64,000 bases of DNA from the NCBI RefSeq assembly GCF_001302565.1, contig NZ_CP012750.1:3847799-3911798 (forward strand), read 5' to 3'. Position numbers and translations under genes: made by a program. Shown here in pieces: positions 1 through 64,000 of this stretch (positions are counted from its first letter, which is position 1; each line of letters begins with the position of its first letter). The stretch comes from Glutamicibacter halophytocola. GTDB taxonomy: Bacteria > Actinomycetota > Actinomycetes > Actinomycetales > Micrococcaceae. The notes under the pieces were generated by a model. That model worked only from the letters and a program-made list of their open reading frames with translations, was not told the DNA's origin and did no database searches.

Positions 1-1231
1 ACCAAGTCGGGAATCCTGCGTAGAAGTCAGTTTTCACGATTGGAATGCAGCCGAAGGCAATCGAGGCCGCGACAATCACCAGGTTCATGCCGTCGTACTT
101 CACCTTGGACAAAGTTCGGATTCCCGAGGCCGCTACCGTGCCGAAGAGCACGATGCCTGCGCCGCCAAGCACCGGAGTCGGGATGGCCGCGACCACGCGT
201 CCGAGGACCGGCAACAGTCCGAGCACCACCAGGATGCCGCCACCGGCTGCCACCACGAAACGACTGGTGATGCCGGTGATGGCCACCAGTCCGACATTCT
301 GGGCGAAGGCCGACTGGGTGAAGGTATTGAAGATCGGTGCCACAGCGGAGGAAGCCATATCGGCGCGAAGGCCGTTGGCGATGCGCTTGGAATCAATCTT
401 TGACCCGGCAATCTCGCCCACCGCGAGGATATCCGCGGTCGTTTCCGTCAAAATCACCAGCACCACGATGGTCATGGAAATGATGCCGCCGATTTCAAAC
501 ACCGGCATGCCGAAGGCCAGCGGCTGCGGGAAGGCGAAAATCGCGCCGTTCCCGACCTGGGAGAAATCCGCCATGCCCAGCAACGCTGCAGCTACCGTGC
601 CCAGCACGATGGCCAGCAAGATCGACATCCGGGAGATCGCGGCATTGCCGACCTTGGACAGCAGCAGGACTACCAGGAGCGTTCCAGCGGCCAGCCCGAT
701 GTTTGACAACGAACCGTAGTCATCGGCCTTGGCGTCCCCGCCCATGGCCCAGTTGGCGGCCACCGGGGTCAGCGAGATGCCGATCATCGTGATGACCACG
801 CCGGTGACTACCGGCGGGAAGAAACGGATAATTCGTGCGAAGAACGGGGCGATGAGGAAGCCGATCAGCGCTGCGACCAGCACGGCGCCGAAGACCGCCT
901 GGATACCCCCGCCACCATTGACGATGGCCACCATCGTGGCCACGGAAGCGAAGGACGTGCCCTGAACCAGTGGCAGTTGCGCTCCGAAGAACGGGATGCC
1001 GACGGTTTGCAGAATAGTGGCCAGTCCGCCAACGAAGAGGCAGCACGCTACCAAGAGACCGATCTCTGCCGGTGAGACGCCAGCTGCGTTGCCAATGATC
1101 AGTGGTGGGGCGATGATGCCGCCGTACATGGTCAAAACATGCTGCAAGCCATAGGCAAAACTCTTCCCGACGGAAAGTTTTGCGTCCTCAGGCCGGATGG
1201 CTTTGGTAGATTCATCAGGTGTAGCGCTCAA
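1..1231 (-). CDS. NCS2-family xanthine/urate/uracil permease (3' end outside window)
   Basis: Polytopic membrane transporter that should import a purine, most likely urate or xanthine, by cation symport. About 410 codons are visible; the C-terminus lies beyond the left edge. Seen: the QH pair of TM1 near residue 30 (SFAYGLQHVLTMYGG), a GTSFASVATM segment near residue 85, an ETTADILAVGE segment, and the NCS2 signature QNVGLVAITG. The start is TTG at 1231, chosen because GGAGGT sits 5 bases upstream; no ATG fits as well. It is the last gene of the urate catabolism operon, separated from urate oxidase by a hairpin at 1261-1292. The urate preference is inferred from context; the family assignment is firm. 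Confidence 0.9.
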   Translation of the reverse strand, partial: MSATPDESTKAIRPEDAKLSVGKSFAYGLQHVLTMYGGIIAPPLIIGNAAGVSPAEIGLLVACCLFVGGLATILQTVGIPFFGAQLPLVQGTSFASVATMVAIVNGGGGIQAVFGAVLVAALIGFLIAPFFARIIRFFPPVVTGVVITMIGISLTPVAANWAMGGDAKADDYGSLSNIGLAAGTLLVVLLLSKVGNAAISRMSILLAIVLGTVAAALLGMADFSQVGNGAIFAFPQPLAFGMPVFEIGGIISMTIVVLVILTETTADILAVGEIAGSKIDSKRIANGLRADMASSAVAPIFNTFTQSAFAQNVGLVAITGITSRFVVAAGGGILVVLGLLPVLGRVVAAIPTPVLGGAGIVLFGTVAASGIRTLSKVKYDGMNLVIVAASIAFGCIPIVKTDFYAGFPTW

Positions 1232-1260
1232 GGCTGACCTCCTACGTCAGTCGCTGCCAA

Positions 1261-1292
1261 GGGTGTGCCGGTGTGTCCGCACCGGCACACCC
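1261..1292 (-). terminator. Strong hairpin between urate oxidase and permease
   Basis: A 13-bp perfect stem (1261-1273 with 1280-1292) with a 6-base loop follows the urate oxidase stop. No U-tract follows on the minus strand, so it may attenuate or stabilise the mRNA rather than terminate fully before the permease gene. Confidence 0.6.
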
Positions 1293-1306
1293 TCAACGCT
1301 GTCAGG

Positions 1307-2230
1307 TTAGATAAATGCCGGGATATTGGCCCAGATTGGGTGATTCGCCTCGGTGCCTTCACGGGTGATGGTCGCTTCGATCAAACCGTAGGGACGATCG
1401 GCAGCGAAGAAGACCTCGTTGGGGTTGTCCTGGCCGAAGGCTTCCAGATCCACGAGGAAGTGGTGCTTGTTCGGCAGGGACATCTTGATCTCAGCGATTT
1501 CCGGATGGGCTTCAAGCACTGCCTGGCCCATCTGGAACATGGTCTGCTGCAGTGCGTAGGAGTGAGTCTGCGCGAAGTGGGTCAGCAGCAGGTTGCGCAC
1601 CGAGGCATATACTCCGTCGAAGTCGATGCCTTCGGTGACAGCCTCCTCGGTGTAGCGCCAGCGTGCGGTCACGTCGGTGGCAAGGATGCGGTCGGTGGTT
1701 TCCTTCAGGGTGGTGTACTTGTCCCGTGGGAAGCCGTGGAATTCGCTGCCAGTGGACTTCAAGACCGTGAGGTCTTCAAGACCAGCAACGATCGACTTCT
1801 TGCCCTGCGCGTCGATTTCCAGCACTGCGGTGCGGACCTCGGACTTGTTCTGCGAGAAGGCGTGGTCGTGGTCGTTGATGCGGTCCCAGAAGAACTGCTG
1901 GGCTGCCCAGCGGCCTCCGGTGATCCAGTCGAATTCTCCGGTGAAGTGCTCGCCGAGCTGCACCAGGAACTCCTCGATGGCTCCAACGCCGTTGCGGGCC
2001 AGCCCGTAGACGGTGTTCTTCTGGGTGTCGGTGGCGACGACACGGCCGTTGTCGCCGTCCTGATGCGCGGCGGTGAAGTCGCCGTGCAACTGGCTGGTGA
2101 CGTTCAGGTCCTGGATCTGATGGCGCGCGGTGTCCCGGGTGATCTTGACCAGGCGAACTTCCGCCTTGCCGTACTGGTTGGATCCGAGCACGATCTTGGT
2201 CTGAGCTGGGGCGGTGATTTCGGTAGTCAT
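1307..2230 (-). CDS. pucL: Urate oxidase (factor-independent urate hydroxylase)
   Basis: Cofactor-free uricase of about 307 residues that converts urate, O2 and water to 5-hydroxyisourate and peroxide in the cytosol. Seen: the tunnelling-fold motif with the catalytic Thr-Asp (VVATDTQKNTVYG) near residue 65 and the C-terminal LPNKHHFLVD with the catalytic His. Length matches bacterial uricases. The frame is open to 2299, but the start at 2230 (MTTEITAP) is chosen because GAGGGAG lies 8 bases upstream and family members begin there. It begins 4 bases after the stop of the hydroxyisourate hydrolase, so the two are likely translationally coupled. The product is handed to the next two enzymes of the same operon. 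Confidence 0.97.
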   Translation of the reverse strand: MTTEITAPAQTKIVLGSNQYGKAEVRLVKITRDTARHQIQDLNVTSQLHGDFTAAHQDGDNGRVVATDTQKNTVYGLARNGVGAIEEFLVQLGEHFTGEFDWITGGRWAAQQFFWDRINDHDHAFSQNKSEVRTAVLEIDAQGKKSIVAGLEDLTVLKSTGSEFHGFPRDKYTTLKETTDRILATDVTARWRYTEEAVTEGIDFDGVYASVRNLLLTHFAQTHSYALQQTMFQMGQAVLEAHPEIAEIKMSLPNKHHFLVDLEAFGQDNPNEVFFAADRPYGLIEATITREGTEANHPIWANIPAFI

Positions 2231-2234
2231 TGTT

Positions 2235-2591
2235 CTAACTCCCTCGGTATGTGGAATAGGCAAACGGGCTGATAAGAAGAGGTACGTGGTAATGCTCATC
2301 GACGTTGTTCACGAAAAAATCGATGCTTACCGCGGGGAAGAAGCTTTCCGTTCCCTGCTTCCCGAAGTAGTCCCCGGTTTCAAAGGAAATCCGGTAGCGG
2401 CCTTCTTCAACCTGTATCGGTCCAAGGTTCTTGATGCGTCCATCGGCATCGGTTGAACCTGTTCCGATTTCTTGCCAGCCGGATGCCGTCTTGGCTTCCA
2501 GCGTGGCCTTGACACCGGAGGCAGGCCTCCCGGTCCCGGTGTCGAGTATGTGGGTGGTGATGTGACTGCGTTCTGCGCTGCCATCTGCCAT
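2235..2591 (-). CDS. uraH: 5-hydroxyisourate hydrolase (transthyretin-like)
   Basis: Hydrolyses 5-hydroxyisourate to OHCU, the second step of urate breakdown. The roughly 118-residue protein has the N-terminal SHITTHILDTGTGRPA motif with the active-site His, and ends in the family signature YRGS. The first ATG (2597) is directly abutted by AGGAG, which leaves no spacing, so the second ATG at 2591 (MADGSAE), 6 bases from AGGAG, is preferred. It sits between the OHCU decarboxylase and urate oxidase genes. Homologues form tetramers; nothing here is unusual. Confidence 0.96.
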   Translation of the reverse strand: MADGSAERSHITTHILDTGTGRPASGVKATLEAKTASGWQEIGTGSTDADGRIKNLGPIQVEEGRYRISFETGDYFGKQGTESFFPAVSIDFFVNNVDEHYHVPLLISPFAYSTYRGS

Positions 2592-2617
2592 GGTCATCTC
2601 CTAATAGTCGGAGGGAA

Positions 2618-3133
2618 TTATTTGGTAAGGAGGTCGTTGAGCCGAAGGACCGCGATTTCGCGCAGCTGCGTGGCGACTTCGGCAAGTTCGGTTGCTTCGT
2701 CGTTGTCCAGTCGGCGTTCGCATTCGGCCAGGATTTCTTCGGTGCTGCGACCCGCGGCACGGATGAGGAACACGCGGTCGAATCGCTGTTCGTAGTTCCG
2801 GTTTGCCACCTTCAAGCGCGCGGCGGCATCGTCGTCCAGGTTCAGCGAGGCCTGCTCACCACGAGAAAGATCTGCTTCTTTGCTTTTGCCCTCGGCACGT
2901 TCACCGATGCGGGGGTGCTGCGCCAAAGCGGCGTCCAGCTCCTGCGGATCAAAGGGGGCGATGCCGTTCAAGGCATAAGAAGTTAGCTCGTCCGGAGTTG
3001 CGAAGGGACGAGCCGAGATCAGTTCGTGGATCCAACGGTCTGCATCAACGCAGGGTCGAAGAAGGGCTTCGGCTTCAGCTGCGGAGAGTTCGTTGAATGC
3101 GTCGAGGTGCATCGGGTGATCAGCTCTTTTCAT
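2618..3133 (-). CDS. uraD: OHCU decarboxylase (2-oxo-4-hydroxy-4-carboxy-5-ureidoimidazoline decarboxylase)
   Basis: Third enzyme of the urate pathway; decarboxylates OHCU to S-allantoin. The 171-residue product carries the catalytic His in AQHPRIGERA (about residue 67) and the helical pattern typical of UraD, with an acidic C-terminal half. The frame is open upstream to 3232, but the homologous part starts at the ATG at 3133 (MKRADHP); a second possible start is MHLDAFNELS seven codons later. It is the first gene of the operon and probably carries its promoter. No allantoinase gene is in this window, so allantoin metabolism must be encoded elsewhere. Confidence 0.94.
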   Translation of the reverse strand: MKRADHPMHLDAFNELSAAEAEALLRPCVDADRWIHELISARPFATPDELTSYALNGIAPFDPQELDAALAQHPRIGERAEGKSKEADLSRGEQASLNLDDDAAARLKVANRNYEQRFDRVFLIRAAGRSTEEILAECERRLDNDEATELAEVATQLREIAVLRLNDLLTK

Positions 3134-3190
3134 CGGTCGACATTCCACGGACCTTGGCTGAACACCCTTACCACCGAAAATATTGATTTC

Positions 3191-3221
3191 GGTTTCGACT
3201 CGATGCTGGTTTCGTGGAACC
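3191..3221. promoter_or_regulatory. Candidate operator upstream of the urate operon
   Basis: GGTTTCG occurs twice (3191-3197 and 3209-3215), and the second copy lies inside an imperfect palindrome GTTTCGTGGAAC (3210-3221). The position, 60-90 bases upstream of uraD, is suitable for a regulator of purine catabolism. No regulator gene is adjacent, so this is inference only. Confidence 0.3.
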
Positions 3222-3369
3222 TTGTTGCTCAACTGTAATCCACTTCACAGCGGGTGCGTCAAGAGCAAAACCAAAAAATTTACACGCCCTTATTTTGTTT
3301 CGAGGCTTTCACGTAGCCCGGAAACTATTTGCTCAGACCCCTTGCCAACGGCACCTCGAAGCTCGCATA

Positions 3370-3389
3370 CTAGTTTCACTAGATAAAAT
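3370..3389 (+). promoter_or_regulatory. Promoter with overlapping inverted repeat before small ORF
   Basis: TAAAAT at 3384-3389 is a good -10 element; immediately upstream is the inverted repeat CTAGT-TTC-ACTAG (3370-3382). No clear -35 is visible. The expected RNA start near 3396 would give a leader of about 40 bases before the ATG at 3435. Confidence 0.4.
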
Positions 3390-3434
3390 ATAGATTTCAC
3401 AATGCGGAAGTGTTGCAACACGAAGGAGGGAACG

Positions 3435-3629
3435 ATGGCCACCATCAACCAGACAAAGATTACCTGCCCAACCGATGGGAATCGCCCGCTGGGCGGCACC
3501 GCGGCTTTGCGCACGGGACTGTTCCAATCCATCGACAATCTGGATCCCGATATTGTCCGGCAGCCGAAAATCACCAGCTCGGCACCGTCGCTGTGGAACA
3601 AGATTTTCGGGTCAGCCACCGACCGCTAG
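3435..3629 (+). CDS. Small protein of unknown function (64 aa)
   Basis: I do not recognise a family. The ORF is convincing because AAGGAGG sits 5 bases before the ATG and a -10 element lies 45 bases upstream. The 64-residue product begins MATINQTKITCPTDG, has a single Cys, no membrane segment and no signal peptide, and ends with a short amphipathic stretch (SLWNKIFGSATDR). It is transcribed divergently from the urate operon and stands alone: the next gene is convergent. It could be a regulatory or stress-induced small protein; no function is claimed. Confidence 0.6.
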   Translation: MATINQTKITCPTDGNRPLGGTAALRTGLFQSIDNLDPDIVRQPKITSSAPSLWNKIFGSATDR

Positions 3630-3654
3630 TGCCGGCAGCCCGGGTCACGCTTGC

Positions 3655-4194
3655 CTAGGAATGCGCCAGCAATTGCAGCAAGATGACCACCACGCCAACC
3701 GCGGCCAGCAGCAGCATGAGCACCGCAGTGCGCCATAAGCCCAGACGCATGCGACGCATCGCCAGGAATGCAAAAAAGGCCAGCGCCGCAACGAGCCACC
3801 ATTGGCCCAGGTGCAACGCCAGCGGAACCTCAAGAACATTGAGCGCGCTGAGCCCAAGCAAAGCCAAAGGACCGAAAACGGCACCGGCTGCGCCCCACAC
3901 CACCTTGAGCAGATGCTTCAGCTCCGCTCGCGTAACCAACGCGGCGTGAATAGTGGAGTGCGCAATGACATCTGCAACGAGGCTCGCCATCAGCACCGCT
4001 GCCACCGTAACCACCAGGCTCAGCGCGGCACCGCCAGCAGTGGGGGCGCTACCGTGGGAACCGGCAGCAATCATCACGGCGAGCGCGGTGAAGGTGACAT
4101 ACACGCGCTCCTTGAGCATCGCGGCCCGCTCATCCGCAGTCGCCGCCGAATCATTGAATTCCTTTTGCACTGCCGCCACCTCGCCATGGGCCAT
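3655..4194 (-). CDS. Integral membrane protein of unknown function
   Basis: The 179-residue protein has a short charged N-terminus (MAHGEVAAVQKEFNDSA) followed by about five hydrophobic helices (residues 33-45, 56-77, 97-120, 127-144, 153-176) with Arg/Lys-rich loops (AMRRMRLGLWR). No catalytic motif is visible. It appears monocistronic, convergent with the small ORF at 3435 and divergent from the SDR gene. The start has no good ribosome binding site, so a leaderless mRNA or a different start is possible. I assign no function. Confidence 0.75.
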   Translation of the reverse strand: MAHGEVAAVQKEFNDSAATADERAAMLKERVYVTFTALAVMIAAGSHGSAPTAGGAALSLVVTVAAVLMASLVADVIAHSTIHAALVTRAELKHLLKVVWGAAGAVFGPLALLGLSALNVLEVPLALHLGQWWLVAALAFFAFLAMRRMRLGLWRTAVLMLLLAAVGVVVILLQLLAHS

Positions 4195-4349
4195 CAGGAT
4201 TAGAAACCCAGTTTATCGCTCACTGTAACGCAAGAAATCAGGTGGTCATGCAACATCCGGTACACCGGCTGGGCATTGCGAGCGCGGATTCCTAGGATGG
4301 GAGCACGCACGTTAACACCGATGTTGATGGAATCCTGCAAGGAGAAATG

Positions 4350-5114
4350 ATGCCCCAGTCCTCTCGCCCAGTTGAGCAAGGCCGCACAATCGTGATCACT
4401 GGCGCTGGCACGGGCATCGGCCGCGCCACGGCTCGCCTGCTCCTATCCCAGGGCTGGAATGTCGCTCTGGCGGGACGCACCAAGACCACCTTGGAAGAAA
4501 CCGCGCAGTCCCATCCTTCGGCTTTGGTTCATCCCGCCGATGTCACCGATCCCGGCGCCGTCGATGAGCTGTTCTCGGCAGCACAACACCGTTTTGGAAC
4601 TGTCGACGTGCTCTTTAATAACGCTGGCATCTTTGGCCCCTCGGTTTCCATAGACGAGTTGAGCCCTGAACAGTGGGATCAGGTGTGCCAGATCAATCTG
4701 ACCGGAGCCATCAACGCCGCACGCAGCGCCTTTGCGCACTTCAAGGCCAACGGCGGTGGCCGCATCATCAACAACGGGTCGATTTCTGCACAGGTTCCAC
4801 GGGTGAATTCGGTGGCCTACACGGTGACCAAGCACGGAATCGCGGGGCTAACGAAGGCCTTGGAACTTGATGGCCGCCCGCATCGGATCCGTGCCACTCA
4901 AGTGGATATCGGCAACACGGCCAGCGACTTGCTTGATGATTTCGGGGCGAATAACGGCGCCCTGCAGCCCAGCGGGCAACGGATTGTTGAACCGACATTC
5001 CCGTTGGAGCAGGCCGCCGAAGCCATCGCCTATATCGCCGGCGTGCCCCTGGGCACCTCAATCAACCAATTCACCATCACGGCCGGTGGCATGCCATACA
5101 TTGGAAGAGGCTAG
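4350..5114 (+). CDS. Short-chain dehydrogenase/reductase (SDR)
   Basis: Classical SDR of about 254 residues, an NAD(P)-dependent oxidoreductase of unknown substrate. Seen: the glycine-rich cofactor loop TGAGTGIGRATA near residue 17, an Arg after the second strand (ALAGRTK) that favours NADP(H), the NNAG motif, the catalytic Ser in NNGSISAQ, and YTVTKHG as YxxxK. AAGGAG precedes two consecutive ATGs; the second (4350) has the better 5-base spacing. The NTF2-like gene follows 9 bases downstream with its own AGGAGG, so the two form an operon and may act on the same small molecule. Confidence 0.92.
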   Translation: MPQSSRPVEQGRTIVITGAGTGIGRATARLLLSQGWNVALAGRTKTTLEETAQSHPSALVHPADVTDPGAVDELFSAAQHRFGTVDVLFNNAGIFGPSVSIDELSPEQWDQVCQINLTGAINAARSAFAHFKANGGGRIINNGSISAQVPRVNSVAYTVTKHGIAGLTKALELDGRPHRIRATQVDIGNTASDLLDDFGANNGALQPSGQRIVEPTFPLEQAAEAIAYIAGVPLGTSINQFTITAGGMPYIGRG

Positions 5115-5123
5115 GAGGAAACC

Positions 5124-5516
5124 ATGCATGTCGAGATTCCGGCAACCTGCGGCAACGCTCCACGCCATCGGATCATTACCGACGTCCTGGCTGCGGCTTA
5201 TGGCAAAGACCTGCCCCTGCTTGAACAGTGGTTTTCAGAGGATATCCAGTGGAACATCGCGGGCAAAGGGTCCTTGGACGGCTTCGATGCGGTGCGGCAG
5301 TGGATACTCGAAGCACCGGCCACCGGGTCTGTGCAGTTTTTCAGCGTGCTGACCCACGGTTCGGAAGGAAGCGCCGACGGCCGGTCCTGCGACAGTAAAC
5401 ATTCAGTGGTCCACTTCAGCCATGTGCTGAAATTCGCGTCTGCCGGCAAAGCCGCAAAAATCAAGGAAATCCGCAGCTACTTCGTGCAGCAGCCGGCCAT
5501 CGGGTTAGAGATCTAG
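5124..5516 (+). CDS. NTF2-like/SnoaL-like domain protein
   Basis: The 130-residue protein has the pattern of the NTF2-like fold: an N-terminal helical pair (RHRIITDVLAAAYGKD), FSEDIQWNIAGKG, and a C-terminal beta sheet ending in IKEIRSYFVQQ. Such proteins bind or isomerise small hydrophobic molecules, or simply serve as binding folds. AGGAGGAAACC precedes the ATG. It is co-transcribed with the upstream SDR. Its stop overlaps the stop of the convergent SRPBCC gene in the shared bases CTAG (5513-5516). The substrate is unknown. Confidence 0.8.
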   Translation: MHVEIPATCGNAPRHRIITDVLAAAYGKDLPLLEQWFSEDIQWNIAGKGSLDGFDAVRQWILEAPATGSVQFFSVLTHGSEGSADGRSCDSKHSVVHFSHVLKFASAGKAAKIKEIRSYFVQQPAIGLEI

Positions 5517-5953
5517 AAGTACTCGGCCAGCAGCGCTTCAAGCTTGCCCAAGGCGGAATGCCAAGCCTTGGTGCTGGAATCAACTACTTCATAGGGCAGC
5601 GGTCCCTGGGTCAGGGTCAGCATGGTCTGTCCCGCAAACTCCTTGAATTCGATACGAGTCTCAATGACCAGGTCAAGAGTCATCTCATGCGGGCCATCGG
5701 CGCTGACCAGGCACTCGTATTCATCGAAGGAAGTCAGCACGGCCTTGAGTGGAACCTTGGCCTCCGGGTTTTCGATCTGAACCATTTCCAGTTCATGACG
5801 GCCGCCGACCTTTGCTTCAAAAACAACCGATTCCTCATTGACGGCCCACCCCTGTGGCCCCCACCATTGGGCAATGATTTCGGGTTCTACGAAGGCTGCC
5901 CACACGGCGGTTTTCGGGGCGGAAAACTGTCGTGCAATCACCAGTTCAGTCAT
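5513..5953 (-). CDS. SRPBCC (AHSA1/START-like) domain protein
   Basis: About 146 residues with the AHSA1-type pattern: an N-terminal strand MTELVIARQFSAPK, then VWAAFVEPEIIAQWWGP, and a C-terminal helix TKAWHSALGKLEALLAEYF. These proteins form a hydrophobic cavity and are often stress- or detoxification-linked with unknown ligands. ATG 5953 has GGAA at suitable spacing; ATG 5962 is possible. The gene is convergent with the NTF2-like gene, sharing CTAG at the stops. Confidence 0.88.
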   Translation of the reverse strand: MTELVIARQFSAPKTAVWAAFVEPEIIAQWWGPQGWAVNEESVVFEAKVGGRHELEMVQIENPEAKVPLKAVLTSFDEYECLVSADGPHEMTLDLVIETRIEFKEFAGQTMLTLTQGPLPYEVVDSSTKAWHSALGKLEALLAEYF

Positions 5954-6061
5954 CGATTCCATGAGTTAAATGGTATCGCGGCATTCTTGCCGCACCCTGC
6001 GAAGCTGTGCCCGGATCAACCCTGGGCGACGTGGCCTTGCTCATGGGGATGGCGCGCCTGG

Positions 6062-6319
6062 CTACTGCTGGCGGCGACGCGGTTCCAGCCGGCTGGCCGT
6101 GTACAGCGTCTGCTCATCAGGCTGGGTCCCCGCGGCCTCATGGGCCGCCTTGACCTTCATGGCCCGGTCCCACTTGATCCGCTCGCGAGGGCTGGCTTCC
6201 ACGCGGCGTTCCGCAGGACCGAAAATGCTCAGTCCCAAATACTTCAGGCGCCAGAGAATGCGATAGCCAATGCTCAACCCGGTGGTATCGGTGATGATTG
6301 GCAGCGGAGATTCATCCAT
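6062..6319 (-). CDS. Small basic protein of unknown function (85 aa)
   Basis: The product starts MDESPLPIITDTTGLS, contains a hydrophobic/aromatic segment (SIGYRILWRLKYLGLSIFGPAE) that may be membrane-peripheral, and a strongly charged C-terminal half rich in Arg and Lys ending RLEPRRRQQ. The start at 6319 has AGAGGA 8-9 bases upstream; the frame is open to 6370 without a better signal. Its presumed promoter contains the perfect 20-bp palindrome at 6377-6396, so it is probably regulated by a DNA-binding protein such as the neighbouring MarR-type regulator. Function unknown. Confidence 0.65.
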   Translation of the reverse strand: MDESPLPIITDTTGLSIGYRILWRLKYLGLSIFGPAERRVEASPRERIKWDRAMKVKAAHEAAGTQPDEQTLYTASRLEPRRRQQ

Positions 6320-6376
6320 GCGAGTGGTCCTCTGCAGTATGCGTGGGTGTTGGTGCTTTTGTCCCAGCATACCTTA

Positions 6377-6396
6377 TTAGTTGGTGCACCAACTAA
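6377..6396. promoter_or_regulatory. Perfect 20-bp palindromic operator
   Basis: TTAGTTGGTGCACCAACTAA reads identically on both strands. It lies 58 bases upstream of the small basic protein gene and 8 bases past the stop of the MarR-type gene, in the position of a promoter operator. The absence of a U-tract and the central GTGCAC argue for a dimeric regulator site rather than a terminator. Confidence 0.65.
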
Positions 6397-6404
6397 ATGG
6401 CTGG

Positions 6405-6866
6405 CTACTCCTTCGGCGCATTGACGCCAGCGGCGATCAGGCGGTCCAGGATGCCCCTGAGCTCAACAACGTCCTTCTCTGAGAGCTCGAGTCGAGACAT
6501 CATCTGCAGCGGAACTTTCAGCGCCTCCTTGCGAAGTTCAGCACCCTTACCAGTGGGCTGGAGGATGACTGCGCGCTCGTCCTGCGGATTTTTGGATTTG
6601 TCCACCAGGCCGGCGGCCTCCAACCGCTTGACCAGCGGAGACAGTGTTCCAGGATCCAGGTGCAACTGCTCGCTCAGTTCACGGGCGCTCATCGGGCCAG
6701 AATCCCACAGCGCCAGCATCACCAGGTACTGCGGGTGGGTCAGGCCCAGTGGATCCAGCACGGGCTTATAGGCAGAGATCACCGTTCGAGAGGCAACCGC
6801 CAAACCAAAGCACACCTGCTTTTCCAGCTTGAGAAGATCATCCTCCGGAAGAATAGCGCTGTCCAC
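6405..6866 (-). CDS. ohrR: MarR-family transcriptional regulator, OhrR type
   Basis: A 153-residue winged-helix repressor. The OhrR-like features are the N-terminal redox Cys in KLEKQVCFGLAVASR (about residue 17), the following Tyr-containing helix (SAYKPVLDPLGLTHPQYLVM), and the wing region KNPQDERAVILQPTGKG. In the known family this Cys is oxidised by organic hydroperoxides, which releases the operator. The GTG at 6866 is chosen: AAGGAG lies 11 bases upstream and homology begins there; the frame is open to 7130. No ohr gene is adjacent; pirin is divergent, and the palindrome at 6377 is a likely target. The OhrR assignment rests on the Cys and alignment by eye. Confidence 0.8.
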   Translation of the reverse strand: MDSAILPEDDLLKLEKQVCFGLAVASRTVISAYKPVLDPLGLTHPQYLVMLALWDSGPMSARELSEQLHLDPGTLSPLVKRLEAAGLVDKSKNPQDERAVILQPTGKGAELRKEALKVPLQMMSRLELSEKDVVELRGILDRLIAAGVNAPKE

Positions 6867-6975
6867 GTTGCTGCAAACTCCTTGAAATCGGGGCAATACC
6901 GGTGCCTTGATCGTACCCCGGCCTAACCGCCAGTCGATTGTAGCCAAAGCCCGGTGCAGTGAATAACCTTGGCTT

Positions 6976-7977
6976 ATGAGCAATCTCGAGCACAGCCCGG
7001 CAGAAGTCAACTGCAGTGAAGTCACATCCCATGCCGAGGTTGAAGTCTTGACGCCTCGAGAGGTCCCGCTGGGCGGTCCCCGGGCCATGACAGTATTCCG
7101 CACCCTGCCGCAAAAGCAGCGCAGCCTCATCGGTGCCTGGTGCTTCCTGGACCACTACGGCCCCGACGACGTCAAAGCCACCGGCGGCATGAACGTTCCA
7201 CGCCACCCCCACACCGGGCTGCAAACAGTCTCCTGGCTATTCACCGGAGAAATCAACCACATGGATTCGGCAGGCTTCAAAGCCACCGTCCGCCCGGGCG
7301 AGGTCAACCTCATGACCGCCGGGCACGGCATTAGCCACTCCGAAATCCTCACCGATGGCACCACCATTCTGCACGGCGCCCAGCTGTGGACTGCATTGCC
7401 CGAGCACGCCCGGGACATGGAACACACCTTTGAAAATTATCAGCCAGAACCGCTCTCTGGGCCAGGATGGTCCATGTCCGTTTTCATGGGCAGCTACGAA
7501 ATCTCCGGGCAGCGCTCCGCCTCCCCGATCGCGACCCACTCGGAGCTGGGCGGCGCTGAATTGCGCCTGGAGCCGAACACCCAGATTGAGATCCTGGTCC
7601 CGGAGCATCATGAGCACGGAATCCTCCTGGATTCAGGCGCCCTGCAGCTCAACGGGCACCAGCTGGCCCCACGCGATCTCGGGTTCGTGCGCACTGGTTC
7701 CAACACCCTGCGCCTGGCTTCCGGCGACGAACCGGTGCTGGCCCTGCTCATCGGCGGAGAACCATTGAAGGAAGACATCTTGATGTGGTGGAACTTTGTG
7801 GGCCGCACCCACGAGGAAGTCCTCGCCTTCCGCGCGCAGTGGCAAGCCGAGATCGGAGCAGAACCAGGAGATGTGTCCGAGGATCGCTTCGGACCGTTCC
7901 CGCCTGGCACCCCGGCGGCCCTGCCCGCCCCAGCCCTTCCCACCGTTCGCCTGCGTCCGCGCGTGAACCCTTCCTGA
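6976..7977 (+). CDS. Pirin family protein
   Basis: A bicupin of 333 residues. The N-terminal cupin has the metal-binding HPHTGLQTVSWLFTG with two His, an Asp-rich stretch, and the pirin motif MTAGHGISHSE containing the third His and the Glu ligand. Some bacterial pirins are quercetinases, others bind partner enzymes; which applies is not clear. No good ribosome binding site is seen before the ATG, which follows closely a possible -10, so a leaderless mRNA is possible. It is divergent from the OhrR-type regulator and followed 17 bases later by a GNAT gene. Confidence 0.93.
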   Translation: MSNLEHSPAEVNCSEVTSHAEVEVLTPREVPLGGPRAMTVFRTLPQKQRSLIGAWCFLDHYGPDDVKATGGMNVPRHPHTGLQTVSWLFTGEINHMDSAGFKATVRPGEVNLMTAGHGISHSEILTDGTTILHGAQLWTALPEHARDMEHTFENYQPEPLSGPGWSMSVFMGSYEISGQRSASPIATHSELGGAELRLEPNTQIEILVPEHHEHGILLDSGALQLNGHQLAPRDLGFVRTGSNTLRLASGDEPVLALLIGGEPLKEDILMWWNFVGRTHEEVLAFRAQWQAEIGAEPGDVSEDRFGPFPPGTPAALPAPALPTVRLRPRVNPS

Positions 7978-7994
7978 CCCAAAGGACACCAAAC

Positions 7995-8327
7995 ATGAGT
8001 GAAATCCAGCCAGTCTTCCTTCCCGAGCGCCAGCGCTTCGCCCTTGACGATAACGGCAAGATCATCGGCGCGGCACACTACCGGGACTTTGATGGAGCCG
8101 ATGGAACCGAGCGGATCTTCTTCCACACCACCGTGGATGAGGACTACGCCGGACAGGGACTAGCCAGCGTCCTGGTGAAATTCGCACTGCAGAATACCAT
8201 CGCCAGCGGAGCGAAAATCGTGGCGGTCTGCCCCTATGTCAAGGGCTACGTGGCCAAGCACAGCGAGTACGACCAGCATCTTGTGAAGCCAACCAGGGCG
8301 CACCTGGAGATCTTGCCGCGCGGCTAG
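7995..8327 (+). CDS. GNAT-type N-acetyltransferase, short (YjdJ/COG2388-like)
   Basis: The 110-residue single-domain protein resembles the minimal YjdJ/Gtn-like acetyltransferases. Seen: the acetyl-CoA loop DYAGQGLASVLVKFAL near residue 55 and the C-terminal VCPYVKGYVAKHSEY. These small enzymes have unknown acceptors. The start at 7995 follows AAAGGACACC. It is likely co-transcribed with pirin. The stop overlaps that of the convergent MFS gene in CTAG (8324-8327). Confidence 0.88.
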   Translation: MSEIQPVFLPERQRFALDDNGKIIGAAHYRDFDGADGTERIFFHTTVDEDYAGQGLASVLVKFALQNTIASGAKIVAVCPYVKGYVAKHSEYDQHLVKPTRAHLEILPRG

Positions 8328-9709
8328 CGCGCTGCCAGGGCCGGGGCACCCTTGGTCCGCGGCGACATGGCGATCAGAACCAGGACCAAGACCAGGCTGA
8401 AGCTGAAGACCGCAACGAAGCCCGTGCCGGCAGCGGCCAGCGCAAAGATCACGCCGCCGATGGCTGTGGCCCCGGCATTGCCCAGCGAGTCCGCCACGGA
8501 CATGGCCGAGGAGTTGAAGCCCTGTTCTTCCTTGGAGGACAGGGCCAGCATGTTGACGTTTTGGCGGGGGAAAATCATCCCCATGCCAAAGCCCCCGACC
8601 GCCCAGCCGCACACCAGCACGAGCACCGGCGGGTGGAAGAGCGCGGTGGCCAATGCGGTGGCTATGGCCACGCTCCCGGCCACTGCGCCCACGGTGATGC
8701 AGGTTGAGGAAGCGACCTTCTCCCCCAGCCTTCCCTGGAGCCATGAACCCATCGACCAGCACAGGGCCGAGGCTGTCAGGATCAATCCGGCCCGGTCCGG
8801 GGCGAGCTGGTAGTCCTCGCGAAGCAGATAGGGCAGATAAACCTCGACCCCGAAGAAGGCGCCGGTAATGAAGATCCTGGTGGTGATGGTGGCAGGCAGT
8901 CCGCGGCGCGCCAGGAACGTCCCACGCGGCAGCAGCGGGCGAATCGCCACCAATGCGACCACCAGCGCCAGCGCTAATCCGGCCAGCGACCAGCGGCTGT
9001 TCGAATTGCCCAGCAGATTCATGGAGATCACGGCAAGCCCGGTCAGCCCGGCAAGCGCCAGGCGCTTCACCGATACCGGACCAAGTTCCTGGTTGCGTTC
9101 GGAATCCATGGATTTGAGCACCGGTACCATCGCGCAGAAGGCGACGATCACCAAGACGGCCACGCCGGAAAAGACCCAGCGCCAGCCGAGATGCACCGCC
9201 ATCAGGCCGGCCAGCCATGGGCCAACCATCGCTGGCAGCACCCACGCGGTGGCAAAGAGTGCAAAGATTTTTGAATGCAGCTGGCCTGGATAGGCACGGG
9301 CAATCAGCACGTAGATAGCCACGGTGATGGCACCGCCTCCGACGCCCTGCAGGATGCGCCCGCCAATAAGCATCGGCATATTCGCTGCGGAACCGCAGAT
9401 CAGCAAGCCCACGCAGAAAATCGCGACGCTAATGAACAAGGGATGCTTCGGTCCCCAGCGGTCGGAGACTTCACCGGCGGCAACCATGCCGAGCATGCCA
9501 CTGGCAATCGGGGCGGCAAAGGCCAGCGCAAAATAGCGTTCGCCGTTGAGCAGTTCGCTAACCATCGGCATCACGGTGGTGACCGCCATGGATTCAAAGG
9601 CAACGAGGAACACCAGAACAAACATGCCCATGGTGGTGGCCAAGAATTGCGGTGCGTAAATGGTTTCTGTAGCTGGCGCAGGATTGTGGCTACTACGTCT
9701 TAGGGGCAT
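8324..9709 (-). CDS. MFS transporter, 12-14 TM drug-efflux type
   Basis: The 461-residue major facilitator begins with a soluble tail and TM1 (FLATTMGMFVLVFLVAFESM). Motif A of the second loop is seen as AGEVSDRWGPKHP, and ILQGVGGGAITVAIYVLIARA corresponds to the motif C/TM4-5 region. Such proteins usually export drugs or metabolites; the substrate is unknown. It was originally the second gene after the ZIP transporter, 23 bases downstream, but its 5' region (bases 9571-9709) is now duplicated at 12950-13088. This intact copy is preceded by a chimeric ZIP fragment rather than the full ZIP gene, so its native operon promoter may be lost. Confidence 0.93.
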   Translation of the reverse strand: MPLRRSSHNPAPATETIYAPQFLATTMGMFVLVFLVAFESMAVTTVMPMVSELLNGERYFALAFAAPIASGMLGMVAAGEVSDRWGPKHPLFISVAIFCVGLLICGSAANMPMLIGGRILQGVGGGAITVAIYVLIARAYPGQLHSKIFALFATAWVLPAMVGPWLAGLMAVHLGWRWVFSGVAVLVIVAFCAMVPVLKSMDSERNQELGPVSVKRLALAGLTGLAVISMNLLGNSNSRWSLAGLALALVVALVAIRPLLPRGTFLARRGLPATITTRIFITGAFFGVEVYLPYLLREDYQLAPDRAGLILTASALCWSMGSWLQGRLGEKVASSTCITVGAVAGSVAIATALATALFHPPVLVLVCGWAVGGFGMGMIFPRQNVNMLALSSKEEQGFNSSAMSVADSLGNAGATAIGGVIFALAAAGTGFVAVFSFSLVLVLVLIAMSPRTKGAPALAAR

Positions 9710-9887
9710 GCCCTAATCATGCCAGTTTTCTGCTATCCGCCCAGAACATGCAGGGCGAATGCCGACAGGAAGCCACCGGTGACCAGCAGCCCGGTGTAGT
9801 CATGTTCAACAGAATAGGCTTCTGGAATCATCGAGTCGGCAATCATGGTCAGGATTCCGCCTGCGGCAACTGCCGTGGCAAAGGCCA
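9571..9887. repeat. 317-bp direct repeat, copy 1
   Basis: Identical base for base to 12950-13266. It contains the first 46-47 codons of the MFS gene, the 23-bp spacer and the last 50 or so codons of the ZIP gene. The first mismatches are at 9570/12949 and 9888/13267. The repeat brackets the foreign segment. Confidence 0.97.
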
Positions 9888-9930
9888 AGGCACAATACTT
9901 CTTACCATTGAGCAATTCGCCGATCATCGG
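9733..9930 (-). pseudogene. Chimeric remnant: donor MFS fragment fused to ZIP transporter C-terminus
   Basis: The open frame reads MIGELLNGKKYCALAFA and then switches to ATAVAAGGILTMIADS, the exact C-terminal part of the ZIP protein. The first part aligns with MVSELLNGERYFALAFA of the intact MFS protein but its DNA is only about 71% identical over 48 bases, so it comes from a related, not identical, MFS allele. The switch occurs in GGCAAAGGCCA, a short sequence present in both MFS (9515-9525) and ZIP genes. It is a recombination scar, not a functional gene. Confidence 0.85.
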
Positions 9931-10010
9931 ATTGGCACTAGTAGTTGGTGTCCGATTACTACCCTCAAACTCTTCTAAACATAGAGACGTGGGGCGAGGG
10001 CGGCCTTGGG

Positions 10011-10553
10011 CTAGCTTACGAAAGAAGTCGGTTCGTTAACACATCGCATGGACTCCTCCCCGCCCTCGATGACAACCTCCCCGTCAATTAGACTCTCGGT
10101 ACCCGAGATGTCCGACACGAGACCGGCCAACCGCCAAGTTACTAGATCCTCCATCAACCTCTTGGGTGTAGTTGCCTCAACGTTCTCCCGTCCCATTCCC
10201 TAGATTGCCAACGGCTTCGAAGTCGTTACCGAAGGAATCGACATCCCTCGTCCTTCATACCACTGGCGAGGAGCGGAGAAATACTTCATAAGCTTCAAAT
10301 GGCCCGGCGCCATCTGTTCAATAAAAGTAATGAACTGGAGACGCAGGCATTCGTCGAGACGTAGTCGCGGGTTTACCGAGTTCAGCACCGCATTTCTCAA
10401 CGCATCTAGTTTTTCTTCGTGCATGGTTTTGCCAGCAGTAATTGTCGTTGCTGCCAATGTTTCAACTAATTGAGGGTCTTGGGCTAAGATTTCGAGCCTG
10501 TCAGCAGAGCTAATTACGACCGGAAACGTGCCCGAGGCAAACGGCGTAACCAA
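10011..10553 (-). pseudogene. Broken hypothetical gene with in-frame stop
   Basis: Two open frames in the same phase are separated only by a TAG at 10200-10202. The first (TTG at 10553) contains LVETLAATTITAGKTMHEE and KLDALRNAVLNSV, then LKLMKYFSAPRQWYEGRG; the second continues MGRENVEATTPKRLMEDLV. Together they give about 180 residues resembling a widespread bacterial family of unknown function whose members read through this region without a stop. A stop lies only four codons upstream of the TTG, so the N-terminus is probably lost too. The gene is in the foreign segment and looks decayed; a CAG-to-TAG change would explain the break. Confidence 0.55.
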
Positions 10554-10857
10554 GCGTTGATTGCGTTAGCCCACCGCCGGTTGACAGCCCTGTTCGCGAT
10601 GCTTCGCGATGGAACTTTTTTGAGATGTTCCGGCGCCAGTTAACGCTCAATAAACAACATAGGGGCACCCCCGCACAAGGTTCTATTGATAGTTGCAAAA
10701 TTTCAAGCAATCTTTATGTCAGAGATCTACTGTCGCCCTACTTAGAGTAATTCCATTTTTATCTGGCACGGCATGCCACGCCAATCAGGTCCCCGCTCTC
10801 GTCGGTCTCTACTGCATGTCCGCCGCCAGGCATTCCAAGTGTGAACTAGTCACTTAG
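10554..10857. other. Gene-free stretch inside the foreign segment
   Basis: About 300 bases, more AT-rich than the flanks, without a supported ORF. It holds a short repeat TTCGCGATG-CTTCGCGATG near 10600 and the near-palindrome GGCACGGCATGCCACGCC near 10768. These may be remnants of recombination or regulatory sites of the element; I cannot assign them. Confidence 0.4.
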
Positions 10858-11593
10858 CTTAACGCCACAGGCATCAAGCCCAACCATGGATACAGCAGCG
10901 TCATCGCCGAAACCTGGTCGGCCGAAATCATCATGGGCATACTCGACAACCCGTTCGCCTCCGGACGCTTCCGCTACGGCGGACAAGTTCGCCAGAGCAT
11001 CCACGATGCCCCTCATCCCCGAGGGAATGTGGCAAGGGTACCAATCCCGGCGCCGCGACCGGATCAAACGCTCCCGCGCAGAAAGCACCGAATACCTGCT
11101 GACCGGATCCATCTATTGCGGGATCTGCGGAAGCAAGGCCTACGGCGGCCGACCCAAGCCCAAAACCGGGCCACGCGGAGCAGTAACCTACTCCTGCAAG
11201 CAAGCGGCCTACTACCACCTGCGCAAAGGCGGGTACGTCAAAAAATCCCGCATCATGGAGCACCTGCTCCCCTGGCTGGAAACCATCGCCCAGGAGATCA
11301 GCGACCTGGCAGACCAACAACCGACCACAGTAAAACCAACAGACCCTACACCCGGCATACGGCGAGCCCTGATCAAGGTAGACCGAAAGCGTGACGTGCT
11401 CACGGGCAAGATGCTCGATGGTCTGCTGCCGGATAATGTTTACCAGCGGTTGCTGGCCGACCTAGACGCGGACATGGAACGGCTCACGAAACGCCTGGAA
11501 GATCTATCCGCCGCGGTACGAACTAACGATGACCAGGCTACGGCTGAACTTATCCGGGATTGGTCTAAAATGGCCCTGCACACGCAGCGCTAA
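10858..11593 (+). pseudogene. Large serine recombinase, C-terminal remnant with frameshift
   Basis: The catalytic resolvase domain is absent. What remains reads GIKPNHGYSSVIAETWSAE then GILDNPFASGRFRYGG in one frame, and from about 11010 continues in another as PLIPEGMWQGYQSRRRDR, followed by the zinc-ribbon start YLLTGSIYCGICGSK and a C-terminal coiled-coil (KRLEDLSAAVR). This order (recombinase domain, then Zn-ribbon) is that of large serine integrases. A stop at 10855 precedes the remnant. It indicates that the segment once carried an integrase-type element that can no longer move itself. Confidence 0.8.
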
Positions 11594-11714
11594 CTGCTAT
11601 CCAGGCTGATTGGGACGATCGTCTACACGGCGCAACTGCCAGATCTGGCGGTGAGCATTTATGCGAAATGGGAAGATTGCCACCTAGAAGCGTGCTGACG
11701 GCGATCTATGGCAC

Positions 11715-11747
11715 AAAAAATGCCCCATCCTGGAAGGATGGGGCATT
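11715..11747 (-). terminator. Rho-independent terminator of the DUF cassette
   Basis: A 12-bp perfect stem (11719-11730 with 11736-11747), loop TGGAA, followed on the minus strand by six T. It lies just past the stop of the DUF2283 gene. Confidence 0.9.
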
Positions 11748-11756
11748 ATCAGCTGC

Positions 11757-12092
11757 TTATGCGTGCGCTAGGCCTTTACTTGACCAAACCGACGCCGGCT
11801 TAAAAACACCGTCTCCAGTGCTATCAGTGCGTACGTTCATAAGACGTGCAAGCTTATCCAGTGCGATACTCGCACGTGTCATCACGTCAGCGCTCCAACT
11901 AAACTTTTCACCCATTTCTGAAATGGGGAATCGGGTAGAAGTACCCAGAACCTCGAAACCTACAGGCATGCCCGCGCGGTCCAAATCTATGAGTAGTCCG
12001 CCACCATATTCAATGGTCTTTTCAACTGTCTCGTCTGTCACTTGGGCGTAGCCCACACGAAGGGTTGCGTCGTAATATGTGCTATCAGACAT
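11757..12092 (-). CDS. DUF2283 domain protein
   Basis: The 111-residue product starts MSDSTYYDATLRVGYAQV and contains the DUF2283 pattern GGGLLIDLDRAGMPVGFEVLG near residues 30-50; the C-terminal half (SADVMTRASIALDKLARLMN) is an extension. GAGGAGGAAAGG precedes the ATG at 12092; the frame is open to 12152. DUF2283 proteins are frequently encoded next to DUF4258 proteins, as here, and the pair has the size and layout of a toxin-antitoxin module, which is inference. It is the last gene of the three-gene cassette and is followed by a strong terminator. Confidence 0.8.
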   Translation of the reverse strand: MSDSTYYDATLRVGYAQVTDETVEKTIEYGGGLLIDLDRAGMPVGFEVLGTSTRFPISEMGEKFSWSADVMTRASIALDKLARLMNVRTDSTGDGVFKPASVWSSKGLAHA

Positions 12093-12162
12093 TTTTACCT
12101 TTCCTCCTCGCATCGTGTTCATAAGAACTCTCTGCGTTTGGTAAGTATACATTTTACTAGTT

Positions 12163-12408
12163 TTAGTGCCAGTAAGCTGTGATTACCGTAATAGTTGCAT
12201 TGGGCGCCGCATCTTCAATTGCCGGAAAAGTCACGACCATCAGTTTCCTTTCCCCAATTTCCACCATGTACACCCATCGTCCCGCCGCGTCCTTTGATTC
12301 GTAACTCATCAAACGCCGGTGTTCGGTGAACACTTCATTAACTTGCTGTTCCGATATCCCTCGTTGCTGGATCCTGGATAGAGCATGACTACTGATCTTC
12401 AGCTCCAT
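12163..12408 (-). CDS. DUF4258 domain protein
   Basis: Small protein of 81 residues with the DUF4258 pattern: SSHALSRIQQRGISEQQVNEV at residues 6-26, then a strand carrying RWVYMVEIGERKLMVVTF and a C-terminal ATITVITAYWH. The size and beta-rich C-terminus with a conserved final Thr-Ala-Tyr resemble small RelE/BrnT-like proteins; toxin activity is a hypothesis. The start at 12408 (MELKISSHAL) lies 8 bases after the preceding gene; the upstream ATG at 12444 would overlap that gene by 29 bases. The DUF2283 gene follows 70 bases downstream. Confidence 0.8.
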   Translation of the reverse strand: MELKISSHALSRIQQRGISEQQVNEVFTEHRRLMSYESKDAAGRWVYMVEIGERKLMVVTFPAIEDAAPNATITVITAYWH

Positions 12409-12415
12409 CAGATCA

Positions 12416-12838
12416 CTAGCCCCCGACGTTTTCCAGAATGTCAACAGAGAAATACAATTTCCGGACTAGGGCGTTATTGATGAATATTTCAGCTCGATAC
12501 CGCCCAGCAGAGTCAATCTTAAGCGGAACTTCAGCCGTGAAGACAAGACCCACTTTCCCTTCATATGGGTTTACCGCCTGTTTCGGATTCATTGTGGTTT
12601 CCAAGACAAGTCCGCTTGACCCATCATCATTCCCGACCCTTATCTTGACTGGGAATGGCGCTCCACCTTCTCTAGCCCGGATACGCCCAGCGACGTGCAA
12701 CGTCAGCGGGGCCGGTAATGAAGGCAAGGCGACTCGAGTGAAGCTCGCGCCCACTGCCGTAAGGCTGTCCCCTTCGACTCGCGCGAATTCCGCTAAGAAG
12801 GCGTAGTCAAGCTCGGGAAGATTCTCCAACGTCGTCAT
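12416..12838 (-). CDS. DUF6941 family protein
   Basis: The roughly 140-residue protein begins MTTLENLPELDYAFLAEFAR and continues GDSLTAVGASFTRVALPSLPAPLTL, the pattern I associate with DUF6941, a small family of unknown role with an all-beta look and a C-terminal strand pair (RYRAEIFINNALVRKLYFSVDI). No signal peptide or catalytic motif is visible. No clear ribosome binding site marks the start; 12856 is an alternative. It is the first gene of the cassette, and an inverted repeat (TCTCG-ATTA-CGAGA, 12884-12897) upstream may be an operator. Confidence 0.7.
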   Translation of the reverse strand: MTTLENLPELDYAFLAEFARVEGDSLTAVGASFTRVALPSLPAPLTLHVAGRIRAREGGAPFPVKIRVGNDDGSSGLVLETTMNPKQAVNPYEGKVGLVFTAEVPLKIDSAGRYRAEIFINNALVRKLYFSVDILENVGG

Positions 12839-12883
12839 GCGTCCGATCATATCCATGGAACGGCGCGCGCGTAAGAAAAACTT

Positions 12884-12897
12884 TCTCGATTACGAGA
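12884..12897. promoter_or_regulatory. Inverted repeat upstream of the DUF cassette
   Basis: TCTCG-ATTA-CGAGA lies 46 bases before the DUF6941 start in an otherwise AT-rich leader. It could be an autoregulatory operator; only the symmetry supports it. Confidence 0.35.
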
Positions 12898-12938
12898 GAT
12901 TCAGCTTCAGGCTCAGCAGATCAAATATCGAATCCCAA

Positions 12939-13088
12939 TTACTCCGTTGTCACGGTGGTGACCGCCATGGATTCAAAGGCAACGAGGAACACCAGAACAA
13001 ACATGCCCATGGTGGTGGCCAAGAATTGCGGTGCGTAAATGGTTTCTGTAGCTGGCGCAGGATTGTGGCTACTACGTCTTAGGGGCAT
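12939..13088 (-). pseudogene. Truncated MFS 5' fragment (copy 2)
   Basis: It has the same start and first 46-47 codons as the intact MFS gene, then TTE and a stop at the border with the foreign segment (12949/12950). It still lies 23 bases downstream of the intact ZIP gene, so it would be co-translated as a 49-residue peptide ending just after TM1. It marks where the native ZIP-MFS operon was interrupted. Confidence 0.9.
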
Positions 13089-13266
13089 GCCCTAATCATG
13101 CCAGTTTTCTGCTATCCGCCCAGAACATGCAGGGCGAATGCCGACAGGAAGCCACCGGTGACCAGCAGCCCGGTGTAGTCATGTTCAACAGAATAGGCTT
13201 CTGGAATCATCGAGTCGGCAATCATGGTCAGGATTCCGCCTGCGGCAACTGCCGTGGCAAAGGCCA
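12950..13266. repeat. 317-bp direct repeat, copy 2
   Basis: Perfect copy of 9571-9887, in the same orientation, 3379 bases apart. Here the ZIP part is continuous with the full ZIP gene. Recombination between the two copies would delete the foreign segment and restore the ancestral operon. Confidence 0.97.
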
Positions 13267-13876
13267 GGGCTTCTTCAGGCATGGATTGCATGGCCAGTGC
13301 CCCGGCAAAGGCAGCCAGCCCACAAGAAATCGCGATGGAACCCCACAGAAGGGCAATCGAGGAACCTTTGCGGCCGGCGCTCTTCATTTGAGCCGTGCTG
13401 GCCAGCCCTTCGGGAATGTTGGAAATGAAAATGGCAATGAGCATGGCGGGGTTGATGCTCGCGCTAGCCACAACGCTCAGGCCCAGTGCCACGGATTCGG
13501 GAATGCCGTCGATCAAGGCTCCCACCGCCAAAGCGGTGCCCGCAGGTTCGCCGCCCTGAGCGCTGCCCGAGGCTTTTTGACGCCTTGTGGTGCGCCAGGC
13601 CAGTACCCGATTGGCCGAGAAATACAGCGCGGCGCCCACCAGCACACCGGCCGCCGTTGCCAGGAGCCCGCCAGTTTCGAAGGCCTCGAGTACAAGCTCA
13701 AAGCTCAGTGCACTGACCAGCACTCCTGCGCCGAAGGCCATGATCGCGCAAACCCAGACCTTCGGAATTTTCAGCCACCAGGCGGCGCCAGATCCCAGCA
13801 ACAGCGCCGATCCGGCTACCGTGCCCCAAAGCAAGGCCTGCAAAGAAGCGAACATGGCACCCACTATAGCCAGCAA
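13112..13876 (-). CDS. ZIP-family metal (zinc) transporter
   Basis: The roughly 254-residue membrane protein has about eight TM helices and a cytosolic loop rich in charged residues (AWRTTRRQKASGSAQGGE). Metal-site motifs are seen in TM4 (GALIDGIPESVALGLS) and TM5 (AIFISNIPEGLASTAQM), the HNxPEG-type pairs of ZIPs, with Asp/Asn replacing the first His. This favours zinc or another divalent cation. The start at 13876 or 13855 (MFASLQAL) cannot be decided. It was originally followed by the MFS gene; now only a 49-codon MFS fragment follows. Confidence 0.92.
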   Translation of the reverse strand: MLAIVGAMFASLQALLWGTVAGSALLLGSGAAWWLKIPKVWVCAIMAFGAGVLVSALSFELVLEAFETGGLLATAAGVLVGAALYFSANRVLAWRTTRRQKASGSAQGGEPAGTALAVGALIDGIPESVALGLSVVASASINPAMLIAIFISNIPEGLASTAQMKSAGRKGSSIALLWGSIAISCGLAAFAGALAMQSMPEEALAFATAVAAGGILTMIADSMIPEAYSVEHDYTGLLVTGGFLSAFALHVLGG

Positions 13877-13916
13877 GCCGCCGGCTTAGTAGCTGCCATG
13901 TCGGTTCTGACTGGGA

Positions 13917-15272
13917 TTAACCCTCGGAGGACATATTGCTGAAGCGCGAGTAGTGGCCTTGGAATGCCACGGTGATGGTTTTGGTGGGACCGGCACGGTG
14001 CTTGGCGATGATCACGTCGGCCTCGCCTGGACGGTTTTCCTTGTCATACACATCATCACGATGCAGCAGGATCACCATATCGGCGTCCTGCTCAATGGAA
14101 CCGGATTCACGAAGGTCCGAAACCATTGGCCGCTTATCGGTTCGCTGTTCGGAACCACGGTTCAGCTGCGACAGCGCGATCAGCGGAACATCGAGCTCCT
14201 TGGCCAGCAGCTTGAGGTTACGCGAGAACTCGGAAACTTCCTGCTGGCGTGATTCCACGCGCTTGCCCGAACTCATCAGCTGCAGGTAGTCGAGGATGAT
14301 CATGCGCAGCTCATTGCGCTGCTTCAGGCGGCGGCACTTTGCGCGGATTTCCATCATGGACATATTCGGCGAATCGTCGATGAACAGCGGCGCTTCATTC
14401 AACCGGCCCATGGTGGTGGCAATCTTGGTCCACTGCGCGTCCTCCACCGAACCCTTGCGCAGGTCCTGGAGCTGGATGGAGGCTTCTGCCGAAAGCAGGC
14501 GCATCGCAATTTCATTGCGGCCCATTTCCAGGGAGAAGAAGACGGTGGCCATGTTGTTCTTGATGGCGGCGGACCGGGCGAAGTCCAGCGCGAAGGTCGA
14601 CTTACCCACTGCAGGACGGGCCGCGATGATGATCATCTGGCCGCCCTTCAGGCCCTGGGTCAGCTCGTCGAATTCGTAGAACCCGGTGGGCACGCCGGTG
14701 ATGCCGTCGCCGGCGTTCGCGGCGTTTTCGATTTCGTCTACGGTGCCTTCGATGATATCCGAGAGGCGTACGTAGTCTTCGCTGCTGCGGTTTTCCGCAA
14801 CCTTGTAGACCTCGGCTTGCGCTTCGTTGACGATGGCATCGACTTCTCCATCGGGCGAGTAGCCCATCTGGACGATGCGGGTTCCGGCGTCCACCAGGCG
14901 GCGCAAGACGGCGCGCTCGCGCACGATTTCTGCATAGTAGCCGGCGTTAGCGGCGGTGGGCACCTGCTGAATGAGGTTGTGAAGGTAGGCAGCGCCACCC
15001 ACGCGGGAAATTTCGCCGCGCTTGGTCAGCAAGTCGGCCACGGTCACGGCATCGGCAGGTTCGCCTCGGCCGTACAAATCGATAATGGCTTCGTAGATGG
15101 ATTCGTGAGCCGGACGGTAGAAGTCGGTTCCGCGCAGCGCCTCAACGACGTCTGCGATGGCGTCCTTGGATAGCATCATGCCACCGAGCACGGACATCTC
15201 GGCTTCGACGTCCTGTGGCGGCTTGCGCCCTGCGTCGGATTCTCGTCCTTCGTAAACCGGCTCAGCACTCAT
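13917..15272 (-). CDS. dnaB: Replicative DNA helicase DnaB
   Basis: Hexameric helicase of about 451 residues that unwinds DNA at the fork. Seen: the N-terminal helical domain (QDVEAEMSVLGGMMLSKDAI), a linker, Walker A AARPAVGKSTFALD near residue 220, Walker B MIILDYLQLMSS, the DnaB motif SQLNRGSEQR, and the arginine-finger region IAKHRAGPT near the C-terminus. No intein interrupts the usual sites. Start: MSAEP at 15272 has GGAAG 8 bases upstream; the ATG at 15287 directly abuts AGGGG. The 5' region contains a striking cluster of DnaA boxes, so DnaA may regulate it. Confidence 0.97.
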   Translation of the reverse strand: MSAEPVYEGRESDAGRKPPQDVEAEMSVLGGMMLSKDAIADVVEALRGTDFYRPAHESIYEAIIDLYGRGEPADAVTVADLLTKRGEISRVGGAAYLHNLIQQVPTAANAGYYAEIVRERAVLRRLVDAGTRIVQMGYSPDGEVDAIVNEAQAEVYKVAENRSSEDYVRLSDIIEGTVDEIENAANAGDGITGVPTGFYEFDELTQGLKGGQMIIIAARPAVGKSTFALDFARSAAIKNNMATVFFSLEMGRNEIAMRLLSAEASIQLQDLRKGSVEDAQWTKIATTMGRLNEAPLFIDDSPNMSMMEIRAKCRRLKQRNELRMIILDYLQLMSSGKRVESRQQEVSEFSRNLKLLAKELDVPLIALSQLNRGSEQRTDKRPMVSDLRESGSIEQDADMVILLHRDDVYDKENRPGEADVIIAKHRAGPTKTITVAFQGHYSRFSNMSSEG

Positions 15273-15377
15273 TGCAGACACTTCCATCCCCTATTGACCC
15301 CAGGGGGAAAAATCTTCCTTGCCAGATGGCAACGTTCCAACCTGCTAGTTGATGCCAACAGTTCAATGGATTACGTC

Positions 15378-15827
15378 TGTGGATATTTCTGCCCCAAAGC
15401 CAACAGTAGGGCCGATGTTTACCCACGTAAACCCCATTATCCACAGGTTCTGTGCATAACATACCCTCAGCTGTGGACTAGCCTGTTCACTGTCTGGGGA
15501 GAACCCTGTGGATTATTGTCAAGTACCCAACAGTAATAGTTATTGACTAGGCTTTTTGTATTTTCACATCTGTGGACAGGGAAATATTTTGTTGAAGATA
15601 GCGATATGTTCCCAGTAGTTATCAACACCCAAAAACGCCCGCAATACAGGGTTTATTGCAGTTTTCACACAGTTCTGCACATCTTGCCCACAGACGTGTG
15701 GATAACCATGTGGATATCCACGGAATCATAAAAGGCTTAGTCACCGGCCTTTAGCACGGTCAACTCGGCAAGTTATGGCCAATAGTCCACATTTTCGCGT
15801 AGCGGTCGCGATCCACACCGTGGATAA
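15378..15827. promoter_or_regulatory. Cluster of DnaA boxes upstream of dnaB
   Basis: In 450 bases there are two perfect boxes: TTATCCACA at 15437-15445 and TGTGGATAA at 15697-15705. One-mismatch boxes are at 15378 (TGTGGATAT), 15451 (TGTGCATAA), 15507 (TGTGGATTA), 15619 (TTATCAACA), 15709 (TGTGGATAT) and 15819 (CGTGGATAA). Weaker ones are at 15472, 15571, 15714 and 15783. The stretch 15540-15660 is AT-rich. Actinobacterial oriC normally lies beside dnaA, about 48 kb away, so this is a DnaA-controlled promoter, a DnaA-titration site, or a second origin-like element. No ORF in 15273-15931 looks real. Confidence 0.85.
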
Positions 15828-15931
15828 CTATTTGCCTGGCGTTGAACGCGTCCCGAAACGCGACTAGGCCCGGAGCAGATCACCATCAGGGAATCCACGC
15901 CGGGCCTTCGGGAAACTACCCCTCAGAAGAT

Positions 15932-16432
15932 TTAGACGAGCTCAGGAACTGGGATTGAATGAAATCGGGAATCATGGAAGATCTGCGGCGAGTGCAGTGA
16001 TGTGTGATGCCCATGCACCTCCAAAAGCACAACCCAGTGGTCACCAGCTTCGACTTCGTTGTAAATCGACGTTTCCAGCCAGAGGGTGGACTCTTCAATG
16101 AACAGAGCGCCCTGCTCGGAAACCACGGTATCCACGCCGAGGAATCGATCGCCCTTCTTCGAAGCGATCTGCGCGCAGACCCCTCCATTAAGATCGCTGA
16201 GAACCGAAACACCAATGTGGCTGGCCTCGCGCAGTTTCGGCCAGGTGTTGGAGGTCTTCTGGACTGCAAACATCACCAATGCCGGCTCCAGCGAAACCCC
16301 GACAGTGAATGAGGATGCAACGATGCCGGTTTTCACGCCGTCCACTTCTGCACACAGAGCGGCCACGCCTGAGGGATGTTGAGCGAAAACCTTGCGTAGG
16401 GTTAGCGGGTCAAGTTCACGATTCAATGACAT
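15932..16432 (-). CDS. Flavin reductase domain protein
   Basis: The 166-residue FMN-binding split-barrel protein is of the flavin:NADH reductase type that supplies FMNH2 to two-component monooxygenases. Seen: HPSGVAALCAEVDG, the FMN-binding GIVASSFTVGVSLEPALVMF near residue 45, TSNTWPKLREASHIGVSVL, and the C-terminal HWVVLLEVHGHH. The ATG at 16432 is chosen because AAGGA lies 8 bases upstream; the frame is open far upstream without signals. No partner monooxygenase is nearby, so the physiological partner is unknown. Confidence 0.9.
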   Translation of the reverse strand: MSLNRELDPLTLRKVFAQHPSGVAALCAEVDGVKTGIVASSFTVGVSLEPALVMFAVQKTSNTWPKLREASHIGVSVLSDLNGGVCAQIASKKGDRFLGVDTVVSEQGALFIEESTLWLETSIYNEVEAGDHWVVLLEVHGHHTSLHSPQIFHDSRFHSIPVPELV

Positions 16433-17018
16433 GGCTCGATTCCTTCGGTTCTTGCCCACCGCGTCAGACCCAGCGGGAACAGCGGTTCGGGATGATCCGA
16501 ATCCGGTTGCCACTGAGGTTTCACGCCGTGCGCGGTACTTGTTCTGACACCATTTGGCGCAAAACCGAATCCTCACCTGGAGCACCCCACTACCGTTGAG
16601 AGGGTTGCCGATCAGCAAGCCAGGGCTTTTAGCTGATGCTCTTGATTCTGCTTAAAACAATATGACTCATGACGAAGCACCGTCAAACAATTCACTTCTC
16701 AAATCGCAATATTCAACAAAATATTCGACAGTGGCTCAGTTTTAGGGTCATGGAACAGTCCTTTATTCACCAATTCGGACCGCTTCAGGCACTTCAGCCG
16801 GCCATGAAGGTGTGAGCTTCGTCGTAACGCATTAACTTATGGCACGGCTAAATATCTTCCGGCATCTGCGCTTCGTGGAAAATCGGCGCCAGGGTTCGCC
16901 ATCAAGGATCTTCCCGCAAGGATTGCCGCGTACTTCAGCAGGTAAAGTGCAAATAATTGAACCGCAAGCCCCACCACTCGAACAGGCGCACCGCGCCCCG
17001 ACACTTTTGGAGTCACCC
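16433..17018. other. Intergenic region, no gene supported
   Basis: 586 bases between divergent genes. The part 16640-16840 is AT-rich and includes AATATT-CAACAA-AATATT (about 16708-16725), possibly promoter or operator sequence. No frame here has a ribosome binding site and family resemblance. Confidence 0.5.
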
Positions 17019-17435
17019 GTGAGTTCCCCAGCACAGCGAATCCCCGACAAGACCAGCCGCTTCACTGACAGCATTGGCCTGGTCTTTGACGACATCACCG
17101 CCACTTCCGTGCGAGGCCATGCCGATCTCAATGAAAAGCACCACACCCCGTGGGGCGTCGTACATGGAGGTGTCTATGCCTCCATGATTGAAAGCGCCGG
17201 CAGCGTTGGCGCCAGCTACGCGGTCTCAGAGCGCAATCAATTTGCTGTGGGCGTTCACAATGCCACCGACTTCCTGCGTCCCTCTACCGGTGCGCGCGTG
17301 CAGGTTGCGGCCAAGGCGCTGTTCCAAGGCAAGACCCAGCAGTTGTGGGAAGTTGTCATCACCGATGAGGCCAGCGGAAAGGAACTCTCGCGTGGACAAT
17401 TGCGCACCCAAAACGTAGATATGCCCAGCGCCTGA
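17019..17435 (+). CDS. PaaI-like hotdog-fold thioesterase
   Basis: About 138 residues. The hotdog thioesterase core is seen: NEKHHTPWGVVHGGVYASMIES, where the conserved HGG and the following Glu/Asp-type residue contribute to catalysis on acyl-CoA, then FAVGVHNATDFLRP and ALFQGKTQQLWEVVITDE. The GTG at 17019 is preceded by GGAG at 6 bases and starts where homology begins; the frame is open to 16839 but the added 60 residues are Arg/Pro-rich and atypical. It is likely monocistronic. Physiological acyl-CoA unknown. Confidence 0.87.
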   Translation: MSSPAQRIPDKTSRFTDSIGLVFDDITATSVRGHADLNEKHHTPWGVVHGGVYASMIESAGSVGASYAVSERNQFAVGVHNATDFLRPSTGARVQVAAKALFQGKTQQLWEVVITDEASGKELSRGQLRTQNVDMPSA

Positions 17436-17480
17436 GCGTATCCTAGGTGGCACCTAGCGGATCAGCTTCGGAGGCTTGCC

Positions 17481-18071
17481 ATGAGTGCCACCTATACCTT
17501 TGACGTGTTCAGCAGCCTTGATGGCTTCGGCAGTGCAGGCAGCGATTGGGGTGGCTACTGGGGAAAACAGGGGCCCGAGCTGTTGGCCCATCGCCTCGGG
17601 CTCTACACTCCCCCATGCCGCATGGTTTTCGGAGCAAACACCTTCCGCTTGTTTAGTCTCTTCTGGGCAGAAATCGAGATGAATCCCGAGGTTGAAGACG
17701 CGTGGGGCGTGGCTTTGCACGACAAGCCCGCCACCGTCATCTCCACCACCTTGGAAGAGCCGCTGTCTTGGCCTAATGCCACGCTGGAGCGCGCTGATGC
17801 CTTGGAAGTCGTCGCCCAGCTCAAGGAAACCTCAGATGTGCCGCTGCGCTCCCACGGTTCCCTGGCCATGAACCATTCGCTGCTGGCGGCAGGTCTAGTG
17901 GACTTCATCCAGGTGAGCATCTTCCCGGTGCTGACCGGGCATAGCGGCTCTGCTCCGGTACTCGGAGGGGTCGACGACTATGACCTGGAACTTGTCGATT
18001 CAAAGCTTTTGGACGGGCGGATCCAGGAACTGACGTATCGCCCGACGCGCCATCAGCCGGCGCACGCATAG
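17481..18071 (+). CDS. Dihydrofolate reductase-like/RibD C-terminal domain protein
   Basis: The 196-residue protein starts MSATYTFDVFSSLDGFGS, like other RibD_C-type putative reductases that use NADPH, and contains MVFGANTFRLFSLFWAE and the cofactor-binding region PLRSHGSLAMNHSLLAAGLVD. The Gly-rich nucleotide loop is modified (RSHGSLAM versus the common GGxxL). GGAGG precedes the ATG by 6 bases. Substrate unknown; family members include many uncharacterised 'YwjB-like' proteins. The lipoprotein gene follows 7 bases later, so the two may be co-transcribed. Confidence 0.88.
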   Translation: MSATYTFDVFSSLDGFGSAGSDWGGYWGKQGPELLAHRLGLYTPPCRMVFGANTFRLFSLFWAEIEMNPEVEDAWGVALHDKPATVISTTLEEPLSWPNATLERADALEVVAQLKETSDVPLRSHGSLAMNHSLLAAGLVDFIQVSIFPVLTGHSGSAPVLGGVDDYDLELVDSKLLDGRIQELTYRPTRHQPAHA

Positions 18072-18078
18072 CCACCCG

Positions 18079-19143
18079 ATGAAGCACATCCGGGACACAT
18101 GCCTGCTGCTCGGCGCGGTGTTCCTCGCCGGATGCTCCACGCCAACACCACTTCCAAGTCCAGCTGCCGAATCGCAAACCGCTCCAGAACCACTGGCCAC
18201 CGGCTTGGAAGCTCCGTGGTCCATGGTCTACGTCCAGGACAGCTTGCTGGTCAGCGAACGCGATTCCGGGAGGATCCTGGAAGTTTCGCAGTCCGGACAG
18301 AGCCGCGAAGTGGCCCGGATCGATGATCTCGCAGCGAGAGGCGAAGGCGGGCTGCTGGGCCTGGCCTTCCTCGCGCCGGACCAGCTCTACGCCTATTCCA
18401 CCGCGGAATCCGGTAACCGCATTCAGCAATTCACCGCGCAAGGCAGCGCCGGAAACCTGTCATTGTCGGCTCCGCGGACCCTGCTGGATTCGTTGCCCTC
18501 GGCCAATATCCACAACGGCGGGCGGCTGGCCATCGGACCGGATGGAATGCTCTACGCGAGCGTGGGCGATGCGTCCAACCCTGGGCAAGCCCAGGACCTG
18601 CAGGCGCTGGGCGGCAAGATCCTGCGCATGGCACCCGATGGAAGCGTCCCGGAGGACAACCCCTTCGAGAATTCCCTCGTCTACAGCTATGGGCACCGCA
18701 ATGTGCAGGGCCTGGCATGGAGCGATGATGGCACCATGTATGCCAGCGAATTCGGGCAAAACACCTTCGACGAACTGAACATCATCAAGGCCGGCGGGAA
18801 CTATGGCTGGCCCGAAGTCGAGGGGAAGGGCGGCGCAGATCGGCAGTACACCGACCCGATTGCGCAGTGGTCCCCTGCCGAGGCCAGCCCCAGCGGCATC
18901 GCGATCCTCGACGGCACCGCCTACCTGGCGAATCTGCGCGGCGAAGTGCTGCGCGCGGTGGAACTGGACGCGCCGGCCATCGAGCAGGAATTGCTCGATG
19001 GCCGGCTCGGCCGGCTGCGCGATGTGCTGGTGGATCCTGGCGGCTCGCTGCTGGTGCTGACGAACAACACCGACGGGCGCGGCCGGCCAGGGACGGGTGA
19101 TGACCGGATCGTGCGCATCGATCCCGGTCAGCCCGGCGGCTAG
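18079..19143 (+). CDS. PQQ-dependent-type sugar (glucose/sorbosone) dehydrogenase lipoprotein
   Basis: The 354-residue protein is exported and lipid-anchored: signal CLLLGAVFLAGCSTP with lipobox LAGC, Cys at about residue 19. The six-bladed propeller of soluble aldose dehydrogenases follows: LEAPWSMVYVQDSLLVSERD, GEGGLLGLAFLAPD, the PQQ-site HNGGRLAIGPDGMLYASVGDA, and YSYGHRNVQGLAW, EFGQNTFDELNII. Acts on the outer face of the membrane. It shares a CTAG stop overlap with the convergent CoA-transferase gene (19140-19143). PQQ use is inferred from the family. Confidence 0.92.
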   Translation: MKHIRDTCLLLGAVFLAGCSTPTPLPSPAAESQTAPEPLATGLEAPWSMVYVQDSLLVSERDSGRILEVSQSGQSREVARIDDLAARGEGGLLGLAFLAPDQLYAYSTAESGNRIQQFTAQGSAGNLSLSAPRTLLDSLPSANIHNGGRLAIGPDGMLYASVGDASNPGQAQDLQALGGKILRMAPDGSVPEDNPFENSLVYSYGHRNVQGLAWSDDGTMYASEFGQNTFDELNIIKAGGNYGWPEVEGKGGADRQYTDPIAQWSPAEASPSGIAILDGTAYLANLRGEVLRAVELDAPAIEQELLDGRLGRLRDVLVDPGGSLLVLTNNTDGRGRPGTGDDRIVRIDPGQPGG

Positions 19144-20657
19144 CTGGCCGGGCGCATATCCCCGGTCTTCTCGAAGCGCTGGTGCCAGGACAGGGCCTCG
19201 CCCAGCAGGTGCGGGGTGTGCTTGCCGTAGCTTTGCCTGCAGGCCCGGTCGAAGTAGTCCTGCAGCAACGGACGGTAGTCCGGATGCGCGCAGTTCTCGA
19301 TGACCTGCTGGGCGCGCTGCTTGGGCGACAGGCCGCGCAGGTCGGCCAGGCCCTGCTCGGTAATCAGGATCATGGTGTCGTGCTCGGTGTGGTCCACATG
19401 CGATGCGAAGGGCACGATGCCCGAGATCTTGCCGCCCTTGGCGGTGGACGGGGACATGAACACCGACAGGTAGCCGTTGCGGGCGAAGTCGCCGGACCCG
19501 CCGATGCCATTCATGACATGGGAGCCCAGGACGTTGGTGGAGTTCACGTTGCCGTAGATGTCGGCCTCGATCATCCCGTTCAGGGCGATGCAGCCCAGCC
19601 GCCGGATGATCTCGGGGTGGTTGGAGATCTCCTGGGCGCGCAGCAGGATGCGCTCGCGGTAGTGCTCGACATTGCGGTTGAATTCCTCGATGCCCTCGGC
19701 AGACAGCGAGAAGCTGGTGGCCGAGGCGAACTCGATGGTGCCGTCCTTGATCAGCTGGAGCATGCCATCCTGGATGACCTCCGTGTAGGCGGCCAAGGAC
19801 TTGTAGCCGCCGCGGGACAGGCCCGCCAGCACGGCGTTGGCGATGTTGCCGACGCCCGACTGCAGCGGCAGCAGCTTCTCGGTCAGCCGGCCGGCGCGGA
19901 TCTCCGAGTCCAGGAAGCCCAGCAGGTGATCGGCGATCTTCTCGCTGGTCTCGTCCACCGGGGCGAAGGGGCTCAGCCGGTCTGGCGCGTCGGTTTGGAC
20001 CACCGCGGCGATCTTGCTGACGTCGACGTCCAGGTACTTCTGGCCGATCCGGTCGCGCACTGTGGTCAACTCGATGGGCTTGCGGTGCGGAGGCAAGGCG
20101 GTGCCGTAGTAGACATCGTGCATGCCCTCCATGGCGGCGGATTGCTGCGCGTTGACCTCGATGATGACCTTGTCGGCCATCTCCAGCCAGGTCTTGTTGT
20201 TGCCCACGGAGCTGGAGGGGATCAGGTCGCCTTCGGCGGTTACGCCGACCACCTCGATGATGGCCACGTCGATCTTGCCGTAGAAGCCGAACCAGGCGTG
20301 CTGGGCGACATGGGACAGGTGGATGTCCATGTACTCCATGTTGCCCTCGTTGATGCGGCGGCGCAGCTCGGGATCGGACATGTAGGGAAGGCGCAGGTTC
20401 ATGCCCTCGGCCTTGGCCAGCACCCCGTCGAGCTCTGGGGCGGTGGAGGCGCCGGTGAGCACGTTGATCTTGAACTCCTCGCCGGCAGCGTGCTGGCGTT
20501 CCATCTGGGCGGCCAGGGCGCCGGGCACTGCCTTCGGGTATCCGGCACCGGTGAAGCCGCTCATGGCCACCGTCATTCCCGGCTTGATGATGGTTGCCGC
20601 CTGTTCGGCGCTCATCAGGCGATCGGCAAAGGCCCGGTGGTGAATACGCTCGTGCAA
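19140..20657 (-). CDS. Succinyl-CoA:acetate CoA-transferase / acetyl-CoA hydrolase family
   Basis: The 505-residue type I CoA-transferase interconverts acetate and succinyl-CoA with acetyl-CoA and succinate, a bypass of succinyl-CoA synthetase. Seen: N-terminal MTVAMSGFTGAGYPKAVPGAL, the oxyanion region NVLTGASTAPELDG, LQSGVGNIANAVLAGL, the catalytic Glu in SLAAYTEVIQDGML, and GIGGSGDFARNGYLS. Full length. AAGGGG lies about 9 bases before the ATG. Convergent with the sugar dehydrogenase gene, stops overlapping in CTAG. A role in acetate overflow or propionate metabolism is possible. Confidence 0.95.
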   Translation of the reverse strand: MHERIHHRAFADRLMSAEQAATIIKPGMTVAMSGFTGAGYPKAVPGALAAQMERQHAAGEEFKINVLTGASTAPELDGVLAKAEGMNLRLPYMSDPELRRRINEGNMEYMDIHLSHVAQHAWFGFYGKIDVAIIEVVGVTAEGDLIPSSSVGNNKTWLEMADKVIIEVNAQQSAAMEGMHDVYYGTALPPHRKPIELTTVRDRIGQKYLDVDVSKIAAVVQTDAPDRLSPFAPVDETSEKIADHLLGFLDSEIRAGRLTEKLLPLQSGVGNIANAVLAGLSRGGYKSLAAYTEVIQDGMLQLIKDGTIEFASATSFSLSAEGIEEFNRNVEHYRERILLRAQEISNHPEIIRRLGCIALNGMIEADIYGNVNSTNVLGSHVMNGIGGSGDFARNGYLSVFMSPSTAKGGKISGIVPFASHVDHTEHDTMILITEQGLADLRGLSPKQRAQQVIENCAHPDYRPLLQDYFDRACRQSYGKHTPHLLGEALSWHQRFEKTGDMRPAS

Positions 20658-20840
20658 AATAACCCCTTCGAAGCTCGGCTGTGACGCAGGTCTATAACCC
20701 GCATCTCACCGGAACACTTTAGCCGCTAAAGATGCCGAGCCGGAGGGCAGGTGGTCGGATCCAGCGGTGGGTGGCGCTTTTCTCGATGAGCTGCCCGCTA
20801 TTTGCGGTGGCCGGTCGGCCGTTCGCGCGGCGGGGCCTGG

Positions 20841-21146
20841 CTAGCCCAGCTGGGCGAAGGCCTCGCCGCGGGTCGCAGTGATCTCGATCCGGGCATCCAT
20901 GGCCGCGGCATATCGGCGCAAGGTGGCTAGCTGGACCCGGTCCAGGTCGCCGGTTTCCATGCGGGCAATGCGGTCCACCGGCAGCTTGAGCCGCGCAGCA
21001 AGTTCGGCCTGGCTCAGGCTGGCTTCTTCGCGCAGGGCGCGCAATGAGAGCTTGCGCGGGCCGCTGCGGACGGTGCGCTGATGCTCGGCCACTGCCTCGC
21101 GTTGCTCCTTGGTCAATGCTTCAGGATCGGCAAACGCAAAACCCAT
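20841..21146 (-). CDS. XRE-family helix-turn-helix protein (HigA-like)
   Basis: The 101-residue DNA-binding protein starts MGFAFADPEALTKEQREAV, with a C-terminal HTH (LRALREEASLSQAELAARLK and LPVDRIARMETGDLDRVQLATLRRYAAAM). This layout is that of solitary antitoxin-like or HigA-type regulators. The ATG at 21146 has GGTGGA 4-5 bases upstream; the frame is open to 21338. No toxin-like ORF sits on either side, so it is an orphan or has a different role. Confidence 0.82.
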   Translation of the reverse strand: MGFAFADPEALTKEQREAVAEHQRTVRSGPRKLSLRALREEASLSQAELAARLKLPVDRIARMETGDLDRVQLATLRRYAAAMDARIEITATRGEAFAQLG

Positions 21147-21449
21147 GTATTCCACCGTTTCTCTCGATCGTGCTGGCCTGGCCAGTCCCATCTTCGAGGC
21201 TACGAGCCCGCGGCTCCAATGCCAACGATTAAGAGGCACCGGGCGCAAGGCGATCTGGTGAATTATGCGCGAACCTGCGGTGTCCCCACAAGAGCCGGGA
21301 GCCCTCCGGTGCCGCAGCCGGGACGCCTCCAGGGCCAAGGATTTACCAAAATGCTCCCAAAAGTAGATTGTGCATCGGCAACCGCGAACCTACATTTAAA
21401 GCGACTCCCGCTAAGGAGCCCTCTGCAATGGATGTTGGAGGTTTTCACA
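21147..21449. other. Intergenic region, no gene supported
   Basis: 303 bases between the divergent XRE gene and SPW-repeat gene. It contains a GC-rich CCGGGAGCCCTCCGG stretch near 21300 and is otherwise without recognisable signals except the ribosome binding site TTGGAGG at its right end. Confidence 0.4.
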
Positions 21450-21815
21450 ATGAAGAAATGGACTCGGTGGCAAGACTGGGTCGGCGTCGCGGCCGGTATT
21501 CTGGCCGCAGTTTCAACCATGTGGCTTGAGGGAACCAGCACCTCGATGAGACTGATGGCGGCCTTCGGCCTGCTCATGGTGATCACCGGCGTCTGGAGCG
21601 TCATGATGCCACGTTTGGTTTCCATGGAATGGGCACTTGCCATCGCCAGCGCCTTGCTCTTCGCCTCGCCTTGGATGGGATCGTTTACCGATTTCGCCGG
21701 CGTTGCCTGGATGTCCTGGATCTGCGGTGGCGCCGGCGTCGTTGCCGGCCTGCTTGCACTCGCCCCTGCTATTCAAATGCGCCATGCAACTGGTGGATCC
21801 CGGATGGCGCACTGA
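21450..21815 (+). CDS. SPW repeat-type membrane protein
   Basis: A 121-residue membrane protein with two pairs of TM helices, each starting with a Trp-rich element: WQDWVGVAAGILAAVST and MEWALAIASALLFASPWMGSF. The second contains the SPW signature. This matches the SPW repeat family, common in actinobacteria and of unknown function. TTGGAGG lies 8 bases before the ATG. It stands alone, convergent with the rplI operon, from which it is separated by a long hairpin. Confidence 0.85.
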   Translation: MKKWTRWQDWVGVAAGILAAVSTMWLEGTSTSMRLMAAFGLLMVITGVWSVMMPRLVSMEWALAIASALLFASPWMGSFTDFAGVAWMSWICGGAGVVAGLLALAPAIQMRHATGGSRMAH

Positions 21816-21870
21816 GAATCCGCGATTCCGTTAGCCTGCCATCGGGGCGAGCTGGACGGCGGGTTAACGC

Positions 21871-21914
21871 CAAGAGGTGGCGTGTGCTCCTTGCGGAGCG
21901 CACGCCACCTCTTG
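21871..21914 (-). terminator. 20-bp hairpin downstream of rplI
   Basis: CAAGAGGTGGCGTGTGCTCC (21871-21890) pairs with 21895-21914 with a single G-U, loop TTGC. It lies 23 bases past the rplI stop and could serve both converging genes; no U-tract follows. Confidence 0.7.
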
Positions 21915-21937
21915 AACAGAAGCCGAGTCTAGAAGAC

Positions 21938-22396
21938 TTACTTCTTGGCAGCAGCTACAACCTGCAGGCGCAGGTTTGCAACGACGTCCTCGTGTACGCG
22001 AACGGTTGCGTTGTAGTTGCCAGTCGACTTGATGTGGTCGTTGACCTCGATGTTGCGCTTGTCGATCTTGCCCAGACCGGCAGCCTCTACGGCGTTAGCG
22101 ATATCGGTGGTCTTGACGGTGCCGAACAGGCGGCCGTTGGAACCAGCCTTGATGGTGATCTTCACCGGCTGGGACTTCAGCTTGGCTGCAAGTGCCTGAG
22201 CTTCCTCAAGGTTTGCAACAGCGCGAGCGGCACGTGCAGCCTTGATCGACTCCACCTGCTTCTCACCGCCCAGGGTCCAGACGATTGCGAAGCCGCGTGG
22301 CAGCAGGTAGTTACGGGCGTAGCCGTTCTTTACCTCGACAATATCGCCAGCAGCACCGAGACCGGATACTTCGTGAGTCAGAATGATCTTTGCCAT
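21938..22396 (-). CDS. rplI: 50S ribosomal protein bL9
   Basis: Structural protein of the large subunit near the L1 stalk. The 152-residue product has the typical N-terminal domain ([20 protein letters not shown], then [17 protein letters not shown]), a long connecting helix and the C-terminal domain ([17 protein letters not shown]). It is the last gene of rpsF-ssb-rpsR-rplI, 18 bases after rpsR. Confidence 0.99.
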
Positions 22397-22414
22397 TTTG
22401 CTATCCCTTCTTCC

Positions 22415-22654
22415 TTAGCCGCGGCCAGCGCCGGAGTAAGGCAGCAGGGCTACTTCACGTGCGTTCTTGATAGCCTGTGCGATCTTGCGCTGTTCCTGAA
22501 CGGAAACGCCGGTCACTCGACGAGCGCGGATCTTTCCGCGGTCAGAGATGAACTTGCGCAGCAATGCGGTGTCCTTGTAGTCGATGACGGTGATGTCAGC
22601 GGCCTTCAATGGGTTGGACTTTGGTTTGGGCTTACGGATTTCAGCCTTAGCCAT
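22415..22654 (-). CDS. rpsR: 30S ribosomal protein bS18
   Basis: 79-residue small-subunit protein that binds the platform together with bS6. The typical core [18 protein letters not shown] and [21 protein letters not shown] is present. No zinc-binding Cys motif is seen, so it is the C-minus form. Third gene of the operon; the S6-S18 heterodimer may regulate translation through the leader upstream of rpsF. Confidence 0.99.
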
Positions 22655-22716
22655 CGTGGAGCTCCTTTAGCTTTGGAGCCCGCAGAGTGATCTGCGGGAT
22701 GGTGAATAAATATTGT

Positions 22717-23289
22717 TTAGAAAGGTGGTTCGTCTGCGCCTGGGTTGCCCCAGCCGCCACCGTTGTTTCCGCCGGTGCTCCATGGGTCTGCGGCTGGAGC
22801 ATTCCATCCGCCACCCTGCTGCGGCTGCTGCTGACGCGGCGCCTGGGCTGGAGCACCTTGCTGTGGTGCGTTGGAGAATCCTCCACCGCCACCATTGCCG
22901 AAGCCACCGTTGCCACCGCCGGAGCGCTGGGTGCGGGTGACCTTGGCGGACGCAAAACGGAGCGATGGGCCGATTTCATCGACCTCAAGCTCCATCACGG
23001 TGCGACGTTCGCCTTCCTTGGTGTCGTAGGAACGTGAACGCAAACGACCCTGGGCGATGACGCGCATGCCCTTGGTCAGCGTTTCAGCAACGTTCTCTGC
23101 AGCCTCGCGCCACACCGATGCGCGCAAGAACAGGGCTTCCCCGTCCTTCCACTCATTGGACTGGCGGTCAAAGGTGCGAGGAGTCGAAGCGATCGTGAAG
23201 TTCGCTACGGCTGAACCGGACGGCGTGAAACGCAGCTCCGGATCGGCGGTCAGATTTCCGATAACGGTAATAACAGTCTCGCCTGCCAT
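22717..23289 (-). CDS. ssb: Single-stranded DNA-binding protein
   Basis: 190-residue OB-fold protein. The N-terminal 110 residues carry the DNA-binding domain ([54 protein letters not shown]), followed by a Gly/Gln/Pro-rich disordered linker ([15 protein letters not shown]) and the acidic tip ADEPPF that binds partner proteins. Located between rpsF and rpsR as in most actinobacteria. Confidence 0.98.
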
Positions 23290-23344
23290 TGACTCTCCTT
23301 AGAAAGATTGAACGTTTATTCCTACGACGGAAGGTTGCGCGTAA

Positions 23345-23641
23345 TTAAACGCGGGCCTCTTCCGGACGGGTGACCTTGTGGCGCAGGATCAGCTCGTTGA
23401 TCTTCAGCTGGCGCTCAAGCTCAGCGGAAGCGGCTGGTTCTGCGGTGTAGTTCACCACTACGTAAGTGGCTTCTGCCTTCTTCTTGATCTCGTAGGACAT
23501 CTTGCGACGACCCCAGACATCAACCTTTTCGATGGTGCCACCGTTGGAGCGGACAACCTCGAGGTACTTCTCGATGGTTGGCTCTACGGTGCGGTCATCG
23601 ACCTCTGGATCAATGAGGACCATAAGTTCATAAGCACGCAT
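23345..23641 (-). CDS. rpsF: 30S ribosomal protein bS6
   Basis: 98-residue ferredoxin-like ribosomal protein. Start MRAYELMVLIDPEVDD at 23641 is supported by AAAGGAGG at 8-9 bases; the frame is open further but family members begin here. YEIKKKAEATYVVVNY is the typical second half. First gene of the operon; the leader RNA can fold so that its Shine-Dalgarno is paired. Confidence 0.98.
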   Translation of the reverse strand: MRAYELMVLIDPEVDDRTVEPTIEKYLEVVRSNGGTIEKVDVWGRRKMSYEIKKKAEATYVVVNYTAEPAASAELERQLKINELILRHKVTRPEEARV

Positions 23642-23650
23642 GTGAACCCA

Positions 23651-23693
23651 CCTCCTTTGGGCTAAACGGTCGCGGTATTTCCGCAACAGGAGG
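23651..23693 (-). promoter_or_regulatory. rpsF leader hairpin masking the ribosome binding site
   Basis: In the transcript, the bases at 23688-23693 (CCUCCU) pair with the rpsF Shine-Dalgarno AGGAGG (23651-23656), enclosing a smaller hairpin GCGG-AAATA-CCGC (23672-23684). An S6:S18-binding autoregulatory leader is known in many bacteria; a CCG-containing single-stranded stretch here makes that plausible but not proven. Confidence 0.45.
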
Positions 23694-23811
23694 TTCTTGC
23701 GTTATCAGTGCACCAGACGCCCAAGTTTCGGGCATGCAGTAGCACAGACTTTTCAATCCTACCCGAGATCCTCGCGCAAGCATAAGCCTTCGTGTCCTAG
23801 ATCATGGACGG

Positions 23812-25902
23812 CTACTTCGAATCGATGGCCTGCTGCAGCCGCTGCCCGAAGACCGGCACCAGCGTGCTCATGTAGGTGTCGCTGATGTGGTGCTTGTCCC
23901 GATAGATCAAAACATTGCCGACAACCACCGGGCAGGTTCCAGCCACGCAGAACTGGTCGCTGAAGTCCAAGACCTTCACTCGCGGCTCCAGCTTGGCGGC
24001 GGCCTTGGTGGCGTCGCCCTTTTCGTAGGCTCCCTTTTCCGGGAATGAGCAGGCTTCGGGGTTATTGATGTTCTGCTCCACGCAGTCCCTGGCGTAGGAA
24101 TCCTGGGGCGGCCGCGGGGTATCGACAATGGCATAGACCGGCAGGCCGGCATCTTCGAGTTTGCCCCACGCGGCCGCCAAGCCTTGCGCGGGATCGGAAA
24201 CGAAGGTGGAACCGCCCCAGTTCGAGGTGATCACCGCGTCGATGTCTTTTCGCTTGGCCAGGTCATCCATGCTCTGCTCAAAGGCTTCGCTGCAGTTGAT
24301 GCTTCCGTCTTGATCTGCCTTGCGCTGCGCTTCGCTAAAGGGGCACGAGTTCTTCAGATAGGTAACAACTTTCCACCCCTTGCTGCGTGCGAAGCCGTTC
24401 AACGCCTCGAACCAGTGGGCGGCATGCGAATCCCCCACAAGCGCCACCGTATAGGTCGCATCCTTGCTGCCGAACTCGCATTCCTTGATCTGGGTCGACT
24501 GCGGATTCTGCACGCAGCTGCCGATGTCGGGAAGATCCTTGGCGGCCTCGGCCGGCACCGGGACCACTTGGTGTTCGCCGGTGACAAAAGCCGGTGCGCC
24601 GTGAGCCAGCGATGCTGCGCCGAATCCTTCGGGCGGTTGCTCAGCCAGCGCGGTTGCCACCTGCTGCTCCTGTTCCACCATGCGCTCCTGGGCGATGCCC
24701 GGAAGCAGTCCCGCCGTAGCGGCCACCGCGACCATGGCAGCACCGGCAATCAGGGACTTGGCCGGGGATACCGCCAAGAAGCGCAGGTGACGCATCGGCG
24801 TCTCCACGAATTTCAGGCTCGCCCATGCCAAGAGCACGGAACCGGCCAACAGGGCGGCGGATTGCAGCGGCTTCGGCTTGCCTCCGGAGAGCTCGGTGTA
24901 AAAAACGATCAGCGGCCAGTGCCAAAGATAGAGCGAATACGAGGCAAGGCCCACCCATTGCACCGGCCGCCAGTTGACGAGCGGGCGCAAAGAGCCGGGC
25001 CCGCTGGTGCTTCCGGCGGCAATGATCACCGCGCAGCCCAGTACCGGCACCGCCGCGGCAATGCCGGGGAAGACGGTGGCTCCGTCATAGCTGAAGGCGG
25101 CGATGCCAATGGCACCCAGCGCGACCAGAACGGCCAGATTTCGCGTGGACCATGCGGTCACCCATCGTGGAAGGCGCAGGGCATCGTTCTCATGCGCTTG
25201 CACCGCGAGCGCCAGCAATCCGCCAATGGCCAGCTCCCAGATTCGGGTGGTGGTCACGAAGTACCCTGCGGCGTCCCCGGAATATCCGGCGTACGCCGAG
25301 TACCCCAGCGACAAGAGGGCCACCGTGCCAAATGCCAGCCACAACCACCGGCGTCGGGCGGCAAAATGATCGGATCGCGCTCCAGGGACCTCGGGCTTGA
25401 CCAGCCAGCACACCGCCAGGATCAACAGCGGCCAGAAGAGATAGAACTGTTCTTCCACGCCCAGGGACCAGAAGTGCTGCAGCGGTCCTGCCGCTTGCTC
25501 GGCGGCCAGATAATCAACGGAATCTGCGGCCAGCACCCAGTTCTGCACGGAGAAGGCCGAGGCCAAAGCCTGCAAGCCCAGTGTGCCCCACTGGGTCTTC
25601 GGGAAGACCATGAACCCGGCGGCCACAACCACCAGGATCACGAGCATGGCGGCGGGCAGGATGCGCCGGGCCCTGCCGGCAAAAAACTCCGATAGCCTGA
25701 TGCGGCCGGTGCGTTCGGCTTCGCGCAACAGGTGCGAGGTAATCAGGAAACCCGAGATGACGAAGAAGATGTCCACGCCGATATAGCCGCCGGGAACTAC
25801 TTTGGGCTCCAGGTGGTAAGCGACCACTAGCAGGACCGCCAGTGCACGCAGCGCTTGGATCTCCGGTCTGAAATTATTGACCTGCACGGAATTCGAACTC
25901 AT
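23812..25902 (-). CDS. OafA/YrhL-type membrane acyltransferase with SGNH domain
   Basis: The 696-residue protein O-acetylates a surface glycan. The N-terminal acyltransferase-3 domain (residues 10-380, about ten TM helices) shows RPEIQALRALAVLLVVAYHL, FFVISGFLIT and LGVEEQFYLFWPLL. The extracytoplasmic SGNH domain shows TVALVGDSHAAHWFEALN and the C-terminal catalytic Asp/His in YRDKHHISDTYMSTL. The domains carry transfer and esterase-like chemistry. It lies between the rpsF operon and an XRE gene and is probably monocistronic. The acceptor (peptidoglycan, teichoic acid, or the sialic glycan made downstream) is not determined. Confidence 0.94.
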   Translation of the reverse strand: MSSNSVQVNNFRPEIQALRALAVLLVVAYHLEPKVVPGGYIGVDIFFVISGFLITSHLLREAERTGRIRLSEFFAGRARRILPAAMLVILVVVAAGFMVFPKTQWGTLGLQALASAFSVQNWVLAADSVDYLAAEQAAGPLQHFWSLGVEEQFYLFWPLLILAVCWLVKPEVPGARSDHFAARRRWLWLAFGTVALLSLGYSAYAGYSGDAAGYFVTTTRIWELAIGGLLALAVQAHENDALRLPRWVTAWSTRNLAVLVALGAIGIAAFSYDGATVFPGIAAAVPVLGCAVIIAAGSTSGPGSLRPLVNWRPVQWVGLASYSLYLWHWPLIVFYTELSGGKPKPLQSAALLAGSVLLAWASLKFVETPMRHLRFLAVSPAKSLIAGAAMVAVAATAGLLPGIAQERMVEQEQQVATALAEQPPEGFGAASLAHGAPAFVTGEHQVVPVPAEAAKDLPDIGSCVQNPQSTQIKECEFGSKDATYTVALVGDSHAAHWFEALNGFARSKGWKVVTYLKNSCPFSEAQRKADQDGSINCSEAFEQSMDDLAKRKDIDAVITSNWGGSTFVSDPAQGLAAAWGKLEDAGLPVYAIVDTPRPPQDSYARDCVEQNINNPEACSFPEKGAYEKGDATKAAAKLEPRVKVLDFSDQFCVAGTCPVVVGNVLIYRDKHHISDTYMSTLVPVFGQRLQQAIDSK

Positions 25903-25979
25903 ATTGTTCGATCTGACCAGCCCGGGATGAACAACAGGTAATCAAACGGTATCCGCCGGGCTAACGGCTGATGGGAAGC

Positions 25980-26471
25980 TCAGCTGCCTTCGCTCTGGCT
26001 TGGCATGGAGAGCGGGTATTTGGCATCCAGTTTCGGATCAACGCCCAGCCTTATTATTGCGTCCAGGAGCACCTTTCCTGCGCCCCAGTAAATCGGAATG
26101 AGTAGCCAGATGTACCATCCAAGCCCTCCCGCAGTTCCCAGGATGACCGTTCCGAAGGTGACCAGAAGACCAACGCCACGGAAGATCATCATGATCCCTT
26201 GCGTGATTGAGTCTCGCCGCTCTTGTTCTGCACGGGTCCGGGACTCAAGCCCTTCTACGGCTTGAGAGAAATTTGGCGTTTGAACGCTCTGGAACAATTC
26301 GCCAACCTGCACATCCAGGGCCCTGGCTACCTGGGAGATGGACTCCAAGCTGGCATCATTCCCGGCTTCAAGTCGTTGAATAGTTCTGACCGTAATGCCG
26401 CTCTCTTTGGCCAAGCGTTCTTGCGTCCATCCCTTGGCCCGGCGAAGTTCTGCAATCCGTGATTCATTCAT
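25980..26471 (-). CDS. XRE-type regulator with two C-terminal TM segments
   Basis: The 163-residue protein starts MNESRIAELRRAKGWTQERLA with an HTH at residues 5-60 (ESGITVRTIQRLEAGNDASL), a linker (FSQAVEGLESRTRAEQERRD), then two hydrophobic helices (GIMMIFRGVGLLVTFGTVI and LGWYIWLLIPIYWGAGKVLL) forming a 2TM domain. A membrane-tethered transcription regulator is the simple reading. The start at 26471 fits homology, with a weak ribosome binding site. Confidence 0.82.
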   Translation of the reverse strand: MNESRIAELRRAKGWTQERLAKESGITVRTIQRLEAGNDASLESISQVARALDVQVGELFQSVQTPNFSQAVEGLESRTRAEQERRDSITQGIMMIFRGVGLLVTFGTVILGTAGGLGWYIWLLIPIYWGAGKVLLDAIIRLGVDPKLDAKYPLSMPSQSEGS

Positions 26472-26664
26472 GGAACTAAAGCTATCGGCGGGGACCACGA
26501 AAGCGCCACGACAGGACCACGACAGTTACACGACGGCTTCGCGACAGCGCACGACTGGCGAACAAAATGGCGATTGACCTGAATTATTTGAGCATGCCTC
26601 ATGGGGCATGTTCGAGGGCTTGCCAAGTTCGAGTTAATTCGATGAAGCACGCGCAGCGCGGGCA

Positions 26665-27213
26665 TCAATTGCGCTGCTGCTTTTCGCGGATCAGATCCAA
26701 GGCCAGGACAGAACCGATGATTGCTTGCCGCTGCTGCGTGCCAGGATTGCTGGACAGCTGCAAGGCATAGGTCGACTTGCCCATCAGCGCATTGCCCATT
26801 CCGGACCATTGGCGCGTGACGGTACCCAGTACCCCTTGGGGACCGGTGATCTGGAAATCAAAATCCCACACGCTGCCAGTCAGGTCCAGCTCCTCGCCGA
26901 GCATCGAAATGGTGACGCGGGTCTTGAACAGGGTGATCCGCTTGACCAGGCTCGCCAGCGGGCCGCCATTCCCATCGAAGATCTCGAAGCGGTCGCGGCC
27001 CATGGTCATGGTGTCCTTGACCTTGATCACCGGTTTCTCCGGCCCGTCGAAGACTGTCAGCTCCCGCGCGCCAGCGAACATCCGCCCCAGCGCACTGCCC
27101 CCGGTCTCAACATGGGCAACCTGCATGCCGTGGGCGTCTAGGATTGCAAAATCATTCTTCGAGAAATTCTTTGTCTGCTGAAAAATGAGCATGTCTTGGG
27201 CAAAAATCGTCAT
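26665..27213 (-). CDS. LURP-one/scramblase-like (DUF567-type) protein
   Basis: 182 residues, beta-rich tubby-like fold: MTIFAQDMLIFQQTKNFSKN, FAILDAHGMQVAHVETG, ELTVFDGPEKPVIKVKDTM and MGRDRFEIFDGNG repeat the pattern of paired strands. Bacterial LURP-one proteins have unknown function; membrane or nucleotide binding has been proposed for relatives. The start at 27213 is preferred since the frame upstream crosses the terminator of the peptidase gene. Monocistronic. Confidence 0.82.
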   Translation of the reverse strand: MTIFAQDMLIFQQTKNFSKNDFAILDAHGMQVAHVETGGSALGRMFAGARELTVFDGPEKPVIKVKDTMTMGRDRFEIFDGNGGPLASLVKRITLFKTRVTISMLGEELDLTGSVWDFDFQITGPQGVLGTVTRQWSGMGNALMGKSTYALQLSSNPGTQQRQAIIGSVLALDLIREKQQRN

Positions 27214-27264
27214 GCTGATGATTATGCCACCGATTTTTTCCTGCCAACAGGTGGGCCTGGATAC

Positions 27265-27296
27265 GCAAAAGGCCAGCATCGCTGCCGGCCTTTTGC
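27265..27296 (-). terminator. Terminator of the M18 aminopeptidase gene
   Basis: GCAAAAGGCC (27265-27274) pairs with GGCCTTTTGC (27287-27296) around a 12-base loop, just past the peptidase stop at 27307; the AAAA/TTTT segment lies in the stem. Confidence 0.7.
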
Positions 27297-27306
27297 AATG
27301 CAGGAA

Positions 27307-28587
27307 CTACGCTGAGAAGAACTCGCCTGCCACCTTGGACAGGTACCAAGGGTCATCCACGCCGCACATTTCACGGGCCGAGTGCATGGAGAGCAGGGCA
27401 ACACCCACGTCGAGGGTGCGAATGCCCAAGCGGGTGGCGGTCAACGGGCCGATCGTCGAGCCGCACGGTACGCGGTTATTGGACACGAACTCCTGATAAG
27501 GAACCCCGGCGCTCTCGCACCAGTTGGCGAAGGCCGCAGCGCCTACCGCGTCGGTGGCATAGCGCTGGTTGGCGTTGATCTTCAGCAGCGGCCCGGCGTT
27601 CACCTGTGGCCGGTTGGCCGGGTCATGGCGTTCTGGGTAGTTCGGGTGCACCGCGTGGCCTGCATCGGCAGAGAGGCACACCGAATTGGCCAGCGCACGC
27701 GCCTGGTCTTCCACACCGGCGCCCAGCGATGCCTGGATCCGGTTGATCAGCTCTTCGAGGAAAGGGCCGCAGGCCCCCGAACGGGAACTTGAGCCGAGCT
27801 CTTCATGGTCAAAAGCAGCCAGCATGGCAATGTGCTGGCCCGCTGGCTTCCGCGAGTGGCCAGCCAGTGCGATGATTCCGGCGTGCACCGAGGTGAGGTT
27901 ATCGAGCCGGCCACTGGCGAAGAAGTCCTTCCCCTGGCCAAAGACCTCGCCGCGTTGCGCCGGGGCGGTGAGGATGTCGTATCCGGCTACCTGTGCTGCG
28001 TCCACGTCGGCAGACTCGGCAAGGACCGCCAGAATATCGGCGTCTGCCAAGTCCCCTGCGCCGAAGATGGGGTTGGTGTGGGTCTGCTTGTCCAGGGTAA
28101 GACCCTCATTGACCTGGCGATCAAGGTGAATGGCCAGCTGCGGGATGCGCAGGATTGGCTGCGTCTGGGCCAAGTGCTCGGTGCCGTCCTTGAGCACCAG
28201 GCGGCCAGCGAGAACCAGTTCGCGATCCAGCCAGGAGTTGAGCAGCGGGCCGCCGTAGACCTCAACGCCTGCCTGCCACCAGCCGTTGGACCCAGTGGTC
28301 GGCTTTGGCTTGAGCTTGAAACCCGGGGAATCGGTATGGGCACCGAGAATATGGAACCCGGACGTCGCGGTGGCGGCCTCGGGCTGAACCCACGCGATGA
28401 TCGCGCCGTCGCGCACCACGTAATAGGATCCGGGACCGAGATTCCAGGCGTCAGCTTCGTTCAGGCCGGTGAACCCGACAGCGTCCAGCCGCTTGGCGGC
28501 CGTTGCTGCCGCATGGTAGCTGGAAGGGGAAGTTGCGACGTATTCGGCCAGGTCTGCAATGTGGGCCATTGCTGCGGCTTGTGCCAT
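27307..28587 (-). CDS. apeB: M18-family aminopeptidase (aspartyl aminopeptidase type)
   Basis: 426-residue dinuclear-zinc aminopeptidase releasing N-terminal residues, with a preference for acidic ones in characterised relatives. Metal ligands are seen in GAHTDSPGFKLKP (His, Asp), AAFDHEELGSSSRSG (Glu pair), and ALLSMHSAREMCG (His) near the C-terminus. Full length for the family, cytosolic. The gene is transcribed alone, ending at a hairpin terminator, and is divergent from the LapA-type gene. Confidence 0.96.
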   Translation of the reverse strand: MAQAAAMAHIADLAEYVATSPSSYHAAATAAKRLDAVGFTGLNEADAWNLGPGSYYVVRDGAIIAWVQPEAATATSGFHILGAHTDSPGFKLKPKPTTGSNGWWQAGVEVYGGPLLNSWLDRELVLAGRLVLKDGTEHLAQTQPILRIPQLAIHLDRQVNEGLTLDKQTHTNPIFGAGDLADADILAVLAESADVDAAQVAGYDILTAPAQRGEVFGQGKDFFASGRLDNLTSVHAGIIALAGHSRKPAGQHIAMLAAFDHEELGSSSRSGACGPFLEELINRIQASLGAGVEDQARALANSVCLSADAGHAVHPNYPERHDPANRPQVNAGPLLKINANQRYATDAVGAAAFANWCESAGVPYQEFVSNNRVPCGSTIGPLTATRLGIRTLDVGVALLSMHSAREMCGVDDPWYLSKVAGEFFSA

Positions 28588-28817
28588 AGCTGGTTACTCA
28601 CTTCTTTCTGTCATCGTCTCGCTGAAATCCAGGATGAGGTTCCCGCCTGGATGATCGGGTTGCTCTCCAGCTTAGTATCACCGTGCCCGGTTGCCGGCGG
28701 ATCATCCGTTCCAGGGCCCGCCAATAACCGCCCAGACACCTTCATCTCATGCTTGACTTGGAGCCTAGCGTCGGCAAAGCTGAAGGCAGAGCGGGAGACT
28801 ACGAAAGCGAGATCATC

Positions 28818-29228
28818 ATGAGTGCATCTGATCCAACCCCAGAGCCGCACAGCTTGCCTGTGGAGCCCGATAATGGCGTGCAGGTTAATGCCGGTGAACA
28901 CGCGGTCCAGCCGCGGGCGCCAAAAGCCGGCAAGGCTCCACGCGAAGTGCCAGAGCCCAAGGAAAAGCTTCCGGTAACCAAGCTGGGGCGCATCTGGACC
29001 GCTACCGTCTTGGGCATCATCGTGCTGATCCTGCTGATCATCTTCATCGCACAGAACCAGGACCAGGTGACCCTGAGGTACTTCACCTATGAAGGCCAGG
29101 TCAATCTGGGCTTGGCGCTCTTCATCGCCGCCGTTGGCGGTGCCCTGGTGGTGGCTATCGCAGGCGTGGCTCGAGTAATCCAATTACGCGCCACTGCGAA
29201 GAAGAAGCGCAAGGCAGCCAAGCGCTAA
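28818..29228 (+). CDS. LapA-domain membrane protein
   Basis: 136 residues: a Pro/Glu-rich soluble N-terminus (to about residue 55), then TM1 (ATVLGIIVLILLIIFIAQN) followed by the LapA signature QNQDQVTLRYFTYEGQVNL, TM2 (LALFIAAVGGALVVAIAGV) and a Lys-rich cytosolic tail (TAKKKRKAAKR). In Proteobacteria LapA is linked to LPS assembly; in actinobacteria its role is unknown. Start MSASDPT at 28818; the frame is open to 28749. Confidence 0.88.
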   Translation: MSASDPTPEPHSLPVEPDNGVQVNAGEHAVQPRAPKAGKAPREVPEPKEKLPVTKLGRIWTATVLGIIVLILLIIFIAQNQDQVTLRYFTYEGQVNLGLALFIAAVGGALVVAIAGVARVIQLRATAKKKRKAAKR

Positions 29229-29237
29229 TAACGCTGC

Positions 29238-29280
29238 GGGCCGCTGGCTGCCGAGTTTTCACTTCGGCATCCAGCGGCCC
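29238..29280 (+). terminator. Bidirectional terminator
   Basis: GGGCCGCTGG (29238-29247) pairs with CCAGCGGCCC (29271-29280) and the inner TGCCGA/TCGGCA extend the stem; TTCTTGTTT follows on the plus strand. It ends the LapA-type gene and sits close to the stop of the converging response regulator gene. Confidence 0.85.
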
Positions 29281-29295
29281 TTCTTGTTTGCGAAA

Positions 29296-29994
29296 TCAGT
29301 AATCAAGCCCCTGGGAAGGGACCACCAGTCCTGTTTCATAGGCGTAGACCACGGCCTGGACCCGATCGCGCAAATGCAGCTTGGTCAGGATCCTGCGCAC
29401 ATGCGTTTTCACGGTCGCTTCGGACAGGAAGAAGCGATGCGCAATTTCCGCATTCGACAACCCCTCGGCGAGCGCCCGCAGCACTTCTTGCTCGCGCGGA
29501 GTGAGGTCATCAAGCAGGGGGTCGCGTGGAGCTTCAGCAGGCTGCCCTGCATGGGCCTTGCCGCCATTGCGGACGTAGGTTTCCAGCAACCGCGCGGTGA
29601 CACGCGGGGCCACCACGGCATCTCCGGAGGCCACCAGGCGCACCGCGTGAACCAGTTCCTCCGGAGCCACGTCCTTGAGCAGGAAAGCGCTGGCACCGGC
29701 CTGCAACCCGGAGAAGGCGTATTCATCAAGGTCAAAGGTCGTCAGAATAATGATCTTGGTGTCCGGGTGCTCCTTCGCGATGCGTTCGGTGGCTTCGATG
29801 CCATCCATTTTGGGCATGCGGACATCCATGAGCACCACGTCCGGCTTCAGCACCGAAGTCTGCGTCAACGCATCCAGGCCATCGGCGGCTTCACCGGCAA
29901 TGGCGATATCTTCCTCGCCTTCGAGGATCAACCGGAATCCCATGCGCAACAGCGGCTGATCATCAACCAGCAAGACCTTGATTTTCTCTTCCAC
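29296..29994 (-). CDS. LuxR/NarL-family response regulator
   Basis: 232 residues. Receiver domain: KIKVLLVDDQPLLRMGFRLI, the phospho-acceptor Asp in VVLMDVRMPKMDGIEA, Thr in IIILTTFD, Lys in SAFLLKDVAPEE. Output domain: LTPREQEVLRALAEGLSNAEI with the LuxR HTH. GTG at 29994 is the likely start (AAGGA at 7 bases); it begins 2 bases after the histidine kinase stop. Last gene of the ABC-ABC-HK-RR operon, which it probably controls. Confidence 0.95.
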   Translation of the reverse strand: MEEKIKVLLVDDQPLLRMGFRLILEGEEDIAIAGEAADGLDALTQTSVLKPDVVLMDVRMPKMDGIEATERIAKEHPDTKIIILTTFDLDEYAFSGLQAGASAFLLKDVAPEELVHAVRLVASGDAVVAPRVTARLLETYVRNGGKAHAGQPAEAPRDPLLDDLTPREQEVLRALAEGLSNAEIAHRFFLSEATVKTHVRRILTKLHLRDRVQAVVYAYETGLVVPSQGLDY

Positions 29995-29996
29995 GC

Positions 29997-31292
29997 CTAT
30001 TCCTTCGCTGTTTTCTGCTTGGCGATCTTCACGTCGCATTCGGGAACCTTCAGCACCGCTTTAACTATCCATCCGCCACTGGCTACCGGGCCGGCTTCAA
30101 CGTTCCCCTCGAAAAGTGCTGCCCGCTCGCGCATGCCCCGCAGTCCCCGGCCGCTTCCGACGCTGGGCACCCTGGTGGCATCCCCGTTATCCATGACTTC
30201 CAGCCGCAGTTCATCGCGCCGACGTTCCAAACGTACCTGCACATCGCTGACGTTGCGGGCATAGCGCAGCGAGTTGGTCAGGGATTCTTGGATCATGCGG
30301 AAGACGGTCAACTGGAAGGTGGTGTCCTCGGGCAGCGCTCCCCCGGTTTGGGTGAAGGTGATGGGCAGCCCGGCGGTGCGGAAGCCCTCGAGCAGTTGTT
30401 CGACATTGCCGCCGGTAGGTTGCGGTTCCAATTCGCCCGTCTCGTTCTGGCGAAGGACTCCCAGCATGCGGCGCATGTCAGACAAGGCGGCCCTGCCAGT
30501 GCCCGAAAGCTCGTTGAGCACTTCGTCGGCACGGACCTGATCCCGCTTGGCCACCACCCTGGCCCCCTCGGACAAGGCGATCATCACGGACAAGGAATGG
30601 GCCACCACGTCATGCATCTCCCGGGCAATGCGGTTGCGCTCTTGAACCTGGGCCAAGCTGGATACCTGGCGGGCCCAGTGGTTGAGTTCGGCCTCGTGAA
30701 TTCGCGCATTGCGCACGTTCATGCCAACTGCGGCCGCGGCAATATAGAAACCAATGACAAAGCTGCCCGAAATGCCGATGACGATCCGGCTGAAGGTTGC
30801 TTCATCAATGCCGTCGCTCGGATCCAGCTCCATCCCCTCCATATCCGGGAAGCCCATCAGCACCATGAGCACCACTTGGAAGCTGCCGGCCAGCACGGCC
30901 AGGGGAATGGTGCGCTTGGCCGAATAGCTGGTGGCCACCGTGTACAGGGCAATGATCATGCCCATGCCGCCTAGGCCACCTTGCGGGCCGGCGATGATCA
31001 AGGCTACGCATTCGAAAACGAACACCAGGATGATGACGGTCATCGGCGCTTTTCGGCGATAAAGCAGTGCGGCACTGACCGCCAGCGTGACGACCAGCAG
31101 GCCGGTGGCGTTGGCTCCCGGCATGGCCGCGGCGACCAGGACTCCTGGCAGCGTGAGCAACAGGTACAGCACCACGGCGCCGATGACCACCAAGCGCGGG
31201 TGGGTGCGCAGGTAACGGCGCAACCGGCCCATCCGCTTGGCGGTCAGTTCGTCAAAGGAGGCAACAGTTTCCTGCAGCGTCTGTTGGGTCAT
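29997..31292 (-). CDS. Sensor histidine kinase (HisKA_3, DesK/LiaS-like)
   Basis: 431 residues: an N-terminal sensor of about five TM helices (residues 35-185), a dimerisation helix with the phospho-acceptor His in NRIAREMHDVVAHSLSVM, and a HATPase_c domain with RMIQESLTNSLRYA (N box) and GSGRGLRGMRERAALFEG (G box). Partner of the downstream response regulator. The long membrane sensor suggests that it detects a membrane-active agent or the state of the transporter encoded in the same operon. Confidence 0.95.
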   Translation of the reverse strand: MTQQTLQETVASFDELTAKRMGRLRRYLRTHPRLVVIGAVVLYLLLTLPGVLVAAAMPGANATGLLVVTLAVSAALLYRRKAPMTVIILVFVFECVALIIAGPQGGLGGMGMIIALYTVATSYSAKRTIPLAVLAGSFQVVLMVLMGFPDMEGMELDPSDGIDEATFSRIVIGISGSFVIGFYIAAAAVGMNVRNARIHEAELNHWARQVSSLAQVQERNRIAREMHDVVAHSLSVMIALSEGARVVAKRDQVRADEVLNELSGTGRAALSDMRRMLGVLRQNETGELEPQPTGGNVEQLLEGFRTAGLPITFTQTGGALPEDTTFQLTVFRMIQESLTNSLRYARNVSDVQVRLERRRDELRLEVMDNGDATRVPSVGSGRGLRGMRERAALFEGNVEAGPVASGGWIVKAVLKVPECDVKIAKQKTAKE

Positions 31293-31326
31293 GGTTCCAG
31301 TGTAGTTTTCCCGGCTTATCCGCTGG

Positions 31327-32169
31327 TTACTTGATGTCCCGCTTGGCGAGCAATACTGCGCCGAGGGCCAATGGGATGATGATCCATCCGGCGACGCCGG
31401 CCAGCTGCTGCCAGAGTTCCAGGTCGGTTGCCACGCTCAGTGGCGTGGCCAATGACAGCCCCAGCTGGTCGGGCAGGTACGCCGAAATGTTCTTGGACCA
31501 GTCCACGAGGTTTCCAAGGATTGCCGTGATGATCGGCAGGACAAAGAACACACCGGCCAAAATGGTGATTCCACCGGCCGAATTGCGCAGCAGGACACCC
31601 AGGGCCAAGCCGATCAGGGCCGCCATGATCACGGCCAGGGTGCCGTACCACAGCACCGACTGGAAGGATTCGCTGCCGAATTCCAGGACCAGGTCGTACT
31701 TTTCGGCGATCGGCTTCGCAACCACAAAGGCCAGGAGGCTTGATACCAGTTGTGTCACGCCGGTCAGCAGCACAATCAGGACAATCTTCGCTGACATCAC
31801 GCGCCCTCGCTGCGGACTGGCCAAGAAGGTGCTGACGGCCGAACCGGTGGTGAATTCGCCGCTGAACAGCAGCACGCCCAGCACGCCCAGAATCAGCTGG
31901 CTGAAGACCAGGCCGGAGCCGATGGTCTCGCTGGCAAAGCCTGGCTGCGTCATGGGGCCCATGCCCTCCATCTGGCTGACATCGCCCATGCTCTGCAGCA
32001 GCGATCCCACGCCCCAGGTGCCAATGACGGCGATCGCCGCATAGAGCAGCACCGCCAAGGCCAGCAGGATTGCGGTGGACTTCAACGCGAACATGCGGAT
32101 CGCTTCGCTGCGCAGCACCCCGGCGAAAGTGACCTTGCCGCGCAGGGGCGCTTCAATATGAGTAGTCAT
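31327..32169 (-). CDS. ABC-2-type transporter permease
   Basis: 280 residues with six TM helices and a large second loop: VTFAGVLRSEAIRMFALKST at the start, FTTGSAVSTFLASPQRGRVM near residue 110, and LGVLLRNSAGGITILAGVFFV near residue 190. This is the permease partner of the ABC ATPase that ends 6 bases upstream. Substrate unknown; such pairs beside a two-component system often export or resist antimicrobial compounds. Confidence 0.92.
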   Translation of the reverse strand: MTTHIEAPLRGKVTFAGVLRSEAIRMFALKSTAILLALAVLLYAAIAVIGTWGVGSLLQSMGDVSQMEGMGPMTQPGFASETIGSGLVFSQLILGVLGVLLFSGEFTTGSAVSTFLASPQRGRVMSAKIVLIVLLTGVTQLVSSLLAFVVAKPIAEKYDLVLEFGSESFQSVLWYGTLAVIMAALIGLALGVLLRNSAGGITILAGVFFVLPIITAILGNLVDWSKNISAYLPDQLGLSLATPLSVATDLELWQQLAGVAGWIIIPLALGAVLLAKRDIK

Positions 32170-32175
32170 CTTCTT

Positions 32176-33102
32176 CTACTTCCCGCCGCTGTGCTCGGCA
32201 ACAATATTCGAGTTGTATTCCACGGCGTCCCGGGTCAATTCCATGTAGGCATCTTCCAAAGTGCGCTGCAGAGGCCGCAGCTCGCTGAGCGCCACGCCGG
32301 TTTCCAGGGCGCGGCGCCCGATGATTTCCGAATCCGGGCCGGTGACCTCCAGGGTCTGCCCGTCAATGCGCCGCAGCTGTATGCCTTCGGCGCTCAGCGC
32401 ATTCATCAATGCGTCGATATCCGCTGCGCGAACGATCGTCTGGGCCAGCCCGTTATCTATGAATTCGCTGATCGGGGCATCGGCCATGATGCGTCCGCGG
32501 CCAATGACAATCAGGTGGTCTGCGGTTTGCGCCATCTCGCTCATCAGGTGCGAAGAGATGAACACGGTTTTTCCTTCCGCCGCCTGCTGGCGGGCGAGGT
32601 TGCGCACCCAGGCCACGCCTTCGGGGTCCAGCCCATTGACCGGTTCATCGAGGATCAGCACCTGCGGGTCGCCCAGCAGCGCGGTGGCGATGCCCAGGCG
32701 CTGGCCCATGCCCAGGGAGAACCCGCCGACCTTCTTGCGCTGCACGCCGCTCAGTCCGGTCAGCGCCAAGGCTTCGTGGACCCTGGAGCTGGGCAATCCG
32801 GCGGTGGCCGCCATGGCCCGCAAATGCGCCAACGGGGTGAGCGACTTGTGCACGGACTTGGCTTCCAGCAAGGTGCCAACCTCGGTCAGCGGATGCCGGG
32901 ACTTCTTGAAGTCCCGCTGGTTCACCAGCACCTGTCCGCTGGTGGGAGCCGCCAATCCGACGATCATCCTCATGGTGGTGGACTTGCCGGCCCCGTTGGG
33001 GCCGAGGAAGCCGGTGACCTTTCCGGGTTGCACCGTGAACGACGCCTGGTCGACCACGGTTTTATTGCCGTATCTCTTCGTCAACTGCTGAGCCTGGATC
33101 AT
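32176..33102 (-). CDS. ABC transporter ATP-binding protein
   Basis: 308 residues. Walker A GPNGAGKSTTMRMIVG near residue 38, Q-loop, signature GFSLGMGQRLGIATALLG (slightly altered LSGGQ), Walker B VLILDEPVNGLDPEGV, and the switch His in FISSHLMSEMAQ. The C-terminal 90 residues form the additional domain found in drug-export/ DrrA-like ATPases. First gene of the operon with the permease and two-component system. Confidence 0.95.
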   Translation of the reverse strand: MIQAQQLTKRYGNKTVVDQASFTVQPGKVTGFLGPNGAGKSTTMRMIVGLAAPTSGQVLVNQRDFKKSRHPLTEVGTLLEAKSVHKSLTPLAHLRAMAATAGLPSSRVHEALALTGLSGVQRKKVGGFSLGMGQRLGIATALLGDPQVLILDEPVNGLDPEGVAWVRNLARQQAAEGKTVFISSHLMSEMAQTADHLIVIGRGRIMADAPISEFIDNGLAQTIVRAADIDALMNALSAEGIQLRRIDGQTLEVTGPDSEIIGRRALETGVALSELRPLQRTLEDAYMELTRDAVEYNSNIVAEHSGGK

Positions 33103-33196
33103 ATCTCCAGCCTAGAAAAAATGGGGCCAGGATAAACCGCCCCGAGTGCTGATCTTCTGGTCACTCAAAAGGGTGAGTGCGCCGGGCTGAAGCAGC

Positions 33197-33226
33197 GATG
33201 GCATGCACCCGTTGGTGCATGCCATC
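33197..33226. terminator. 13-bp hairpin between YdcF-type and ABC genes
   Basis: GATGGCATGCACC (33197-33209) pairs perfectly with 33214-33226, loop CGTT. It follows the stop of the YdcF-type gene (33245) on the minus strand; there is no U-run, but the stem is strong. Confidence 0.65.
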
Positions 33227-33244
33227 AATGATTGCCGCGCAGCA

Positions 33245-34273
33245 TCAGAATCCGGCGCGGGTGGCCAAGAAGATCATCCCGGCCAGGCCCGCCGCGAAGG
33301 GCAGGGCCAGCAGGATCATGAGCTTGAGCTGGTCGCGGGCGATCGCCACGCACTCGCGCAGGAACGCGCTGGGCCGATAGTAGGCCGCCGTCTTTCCGCC
33401 GAAGGCTCGGGCTTCCAGGCCCATCTGGCGCGATGCCAATGCGGCTCGCAGCGCATGGTAGTCGCTGGTGACCAGCCACAGCTGGCCCTCCGGCTGGCGT
33501 TCGCGCACCAGTGCATTGGAGAAATCCAGGTTCTCCACCGTGTCCTTGGCCCGGTCCTCGATCAGGATCTGGGATGCGGGGATGCCCTGCTCGCCCAGGT
33601 AGCGGGCCATGGACACGCCTTCGGGTTCCTGTTCGTCGTGCCCCTGCCCGCCGGTGGGGACCATCAGCAGCCGTGGTTCGGCTTGCGATGCATACAGCGC
33701 GATCGCCTTGTCCAGCCGGCCGCGCAGCAAGGGGGTGACCTTCCCGTTGATGGTGCGCGCCCCGAGAATCACCGCGGCCGCCCCACGGGTTTTGGCCGGG
33801 AACCTGGCATGCACCCACGCATAGAGCAGCATCATCGCGAATAGGCAGGCTGTGAAAACGGAGGCCATGAAAAGAATGAAGGCCAGCGCGTAGCTCCACC
33901 AGGTATTGATCTGCACCAGCAGCACCGCGAGCACCGGCAGGATGAACACCAGCACCCCGGCGGCCAGCGACAGCAGGTTGGAGATCCGCGCGCCCTCGCG
34001 CCGCCACATCAGCACGCCGTTGTAGATCAGCGCCGCGCCGAACACCACCACCATCAGCGGGGTCATCACCAGAACGATGGCAATGAGGAACCCGAAGCCC
34101 GGCACCACGGTGGTCAGCAGATCCGCCACGGCCGCGAGGCTGGAGCACACGAGCGGAAAGAGCAGCGCGGCCAGGCCCAGCCGGCGAGGGTCTTTGCGGT
34201 ATTGCCAAATGAACACCGCCCAGAGCACTGCAAGCAGGACCCATCCTGCGACTTGAACCAGTAGTTCCTCCAT
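33245..34273 (-). CDS. YdcF/DUF218-family membrane protein
   Basis: 342 residues: six or so TM helices in the N-terminal half (residues 1-155), then a cytosolic or external DUF218 domain starting AAAVILGARTINGKVTPLL with conserved LMVPTGGQGHDEQEPEG, VSMARYLGEQGIPASQILIE, and LWLVTSDYHALRAALASR. A last TM segment follows. DUF218 proteins include ElyC/SanA relatives acting in envelope homeostasis; the biochemical role is not known. It follows the FAD oxidoreductase by 6 bases and is probably in the same transcription unit. Confidence 0.9.
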   Translation of the reverse strand: MEELLVQVAGWVLLAVLWAVFIWQYRKDPRRLGLAALLFPLVCSSLAAVADLLTTVVPGFGFLIAIVLVMTPLMVVVFGAALIYNGVLMWRREGARISNLLSLAAGVLVFILPVLAVLLVQINTWWSYALAFILFMASVFTACLFAMMLLYAWVHARFPAKTRGAAAVILGARTINGKVTPLLRGRLDKAIALYASQAEPRLLMVPTGGQGHDEQEPEGVSMARYLGEQGIPASQILIEDRAKDTVENLDFSNALVRERQPEGQLWLVTSDYHALRAALASRQMGLEARAFGGKTAAYYRPSAFLRECVAIARDQLKLMILLALPFAAGLAGMIFLATRAGF

Positions 34274-34279
34274 TGCCGA

Positions 34280-35713
34280 CTATTCCACCGATTTCCAGTT
34301 GTTGATGCGGTATTCGCGTTTGAGCATTGATTGGGCTCCGAGGTATCCGCCCATGCCATGCACCGATGGGCCGGGAGGGGCCGCCGACGAGACGAGGTAC
34401 AGCCCCTTGGACTTCAAGTACCAGGGGTCCAGGGAAACCCGTGGCCGCTTGATGGTGCCCAGCAGATCCATGGTGCCTCCCGAGAGGTCTCCGCCGATCA
34501 GCGCGGGGTTCTGCCGCTCGAGGTCCTTGGCGGTGACCACGTGCGCTTCGAGGATGATCTCGGAGAAGCCCGGGGCGGCCCGCTGGATCATCGACTGGAT
34601 CTCGTGGCGCATATCTGCCGGCGAATCCAGCGGAACATGGCAGTAGGCCCAGATGACGTGCTGGCCGGCTGGCGCGCGCGAGTCGTCGAATTGCGAGGGC
34701 TGGGCCACGATGATGAAAGGGTCCGCCGATCCGCGATGAACAGCCGCGCGCTCGGCCTTGCCGACCTGCGCGGCGGTACCGCCAAGATGCACGGTGCCGG
34801 CGGCGGCCAGCGCCTGGTCCCGCCATGGCACCGGCTCGGAGAGCACAAAGTGGACCAGGCAGCTGCCCGGCGAGCGCCTGGTGGTGGACAGCGCACGGGA
34901 GAGCTGTTCGGGCAGGTGGCCGGCGCTGAGCTTGGCGGCATCTTCGGCGGAGGTGTCGAACAGGATGTTCTGCGCGGCCAGCTCATCAATGTGGTTCACC
35001 CGCACGCCGGTGTGGATCTGCGCGCCATGGGCCATGGCTTCGGCGGCCAGGGCATCGCTGATGGCCTGGGAACCGCCGCGCGGAATCGGCCAGCCTTTGG
35101 CGTGGGCCGTCGCGGCAAGGAACAACCCGGCACCGGCGCTGGCCGGCCCGCGCGATCCGCCGGCCACATGGGCCGAGCAGCCCGAGTACAGCGCGGCGGC
35201 CTTCTCGTACTTCGTGGAGAACACTTCCTTGAGCCCCATGCCGCCCACCGTGGCGGCGGCGAAGGCGGCCAGGGCCTGCGGATGGCGCGGGATCTTGAGC
35301 AGCGTGTCGAGCAGGGTGGCGCTGATCCCGTCGATCTGGTGGACCAGCGGTTCGATCAAGCGGCGGTACATCTGGCCTTCTGCCCCGCCCAATGCTTCGG
35401 CGGTGCGCTCCAGATCCTTGTAGGCGCAGGCAGTGCGCCCATCGAGCACATGGGCGAAGGACAGTTCCGGGGTGATGAACTCGACGCGCTCGTGGACCCC
35501 CAGTTCGCGCATGGCCGGGGACTGCAAGGCCATCGGGTGCACGGCGCTGCCCAGGTCGAAGATCGCCTCGGAGCCGTTCAGCGATTGGGTCCTGGCCGCC
35601 CCTCCGATGCTGTCATTGGCTTCATAAACCTGGACAGCCAGTCCTGCCCTGGCGGCCACGGCGGCCGCAGCCAGGCCGTTGGGCCCGGCCCCGACGACGG
35701 CGACATCAATCAT
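34280..35713 (-). CDS. FAD-dependent NAD(P)-binding oxidoreductase (phytoene-desaturase-like)
   Basis: 477 residues. The dinucleotide-binding motif IDVAVVGAGPNGLAAAAVAA opens the protein, followed by SIGGAARTQSLNGSEAIFDLG; the C-terminal FAD motif is LVSSAAPPGPSVHGMGGYLGA. The overall pattern matches the NAD(P)/FAD oxidoreductases of the amine-oxidase/phytoene-desaturase superfamily (COG1233). Substrate unknown; a carotenoid role would need crt genes, which are absent here. Start 35713, overlapping the upstream GT87-type gene by ATGA. Confidence 0.9.
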   Translation of the reverse strand: MIDVAVVGAGPNGLAAAAVAARAGLAVQVYEANDSIGGAARTQSLNGSEAIFDLGSAVHPMALQSPAMRELGVHERVEFITPELSFAHVLDGRTACAYKDLERTAEALGGAEGQMYRRLIEPLVHQIDGISATLLDTLLKIPRHPQALAAFAAATVGGMGLKEVFSTKYEKAAALYSGCSAHVAGGSRGPASAGAGLFLAATAHAKGWPIPRGGSQAISDALAAEAMAHGAQIHTGVRVNHIDELAAQNILFDTSAEDAAKLSAGHLPEQLSRALSTTRRSPGSCLVHFVLSEPVPWRDQALAAAGTVHLGGTAAQVGKAERAAVHRGSADPFIIVAQPSQFDDSRAPAGQHVIWAYCHVPLDSPADMRHEIQSMIQRAAPGFSEIILEAHVVTAKDLERQNPALIGGDLSGGTMDLLGTIKRPRVSLDPWYLKSKGLYLVSSAAPPGPSVHGMGGYLGAQSMLKREYRINNWKSVE

Positions 35714-37173
35714 TTCCCGCTCCCAGCAGGCTGCTGCCGCTTCGCCGCTCCCGGCCACAGCGAGCGCAGGGTGGTATTCTCCGGCAGCCCGGCAAATTCG
35801 CCGGCCAGCGGGTCATCCTGGCCGACCGCGCGGATCGGATCGCGCCGCGGGTCAAGGATTGAACGCGCCACCAGGTACATCAGGTAGCCGAGCATGATCA
35901 TGTGGGCCAGCACCAGCACGACGTATCCAGCCTCCGGGAAGGCCTTATGCGGGTCCTCGGCGGAGAAGGAATCGAGATAGTTCCAAAGTCCATAGAAGTG
36001 GGCGATCTCCACCAGCATCCAGATCACGAATTCGCGCCAGCGCGGCAGGGCCAGCACGAACAGCGGAATCAGCCAGACGATGAACTGCGGCGAGTAGACC
36101 TTGTTGACCATGACAAAGGAGGCGATGATCAAGAAGGCCATCGAGCCCAGCCGCGGAGTGCGCCGGGAGTACAGGCCCAGCAGGGCAACACCCACGCAGC
36201 ACAAGAAGAAGAGCACCAGCCCGTACCGCGAAATCTGCTCCGCCTCGAAGCTCGGCATGCCGGGGTTCTTGGCCGCCACCACATTCCAGGCGTGCCAGAA
36301 ACTGGAGAGGCCCGCGCCGCGTTCCGAGGAGAAGCTGAAGAAGTGCATGAAGGATTTGGGGAAGGCCAGCGCGTAGGGCAGGTTGACCAGCACCCAGGTG
36401 GCTGCGGCCGTTCCCCCGGTGATCCAGAAGGTCTTGAGCCGGCCGGTGCGGATGGCCAGCACCAGGATCGCGCCGAGGATGAAGAAGGGGTAGATCTTCA
36501 TCGCCGCGCCCAGGCCGATCAGGATCCCGGCCAGGACCGTGTGCTTGCGGGCAAAGGCCAGCATGCCGGCAGCCAGCAGGGCCACGGCCCACATGTCCCA
36601 GTTGATGCTGCCGGCCAGGATGATCCCCGGGGCAATGGCCACCATGGCGGCATCCCAGGGGCGCCGCCCGGCCATGCGCACGGTGCACAGCACGGTAACC
36701 ATCCAGAGGATCGCCACCAGCACCAGGTTCATGTCGAAGTACAGCAGCGAGCGGTTGGCCACCGACTCGGGCACGATCGAGGCCACCGCGGAGGCCACCG
36801 CGCTCATGAGCACCGGATACTCGAATTCGGCGCTGGAGCTAAAGGGCGCCCAGGGGTTTTCCGCGAATCCGCGAGCGCCGAACAGCGGCACCCAGTCGCT
36901 GTAGCAGGCGTAGAGGTAGGGGTTGTTGCCGCCCCAGCCGTTGATCCTGCACGGGTTCTTGGCCAGCAGCATCAGCAGCGCGCCGAGCGTGGTCATCAGG
37001 ATGATGACCCGCTCCACGCTGAAGAATCCCGGGTCGATCCGCCCCGGATCGCTGCGCCGGCCCAGCGGGCCGCCGATCAGTGCCGTGAACTGCCGAAGGA
37101 AGCCGTCCGCGCGTGATGGCACGGTAATACGCAGGGGGCCACGCCGGGGCGGTGGCTGGTTTGGCTCGTGCAT
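35710..37173 (-). CDS. GT87-like polytopic mannosyltransferase (DUF2029)
   Basis: 487 residues with 11-13 TM helices. Conserved features of this family: WGGNNPYLYACYSDW in the first outer loop, FEYPVLMSAVASA with the conserved Glu, WDMWAVALLAAGMLAFARKH, and IGLGAAMKIYPFFILGA. In relatives these enzymes transfer mannose or arabinose from polyprenyl-phosphate donors in cell-wall glycolipid synthesis. Overlaps the FAD oxidoreductase by ATGA. Divergent from the nonulosonic acid operon; a shared function in surface glycans is possible. Start MHEPNQPPP at 37173; the frame is open to 37218. Confidence 0.87.
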   Translation of the reverse strand: MHEPNQPPPRRGPLRITVPSRADGFLRQFTALIGGPLGRRSDPGRIDPGFFSVERVIILMTTLGALLMLLAKNPCRINGWGGNNPYLYACYSDWVPLFGARGFAENPWAPFSSSAEFEYPVLMSAVASAVASIVPESVANRSLLYFDMNLVLVAILWMVTVLCTVRMAGRRPWDAAMVAIAPGIILAGSINWDMWAVALLAAGMLAFARKHTVLAGILIGLGAAMKIYPFFILGAILVLAIRTGRLKTFWITGGTAAATWVLVNLPYALAFPKSFMHFFSFSSERGAGLSSFWHAWNVVAAKNPGMPSFEAEQISRYGLVLFFLCCVGVALLGLYSRRTPRLGSMAFLIIASFVMVNKVYSPQFIVWLIPLFVLALPRWREFVIWMLVEIAHFYGLWNYLDSFSAEDPHKAFPEAGYVVLVLAHMIMLGYLMYLVARSILDPRRDPIRAVGQDDPLAGEFAGLPENTTLRSLWPGAAKRQQPAGSGK

Positions 37174-37403
37174 ACCCACCAGCCTAGATGTTTTGTTGGC
37201 GCCCACCGGAATGCACACCCGGGTTTCGCGTTAACTATCGGGTTCGCCCCGCTGGCCAAGCCCGCCACCGAAGTCCCATCGATGCCGCTAAACCGCTTGC
37301 TGACCTCACTATCAGCAAATATGCAGGTGATTACACCGCGACTTCACCCCTCGTTTACCTAAATACTCCCGATTGGTTAACTAAGGCCCATAGCGTCATA
37401 TCC

Positions 37404-38555
37404 GTGAGCAAAACCAATCAGCCACATGTCATGGCGATCATCCCCGCACGGGGAGGTTCCAAGGGCATCCGGCTCAAGAACCTGCGTGAGATCGGCGGCA
37501 AGTCGCTGCTGGGACGCGCCATTGAATCAGCCAAGGCCGCGAGTACAGTCAGCGACGTCGTGGTCAGCACCGATCATGAGCAGATCAAGGCCGAAGCACT
37601 GCGCTACGGCGCTCGCGTCGTTGACCGACCGGCAGACATCGCCGGGGATACGGCCAGCAGCGAGTCGGTTCTGCAGCACGTTCTGGCCAACACGCAGCCC
37701 GCGCCGGCGGTGACACTCTTCATCCAGTGCACCAGCCCGCTGATCGATCCAGCGGATCTGGATGCGGCCGTCACCACGGTCGCCTCCGGAAAAGCTGAAG
37801 TCAGCTTCGCAGCGGTGGCCGACCACGGTTTCCACTGGGCTGTTGGCGAGAACGGCGAAGCGGTAGCGGTGGGGCACGAAAAGCTGCGCCGCCCGCGCCG
37901 CCAGGACCGCGAACCGCGTTTCCGCGAAACCGGGGCGTTCTACGCCATGGACACCGAAGGCTTCCTGGCCGCTGGGCACCGGTTCTTCGGCCGGGTCCAG
38001 GTCCACGAGGTCCCGGGCGAGCACGGGATCGACATCGACACCGAGGCCGATCTGCTGCTGGCGGAACTGACACTGCCCGACGAACCGGCAGCAATCAGCG
38101 TGGATGCGGTCATCACGGATTTTGATGGCGTGCACACCCCGGACACCGCCTATGTCGATGAGCACGGCACCGAAACCGTGCGCGTCTCGCGCTCCGATGG
38201 CATGGGCGTGGCCCGGCTTCGGGCCGCCGGAGTGAAGTTCCTGATCCTCTCCAAGGAAGCCAACCCGGTGGTGGCCGCCCGGGCCGCGAAGCTCAAGGTT
38301 GAAGTGGCCCACGGCATCGAGAACAAGGCCGAATACCTGGCCCAGTGGCTGGCCGACGAGTCGATCAACCCGGCGCGCGTGGCCTACGTCGGCAATGACA
38401 TCAACGACCTCGGCGCCATGAGCCTGGTCGGCTGGCCCATCGCCGTGGCCGATGCCAACGAGCAAGTACACCGCGCTGCTCGCCACCGGCTGTCCCGCAA
38501 GGGCGGATACGGGGCGGTGCGAGAACTGGCCGAACTGGTCCTCGCAGCACGCTAA
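37404..38555 (+). CDS. neuA: CMP-nonulosonate (sialate) cytidylyltransferase fused to HAD phosphatase
   Basis: About 383 residues in two domains. Residues 10-230: cytidylyltransferase with MAIIPARGGSKGIRLKNLRE, DRPADIAGDTASSESVL, FIQCTSPLIDPADLD and FRETGAFYAMDTEGF. Residues 235-383: KdsC-like HAD phosphatase with DAVITDFDGVHTPDTAYVD (DxD nucleophile region), FLILSKEANPVVAARAA, and VAYVGNDINDLGAMSLVGWP. The fusion resembles animal CMAS, where the C-terminal domain is HAD-like. It activates the sugar made by NeuB. GTG at 37404 is assumed; ATG 37431 is the alternative start. Confidence 0.9.
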   Translation: MSKTNQPHVMAIIPARGGSKGIRLKNLREIGGKSLLGRAIESAKAASTVSDVVVSTDHEQIKAEALRYGARVVDRPADIAGDTASSESVLQHVLANTQPAPAVTLFIQCTSPLIDPADLDAAVTTVASGKAEVSFAAVADHGFHWAVGENGEAVAVGHEKLRRPRRQDREPRFRETGAFYAMDTEGFLAAGHRFFGRVQVHEVPGEHGIDIDTEADLLLAELTLPDEPAAISVDAVITDFDGVHTPDTAYVDEHGTETVRVSRSDGMGVARLRAAGVKFLILSKEANPVVAARAAKLKVEVAHGIENKAEYLAQWLADESINPARVAYVGNDINDLGAMSLVGWPIAVADANEQVHRAARHRLSRKGGYGAVRELAELVLAAR

Positions 38556-38597
38556 CCCTCAAATTTTTCCAAGTTTCACCCAATGAAAGGCAAATCA

Positions 38598-39491
38598 ATG
38601 ACCTCCGTGACCACCGAAATCAAGCCAGTTGCCATCGGCGAATCCCTGCTCGGCGCTGGCCAGCAGGTCTACGTCATCGGCGAAATCGGCATCAACCACA
38701 ATGGTGATATCGAAATCGCCAAGCAGCTGATCGACGTTTCGGCCGAGGCCGGCGCCAACGCGGTGAAGTTCCAGAAGCGCACCCCGGAAATCTCCACCCC
38801 GACCGACATGCGCGACAAGATCCGCTCCACCCCATGGGGCGACATGACCTACCTGGACTACCGCTACCGCGTCGAGTTCGACCAGGCACAGTACAAGGAG
38901 CTCATCTCCTACGCAGCCTCCAAGGGCCTGCACGCCTTCGCTTCCCCATGGGACGTTCCTTCGGTTGAATTCATGGAAGAGCAGGGTGCAGTCACCCACA
39001 AGGTCGCTTCCGCATCGGTCACCGACATCGACCTGCTCAAGGCGCTGGCGCAGACCGGCAAGCCGATCATCCTGTCCACCGGCATGTCCACCATCGAGCA
39101 GATCGACAAGGCCGTGGAGACCCTGGGCACCTCGAACCTGGTCATGATGCACGCCACCAGCACCTACCCGCTGCCTCCCGAAGAAGCCAACCTGCGCATG
39201 ATCGAAACCCTGCGCGACCGCTACCAGGTTCCGGTGGGCTACTCGGGCCACGAGCGCGGCCTGCAGATCTCGCTGGCAGCAGTAGCCCTGGGCGCCGTCA
39301 CCGTGGAGCGCCACATCACCCTTGACCGCACCATGTGGGGCTCGGACCAGGCTTCCTCGCTGGAGCCAAAGGGCTTCGAGTCGCTGATCCGCGACATCCG
39401 CATCCTCGAGCAGGCCATGGGCGACGGCGTGAAGAAGGTCTTCCCGGGCGAGCTGGCTCCACTGAGCCGCCTGCGCCGCGTCGACGCCTAA
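38598..39491 (+). CDS. neuB: Nonulosonate (N-acetylneuraminate-type) synthase without SAF domain
   Basis: 297 residues. TIM-barrel synthase: YVIGEIGINHNGDIEIAKQL, VKFQKRTPEISTPTDM, LDYRYRVEFDQAQY, HAFASPWDVPSVEFM, KVASASVTDIDLL, STGMSTIEQIDKA, HATSTYPLPPEEANL, PVGYSGHERGLQIS and VERHITLDRTMWGSDQ. It condenses phosphoenolpyruvate with a hexosamine derivative. Typical NeuB enzymes are about 340 residues with a C-terminal SAF (antifreeze-like) domain; this one ends at FPGELAPLSRLRRVDA and lacks it. Start 38598 (AAAGG at 7 bases) preferred to 38583. Confidence 0.93.
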   Translation: MTSVTTEIKPVAIGESLLGAGQQVYVIGEIGINHNGDIEIAKQLIDVSAEAGANAVKFQKRTPEISTPTDMRDKIRSTPWGDMTYLDYRYRVEFDQAQYKELISYAASKGLHAFASPWDVPSVEFMEEQGAVTHKVASASVTDIDLLKALAQTGKPIILSTGMSTIEQIDKAVETLGTSNLVMMHATSTYPLPPEEANLRMIETLRDRYQVPVGYSGHERGLQISLAAVALGAVTVERHITLDRTMWGSDQASSLEPKGFESLIRDIRILEQAMGDGVKKVFPGELAPLSRLRRVDA

Positions 39492-39578
39492 TCACTGCCA
39501 GGTATCCGGCGGTTGGACTCACCGACGGGTCCAACCGCCGTTTATTTATGTCTGCATAAGGAAGGCCGAGAAGAAGAC

Positions 39579-40574
39579 ATGGACTTGATCCCCGGGCGCA
39601 TCTCCGTGGTTATCCCCGCCTACAACCAAGAAGCATATATTTGCGATGCCCTCTCATCGCTGACCCGGCAAAAGCTGGGACGCTGGGAGCTGGAAGTGCT
39701 CGTGGTTGATGACGCATCCGACGACCAGACGTCCGCGCTGGTGAGCAGCTACCAGGACCGGCTGCCGGGCCTGCGGCTGATCAGCCTGCCCGAGAACTCC
39801 GGGGTGTCCGCGGCCCGCAATGCCGGTCTGGAACAGGTCACCGGCGAATATTTCACTTTCCTCGACCCTGACGACTGGTACTCTTGCGAGCACCTGATGA
39901 CGATGGCCGAGTCGCTGACCGAGCTGCATGTCGACTTCGTGCGCTGCGACCACGTGCGGGTCACCGGCACCAACCGCGTGATTCACCGTGCCCCGCAGGC
40001 GCTGCGCGGCATGCCGCTGGACCCCGCCGATGATATCGAGCCGGTCGATTCCCCGTCCATGGTGGACTACACCTTCGTCTGGGCGGGCATGTACCGCACC
40101 GAGCTGATGCGAACGCAGGAGCTGTACTACTTCGACTCGCAGCTGCACAGCGCCGAGGACCGGCTGTGGCTATGGAAACTGCACTTGACCACCAGCAAAT
40201 ATGCGGTCGTTTCCTCGCCCGGAGTCTTCTACCGGCGCGGCCTGCCCGGTTCGCTGACCCAGGTCTTCGACCAGCGCCAGCTGGGTTTCATCCCCGCCTA
40301 CGCGCAGATCCTCAACGAAGTGCGGCTGCACCCGGATGCCGAGCGGCACCTGCCCAAAGCCATGCGCCAGTTCTTCGCGATCGTGTGCCATCATGAGAAA
40401 CGGGCGAAGAACTATCCGCCCGAGGTCCGCCTGGAAATGAAGCAAAAACTGCGCCAGGTGTTCACCACCATTGACGCGCCCTTGGCACGCCAGGTGGCAC
40501 TCGAAATGGACGTCGCCCGTCGCCGCCATATCCTCTCCTTCCTGCAGCCAGGTCAGATCGGGGCCGCCAAGTGA
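39579..40574 (+). CDS. Family 2 glycosyltransferase
   Basis: 331 residues. GT-A fold: ISVVIPAYNQEAYICDALSSL, LEVLVVDDASDDQTSAL, SGVSAARNAGLEQVTGEYF, and the metal-binding FLDPDDWYSCEH. The C-terminal half (residues 200-330) has the catalytic-type SAEDRLWLWKLHLTTSKYAV and a basic helical end. Cytosolic or membrane-peripheral; it should build the glycan to which the nonulosonic acid is added. Stop overlaps the next start (GTGA, 40571-40574), indicating translational coupling. Confidence 0.92.
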   Translation: MDLIPGRISVVIPAYNQEAYICDALSSLTRQKLGRWELEVLVVDDASDDQTSALVSSYQDRLPGLRLISLPENSGVSAARNAGLEQVTGEYFTFLDPDDWYSCEHLMTMAESLTELHVDFVRCDHVRVTGTNRVIHRAPQALRGMPLDPADDIEPVDSPSMVDYTFVWAGMYRTELMRTQELYYFDSQLHSAEDRLWLWKLHLTTSKYAVVSSPGVFYRRGLPGSLTQVFDQRQLGFIPAYAQILNEVRLHPDAERHLPKAMRQFFAIVCHHEKRAKNYPPEVRLEMKQKLRQVFTTIDAPLARQVALEMDVARRRHILSFLQPGQIGAAK

Positions 40575-41914
40575 TCGCACTGATTGAAGCCAGCAGCTAC
40601 TTCCAGCTTGCTTCTCTGGCCGCGATGGCCGATGCAGGACTGCTTCCCGATGCCGATGAACGGGTATTGGTCCTGGCCAACGGTTCACAGGTCCCGGAAT
40701 TGACGACGCCGCTGGATCAGGTCCCGGGCTTTGAAAAGCTGGCAGCTCGTTTCGACCGGGTCGTGGACTTCGCAGCCCTGGCTGCCCCGCGCCGCCCTTC
40801 CCAGTTCAACCCGCGCGAGGACGAGCTGCACATCTTCGAGCGGCTTTTGCGCAGCGCCTGGGATCTTGGTTCCGAGCCGCTGACTCTCGTTCTGGAATCC
40901 GTCCAGGTCAACCCGGCTCGGGCACTGGCCCGCATCTTCTTCGACGCCCAGCTGTGGGTGCATTCCGATGGGCTGATGTCCTACGGGCCGACCCGCAATC
41001 GGCTGCCGATGCCGCTGCGCCAGCGCTTGATGGGGACCATCCACGTTGACCTGGTTCCCGGGTTGGAGCCGCACCTGCTGGCCGAGCTCCAGCCGGTCCG
41101 CAAGGTCCTGCGGGCCCAGCAGCTGGAGCGGATCTTCACCGAGCTGGCCGAGGAAGCGCACTTCGAGCTTCCCGGTTCAAGCGCGCTGATCCTTGGCCAA
41201 TACCTGGGATCCCTTCGCCTGATGGACTCTGATGAAGAGTTCGAGCTGCATGTGCAGATGCTTCAGGAGGCCCTTGATCGCGGGCTGGATACGGTGCTGT
41301 TCAAGGCGCATCCATCAGCCAGTGCCACCTCGGCGGCACGGCTGGCCAGTGTCGCTGAGCAGATGGGCCTGGATTTCCGCCTGCTGGACACCGATCACCT
41401 GGCGGAAACCGTGATCGCCTCGGCCCGGCCAGAAGTGGTCATCTCCTGCTTCTCCACCGGTCTGGCCACCGCCAAGTACATTCTGAACACCGATGTCCAC
41501 GCGGCAGGCACCGGAGCAATGCTCCAGGCACTGGCACCCTATGAGAATTCAAACCGGATCCCGCTCTCGATCATCCACGCACTGTTTGTCCAAGGTGTTC
41601 CGGCTCCGGCGCACAGCGACGGCGATGACCAGCTCTCGAAGCTGCTGGTGGCCGTGGCCTACTGCATGCAGGCGGCACAGCTGCCTCAGCTGCGCGAACC
41701 TGCCGCCGAATTCCTGGGCGTCCACTACCCCGAGTTCTCCGCCCACTTCAAGCGCCGCCGGATCACCAAGCTGGATTTGCCGCCGCGCTGGGTGCATCTG
41801 GTATCGCGCCGCACCTTCCCGTCCAGGGTCCGCGGAGCCTCGCGCCGGGTGTTGCGGACAGGGTCGAAGCAGCTGGAAACATTGTCCAAATCCCTCAGCC
41901 GACTGGCAAAATGA
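40571..41914 (+). CDS. Polysialyltransferase-family-like protein
   Basis: 447 residues, GTG start overlapping the upstream stop. The N-terminus (MIALIEASSYFQLASLAAM) and the HP motif VLFKAHPSASATSAARLA, with ISCFSTGLATAKYIL further on, follow the alpha-2,8-polysialyltransferase pattern (KHPHP-like HP plus Ser-Thr-Gly) used by CMP-sialate-dependent enzymes. This fits the CMP-sugar made by the neuA/neuB genes. The C-terminal 60 residues are strongly basic and may contact the membrane. Linkage and acceptor cannot be read from sequence. Confidence 0.65.
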   Translation: MIALIEASSYFQLASLAAMADAGLLPDADERVLVLANGSQVPELTTPLDQVPGFEKLAARFDRVVDFAALAAPRRPSQFNPREDELHIFERLLRSAWDLGSEPLTLVLESVQVNPARALARIFFDAQLWVHSDGLMSYGPTRNRLPMPLRQRLMGTIHVDLVPGLEPHLLAELQPVRKVLRAQQLERIFTELAEEAHFELPGSSALILGQYLGSLRLMDSDEEFELHVQMLQEALDRGLDTVLFKAHPSASATSAARLASVAEQMGLDFRLLDTDHLAETVIASARPEVVISCFSTGLATAKYILNTDVHAAGTGAMLQALAPYENSNRIPLSIIHALFVQGVPAPAHSDGDDQLSKLLVAVAYCMQAAQLPQLREPAAEFLGVHYPEFSAHFKRRRITKLDLPPRWVHLVSRRTFPSRVRGASRRVLRTGSKQLETLSKSLSRLAK

Positions 41915-42936
41915 CCCTCATCATGATGAAACTGACCCAGCACGACACCCATGAGGTTCCGCGTCCGCGATTCGGGACCGCTCATGTGTGGGTCGAGTCC
42001 CCGCTGCAGCTGCTCTCCGCCGTGGAAACCCACGCCGCGGGGCTGCTGGGCACGGATATCCGGGTTGTTCCACGCCTTGGCATGCCCTTGGAGGCCACTA
42101 CCCAGGCGCTGCTCAACCATGCTCCGGCCGGGGTGCACTTCGAGCCGGCGGCCCGCAAGCCTCCGCAACCCAAGAGCTCTGCGGACCGGTATGTCACCGG
42201 CGATGCCTACTCGGGCAAGGTGCAGCGCAGCTTGCTGGCCGGGGTCAAGGCCAAGGAAATCATCATCATCGATGACGGGCTGGCCACCTTGGCGCTGATC
42301 AAGCAGCTGATCAGCGACTCGCCTGCCCCGTTGGTTCGCGCTCGAGCCAAAAACTCGGCGGCCCGCATTGCCATGGGCCTTGCCACCTGGCATCGCCTGC
42401 GCCAGCTGGCTCGCGAAGACCGCTTGCTGATTGTTTCCGCGCTCTTTGTGGATGCTGCAACGCGCTCGAAGATGGCTGATCTGGGGATCAAGTTCGCCCA
42501 GCACAAGTTCGAGTGGCTGGCTACCCAGCCGGTCGCGGAGAGCTTTGCCGAACCGACCTTGCTCATCGGATCCGCCATGGTTGCCGATCAGCTGATTCAC
42601 GAGCAGCCGTATTTGCAGTGGATCGAGGGCATTGCCGCAGACGGACCGGTTGCGTATTTCCCGCACCGGCGTGAAACCCCGGAACTGCTGGAGAAGATCT
42701 CGAAGATTGACCAGGTGGTCCTCAAGGAACACACTGTCCCGATTGAAATGCGGCTGCGGGTGCTGCGTCCGGGGCAGGAAATCCGGGCCTTGCCTTCTAC
42801 CGTGATCCCTTCCCTTCGGCTGCTTTTGGGCCCGGATTCCAGATGCCTCTATCCCCAGGCGGTCCCCGATCATTGGTGGACCGAAGGTACCGACCTCGAG
42901 TTGCGCGAGCACCTATCCAGTTCGTTGAAGGTGTGA
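41911..42936 (+). CDS. Putative sialyltransferase-like protein (GT52-like)
   Basis: 341 residues, coupled to the preceding gene by ATGA (41911-41914). I do not recognise the family with certainty. Seen: VWVESPLQLLSAVETHAAG at the start, KEIIIIDDGLATLALIKQL near residue 115, and VAYFPHRRETPELLEKISK near residue 250, a combination that resembles GT52 (Lst-type) sialyltransferases, in which ESPLQ and DDG and YxPHRRE recur. The genomic context supports a CMP-nonulosonate-using transferase. No TM segment. Confidence 0.6.
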   Translation: MTLIMMKLTQHDTHEVPRPRFGTAHVWVESPLQLLSAVETHAAGLLGTDIRVVPRLGMPLEATTQALLNHAPAGVHFEPAARKPPQPKSSADRYVTGDAYSGKVQRSLLAGVKAKEIIIIDDGLATLALIKQLISDSPAPLVRARAKNSAARIAMGLATWHRLRQLAREDRLLIVSALFVDAATRSKMADLGIKFAQHKFEWLATQPVAESFAEPTLLIGSAMVADQLIHEQPYLQWIEGIAADGPVAYFPHRRETPELLEKISKIDQVVLKEHTVPIEMRLRVLRPGQEIRALPSTVIPSLRLLLGPDSRCLYPQAVPDHWWTEGTDLELREHLSSSLKV

Positions 42937-42944
42937 AGCCGCTA

Positions 42945-44177
42945 ATGAAACCCTCAGTTCTTGCTATTGCCGACTCTGATTCCTATCTGAAGCTGGCCAC
43001 AAGTTTTTTGCATCGCTTGGGTCCCGAATGGGACCGCAAGGTATATTTGGCGCGCACTCCGGTAATGCCCACCGAACAACAGATTTCAGCAGCCTTTGAA
43101 GGCACCGATCTGGATCCGCAGATGCTCGAGGTCATCCAGCTCTCGCAGTTGGAAGCCGATTCGGTCCAGGAAGACATCATCTTCGCTTCGGCGACAGGTC
43201 CTGTTGTTGCCGAAATCTATTCGCGGATCCTGCGTACCGAACCTGTTGATGGGCGCCGTACCGCCTTGATCTCGGCTTTGCCCGGTGTTGCCTACCCTGC
43301 CACGCAGAAGGGCTGGAACTATCGTCGAGCCGGCGATGCCTTTATCTGCCATTCACATGCCGAGGCCCGCGACTTTTCGTTCATGACCGAATCCCATGCC
43401 GGGCACCAGCCGACCATCATGGTCAGCAAGCTCCCGTTCTTGAACTGCACGGGATTCCCTCCGCCCCAGGAAAAGCTGGTCAATCGCTTGGTCTTCGCAC
43501 CGCAGGCCAAGGTTCCCGAAACCGCCGAACAGCGCGAGTCGATCCTGCTTGCGCTGGAGCAGGCCAGCAAGATGAATCCGGGTCTCGAGGTCGTGGTCAA
43601 GCTCCGTGCCAAGGCTGGAGAACCGCAGACCCACCTCGAGGCCCATCCATACGACAGCCTTTTCACGCAGCTGCAGTCGCGCAACAGGATCAGTGCCGAA
43701 TCACGAATCCAGTTCGATACCGGATCCATGAGCGAGGCCCTCGTTCCCGGAAGCGCCCTGGTCACCGTGTCTTCCACTGCTGCCTTGGAATCGTTGGACC
43801 GCGGCTTGCCCACAATGGTGCTTTCCGATTTCGGCGTGAACAGGCAAATGATCAACACCGTATTTGTCGCTTCCGGGATCATCGGCGAATTGGAAGATGT
43901 TGTTTCGCTGAACTTCGGAGAGCCCAGCAAAGCGTGGCTGCGGGAAAACTACTTCCACCGCATGGATCGCAGCTTCTTTCAATCATTGGAGTTCCTGGCC
44001 CGGCGGGCAAACGCTGGACAGCTGCGTACCGATCCGGAAGTCCTGGCCTTCATCCGCCGCCAGCCGCTGCGCCATCGACTGCGTACGGCGTTGCCATCGC
44101 CAGTGGTGAAGGTGCTGCTGAAAATGCGTCACGGCTACCGAAACTCACGCAACCACCGAGCCAGAAGCCTGTCATGA
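42945..44177 (+). CDS. Putative glycosyltransferase of the glycan operon (DUF6716-like)
   Basis: About 410 residues. The N-terminus MKPSVLAIADSDSYLKLATSFL resembles a family annotated as putative glycosyltransferases (DUF6716). Other features: ALISALPGVAYPATQKGWNY, ICHSHAEARDF, VVVKLRAKAGEPQTHLEAH, and LVTVSSTAALESLDRGLPTMV, the last similar to the nucleotide-sugar-binding end of GT-B enzymes. A GTG at 42933 overlapping the upstream stop (GTGA) is an alternative start. Final gene of the operon; a terminator follows at 44274-44306. Confidence 0.65.
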   Translation: MKPSVLAIADSDSYLKLATSFLHRLGPEWDRKVYLARTPVMPTEQQISAAFEGTDLDPQMLEVIQLSQLEADSVQEDIIFASATGPVVAEIYSRILRTEPVDGRRTALISALPGVAYPATQKGWNYRRAGDAFICHSHAEARDFSFMTESHAGHQPTIMVSKLPFLNCTGFPPPQEKLVNRLVFAPQAKVPETAEQRESILLALEQASKMNPGLEVVVKLRAKAGEPQTHLEAHPYDSLFTQLQSRNRISAESRIQFDTGSMSEALVPGSALVTVSSTAALESLDRGLPTMVLSDFGVNRQMINTVFVASGIIGELEDVVSLNFGEPSKAWLRENYFHRMDRSFFQSLEFLARRANAGQLRTDPEVLAFIRRQPLRHRLRTALPSPVVKVLLKMRHGYRNSRNHRARSLS

Positions 44178-44273
44178 TCAAATTGAACTTTACTAATGAC
44201 TTCCTCTCTGGTCTTCATATTCAGGCTTAGTCATGATCAATTAGCCTTTTAGTGATGTACATAAACTATTGCG

Positions 44274-44306
44274 AGAGTCCGTGAGGGTCCTTCCCTCACG
44301 GACTCT
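44274..44306 (+). terminator. Terminator of the glycan operon
   Basis: AGAGTCCGTGAGGG (44274-44287) pairs with CCCTCACGGACTCT (44293-44306), loop TCCTT, followed by TTGGGC. It lies 97 bases beyond the last gene. Confidence 0.85.
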
Positions 44307-44463
44307 TTGGGCATCTGCTGCGAACCCCGACCAGGTGGTAACTGCAAAGGTTGGGAATGTTCTGAACACATTAGGACTTAAGATCAATATGGGCCTAGTT
44401 TCAGGACTCGCGTTTGACGTGCCCGAATGCCCGAAGATTTGTACATTTCAATAAGGAGCTCAT

Positions 44464-45549
44464 GTGTCGGCCAATCCGATCCGCGTTGCCATTGTTGGCG
44501 TAGGAAACTGCGCCACGTCCCTTGTCCAAGGTGTCGAGTACTACCGAAACGCGGACGCGGAGTCCACCGTTCCGGGACTCATGCACGTGCAATTCGGCCA
44601 GTACCACGTTGGAGACGTACAGTTCGTTGCCGCCTTTGACGTTGACGCGAAGAAGGTCGGCCTCGATCTTTCCGAAGCCATCCTGGCCAGCGAAAACAAC
44701 ACCATCAAAATCGCCGACGTGCCTGCTACCGGCGTGACGGTCCAGCGCGGCCATACCCTTGATGGGCTCGGCAAGTATTACCGCGAAACCATCGAAGAGT
44801 CCGACGCTGCACCTGTGGACATCGTCCAGTCCCTCAAGGACAACAAGGTCGACGTGCTGGTTTGCTACCTGCCAGTTGGCTCAGAGCAGGCCGCCAAGTT
44901 CTACGCCCAGTGCGCCATCGATGCAGGCGTGGCCTTTGTCAACGCGCTGCCAGTGTTCATTGCCGGCACTCCTGAATGGGCCAAGAAGTTCACCGACGCC
45001 GGCGTGCCCATCGTCGGCGATGACATCAAGAGCCAGATCGGTGCAACCATCACCCATCGCGTCATGGCCAAGTTGTTCGAGGACCGCGGCGTGGTGCTTG
45101 ACCGCACCTACCAGCTGAACGTGGGCGGCAACATGGACTTCAAGAACATGCTCGAGCGCGATCGCCTGGAGTCAAAGAAGATTTCCAAGACCCAAGCCGT
45201 CACCTCGAACACCTCGGCAAAGCTGGACGCTGACGATGTCCACATCGGACCGAGCGACTTCGTTGCCTGGCTCGATGACCGCAAGTGGGCTTTCGTGCGC
45301 CTCGAGGGACGAAACTTCGGTGATGCACCGGTGAACCTGGAGTACAAGCTGGAAGTCTGGGATTCCCCGAACTCCGCGGGTGTCATCATCGATGCCGTGC
45401 GCGCTGCCAAGATCGCCCTTGATCGCGGCATCGGCGGGCCGATCTTGTCGGCTTCGAGCTACTTCATGAAGTCGCCGCCAGAGCAGTACGATGACGAAAC
45501 TGCACGCAACAAGGTCGAAGCCTTCATCCGGGGCGACGTGGAACGCTAG
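44464..45549 (+). CDS. ino1: Inositol-3-phosphate synthase
   Basis: 361-residue NAD-dependent enzyme that converts glucose-6-phosphate to myo-inositol-3-phosphate, the entry to phosphatidylinositol and mycothiol in actinobacteria. Seen: [82 protein letters not shown] and [22 protein letters not shown] at 44464 with AAGGAG 5 bases upstream. The preceding 150 bases may hold its promoter; no PadR gene is adjacent here. Confidence 0.97.
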
Positions 45550-45575
45550 GCCTTCCGCTCAAACGGTGCACGAGG

Positions 45576-45602
45576 ATGGGCCAGGACCTTTGCCTGGCCC
45601 AT
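45576..45602 (+). terminator. Terminator of ino1
   Basis: ATGGGCCAGG (45576-45585) pairs with CCTGGCCCAT (45593-45602); loop ACCTTTG. It lies 26 bases past the stop. Confidence 0.8.
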
Positions 45603-45636
45603 TGTCGTACCTGGAACTGTTCCCAGACGCGGAGAA

Positions 45637-45662
45637 GCCCGCCGGCTTGCAGGCCGGCGGGC
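45637..45662. terminator. Second GC-rich hairpin
   Basis: GCCCGCCGGC (45637-45646) pairs with GCCGGCGGGC (45653-45662). It stands between ino1 and the three small minus-strand ORFs and may end transcription from both sides. Confidence 0.6.
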
Positions 45663-45740
45663 CTCTGGGCACTAATATGCGAGATCATAGTGGGTACCTC
45701 TTATTCAATGTGTGGGCAACGGTAATGGCGTTGTGCCCAC

Positions 45741-45863
45741 CTAGCGAATACGAAGGTACATTTCTACAGGCACATGATTCTTGAGCTCGCGCTCTCGCAT
45801 TCGGCGATTGAATTCCGTGCTGTCAACGTTTTTCAGCTTGCTGCTGTCTTGACGCTTTCTCAT
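45741..45863 (-). CDS. Very small basic ORF (40 aa), third of a tiny cluster
   Basis: It starts with ATG at 45863 preceded by GAGGGAAAGCAA. The product begins MRKRQDSSKLKNVDSTEF and ends HVPVEMYLRIR; it is very basic and shows no known motif. Its start overlaps the stop of the 52-residue ORF in ATGA (45860-45863), which is the usual sign of a genuine coupled pair. I do not recognise it. It could be a nucleic-acid-binding peptide or part of a small peptide system. Confidence 0.45.
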   Translation of the reverse strand: MRKRQDSSKLKNVDSTEFNRRMRERELKNHVPVEMYLRIR

Positions 45864-46018
45864 TTGCTTTCCCTCCCTTCATTCACCGTTGAAGGGGAGG
45901 GAAGATCCTGGCGCGTGGTAGAAACGGCGCGAGCTTTCAGGCTTTCTGGACCAGCGAAGATAAGTTCCGAGGTGCGAACTGCCCGTTGAGCGGACGAGGA
46001 GTACAAGGTGCTAGACAT
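45860..46018 (-). CDS. Very small ORF (52 aa), second of a tiny cluster
   Basis: ATG at 46018 has AGGAA 8 bases upstream. The product begins MSSTLYSSSAQRAVRTSELI, is Ser/Thr-rich, and ends NEGRESK. No signal peptide, no TM segment, no known domain. Coupled by ATGA to the 40-residue ORF. The codon use is unremarkable. Reality rests on the ribosome binding site and coupling only. Confidence 0.4.
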   Translation of the reverse strand: MSSTLYSSSAQRAVRTSELIFAGPESLKARAVSTTRQDLPSPSTVNEGRESK

Positions 46019-46089
46019 GAAAAAAGTTCCTAAGGTGAGAGTCGATTACTGACCTGCAACCTCAGGAACTGGGTGGGATTCACCGTAGT

Positions 46090-46203
46090 CTAGGAAACCA
46101 CTGTTCCGGAGGTTGGAGAGACAAAGCCGTAATTGCCGGCAGGCATAAAGCCGCCGCCACGTCGCCATGTGCGATGAGTCGAAATATCCAGAGTGATATT
46201 CAT
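46090..46203 (-). CDS. Very small ORF (37 aa), first of a tiny cluster
   Basis: The strongest signal of the three: GGAGGTGGAGAAACG directly precedes ATG at 46203. The product reads MNITLDISTHRTWRR, then GGGFMPAGNYGFVSPTSGTVVS. A charged N-terminal part followed by a Gly/aromatic/Ser-Thr-rich part would suit a processed peptide, but no modification or export gene is adjacent, so this is speculative. It is separated from the second ORF by about 70 bases. Confidence 0.45.
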   Translation of the reverse strand: MNITLDISTHRTWRRGGGFMPAGNYGFVSPTSGTVVS

Positions 46204-46388
46204 CGTTTCTCCACCTCCTAAAATCTATTTGAAGCCAGTCGCGATCAGACGCGAGGCTTTGCTGATAAGTTTTATCGATCCGCAAGTCTCATTGAGACTT
46301 CCCAATCACAATATTCAGCTTACATGGATTACACCCGGTCCGCCACTAATTAAGTCAAAAAGTTTAAGAACTTTTTTTGAGGCGCAAA

Positions 46389-46419
46389 AATGCCTGGCAC
46401 CGCGGCGGCACCAGGCATT
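46389..46419 (-). terminator. Terminator of pcnB
   Basis: AATGCCTGG (46389-46397) pairs with CCAGGCATT (46411-46419) around a GC-rich loop; five T follow on the minus strand. It lies 28 bases past the pcnB stop. Confidence 0.85.
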
Positions 46420-46446
46420 GTTGCTGCACTTTCCACAGGCCAGCAA

Positions 46447-47898
46447 TTACTCTTCGGTGATAGCTCCCTGCGCTTCGGGCTGCTTTTCCCACCAAGCACG
46501 AAGCTGCTCTACAGCCGCCTCTTCGCCCAGCGGGCCTTCATCCAAACGCAGCTCGAGCATGAACTTGTAGGCGCGGCCGACCACGGGGCCAGGCTTGATT
46601 CCCAGAATTGCCATGATCTGCTGGCCATCCAGATCCGGGCGGATGGATTTGAGTTCTTCCTGCTCCGCGATCTGGGCGATGCGCTCCTCGAGATCATCGT
46701 AGGCAAAGGCCAGGCGGTCAGCCTTCTTGCGGTTGCGCGTGGTGACATCCGAACGGGTCAAGCGATGAAGGTGCTCGAGCAGCTCTCCAGCATCGGTGAC
46801 GTATCGGCGCACGGCCGAATCTGTCCACCCGGCGTCCCCGTAGCCGTAGAAGCGCATGTGCAGTTCGACCAGGCGAGCCACGGCCTTGGTGGTCTCCTTG
46901 TCAAAGCGCAAGGTCCGCATGCGCGCCTTGACCAATTTTGATCCGACCATGTCGTGGTGGCGGAAGGACACCGCGCCGCTGGGTTCAAACTTTCGGGTGG
47001 CAGGCTTGCCGATGTCGTGCATCAGGGCGGCAAAGCGCAGCACGAAGTCGGGTCCCGGAACCGGACCATCTTGATCGGTTTCCAAGGCGATGGCCTGCTC
47101 GAGCACGGTGAGCGAATGCTGGTACACATCCTTGTGCCGATGATGCTCGTCAATTTCCAGGCGCAGGGCGGAAACTTCCGGCAGCACCTTGTCGGCCAGC
47201 CCGGTGTCGACCAGCAGGTTGATGCCGGCTCGAGGATCCGCGCCATTGATCAGCTTGACCAGCTCATCACGCACCCGCTCCGCAGAAATAATGTCGATGC
47301 GATCGGTCATTTCGCTCATGGCCTTGCGCACGTCTGCGCTCACTTCGATTTTCAGCTGCGAAGCAAAACGGGCGGCGCGCATCATGCGCAATGGATCATC
47401 CGAGAAGGAAATGTCCGGAGCCCCCGGGGTGCGAATCGATTGGTCCTTCAAGGAAGAGACGCCATCAAAGGGGTCAACGAGCTCGAGGTCCGGCAGGCGA
47501 AGGGCCATGGAGTTCATGGTGAAGTCGCGGCGGAACAGGTCGTCGTGCAAGTTATCGCCGAAGGCGACAATCGGCTTTCGCGATTCCTTGTCATAGGCAT
47601 CAGCCCGATAGGTAGTGACCTCTAGGGTATGCTCGCCCTTTTTCAGCGCGATGGTTCCGAACTCTCGTCCCACATCCCAGATGTTGTCGGCCCAACCGGA
47701 AATCACCTTGATGGTTTCCTCGGGGCGCGCGCTCGTGGTGAAGTCCAGATCCGGAGAAACCCGGCCCAAGTAGAGATCTCGAACCGGCCCGCCCACCAGG
47801 GACAACTCATGGCCTGCCGTGACGAAGCGGTCGGCCAAGTCGAAAATGACCGAAGGCAGGATTTGACGCAACGCGTCAGGTGAGGGAAGTGCATGCAT
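46447..47898 (-). CDS. pcnB: CCA tRNA nucleotidyltransferase (class II, with HD domain)
   Basis: 483 residues; adds or repairs the CCA end of tRNA. Seen: LVGGPVRDLYLGRVSPDLDFTT (GG and DxD catalytic), TIALKKGEHTLEVTTYRAD, FRRDFTMNSMALRL, RMMRAARFASQLKIEV and the HD domain in ALMHDIGKPATRKFEPSG. In actinobacteria this gene usually lies near murJ, as here. Divergent from the Nudix hydrolase gene; transcription ends at the hairpin 46389-46419. Confidence 0.96.
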   Translation of the reverse strand: MHALPSPDALRQILPSVIFDLADRFVTAGHELSLVGGPVRDLYLGRVSPDLDFTTSARPEETIKVISGWADNIWDVGREFGTIALKKGEHTLEVTTYRADAYDKESRKPIVAFGDNLHDDLFRRDFTMNSMALRLPDLELVDPFDGVSSLKDQSIRTPGAPDISFSDDPLRMMRAARFASQLKIEVSADVRKAMSEMTDRIDIISAERVRDELVKLINGADPRAGINLLVDTGLADKVLPEVSALRLEIDEHHRHKDVYQHSLTVLEQAIALETDQDGPVPGPDFVLRFAALMHDIGKPATRKFEPSGAVSFRHHDMVGSKLVKARMRTLRFDKETTKAVARLVELHMRFYGYGDAGWTDSAVRRYVTDAGELLEHLHRLTRSDVTTRNRKKADRLAFAYDDLEERIAQIAEQEELKSIRPDLDGQQIMAILGIKPGPVVGRAYKFMLELRLDEGPLGEEAAVEQLRAWWEKQPEAQGAITEE

Positions 47899-48022
47899 AG
47901 TTACTTAAGCGTGCCAGAAATCTGGGCGAAATGCTTGAAAATGCACCGAATTCGCTTGCGAGATAACTTACTTGTCCACGTCGATAAAGCGAAGGTGGCC
48001 ACTTTCTCGATAGAGTGGATTC

Positions 48023-48562
48023 ATGAACCGACCGATCCCGTCTGCCCCAAAGCGCACTCCATTGACTGCGTCAATGGCTCGCGCACAGGCAACGGGCGGT
48101 CACACGAGCTTGCCAACAGTGGAAGAAGTCTCTTCCGGCGGCATCGTCATCGACTTCAAAGCCCCGCAGCTTCCGGTAGCGATTATCGCCCGGTACAACC
48201 GCGGCGGTCGCCTGGAATGGTGCCTACCCAAGGGGCACCCCGAGGGCGTGGAATCCAACGAGGAAGCGGCGATCCGCGAAATCGAGGAAGAAACCGGCAT
48301 CGCCGGGAGAATCCTCGCGCCATTGGGTTCGGTCGACTACTGGTTCACCGTGACAAACTACCGGGTGCACAAAACCGTGCACCATTTCCTGCTGGAAGCT
48401 ACCGGCGGGCATCTGACGATCGAGAATGATCCCGACCACGAAGCCGTCGATGTTGCCTGGGTTCCCCTGGATTCCCTCGGCAAGCGCCTGTCCTTCCCTA
48501 ATGAGCGCCGGATCGCTGATCTGGCACGCGAGGTTCTAACAAAGCATGACTCAGGTTCCTAA
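48023..48562 (+). CDS. Nudix hydrolase (MutT-like), with N-terminal extension
   Basis: 179 residues. The Nudix box is seen as GHPEGVESNEEAAIREIEEE followed by TGI, positions 80-102; the preceding strand VAIIARYNRGGRLEWCLPKG is typical. The N-terminal 35 residues are basic and probably disordered. Substrate unknown; in Mycobacterium a related MutT4-type protein sits next to MviN. Its 3' end overlaps the murJ start by 17 bases, so the two are coupled. Confidence 0.93.
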   Translation: MNRPIPSAPKRTPLTASMARAQATGGHTSLPTVEEVSSGGIVIDFKAPQLPVAIIARYNRGGRLEWCLPKGHPEGVESNEEAAIREIEEETGIAGRILAPLGSVDYWFTVTNYRVHKTVHHFLLEATGGHLTIENDPDHEAVDVAWVPLDSLGKRLSFPNERRIADLAREVLTKHDSGS

Positions 48563-50306
48563 TTCATCTGCCGGCGCCGATCAGCAGCCTATGACCGGAG
48601 CCATGGACCTAGTCGCCGAACCTCCTGTGGAGCTGCATCACCAGCAAGGCAGGTCGCGCTCCAAGGTCTATGCCCTGATGGCCTCGGGCACCATGGTTTC
48701 GCGCCTGCTCGGTTTTGCCCGGACAGCGTTGCTGGCCATGGCCATCGGCTCGGTCACCTCGGTGGCCGACATCTTTGAAAAAGCCAACGTCATTCCGACG
48801 ATCATCTACATGCTGCTGGCCGGTGGCGTGTTCAACGTCGTGCTGATTCCCCAGCTGATCAAGGCATCCAAGGCCAAGGACCGAGGCGCAGCGTACACCT
48901 CCAAGCTGATTTCACTGACCGTGGTGGTGATGGGCGTCCTGACCCTGCTGCTCACCCTGGGCGCCAGGCCGCTGATCACCGCGCTGACCAACAACTGGTC
49001 CGAACCGATGATCGTGCTCGGCACGGCCTTCGCGTACTGGTCGCTGCCGCAGATCTTCTTCTACGGGCTCTACGCAGTCCTTGGCCAGGTGCTCAACGCC
49101 AACGGCCGATTTGCCGCCTTCATGTGGGCGCCGGCCATCAACAACATCATCCAGCTCCTGGTCATCGGCGCTTTCATCCTCACCTTTGGCGCCTACACCT
49201 CGGGCGATCCGATGCAGGACTGGAGCTATCTGAAGACCGTGTGGCTCGCCGGCGGGGCGACCCTTGGCATCGTCATGCAGTCCCTGGTGCTGTTCTGGCC
49301 GCTGAAGAAGAGCGGGCTGAAGCTCACCCTCGACTTCGGCTGGCGTGGCATGGGCCTGCGCCACGTGGGCAAGCTGGCGATCTGGACGCTGGCCGCCATG
49401 GTCATCGGCAACCTCTCCTCGCTGCTGTACTCCAAGATCGTCTCCGGGGCGACCGCAGCGCGTGCCCAGTTGCCGGCCGAACAGGCGGCTTCGGTTGCTG
49501 GCGAGTATGCGCTGAACACATCCCAGCTGATCACGGTCTTGCCGCATTCCCTCTTCGCCCTGACCGTGGCCACGGTGCTGTTCAACGACTTCGCCCGGGC
49601 CTTCACCGAGAACCGCGTCTCCGATGTCGGCCAGCTGCTCAACCGGGGCATGCGCTCCACGGCCATCCCGATTGTCTTCTGCACCATCGTGTTCATTGTG
49701 CTCGCCGGCCCATTGGGGCGCCTCTTTGCCGGCTCCTCGGAAAACGCCGCCCAAGCCGCCGGTGCCCTGGGCCAGCTTTTGCTCCTGACCTCGCTGGGCC
49801 TGCCGTTCAAATCCCTGCAGTTCTTCATGCTGCGCGTGTTCTATGCCGAAGAAGATACCCGCACTCCAATGCTGATCCAGACCGCCACCGCGGCTCTCGG
49901 CTTGCTTCTTGCCTTCTCCGCCGCCGCACTGGTCGATCCGATGCATATTGCCGCGGCCATCGCTTTCATCTACGGCCTGACCAATGTGCTCGGCTGTATC
50001 GGCACCCATTATCTGGTTAAGCGCCGCTACGGCAGCTACGGTGTCACCTCGGTGATCGATACCTACGTCCGCGTGGGCTGGATGGCGACCATCGCTGGTG
50101 CGGTGGGTTCCCTGGTGCTGTGGATGCTGGGCGGATTCAGCTTCGGTTTCGCCTACAGCTCGCTGATTAACGCCATTATTTCGATCGTTCTGGTCGCCGG
50201 AACCATGGGCGTGGTCTACATCGGATTGCTGCACAAGACCAAGGTCCCAGAGCTCCAAGGCTTCCTCGGCCCGATCCTTCGCAGAATCCCCGGATTCAAG
50301 AGCTGA
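48546..50306 (+). CDS. murJ: Lipid II flippase MurJ (MviN)
   Basis: 586 residues with about 14 TM helices; moves lipid II across the membrane for peptidoglycan synthesis. Seen: YALMASGTMVSRLLGFARTAL, ADIFEKANVIPTIIYMLLAGG, the Arg/Glu-containing AAMVIGNLSSLLYSKIVSGA, and VLFNDFARAFTENRV. An N-terminal 30-residue acidic tail precedes TM1. Mycobacterial MviN carries a C-terminal pseudokinase and extracellular domain; here the protein ends after TM14 and the extra domains are encoded by the next gene. Confidence 0.96.
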   Translation: MTQVPNSSAGADQQPMTGAMDLVAEPPVELHHQQGRSRSKVYALMASGTMVSRLLGFARTALLAMAIGSVTSVADIFEKANVIPTIIYMLLAGGVFNVVLIPQLIKASKAKDRGAAYTSKLISLTVVVMGVLTLLLTLGARPLITALTNNWSEPMIVLGTAFAYWSLPQIFFYGLYAVLGQVLNANGRFAAFMWAPAINNIIQLLVIGAFILTFGAYTSGDPMQDWSYLKTVWLAGGATLGIVMQSLVLFWPLKKSGLKLTLDFGWRGMGLRHVGKLAIWTLAAMVIGNLSSLLYSKIVSGATAARAQLPAEQAASVAGEYALNTSQLITVLPHSLFALTVATVLFNDFARAFTENRVSDVGQLLNRGMRSTAIPIVFCTIVFIVLAGPLGRLFAGSSENAAQAAGALGQLLLLTSLGLPFKSLQFFMLRVFYAEEDTRTPMLIQTATAALGLLLAFSAAALVDPMHIAAAIAFIYGLTNVLGCIGTHYLVKRRYGSYGVTSVIDTYVRVGWMATIAGAVGSLVLWMLGGFSFGFAYSSLINAIISIVLVAGTMGVVYIGLLHKTKVPELQGFLGPILRRIPGFKS

Positions 50307-50431
50307 GAAACCTCTGAAACTTGCTAGTGATTCTGGGCAAATTGGCACCATTTAGGTTGCACCGACAGGTAACATGACTGGTGGTGGTCTCTGTACTGCC
50401 ACCGAAGAACAATCAACCCTTGGAGATGCAC

Positions 50432-52057
50432 GTGTCGCAGCCAATCGATGTCGGCTCTGTCCTCAGCGGCCGTTACCAGGTCACTGAGACTGTCCTTTCA
50501 TCAGCTGAAGGTGATTTGGTACTCGGCGGCATTGACCAGGTCCTGAACAGATCCGTCAGCATCATGGTGGCTTCGACCGATAACTCCTCGCAGCTTGCGG
50601 CCAGCGCCCGCGAAATCGCCATGGGCGAGCGCGCCTCCAACGTCCAGGTCCTGGACCTTGGCATCACCGATGCCAACCAGACCTACCTCGTTGCCAACGT
50701 GGCACGATCCTCGGATTTGCTGGATCTGGTGCTGGAATCCGATGAGGCGCCCTATGTGGAGCCGTTCTTCACCGATACCCTCGGCACCGAGATCTTTGGC
50801 GAATCCCGCCAGTCCGTGCCTGAAACCTATGAGGACGACAGCCAGTACTACGAGCAGTTGCAGTACGACGACGAGCAGCCGGAGCATCAGCGCAGGCTCG
50901 GCACTGCCTTCTCCAGCGGCTTTGCTGGCCTGAAGCACCGCTTCGGCAAGAAGAACCAAGAGCAGCCCGCAGAGGAGCAGTTCGACCAGACTGCCCCGAA
51001 CGAACAGGTAGCTGCCACCACCGCTACCCCGGTCACTCCCACCGAGCAGCCGGATACCGAAGGCCAGCCAGCGGTCACCCGTTTGGACGACGAAGACGAC
51101 GAGCCAAATGTCACCGCCACTGCGGCTCTTGCCGCCGCTGCCCAGTCCAAGGGAGATGCGCCGGCCGCAGCCCGCCCTGAACAGCCTCAGGCCGAATCCG
51201 CCGAGAAGAAGCCAGAACAGGATCCGGCCGACGAAGATCGGAAGCCAGCCAAGAAGAAGGGTGGCGCAGCCATTGCCGGTGCGGCAGCAGCTGGCGCCGC
51301 GGCAGGAGCAGCAGCCAAGGCATCGACCTTCCCGGCAGCAGCCAAGAATGTACCTGCCCAAAGCGCAGCGGCTCCCGTCACCGATGAGGAAGAAGAGGAA
51401 AGCAGCTCGAAGGGCACCCGCCTGCTGGTTGGCGCCGTTCTGCTGATCGTCTTGATCCTTGCCGTCGTCTTCGCTTTCAACTTCCTCGGCGGAGACAAGA
51501 ACACCACCGCAGACGGTCCGAGCGAAACGACGGAAGCCTCGCAGCCCTCGGAGACCGACAAGGCCGAGGAATCCACCGAGCCGACCCTGCCCAAGCCTGA
51601 AATTTCGGACGTTTCACGTCTGGTTCCCGGCAATCAGCAGTTGAATGCGGAAACCGATGGCACCCTGTCAAACATGATCGATGGCAACGCCTCCAGCTCG
51701 TACAACACCTACACGTACACCACCAGCAACTTCGGTGGCTTCGCATCGAACATGGTCTTCATCCTCGAGCTTGAAGACGAGTCAGCGATCTCCGAGGTGA
51801 ACTTGGACGGCCTGAATGCCACCGGCGGCGACTACGAGATCCTGGTCGGCGATTCCGACGATCTGGGAGACGCCAAGTCCGTAGCCAAGGGCTCGTTCTC
51901 CGGCCCATCGGTTTCCGTAACCGTGAAAGACGGCGACAAGGACTCCATGGAAGGCTCCTACGTCTTCCTGAACGTCACCGACCTGCCACGCAAGGCTTCG
52001 GGCGGCAACGAGTCCCGCCCATACGGCCTGCAAATCGGCGAGTTCTCCGCCAAGTAA
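50432..52057 (+). CDS. MurJ-associated pseudokinase-like membrane protein
   Basis: 541 residues, single-pass. Residues 5-100 resemble a protein-kinase N-lobe (SVLSGRYQVTETVLSSAEGD, then IDQVLNRSVSIMVASTD) without a usable catalytic loop, so a pseudokinase remnant. Then a long Glu/Pro/Ala-rich region (to about residue 330), TM helix GTRLLVGAVLLIVLILAVVF, and a C-terminal extracellular discoidin-like beta domain (LNAETDGTLSNMIDGNASSS). GTG at 50432 has GGAG 6 bases upstream. It probably partners with MurJ, as in mycobacteria, where the equivalent parts are fused. Confidence 0.82.
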   Translation: MSQPIDVGSVLSGRYQVTETVLSSAEGDLVLGGIDQVLNRSVSIMVASTDNSSQLAASAREIAMGERASNVQVLDLGITDANQTYLVANVARSSDLLDLVLESDEAPYVEPFFTDTLGTEIFGESRQSVPETYEDDSQYYEQLQYDDEQPEHQRRLGTAFSSGFAGLKHRFGKKNQEQPAEEQFDQTAPNEQVAATTATPVTPTEQPDTEGQPAVTRLDDEDDEPNVTATAALAAAAQSKGDAPAAARPEQPQAESAEKKPEQDPADEDRKPAKKKGGAAIAGAAAAGAAAGAAAKASTFPAAAKNVPAQSAAAPVTDEEEEESSSKGTRLLVGAVLLIVLILAVVFAFNFLGGDKNTTADGPSETTEASQPSETDKAEESTEPTLPKPEISDVSRLVPGNQQLNAETDGTLSNMIDGNASSSYNTYTYTTSNFGGFASNMVFILELEDESAISEVNLDGLNATGGDYEILVGDSDDLGDAKSVAKGSFSGPSVSVTVKDGDKDSMEGSYVFLNVTDLPRKASGGNESRPYGLQIGEFSAK

Positions 52058-52090
52058 CAGAAGCGGAATTTTTTAGCAAAGCCATACGTT

Positions 52091-52127
52091 GAGGTGGATA
52101 GTGAGGTAAAGCCTCGCTATCCACCTC
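52091..52127 (+). terminator. Terminator upstream of trxB
   Basis: GAGGTGGATAGTGAGG (52091-52106) pairs with 52112-52127 with one mismatch, loop TAAAG. It separates the pseudokinase gene from trxB, suggesting a separate promoter for trxBA between 52127 and 52158. Confidence 0.8.
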
Positions 52128-52157
52128 GCACTATTAGGACGAAAGGGTTCTACCCCC

Positions 52158-53123
52158 GTGACATCAGCACAGAACGACGAAATCCGCGACGTAATCATCG
52201 TCGGCTCCGGCCCGTCGGGTTATACCGCTGCGATTTACACCGCGCGTGCGAACCTGAAACCACTGGTCATCGCAGGGTCAGTCACCGCCGGCGGCGAACT
52301 GATGAACACCACGGACGTGGAGAACTTCCCAGGCTTCCCCGAGGGAATCATGGGCCCGGACCTGATGGACAACATGCAGAAGCAGGCCGAGCGCTTTGGC
52401 GCCGAGATCCTCTTCGATGATGTCACCGCGATGGACCTCGCAGGCGAGATCAAGACCCTGTCCCTGGCCGACGGCACCATCTACCAGGCCCGCACCGTGA
52501 TCATCTCCACCGGCTCCGCCTACCGCGAACTGGGCCTGGACGACGAGAAGCGCCTCTCCGGCCACGGTGTCTCCTGGTGCGCTACCTGCGACGGTTTCTT
52601 CTTCCGCGAGCAGAACATCGCCGTGATCGGCGGCGGTGACTCAGCCATGGAAGAAGCCCTGTTCCTGACCAAGTTCGCTGCCAAGGTCACCGTGGTGCAC
52701 CGCCGCAGCGAGCTGCGCGCATCGAAGATCATGGCTGAGCGCGCCCTGGCGCACGAGAAGATCGACTTCGTGTGGGATTCCGAGGTCGTTGGCATCAACG
52801 GCGAGGACAAGGTTCAGAGCATCGAGCTGAACAACCTCGTCAACGGCGCCAAGAGCACCTTGGATGTCACCGGCATCTTCGTTGCCATTGGCAACGACCC
52901 ACGTGTTGATCTGGTCAAGGATCAGCTCGAGCTGACTTCCGAGGGCACCATTGCCGTCGAAGGACGCACCTCGAAGACTTCGCTGCCAGGTGTATTTGCT
53001 GCCGGCGATGTTATCGATTCCACCTACCGCCAGGCAATTACCGCAGCTGCTTCCGGCTGCGCGGCTGCACAGGACGTGGAGCACTACCTGGCTAACGTCA
53101 ACGAGACTGTAGCTACCATCTAA
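52158..53123 (+). CDS. trxB: Thioredoxin reductase
   Basis: 321-residue flavoenzyme reducing thioredoxin with NADPH. Seen: DVIIVGSGPSGYTAAIYTAR (FAD), the redox-active WCATCDGFFF near residue 140, NADPH-binding AVIGGGDSAMEEALFL, and PGVFAAGDVIDSTYRQ. GTG start at 52158 after AAAGGG. Operon with trxA, which follows 29 bases later. Confidence 0.98.
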   Translation: MTSAQNDEIRDVIIVGSGPSGYTAAIYTARANLKPLVIAGSVTAGGELMNTTDVENFPGFPEGIMGPDLMDNMQKQAERFGAEILFDDVTAMDLAGEIKTLSLADGTIYQARTVIISTGSAYRELGLDDEKRLSGHGVSWCATCDGFFFREQNIAVIGGGDSAMEEALFLTKFAAKVTVVHRRSELRASKIMAERALAHEKIDFVWDSEVVGINGEDKVQSIELNNLVNGAKSTLDVTGIFVAIGNDPRVDLVKDQLELTSEGTIAVEGRTSKTSLPGVFAAGDVIDSTYRQAITAAASGCAAAQDVEHYLANVNETVATI

Positions 53124-53152
53124 TTAGTTTTCCCAGAAAGGGGTTCTCTCTT

Positions 53153-53476
53153 ATGAGCAACGCAAAAGCAGTAACTGAAGCAACCTTCCAGAGCGAAGTT
53201 CTGGATGCCGAAAAGCCAGTCATCGTCGATTTCTGGGCAGAGTGGTGCGGCCCTTGCCGCCAGCTGGGTCCAGTTCTGGATCAGATCGCCGTGGAGCACG
53301 CGGCCAAGGTAGACGTCGTCAAGGTCAACGTTGACGAGAACCAGGGCATCGCGGCCAAGTACGGTATCACCAGCATCCCAGCTGTTTACGTCTTCAAGGG
53401 TGGCGAGCACGTTGCCACCTCGATCGGTGCCAAGCCAAAGGCTGTCATCGAGAAGGACTTCGCAGACTACCTGTAA
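53153..53476 (+). CDS. trxA: Thioredoxin
   Basis: 107-residue dithiol protein with the active site FWAEWCGPCRQLGP and the cis-Pro loop ITSIPAVYVF. AAAGGGG precedes the ATG at about 10 bases. Reduced by the upstream TrxB. A strong terminator follows at 53499. Confidence 0.98.
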   Translation: MSNAKAVTEATFQSEVLDAEKPVIVDFWAEWCGPCRQLGPVLDQIAVEHAAKVDVVKVNVDENQGIAAKYGITSIPAVYVFKGGEHVATSIGAKPKAVIEKDFADYL

Positions 53477-53498
53477 GTCCTGCACAAGATCTGAGATA

Positions 53499-53526
53499 GG
53501 GACCGGCCGTCGGCCGGTCCCTTTTT
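53499..53526 (+). terminator. Rho-independent terminator of trxBA
   Basis: GGGACCGGCC (53499-53508) pairs with GGCCGGTCCC (53512-53521), loop GTC, followed by five T. Confidence 0.95.
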
Positions 53527-56500
53527 CAGTGTCTGGAGGTTTCCTCATACCCTAGCTGGGGTCAGGCTTGATCTGACAGCAGTTCTGGACCGGATCTGAC
53601 GAATATTTGATGAAATGAAAATTGATCCTATTGTTTTTCATGATTCTGGCAATATTTTCCTGCCACCGGCCGGCTCTACAGCGATTTTCCTTCCTGCACC
53701 TGACAGGTTGGTCTTCTCTCCCACGAAAATCATTCACAATTCTGTTCGGCACACGACACGACCAGCAGCGGAGACTTTCTAAGCCCCTTGCCGGAGAGTC
53801 TGGAACTTCAAGTTTGTGCAAACATCAAAACTTGGATCCACCGATGGAGAGGACACCGCCTGAGAAATGTTCCCTTCTACACTTTTTGTCCCCCAGGGAT
53901 CAAAGGTCGCCAAGGGACTTTCCAGTCTTCGAGCACGCCACTTCTCGTGCGAGTCCACAAGTTAACGCTGTCGGTAGAATGCTGGTCGCTAATGGTGGCC
54001 GAAAAGTGAACCTTCCAGGATAGGAATGTTATCTCTTGCGAAGATCGATCCCTGCGACGCAGGCTCGTAGTGGAGGGGTATCCCAAGGCATGTATCGCAA
54101 GCGGCCTCGACCTCTACACACCGTTGTCACCAAGCCCGCAGTCTTGGCCAGACTCTCTAGTGGCAAACGAAACCGATCAAGACTACGTTCGACGTGTACA
54201 CCCCACGAGTGCGGGAGCTGCAAAAGGTGCATCATTTTCTCCAGCGACGACGATCGCTGGAAAGATCCGCTTGCCCGGGCCGGAGCGATATTTTCGGGAG
54301 CAGGTATCCACGACCTGCCTGAGCAGCGGACTGTCGAACCAAGCCGACAGATAATCCCCAGATGCGATACCGATGGCCTACTGATCCGCATCTGGAACCC
54401 TCGCCACCACGTGAATCTTGTTTCAAACCAGTCGAATCCAGATAACGGGCCTGGCGCCGGCATGGACATCTGCCACGCCAAGGACCTGGAGCAGTTCAGG
54501 TGTCCTCTGGGCGCCCGTTTGGAACGGTAGCCTCACCACGACCGCGCCTGTCCCAGGGCATCTAGGATCGATGCAATGGGCACTACGCAGCCTCACTCAT
54601 TCCATGATCCTGTTTCACCACGCTTGGTGGCTTCAATGAGCAGTTCTGTAATTGGACGACAACAGCCAACGCCCGTACCATGCGTTCTTGCCGGCCATCC
54701 CATTGGATCTGATTGGCGCTGTTCATGTCGCCGTCGCCGTTATCCGGTGTGAGCACGCAACGCTGACCTTGACGAGCGATGTATCTGTCTCGGGGTGTGG
54801 TGCCGTGTTCATCGATGGCCGTGATCCTGCGGCATTGATTGACGGGATGCTTCACCTTGGCCAAGTCGTGGCCGCGCGTGGTCGATTCTGACGGCTGAAA
54901 GGCAACATGCTGATGCTTTTCTACCGGTAGCAGCGAAGCTAGGACGGAACCAGACCGCCAAGTCCAGTTCATTTTTCGACCGCCGTTGCCGTTCAGTTCC
55001 AAGCTGCCTTCTCCGCAACGTTCAGATCACACTTTGCCCCATGCCTATTGCGAACTCGGAAACGAGATAACTGCTTCGTGGTGCATTTTGACGTTCCTAC
55101 TATCGCTTCTTCAAAGGCAGCTGTTCTAAAGTCCGGTGTATCAAAGTTTCCGTTTTTACCGCTCCCCCTGCCCCACGTTTGGTACCCCCGGCATTCTCCA
55201 GTAGCCAACCTGGATCGAGAGATGGAACCGCCCTAGCCACAGTCCGTCGTTCAGTTCAGCAACTCCAGTCCCGAAATCGGTTATCCCCTCGATCACCGTG
55301 TCTTCAACACTGCCTTTCGATTTTGTCTCGTCTGCCGAAGCGGGATCGCTTACAGGTTTGAGTCGTCTGGGAACCTCTTCAGGTCGTTCTGATCCGCGCA
55401 TCAATACCAACTCGTCGATGGTGGACTGGCCGGAGGGTGTCGACCAGAATCTTTGCTAGACCTGGTTCCGGACAAGGCTCGTAAACCTGTACTGTTTCGA
55501 TTTCCTGGTGCCGCATCTCCGGGGAATGTCGCAAAAGCCGATGGCCGCAGGTCCGCACCGATCGATGCTCGCGAGTGATCTAAAGCTTGCCCAGAGGGAC
55601 AAACGCAATGATCGGCTCCTCCCCTGATGAAATCGTTCTCCCGTGTACGCAAGGCACCGAATCTAGCTCAATACGGACCTTGCCCGGATTGCTGCAAGAT
55701 CGCCTGCGCTCATCCGTGACCAAAACCCTCCAAGTTCTTCCAGCTGCATCAGCGAGCAGGGTTTCTGTATTAGTAGCTCTGGTTAAGGCAGTGCAGGCAG
55801 GTCTTGCAGATGCGCGCTAGACCCGAGGCTGGTTCATATCCTGCTCACACCATCGTTGATCCTCCTGTCAGCCACACGCGGTCGGCACACCGAGGTACGC
55901 GGGCACTAAGAGGCCTTGTATCCCTCCCTGCGTCCCTAAAGAGTCTCGTCGGGCACTCTGGGTGGATCATTGACGCTGCACAGCCCCTGAGGGTTTGCAG
56001 TAGCCCGAGATGGATTCTCACCCCAATCCCCGCCCCTGCTCTGATGAGGCCGTCGGGGCCCAGCGAGCACCTTTTGTCCTCTGCCGTTCTCGTGGGTCTG
56101 TTGTCTCTTAGATGGGCACCTGTCAGGTTCATGGAAGCAGAATCAAATACACGCAGCCCTAGGAAATCGAAGCCAAGTTCTTGAAATGATACTTGGAACA
56201 ATTAGGGGTCAACGAGGAAAGCATGAGTGGATTGGCTTCGTCTAAAAGTCCTGATTATCTATCATCGTTGGTTCCAGCACAGCCATGAGCCCCTTCGTGG
56301 GGATTCCCATCAGCGCCCAAAGTACCAGGATCCGTTGGCATCGATACGATGCAATTCCGGAGAACCTTCATCCCTGCATGCAGTCGTCGGGGTGCTCGGA
56401 TCTGTTGCATTCGAAGTCCTGTCCTGCCAGATACTAAATTGAGACTAGACCCAGTCGATATGGTGCACCACTTGTCCTAAGCGATATCAAATCATCATCG

Positions 56501-56570
56501 ATTATCACGACTCATCGAGATCTACCGTTTCTTATCTATCGATGGTCACCTAGCACGCCAAGTCCGCCAT
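53527..56570. other. Gene-free region, part 1 (no supported ORF)
   Basis: About 3 kb in which every reading frame is interrupted; the longest open frames (up to about 165 codons) lack ribosome binding sites, show no family resemblance and have amino-acid compositions of random sequence. Base composition is closer to 50-55% GC than the 60% or so of the flanking genes. No tRNA, rRNA or known ncRNA is recognised. It could be decayed genes or a centromere-flanking spacer. Confidence 0.6.
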
Positions 56571-56584
56571 GTTTCACGTGAAAC
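56571..56584. promoter_or_regulatory. parS site 1
   Basis: GTTTCACGTGAAAC, perfect 14-bp ParB-binding palindrome; flanking T on the left, G on the right. Confidence 0.95.
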
Positions 56585-56634
56585 GGTGACCTGCTGATGA
56601 CTGAACTTTATTGGCATCGCCCAGGAGAATTGAT

Positions 56635-56648
56635 GTTTCACGTGAAAC
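56635..56648. promoter_or_regulatory. parS site 2
   Basis: GTTTCACGTGAAAC, 64 bases from site 1. Confidence 0.95.
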
Positions 56649-57797
56649 GGGAACACCTTCAGATCTCCAAGGAGAACCCTTCGAGTTCCCGTCGGTTCAT
56701 CAAACGGTGTTCTGTTTGCATTGAACTCAACTATGAATTCTCGTCACGGGGCTTCCAAAAATCCTGGTGCTGATTTCATCTGTCGTCCAGGACTTATCAG
56801 ATTGATGGCAAAGAACTACGAATCTGCGATTGCGGTCTATCTGGGGAACTATTCGGAGATCAAAACAGAGCTGCATGAGCTGCGGCATTCACGGTTGCTT
56901 CTGTGGCGTTTCTGCAACTGGCCATCGGTCCAAGGATCGTGAACCTTTTGAAACAGTTTGCAAGCAGTTTTCAAAATTAACCACTAGCAAGACCCCCTTC
57001 CTGCCACTCCCCCGGCTCTAAGTCAGGTTCGCAATACGCTGGCTACGAATTCCATCGACAACCGGCGCTCGGCATTGGGTATCAATATAACTCTCGAATG
57101 TGAATCTGCTCCTCGATCCCGGTCCTATGTCCAACTGCCTTAGCGAAAAGGATCTGCAGGAAATTAACTTTATACGTCCCTCGCCTCAAGGAAACCCAGC
57201 GCCTTCCCAAAGACAGTCAACGGACAATTTCCAAGATGAATTTGCGCAGCTTCTCCCGTTTGCCAATCAGAAGGACCTGCCAAGCTTCGCAAGGTTCTGG
57301 CAACGCTAGGCTGAAGGTACATCCCCTCAGAAGTTGTGACGTCGATAGGCGGAGGAGAAATTTCTAAAGAAGGTCCACCTCCTTCTTCATTACATCGATA
57401 TTGCCAGTCTTCCTTAGGCAAACAATCATCAGAACTATCCGCCTGGATGACGCAGAGTGCTCAAGAGCTGCAATACGATCTGTTCTGCAGCATTCGCTCC
57501 AGTAATGGCGTCGTTGCTCTGCTGACAGTCTTTACAACTGCAAGCAACATCGCGCGAAGATTTGCTCATCGTTCGGCCAAACGCATTCATTACTCACGAC
57601 ATCGAGGCCAGGTTTCCAAAGGCAGGTGCCTGGCAGGATTCTTTCTCGGTGCGAACTACACGTCCAACCCATTTTCGGGTGTTGGCGCAAGGCTGGCATA
57701 CTCTAGAATTTTTCAGCGACACTAACTCTCGCTCTCGTCTGGAAATCTGGAATCTCAATGGATTATTGGTTGGCAGGAGTTACCTAGACAGTTTCTT
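56649..57797. other. Gene-free region, part 2
   Basis: About 1.1 kb, AT-richer (near 48-50% GC), between parS sites 2 and 3. No ORF is supported by ribosome binding site or homology. Confidence 0.55.
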
Positions 57798-57811
57798 GTT
57801 TCACGTGAAAC
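57798..57811. promoter_or_regulatory. parS site 3
   Basis: Perfect 16-mer TGTTTCACGTGAAACA when the flanking bases are included. Confidence 0.95.
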
Positions 57812-58131
57812 ACCGGATCGCAGGCACGGCCTTATGCATTTGCTTTAAAGGGCTTGCGCCCGTAGGCGCCGGGAGATGGTGGGGTCTAGCTGCAACCGAG
57901 GCACGGTATTACCCAAATGATTCAATTCCTGGAAGAGCGGCAATGCCGCATTTGAATTCAACTGTTCTCCTCTCGCAAACCGCATCTCAACTTTGAGACG
58001 CGTTTGGGACGAGAGTTCGACTGCCCAGGGAATATCAAATCAGGCAACTAGATTGGCTCAGCTCGACAACCCTCCCCCGGAGTCGATGTGACTCATGAAG
58101 GTCTGCCTTGGAGAACAATCATCGTCATACA
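57812..58131. other. Gene-free region, part 3
   Basis: 320 bases between parS sites 3 and 4, again without a supported ORF or recognisable signal. Confidence 0.5.
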
Positions 58132-58145
58132 GTTTCACGTGAAAC
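58132..58145. promoter_or_regulatory. parS site 4
   Basis: GTTTCACGTGAAAC, flanked by A on both sides. Confidence 0.95.
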
Positions 58146-58156
58146 ATCCCCAAACG

Positions 58157-58198
58157 CAGACAGGGCGCATGTTTCACGTGAAACATGCGCCCTGTCTG
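58157..58198. terminator. 42-bp perfect palindrome containing parS site 5
   Basis: The left half 58157-58177 is the exact reverse complement of 58178-58198; the centre is GTTTCACGTGAAAC (58171-58184) and the arms read CAGACAGGGCGCAT. It lies 6 bases past the parB stop, so in RNA it would form a 21-bp hairpin acting as terminator, while in DNA it is a ParB-binding site. Confidence 0.9.
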
Positions 58199-58204
58199 AA
58201 GAAA

Positions 58205-59419
58205 TTACTGCTTCATGTTCGGATCGATGACTTGCATAATACGGTTCAGGTCGTCGACCGACGCGAACTCAATGCTGACCTTGCCTTTGCGGCTACCCAG
58301 CTGAATCTTTACATTGGTATCCAGACGGTCCGCCAAAGACGTGGCAAGGAAATCGAGCCGTTCATTTCTCTGCGTCTCCCTTGCCTTCTTGGCTGGCTTC
58401 TTGGGCTTATCGTCGCTCAAGGCTACCGCTTCTTCCGTCGCGCGCACCGAGAGGCCTTCATTGATGATGCGTTGCGCCAGCTGCTCGATGGCTTCGTTAT
58501 TCGACAGACCCAGCAGAGCGCGTGCGTGTCCCGCAGATAGCACTCCGGCAGCCACTCGGCGCTGTACCAACGGTGGAAGCTTCATGAGGCGGATCGTGTT
58601 GGAGATCTGTGACCTCGATCGGCCAATGCGATCTGAAAGTACCTCTTGAGTACAGTTAAATTCCTCCAAAAGCTGCTGATAAGCCGCAGCTTCTTCGAGT
58701 GGATTCAGCTGCGATCGGTGGAGGTTTTCGAGTAATGCGTCACGCAGAAGGTCGGTGTCCTGCGTATCACGGATGATCGCGGGAATCGTTTCTAGACCCG
58801 CTGCCTGTGTGGCACGCCAACGACGTTCACCCATTACGAGTTCGTATGGTTCATCATCAGACTCGCGTGATGGGCGAACTACGATGGGCTGAAGCAGTCC
58901 AATTTCTCGAATGGAATGGATGAGCTCATCCATGTGCTCCTGATCGAAATTGGTGCGGGGCTGCTTACGGTTAGGGTGGATCAGTTTGACATCAAGTTCA
59001 GCAAACTGTGCACCAGGCACTTCTACCAGACCTGACGAGTTTTCGATCGGGGATGCCGGTACGACGCCTTTTACCGCTGATTCCGCGCTTGCCTTGACTG
59101 GTTCTGCCGCTTTCGCGGAAGACTCTTCGGCTGATTTCGCCTTCGACGCAAGGGTCGTGTTCAAGCCGGGCATGGTAGCGCGAGGGCGCTTCGATGATTT
59201 AGTGGTCGAAGTGGCAGGCTTTGGCGTTGAAGACTTGCGTCCAGGTTCGAAAAACATGTCAACGGGGCGTGATGCCTTGGCTTTATCAGGAGCCGCCTTA
59301 ACCTCATGCTTGGTTGTTTCACGTGAAACATCGTTGGTCTCTTCGACAGACTCCGACACAGGCGAACTCGAGATGAGTGCTCCCAGTCCCCTGCCCAATC
59401 CACGCTTCTTCTCTGCCAT
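58205..59419 (-). CDS. parB: Chromosome partitioning protein ParB
   Basis: 404 residues; CTP-dependent clamp that loads at parS and recruits condensin and ParA. N-terminal ParA-interacting MAEKKRGLGRGLGALISS, a long low-complexity Ala/Lys/Ser linker (to about residue 135), the N-domain with the CTP motif LVMGERRWRATQAAG and LLENLHRSQLNPLEEA, the HTH LSDRIGRSRSQISNTIRLM, and the C-terminal dimerisation domain. parS site 6 lies inside the gene at codons for VSRET in the N-terminal part. Followed by the parS-containing palindrome. Confidence 0.97.
   Translation of the reverse strand: MAEKKRGLGRGLGALISSSPVSESVEETNDVSRETTKHEVKAAPDKAKASRPVDMFFEPGRKSSTPKPATSTTKSSKRPRATMPGLNTTLASKAKSAEESSAKAAEPVKASAESAVKGVVPASPIENSSGLVEVPGAQFAELDVKLIHPNRKQPRTNFDQEHMDELIHSIREIGLLQPIVVRPSRESDDEPYELVMGERRWRATQAAGLETIPAIIRDTQDTDLLRDALLENLHRSQLNPLEEAAAYQQLLEEFNCTQEVLSDRIGRSRSQISNTIRLMKLPPLVQRRVAAGVLSAGHARALLGLSNNEAIEQLAQRIINEGLSVRATEEAVALSDDKPKKPAKKARETQRNERLDFLATSLADRLDTNVKIQLGSRKGKVSIEFASVDDLNRIMQVIDPNMKQ
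59316..59329. promoter_or_regulatory. parS site 6 (within parB)
   Basis: Perfect 16-mer TGTTTCACGTGAAACA inside the coding sequence, read as VSRET in the protein. Confidence 0.95.
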
Positions 59420-59611
59420 GATTATTGCACGCCCTTTCGTCCGAACATTCAGCCCGAGACTAGTCTACTGTTTTTAGACATTGAACCGGGGATGCTTACA
59501 GAGAGTTGGTGCAGGTGTTGCTCACCGTACTGAACTACCGAGTATTATCCGAAAAAACAAATATTTTCATCTGAAAATATCAGCTAATTCACGGAGATTA
59601 GATGCACCGGT

Positions 59612-60535
59612 CTAGGCGCCTCGTTCAGCCATCTCATAGGCAGCTTCGGAGTACGACAGGGCGCCGGTTGAGTTTGGATCGTAGGTGATCACAGTTTGCT
59701 GGTAGCTTGGAGCTTCGGAGATTCGTACTGACCGGGGAATGACAGCATCAAGTACTTGTTCCGGGAAGTGCTCTCGCACTTCGTTGGCAACTTGAGCTGC
59801 CAGCTTGGTACGTCCGTCGTACATCGTCAGCAAGATGGTGGAAACAGTGAGCTTGGAATTCAGATGCTTCTGAATCATCTCGATGTTCTTCAGCAGCTGG
59901 CTCAAACCTTCAAGCGCATAGTACTCGCACTGTATAGGGATCAGGACCTCACGGGCAGCCACAAAGGCGTTGACGGTAAGAAGTCCCAGGCTTGGTGGGC
60001 AGTCGATGAAGACATAGTCTAGTCGCGGCAGCCCCTCGCGCTGGCGAGCACGCGCGTAATCGTCTAGCGCCCGCTGCAGGCGCTGTTCACGCGCGACCAG
60101 GGAAACGAGCTCGATCTCCGCACCTGCTAGGTGAATGGTTGCCGGCGCAACCTGTAATGATGGCAGGTCCGGGCACGTGGCCACAACCTCAGACAATGGA
60201 AGATCGTTGATTAGTACGTCATAGATGCTATCTACTTCGGAATGATGCTCAATTCCCAAAGCGGTCGATGCGTTTCCCTGCGGATCAATGTCGATCACCA
60301 AAACGTTCAATCCACCCTTGGCCAATGCAGCAGCCAGGTTAACTGTGGTGGTGGTTTTACCGACGCCACCCTTTTGGTTCGAGATTGTGAAATAACGGGT
60401 TTTCTCGGGAGCTGGCACCGTTCGGGCCTCCAAAGCTTCGCGACGACGATGTTCGCTAGCTATCTGCGTAGCCAATGGCGAGGAAGAGTCACTAAAGTCA
60501 AAAGCACTATCCGACGAGCTCTTAGTCTTGGACAC
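59612..60535 (-). CDS. parA: Chromosome partitioning ATPase ParA
   Basis: 307 residues. Deviant Walker A NQKGGVGKTTTTVNLAAALA near residue 55, switch I DIDPQGNASTALGI, Walker B YVFIDCPPSLGLLTVNAF, and EYYALEGLSQLLKNIE. The first 45 residues are a polar extension. It makes a DNA-bound ATP dimer gradient that moves ParB-parS complexes. parB begins about 190 bases downstream, and parS site 7 lies just upstream, so ParB may repress the operon. Confidence 0.97.
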   Translation of the reverse strand: MSKTKSSSDSAFDFSDSSSPLATQIASEHRRREALEARTVPAPEKTRYFTISNQKGGVGKTTTTVNLAAALAKGGLNVLVIDIDPQGNASTALGIEHHSEVDSIYDVLINDLPLSEVVATCPDLPSLQVAPATIHLAGAEIELVSLVAREQRLQRALDDYARARQREGLPRLDYVFIDCPPSLGLLTVNAFVAAREVLIPIQCEYYALEGLSQLLKNIEMIQKHLNSKLTVSTILLTMYDGRTKLAAQVANEVREHFPEQVLDAVIPRSVRISEAPSYQQTVITYDPNSTGALSYSEAAYEMAERGA

Positions 60536-60592
60536 AGGTAAAACTCCTCCTCGTGAATTGGTGAAGCCTATATTGATGGCTACACCGACAAT

Positions 60593-60606
60593 GTTTCACG
60601 TGAAAC
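60593..60606. promoter_or_regulatory. parS site 7 (upstream of parA)
   Basis: Perfect 16-mer TGTTTCACGTGAAACA, 58 bases before the parA start. Confidence 0.95.
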
Positions 60607-60710
60607 ATTCAAAACAAGTTATTGGGATTGCTAAATCATTTCATTCGGCAGAACTCTGCACAATGAAGTCACCGCACTCCCAGAACTAGTTAACAGACTA
60701 TCGCGTTGGA

Positions 60711-61352
60711 CTAGCCAACCTTAATGCGAACCACCGTAGTAGGCTCTGCAAGCAAATCTTCGCCAATGGTCAAGACTTCAGTCTCTTTGCCGCCAAGCTT
60801 ACGGATGGCCTTCGAGGCCTTGTCGATTTCTTCGGCAGCCGACCGGCCCTTGATAGCAATGAGTTCGCCCTGGCCGTGCAGCAGCGGGATAGTCAGGCCG
60901 GCCAAGTTCGCCAGCGCGGACACCGCGCGTGCGGTGACGTAGCGTGCGTTAACCACATCTACCATTTGCTCGGCGCGGCCGCGCATGACGGTCACGTTAT
61001 CAAGGCCAAGGTCCTCAATTACTTCGGACAGCCAGATGCAGCGACGTTCCAGAGGCTCAATCAGAGTGAGCTTCAAGTCTGGGCGCGCGATGGCGAGGCA
61101 TAGGCCTGGAAGGCCTGCCCCGGAGCCTACGTCAGCTACCTCGACGTCTTGCTCCATTACGGATTCAATCACTGCACAATTGAGCACATGGCGCGACCAC
61201 AAGCGTGGAACCTCCCGCGGCCCAAGCAGTCCGCGCTCGATGCCTGAGGTAGCCAGATGCTGAACGTAGCGCTTGGCTAGATCCAGGCGGTCGCCGAAGA
61301 TCTTTTCGGCGGCCAGGGTCTCTTCTGCAGTAAGGCTGAGATCCTCAGTCAT
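60711..61352 (-). CDS. rsmG: 16S rRNA (guanine-N7) methyltransferase RsmG
   Basis: 213 residues; methylates G527 of 16S rRNA with S-adenosylmethionine. Seen: LLGPREVPRLWSRHVLNCAV, the SAM motif VEVADVGSGAGLPGLCLAIA, and LTLIEPLERRCIWLSEVIED and YVTARAVSALANLAGLTIPL. Located between jag and parA as in most actinobacteria. Confidence 0.97.
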   Translation of the reverse strand: MTEDLSLTAEETLAAEKIFGDRLDLAKRYVQHLATSGIERGLLGPREVPRLWSRHVLNCAVIESVMEQDVEVADVGSGAGLPGLCLAIARPDLKLTLIEPLERRCIWLSEVIEDLGLDNVTVMRGRAEQMVDVVNARYVTARAVSALANLAGLTIPLLHGQGELIAIKGRSAAEEIDKASKAIRKLGGKETEVLTIGEDLLAEPTTVVRIKVG

Positions 61353-61398
61353 GGTCTTGGTCCTTTAGGTCGATCATCACGCTGGTGCGTATTCTTGC

Positions 61399-61926
61399 TT
61401 AACTGTCCAATACCGAAACAACGATATGGCGTCGAGTTGATTCGCCTTCGGACTCCGAATGCAATCCTGCCTCGGCAATCACGTCGTGCACAAGCTTGCG
61501 CTCGTATGCGCTCATTGGCTCCAAATGAACCTTTTCGCCGGTATCACGGGCGTTGGCAATAGCTTCCTCAGCCAGCTTCTTGAGCTGCTCTGCACGGTCT
61601 GCACGGTAGCCCGCAATGTCCAGGATCAGGCGTGAACGCTCACCAGTGGCCGTGAGAACTGCTAGCCGGGTCAGTTCCTGGAGAGCGTCAAGGGTCTCTC
61701 CGTTTTCGCCCACCAGGCTGTCCAAGGACGTGTCGTCGTCCTCGGTCACGATGGAAATGTAGGTACGTCCACCGCGGATTTCGATGTCGATATCTCCATC
61801 GAGATCGGCGATATCAAGAAGTTCCTCGAGGTAGTCGGCAGCGACTTCGCCCTCGTCCAGAACCTCCTGCTCGTTATCGATCGGGGCTTCAAGTTCTGGT
61901 GCGTCGATATTCTCAGTTGCAGTCAT
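61399..61926 (-). CDS. jag: Jag/KhpB family RNA-binding protein
   Basis: 175 residues. An acidic N-terminus (to about residue 40), a KH-like domain (VAADYLEELLDIADLDGDID, YISIVTEDDDTSLDSLVGE), and a C-terminal R3H domain with REMSAYERK-type sequence (PMSAYERKLVHDVIAEAGLHSE). Conserved next to yidC; a role in post-transcriptional control of envelope growth is known in some Gram-positives. Confidence 0.95.
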   Translation of the reverse strand: MTATENIDAPELEAPIDNEQEVLDEGEVAADYLEELLDIADLDGDIDIEIRGGRTYISIVTEDDDTSLDSLVGENGETLDALQELTRLAVLTATGERSRLILDIAGYRADRAEQLKKLAEEAIANARDTGEKVHLEPMSAYERKLVHDVIAEAGLHSESEGESTRRHIVVSVLDS

Positions 61927-61928
61927 CG

Positions 61929-62903
61929 CTACTTCTTCTTCCGGCGGTTATTACGCTTTGGCTGTTCGCGCTGGCCCTTGGCAGCCTGCTGGGCGGCTTC
62001 TTCGGCAGCAGCGGCTGCATCTTCCTTCTTCACGCCTACCGGTGGCAGGCCCTTTTCGGCACGGCGGGCGTTCAGCTCGCGCTCGGCCTGCGAGCCTGGC
62101 GTAGGGTTGTTGCGGATGACCCAGAACTGCTGGCACAGGGTCCACAGGTTGGTTGCGGTCCAGTAAATCAGAACACCAATTGGGAAGTTGATACCACCGA
62201 TACCGAAGACCAGCGGCAGGATGTACAGCATCATCTTCTGCTGCTGCATGAACGGCCCCTCGAGGGCCTCCTTGCTCATGTTCTTGGTCATCAGCTGGCG
62301 CTGGGTGAAGAACTGGGAAGCGATCATCGCAAGGATCATGATCACGGCCACGATTACTACGGCCCAGTTGATGTTTCCGGAGTTGATGGTGCCCAGGAAC
62401 GTCTCGGACAGCGGAGCGCCGAGGATCTGTGCGCTGTCAAAGCTGCGGATGTTCTCGACGGACAACGCGCCAACAGCTTGGTGGTTCTCGCTGGCATGGG
62501 AGGCGTTATTCAGTACGCGGAACAGCGCAAAGAAGAACGGCATCTGAATCAACAGCGGAAGGCACGACGACAGCGGGTTGGTCTTATGCTTCTTGAACAG
62601 CGCCTGCTGTTCCTGAACCATAGCCTGGCGCGACATCTGGTCGGTCTTGCCCTTGTACTTGGCCTGCAGCTTGCGCAGATCAGGCTGAAGGGCCTGCATA
62701 GCGCGCTGCGACTTGATCTGCTTGACGAAGACTGGAATCAGCAAGGTACGGATCAGCAACACAAGGAAGATGATCGACAGGGTCCAGGTAACGCCTGACC
62801 CTTCATCCATCCCAATCCGGGTGAACAGTTCGTGGAATGCCCACAAAACCCACGACACCGCATATGTAAACGGAGTCAATATCGTGTCTAGGAAGTTGTT
62901 CAT
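61929..62903 (-). CDS. yidC: Membrane protein insertase YidC (Oxa1 family)
   Basis: 324 residues; inserts and folds membrane proteins. About five TM helices: FTYAVSWVLWAFHELFTRIG, LSIIFLVLLIRTLLIPVFVK with the Arg in the hydrophilic groove, QAMVQEQQALFKKHKTNPLS, PLLIQMPFFFALFRVLNN, and the last GGINFPIGVLIYWTATNLW. The C-terminus is a basic Lys/Arg-rich tail that can bind ribosomes (NRRKKK). Its start overlaps the yidD stop (TGATG). Confidence 0.97.
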   Translation of the reverse strand: MNNFLDTILTPFTYAVSWVLWAFHELFTRIGMDEGSGVTWTLSIIFLVLLIRTLLIPVFVKQIKSQRAMQALQPDLRKLQAKYKGKTDQMSRQAMVQEQQALFKKHKTNPLSSCLPLLIQMPFFFALFRVLNNASHASENHQAVGALSVENIRSFDSAQILGAPLSETFLGTINSGNINWAVVIVAVIMILAMIASQFFTQRQLMTKNMSKEALEGPFMQQQKMMLYILPLVFGIGGINFPIGVLIYWTATNLWTLCQQFWVIRNNPTPGSQAERELNARRAEKGLPPVGVKKEDAAAAAEEAAQQAAKGQREQPKRNNRRKKK

Positions 62904-63280
62904 CAGTGGTCGAGCTCCTTGCGGCCGCTATCCGCGGCGTCTTCATCGTCGGGAATCACAGGATGATTCAGAACTATGATCCTCGGCAGTTTGCCTTCTG
63001 GCCAAATCCTTGGTCCCTCGGGAACATGATCGACGCCTCCGTGTGACCACGGATTGCACCGAAGGATACGCCAAGTGGTCAGTCCGGCACCTTTGACAAC
63101 GCCGTGCTGAGTCACTGCTTCGAGCCCATAGGCAGAACAGCTAGGAAAGTATCGGCATACATCGCCATATAATGGCGAGATGATTTTTCGGTAGATCTTG
63201 AGCATCCCGATGACGATATTGCGTGGAATATCGATGATGAACCACAGCACACCGGTCCGGGGAGCAGAATCCTTACGCAT
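62903..63280 (-). CDS. yidD: Membrane protein insertion efficiency factor YidD
   Basis: 125 residues. The core is [20 protein letters not shown] and [34 protein letters not shown], with the typical Cys-rich YidD pattern. Start at 63280 overlaps the rnpA stop by one base (TGATG), and the stop overlaps the yidC start: a tightly coupled unit. An amphipathic N-terminal helix suggests membrane association. Confidence 0.96.
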
Positions 63281-63633
63281 CAGCGATCCTCGAGCTTCCG
63301 CAACGCAGCTGAAAAAGATGCGTTTATTTGGGAACGAAGTTCTTCCCACGAAAGTTCCGCAGCGCCAGGAAGGGCCCGCACGACAATGTCGATATCGCCA
63401 TCTACGCGCCGAAGCTCGTGGGCGATTTCCCTCATTCGTCGTTTAGCGAGGTTCCTTTTGACGGCAATACCTACAGCCTTGGAAACTATGAATCCAAACC
63501 GGTCACCGGCAAACTCTTCGGTTTGACGACGGCGTGCATATAGCACGACGTTCCGGCGTCCGCTTCGGACGCCGGAACGTACTGTGGCTGTAAGATCCTG
63601 CGCTAGGCGCAGTCGCTGATTCTTTGGCAACAT
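63280..63633 (-). CDS. rnpA: Ribonuclease P protein component
   Basis: 117 residues; protein subunit that helps RNase P RNA remove tRNA leaders. Seen: [39 protein letters not shown] and the RNR-type motif [15 protein letters not shown]. Follows rpmH by 65 bases. Confidence 0.97.
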
Positions 63634-63698
63634 GTTTTTTGGACCAGCTCTTTAGTTGAGCTCGTTGAAATCATGAAGCCAACAGCTGATTAGCAAAT

Positions 63699-63836
63699 TT
63701 ATGCTGAGAGTTCGGTGCGGCCCTTGCCACGACGTGCCGAAAGGATGGCACGACCTGCACGGGTACGCATACGAAGACGGAAACCGTGCTTCTTCGAACG
63801 ACGACGGTTGTTAGGCTGAAAAGTCCGCTTGCTCAC
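63699..63836 (-). CDS. rpmH: 50S ribosomal protein bL34
   Basis: 45 residues: [20 protein letters not shown] then [19 protein letters not shown], the complete L34 pattern. GTG start at 63836 with TTGGAG 7 bases upstream. First gene of rpmH-rnpA-yidD-yidC-jag-rsmG, divergent from dnaA, which should start just right of the window. Confidence 0.97.
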
Positions 63837-64000
63837 GGTGACACTCCAAGACGATCTAGATGATGCGTTCTTCCCGTTGACTAGCTAACTCGATAACAAC
63901 AGGTTGACGCTCGTAATTTCTTATAAAATGTGCGTTATTTGCGGGCTCTTCGAAAATGAGCAAGTCGCAAAATGAAGCACACAGGACTGAATAACAATAG
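63837..64000. other. rpmH/dnaA intergenic region (partial)
   Basis: AT-rich leader between rpmH and the expected dnaA. No DnaA box is visible in these 164 bases, so the classical oriC, if present, lies further right. Confidence 0.5.

Follow-up and report, generated by a model that had tools for sequence, protein, structure and literature searches.

The dense cluster of DnaA boxes located immediately 5′ of dnaB in Glutamicibacter halophytocola (window positions 15378–15827) is probably the control region of a DnaA-regulated dnaB promoter, and its most likely function is to couple the supply of helicase to DnaA, not to serve as a second replication origin. The boxes are conserved among relatives, they accompany dnaB when its neighbors change and, mainly within the organism's own family, they stand at an exact distance from a −10-like hexamer.

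The window, i.e. the whole stretch of DNA analyzed here, is 64 kb in length and corresponds to C1:3847799–3911798, the final stretch of the 3.91-Mb contig C1 in a genome of 3.92 Mb and two contigs. The same contig carries dnaA at C1:355–1791, followed by dnaN, and is closed by the window. The cluster is ∼48 kb from the contig end, and the distance to dnaA given in the initial annotation is therefore correct if the contig is circular. The cluster itself occupies the gap between dnaB and a flavin reductase-like ORF, both of which are on the minus strand. The dnaB gene (13917–15287, minus strand), for the replicative DNA helicase, is a 456-amino acid ORF matching the Pfam DnaB N- and C-terminal domains (E values of 2e-35 and 4e-107, respectively), and its true start may be the in-frame ATG at 15272. 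Its upstream neighbor, the flavin reductase-like ORF (15932–16618, minus strand; PF01613), probably starts at the ATG at 16432, as judged by eye. A SAM-IV riboswitch (window 16530–16647, minus strand) is located at the 5′ end of this flavin reductase-like gene adjoining dnaB.

In the window and in the genus counts, TTATCCACA and its one-mismatch variants were scored as DnaA boxes. For the wider counts, beyond the genus, TTGTCCACA was accepted too because it is listed as the high-affinity DnaA box in both M. tuberculosis and S. coelicolor in the accessible part of PMC4285127. With this definition, the two perfect boxes (15437, plus strand, and 15697, minus strand) and the six or more one-mismatch boxes that the initial annotation had placed within these 450 bases were all recovered, so that the intergenic region 5′ of dnaB contains 8 boxes, 2 of them perfect and 6 with one mismatch. 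Positions with a minus sign are counted from the first dnaB ATG. Closest to the gene is ATATCCACA at −99 (15378–15386, minus strand; one mismatch), located just downstream of the predicted −10. It is followed by an inverted pair, whose inner arm is the perfect box at −158 (15437–15445, plus strand), and whose outer arm, 5 bp from the inner one, is TTATGCACA at −172 (15451–15459, minus strand). Farther out lie TAATCCACA at −228 (15507–15515, minus strand) and TTATCAACA at −340 (15619–15627, plus strand), each with one mismatch, and then the second perfect box at −418 (15697–15705, minus strand), which is separated by a 3-bp gap from the next, a further one-mismatch ATATCCACA at −430 (15709–15717, minus strand). 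The outermost box, TTATCCACG at −540 (15819–15827, minus strand), has no counterpart at this position in several members of the genus, and its columns are poorly conserved. The stretch between boxes from 15540 to 15660 is, as had been claimed, AT-rich (62% AT, or 38% GC versus 59% for the whole window).

The density of boxes was compared with that of shuffled and of same-genome sequence. Over 1000 dinucleotide-preserving shuffles of 15378–15827, boxes with up to one mismatch averaged 0.19 and never exceeded 2, as compared with the 8 observed. In 400 kb of the genome, sampled as 20 evenly spaced stretches of 20 kb, 29 such boxes were counted. Perfect boxes number 24 genome-wide, with two in the cluster, two in the dnaA–dnaN gap, six in a second cluster at C1:16559–17003 and 14 scattered elsewhere. 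Separately, three DnaA boxes (one perfect) were seen within 450 bp at positions 14433–14859 of locus L030, near a CpaF/TadA-like ATPase gene and an FtsK/EssC-like gene, both named by eye.

Neither equal density elsewhere in the genome nor a lack of conservation among relatives, two of the outcomes that the initial annotation had set against its own proposal, was found: the 8 boxes here compare with 3 in the densest 450-base control window, and boxes are present 5′ of dnaB in every one of the 18 genus genomes. This count covers all 18 genomes searched, that of the organism included, each with 7–10 boxes in the 700 bp preceding dnaB, and it leaves out the second dnaB of genome G003 (L022, 2 boxes) as well as L023, a paralog with 31% identity and 0 boxes within 700 bp. 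The genus boxes mostly share their positions, at about −430, −418, −340, −228, −172, −158, and −99 relative to the first ATG, with a box at −93 to −108 in every one of the 18 loci. In an alignment of the 18 genomes the box columns were 91% conserved versus 65% for the rest of −560 to −80, a value not equaled when eight 9-mers were placed at random 5000 times.

The boxes extend well beyond the genus. In the family, where 41 genomes yielded 30 loci and 28 after the organism's own locus and another of its genus had been left out, 27 of the 28 dnaB loci have 4–9 boxes and L099 has one. The class sample (59 genomes giving 30 loci, with the organism's own left out and with genomes having split or lower-scoring matches missing) contained at least one box in 29/29 dnaB loci and at least two in 26/29, where shuffle means ranged from 0.02 to 0.52; L044 belongs to both the class and the family sets. 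In the class, dnaB matches are split inside one long open frame in many genomes (e.g. G072 and G051), a pattern of the kind that inteins would leave.

A scan of named records, covering the 77 loci with enough upstream sequence from the best 80 among the matches listed, found at least two boxes 5′ of dnaB in 42/47 actinomycete loci, 4/6 loci of other actinobacterial lineages, 1/23 loci of other phyla and 0/1 for a divergent Streptomyces helicase. Ten of the 47 actinomycete loci are from Streptomyces and seven are MAGs named to phylum only, which were placed by DnaB identity. In other classes of the phylum, sampled as one locus per family from 89 such genomes, at least two boxes were present in only 5 of 20 further loci, and for this reason the dense form looks, from these sequence counts, like a trait of the class.

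The gene upstream of dnaB varies among the 15 loci viewed and the organism's own, and the boxes stay with dnaB; across the family, class and named-record loci the cluster keeps with dnaB despite these changes of neighbor. In Mycolicibacterium the upstream gene encodes ribosomal protein L9 (Pfam), and in Corynebacterium, Leucobacter, and Modestobacter it is presumably the same gene. Streptomyces, Nonomuraea, Nocardioides, and a Bifidobacteriaceae MAG have in this place what we take to be a divergent MATE-type transporter. Modestobacter (L120) is an exception, with two-mismatch boxes only. Sediminivirga has 0 boxes, and its upstream ORF stops ∼80 bp from dnaB, leaving little space for a separate promoter; L130, with a putative upstream ORF, may resemble this arrangement. 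Loci with zero or one box are L099, L107, L120, L130, L131, L148, L046, L058, and L060, and an obvious reason for the scarcity was apparent in L107 only and, less surely, in L130.

The boxes closest to dnaB surround a predicted promoter on the minus strand. Its −10 hexamer, TACTGT (15403–15408), starts 42 bp past the end of the 15451–15459 box, and its −35-like hexamer, TTTACG (15426–15431), is 17 bp from the −10 and matches the consensus weakly. Across the 18-genome alignment the T, A, G, and T of TANNGT and the TTT of TTTACG are invariant. The TTTACG/TACTGT pair was absent from the output of a standard consensus promoter scan, which returned one weak site on the opposite strand where 0.8 are expected by chance. 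The core shared by the genus is the inverted box pair (TTRTCCACA-like, 5 bp, TGTGGATAA), located just upstream of the −35 position. The aligned order, comprised of a box, 5 bp, an inverted box, ∼5 bp, a TTG- or TTT-like hexamer, ∼17 bp and TANNGT, is found in several Micrococcaceae-like genera, in Streptomyces and in Nocardioides (hexamer TAA), and many other loci are without the pair.

In a set of 71 loci, approximately one per genus, a dnaB-strand box ends 42 bp before TANNGT in 20 loci and 43 bp before it in 8, which amounts to 27 different loci as one has both. The average over the 90 offsets scanned was 0.84 loci and the next best offset reached 5. The 42/43-bp offset is present in 19 of the 24 loci from the organism's own family, where 500 null runs averaged 0.52 and reached at most 4, as compared with 8 of the 47 non-family loci, where they averaged 0.47 and once reached 6, and on account of this difference the exact box-promoter geometry is best described as a predicted family feature that is sporadic elsewhere. 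The non-family loci with the offset include a Streptomyces-like one (L053), Amycolatopsis, Nocardioides, Actinomyces, and Diaminobutyricibacter. When the looser TANNNT was allowed, 12/47 non-family loci were found versus a null maximum of 5, with offsets 31 and 53 also reaching 5. Mycolicibacterium L127 is without the 42/43-bp offset, as is L070, which looks mycobacterial and has a box displaced upstream by one helical turn.

The boxes also follow a regular spacing. The favored same-strand spacings are 11–12, 21, 32, 43–45, 55, and 64–66 bp, of which 11–12 bp is the commonest, and the periodicity over 70 loci and 317 boxes was R = 0.62 at 10.9 bp as compared with a jittered null maximum of 0.20, a value that includes spacings inherited in common by related genera, without correction for kinship.

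DnaA at dnaB is already known from mycobacteria. In the accessible passages of PMC7738170, both IDAP-seq with M. tuberculosis DnaA and ChIP-seq in M. smegmatis place DnaA upstream of dnaB, the latter having recovered homologues of the same five M. tuberculosis regions. The same passages describe M. tuberculosis DnaA I282T, with less binding to the dnaB promoter and a unique under-expression of dnaB, and their authors draw a comparison between the dnaB site and Caulobacter.

Collectively, these data favor the promoter as the best reading because the boxes are linked to dnaB and, at the family level, keep their spacing to the predicted promoter. Three readings had been offered in the initial annotation; that of a DnaA-regulated dnaB promoter gained from the dnaB link, the family offset and the mycobacterial binding, and that of an additional origin gained no support from GC skew or from the search for DnaA trios. 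We propose that in this organism DnaA would bind the box array 5′ of dnaB, with the inverted pair immediately preceding the −35 of a predicted promoter that has TANNGT as its putative −10, and with the further boxes tending toward multiples of about 11 bp. Bound DnaA would most likely activate dnaB from this predicted promoter, such that helicase supply would track DnaA activity. Activation is favored because of the boxes just upstream of the −35 and the DnaA I282T result. Conversely, an excess of DnaA could repress transcription via the box just downstream of the predicted −10. Eight boxes exceed what a promoter needs, and this leaves room for a second role.

A candidate partner in such a role is the second cluster (C1:16559–17003; 445 bases, within L001 16530–17030), which contains six perfect boxes and sits between the gene pair for cyclophilin (ppiA) and a rhomboid protein and a gene that we take to be crgA-like. 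By synteny it presumably occupies the place of the mycobacterial DnaA-bound Rv0010c–Rv0011c region. The second cluster also contains repeated GTTATTAAC-like palindromes, seen by eye. Thirty-three genomes gave 30 rhomboid loci, 7 of them from the organism's own genus, and at least three boxes are present within 1500 bp after the rhomboid gene in 27 of the 30, with none in L194, L195, and L206; shuffles of these stretches contained an average of 0.32 boxes and a maximum of 3. The four boxes of L190 are spread, with at most two in any 500 bp, and L197 has three boxes upstream of the rhomboid gene as well. A guanidine-III riboswitch (L001 18598–18664, plus strand) was also observed, with a small multidrug-resistance-like ORF just downstream of it (by eye).

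It is possible, and we hold this tentatively, that the array 5′ of dnaB has a joint role, regulating dnaB and also buffering free DnaA together with the ppiA–crgA cluster. The data that speak for the promoter and for a DnaA sink speak equally for this combination, and in M. tuberculosis the Rv0010c–Rv0011c and dnaB regions are, in the accessible passages of PMC7738170, both among the five regions most strongly bound by DnaA. The regulatory half of the combination is the promoter reading itself, so that the confidence given to the two overlaps and is not additive, and the buffering half is putative.

A different weighting, in which the cluster serves chiefly as an origin-proximal sink or inactivation site for DnaA, resembling E. 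coli datA in role, with its link to dnaB incidental or secondary, appears unlikely. Such a site would be copied soon after initiation, bind DnaA and thereby delay re-initiation. The surplus of boxes over the need of a simple promoter would suit a sink, as would the presence of a second dense cluster ∼16.6 kb right of the contig start and the distance between dnaB and dnaA, which is 22–91 kb in the 23 of 31 genomes where it could be read. The datA-like arrangement, a cluster of DnaA boxes outside oriC yet close by, is indeed present, and according to the accessible part of PMC4585315 such clusters near oriC can hold back untimely initiation in Streptomyces coelicolor and Bacillus subtilis. However, a pure sink need not hold the exact −10-like offset seen in 19/24 own-family loci, nor need it remain immediately 5′ of dnaB as the neighbors change. 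With dnaB itself 22–91 kb from dnaA in those 23 genomes, genome position cannot separate promoter from sink. Genome G003 has two dnaB copies (L020 and L022) that are 99.9% identical over the gene, the second of which (L022) lies ∼200 kb from dnaA with fragmented flanks and retains little of the DnaA-box region. This second copy may be an assembly artifact and supports neither the promoter nor the sink.

An additional or former replication origin is very improbable. Many boxes do adjoin an AT-rich stretch, and the AT-richest 60 bases of the cluster are 70% AT versus 65% in the dnaA–dnaN gap and 68% in the second cluster. However, the cumulative GC skew, summed over the window and the first 20 kb of the contig (84 kb), has its minimum ∼11 kb right of the contig start and not at the cluster (−48 kb), and the element follows dnaB, not a replication landmark. 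DnaA-trio-like runs of at least four triplets were found in none of the cluster, the dnaA–dnaN gap and the second cluster. The skew and trio tests thus gave no support to an additional origin. Finally, a chance cluster within an AT-rich intergenic region can be dismissed with near certainty, since although single boxes arise randomly (379 matches with at most one mismatch genome-wide versus 282 for a reversed control pattern), the shuffles, the conservation throughout the genus and the conservation of the box columns all reject it.

If the promoter reading is true, the cluster would form a direct wire from the initiator DnaA to the helicase gene. It also pinpoints the bases at which two questions can be posed, namely whether dnaB is activated by DnaA and whether these boxes also withhold DnaA from the origin. 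In its widest form, which we offer as a conjecture that may well not hold, dnaB across the actinomycetes would be fired by a promoter-phased DnaA-box array that, with the ppiA–crgA cluster, acts as a class-wide origin-proximal DnaA buffer that contributes to the timing of initiation.

Smulczyk-Krawczyszyn et al. are said to have described, in 2006, clusters of DnaA boxes near oriC of Streptomyces coelicolor. Those clusters are outside oriC but close to it and in the same bacterial class, as is the cluster studied here. In the accessible part of PMC4585315 they are cited as repressing untimely initiation, a different role from the one favored for the present cluster. The datA and DARS sites of E. 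coli are likewise non-coding DnaA-box clusters outside oriC; they differ in that, according to the same part of PMC4585315, datA and DARS act by altering the nucleotide state of DnaA, whereas the array here is tied to a predicted gene promoter. DnaA of E. coli prefers paired boxes 2–3 bp apart, many of them at regulated genes (PMC11317965, accessible part). The same-direction boxes 11–12 bp apart, with gaps of 2–3 bp, e.g. 15697/15709, are arranged as these E. coli pairs are, whereas the promoter-proximal pair is inverted with a 5-bp gap and thus unlike them. The DnaA domain I dimer is conserved across Actinomycetes according to passages of a 2026 paper (PMC13270200), and by extension this dimer could help hold such arrays. 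In the accessible portion of a cyanobacterial paper, the dnaB promoter serves only to drive tagged DnaB.

The closest known counterpart is mycobacterial. The site at Rv0057 in M. tuberculosis and that of M. smegmatis concern the same gene and the same place relative to dnaB (PMC7738170, accessible passages). The mycobacterial loci examined have fewer boxes than the cluster here, with 3 in Mycolicibacterium L127, 2 in the mycobacterial-looking L070, and 0 in the MAG L130, and they are without the exact 42/43-bp offset, unlike most loci of the organism's own family. The passages of PMC7738170 report binding and one expression change, and box-promoter geometry and a wider spread are absent from those passages. 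In a limited search of the open-license literature, no description of either the class-wide spread or the box-promoter geometry at dnaB was found. Taken together, the comparison suggests that the DnaA binding seen upstream of dnaB in mycobacteria goes far back in the class rather than being peculiar to mycobacteria.
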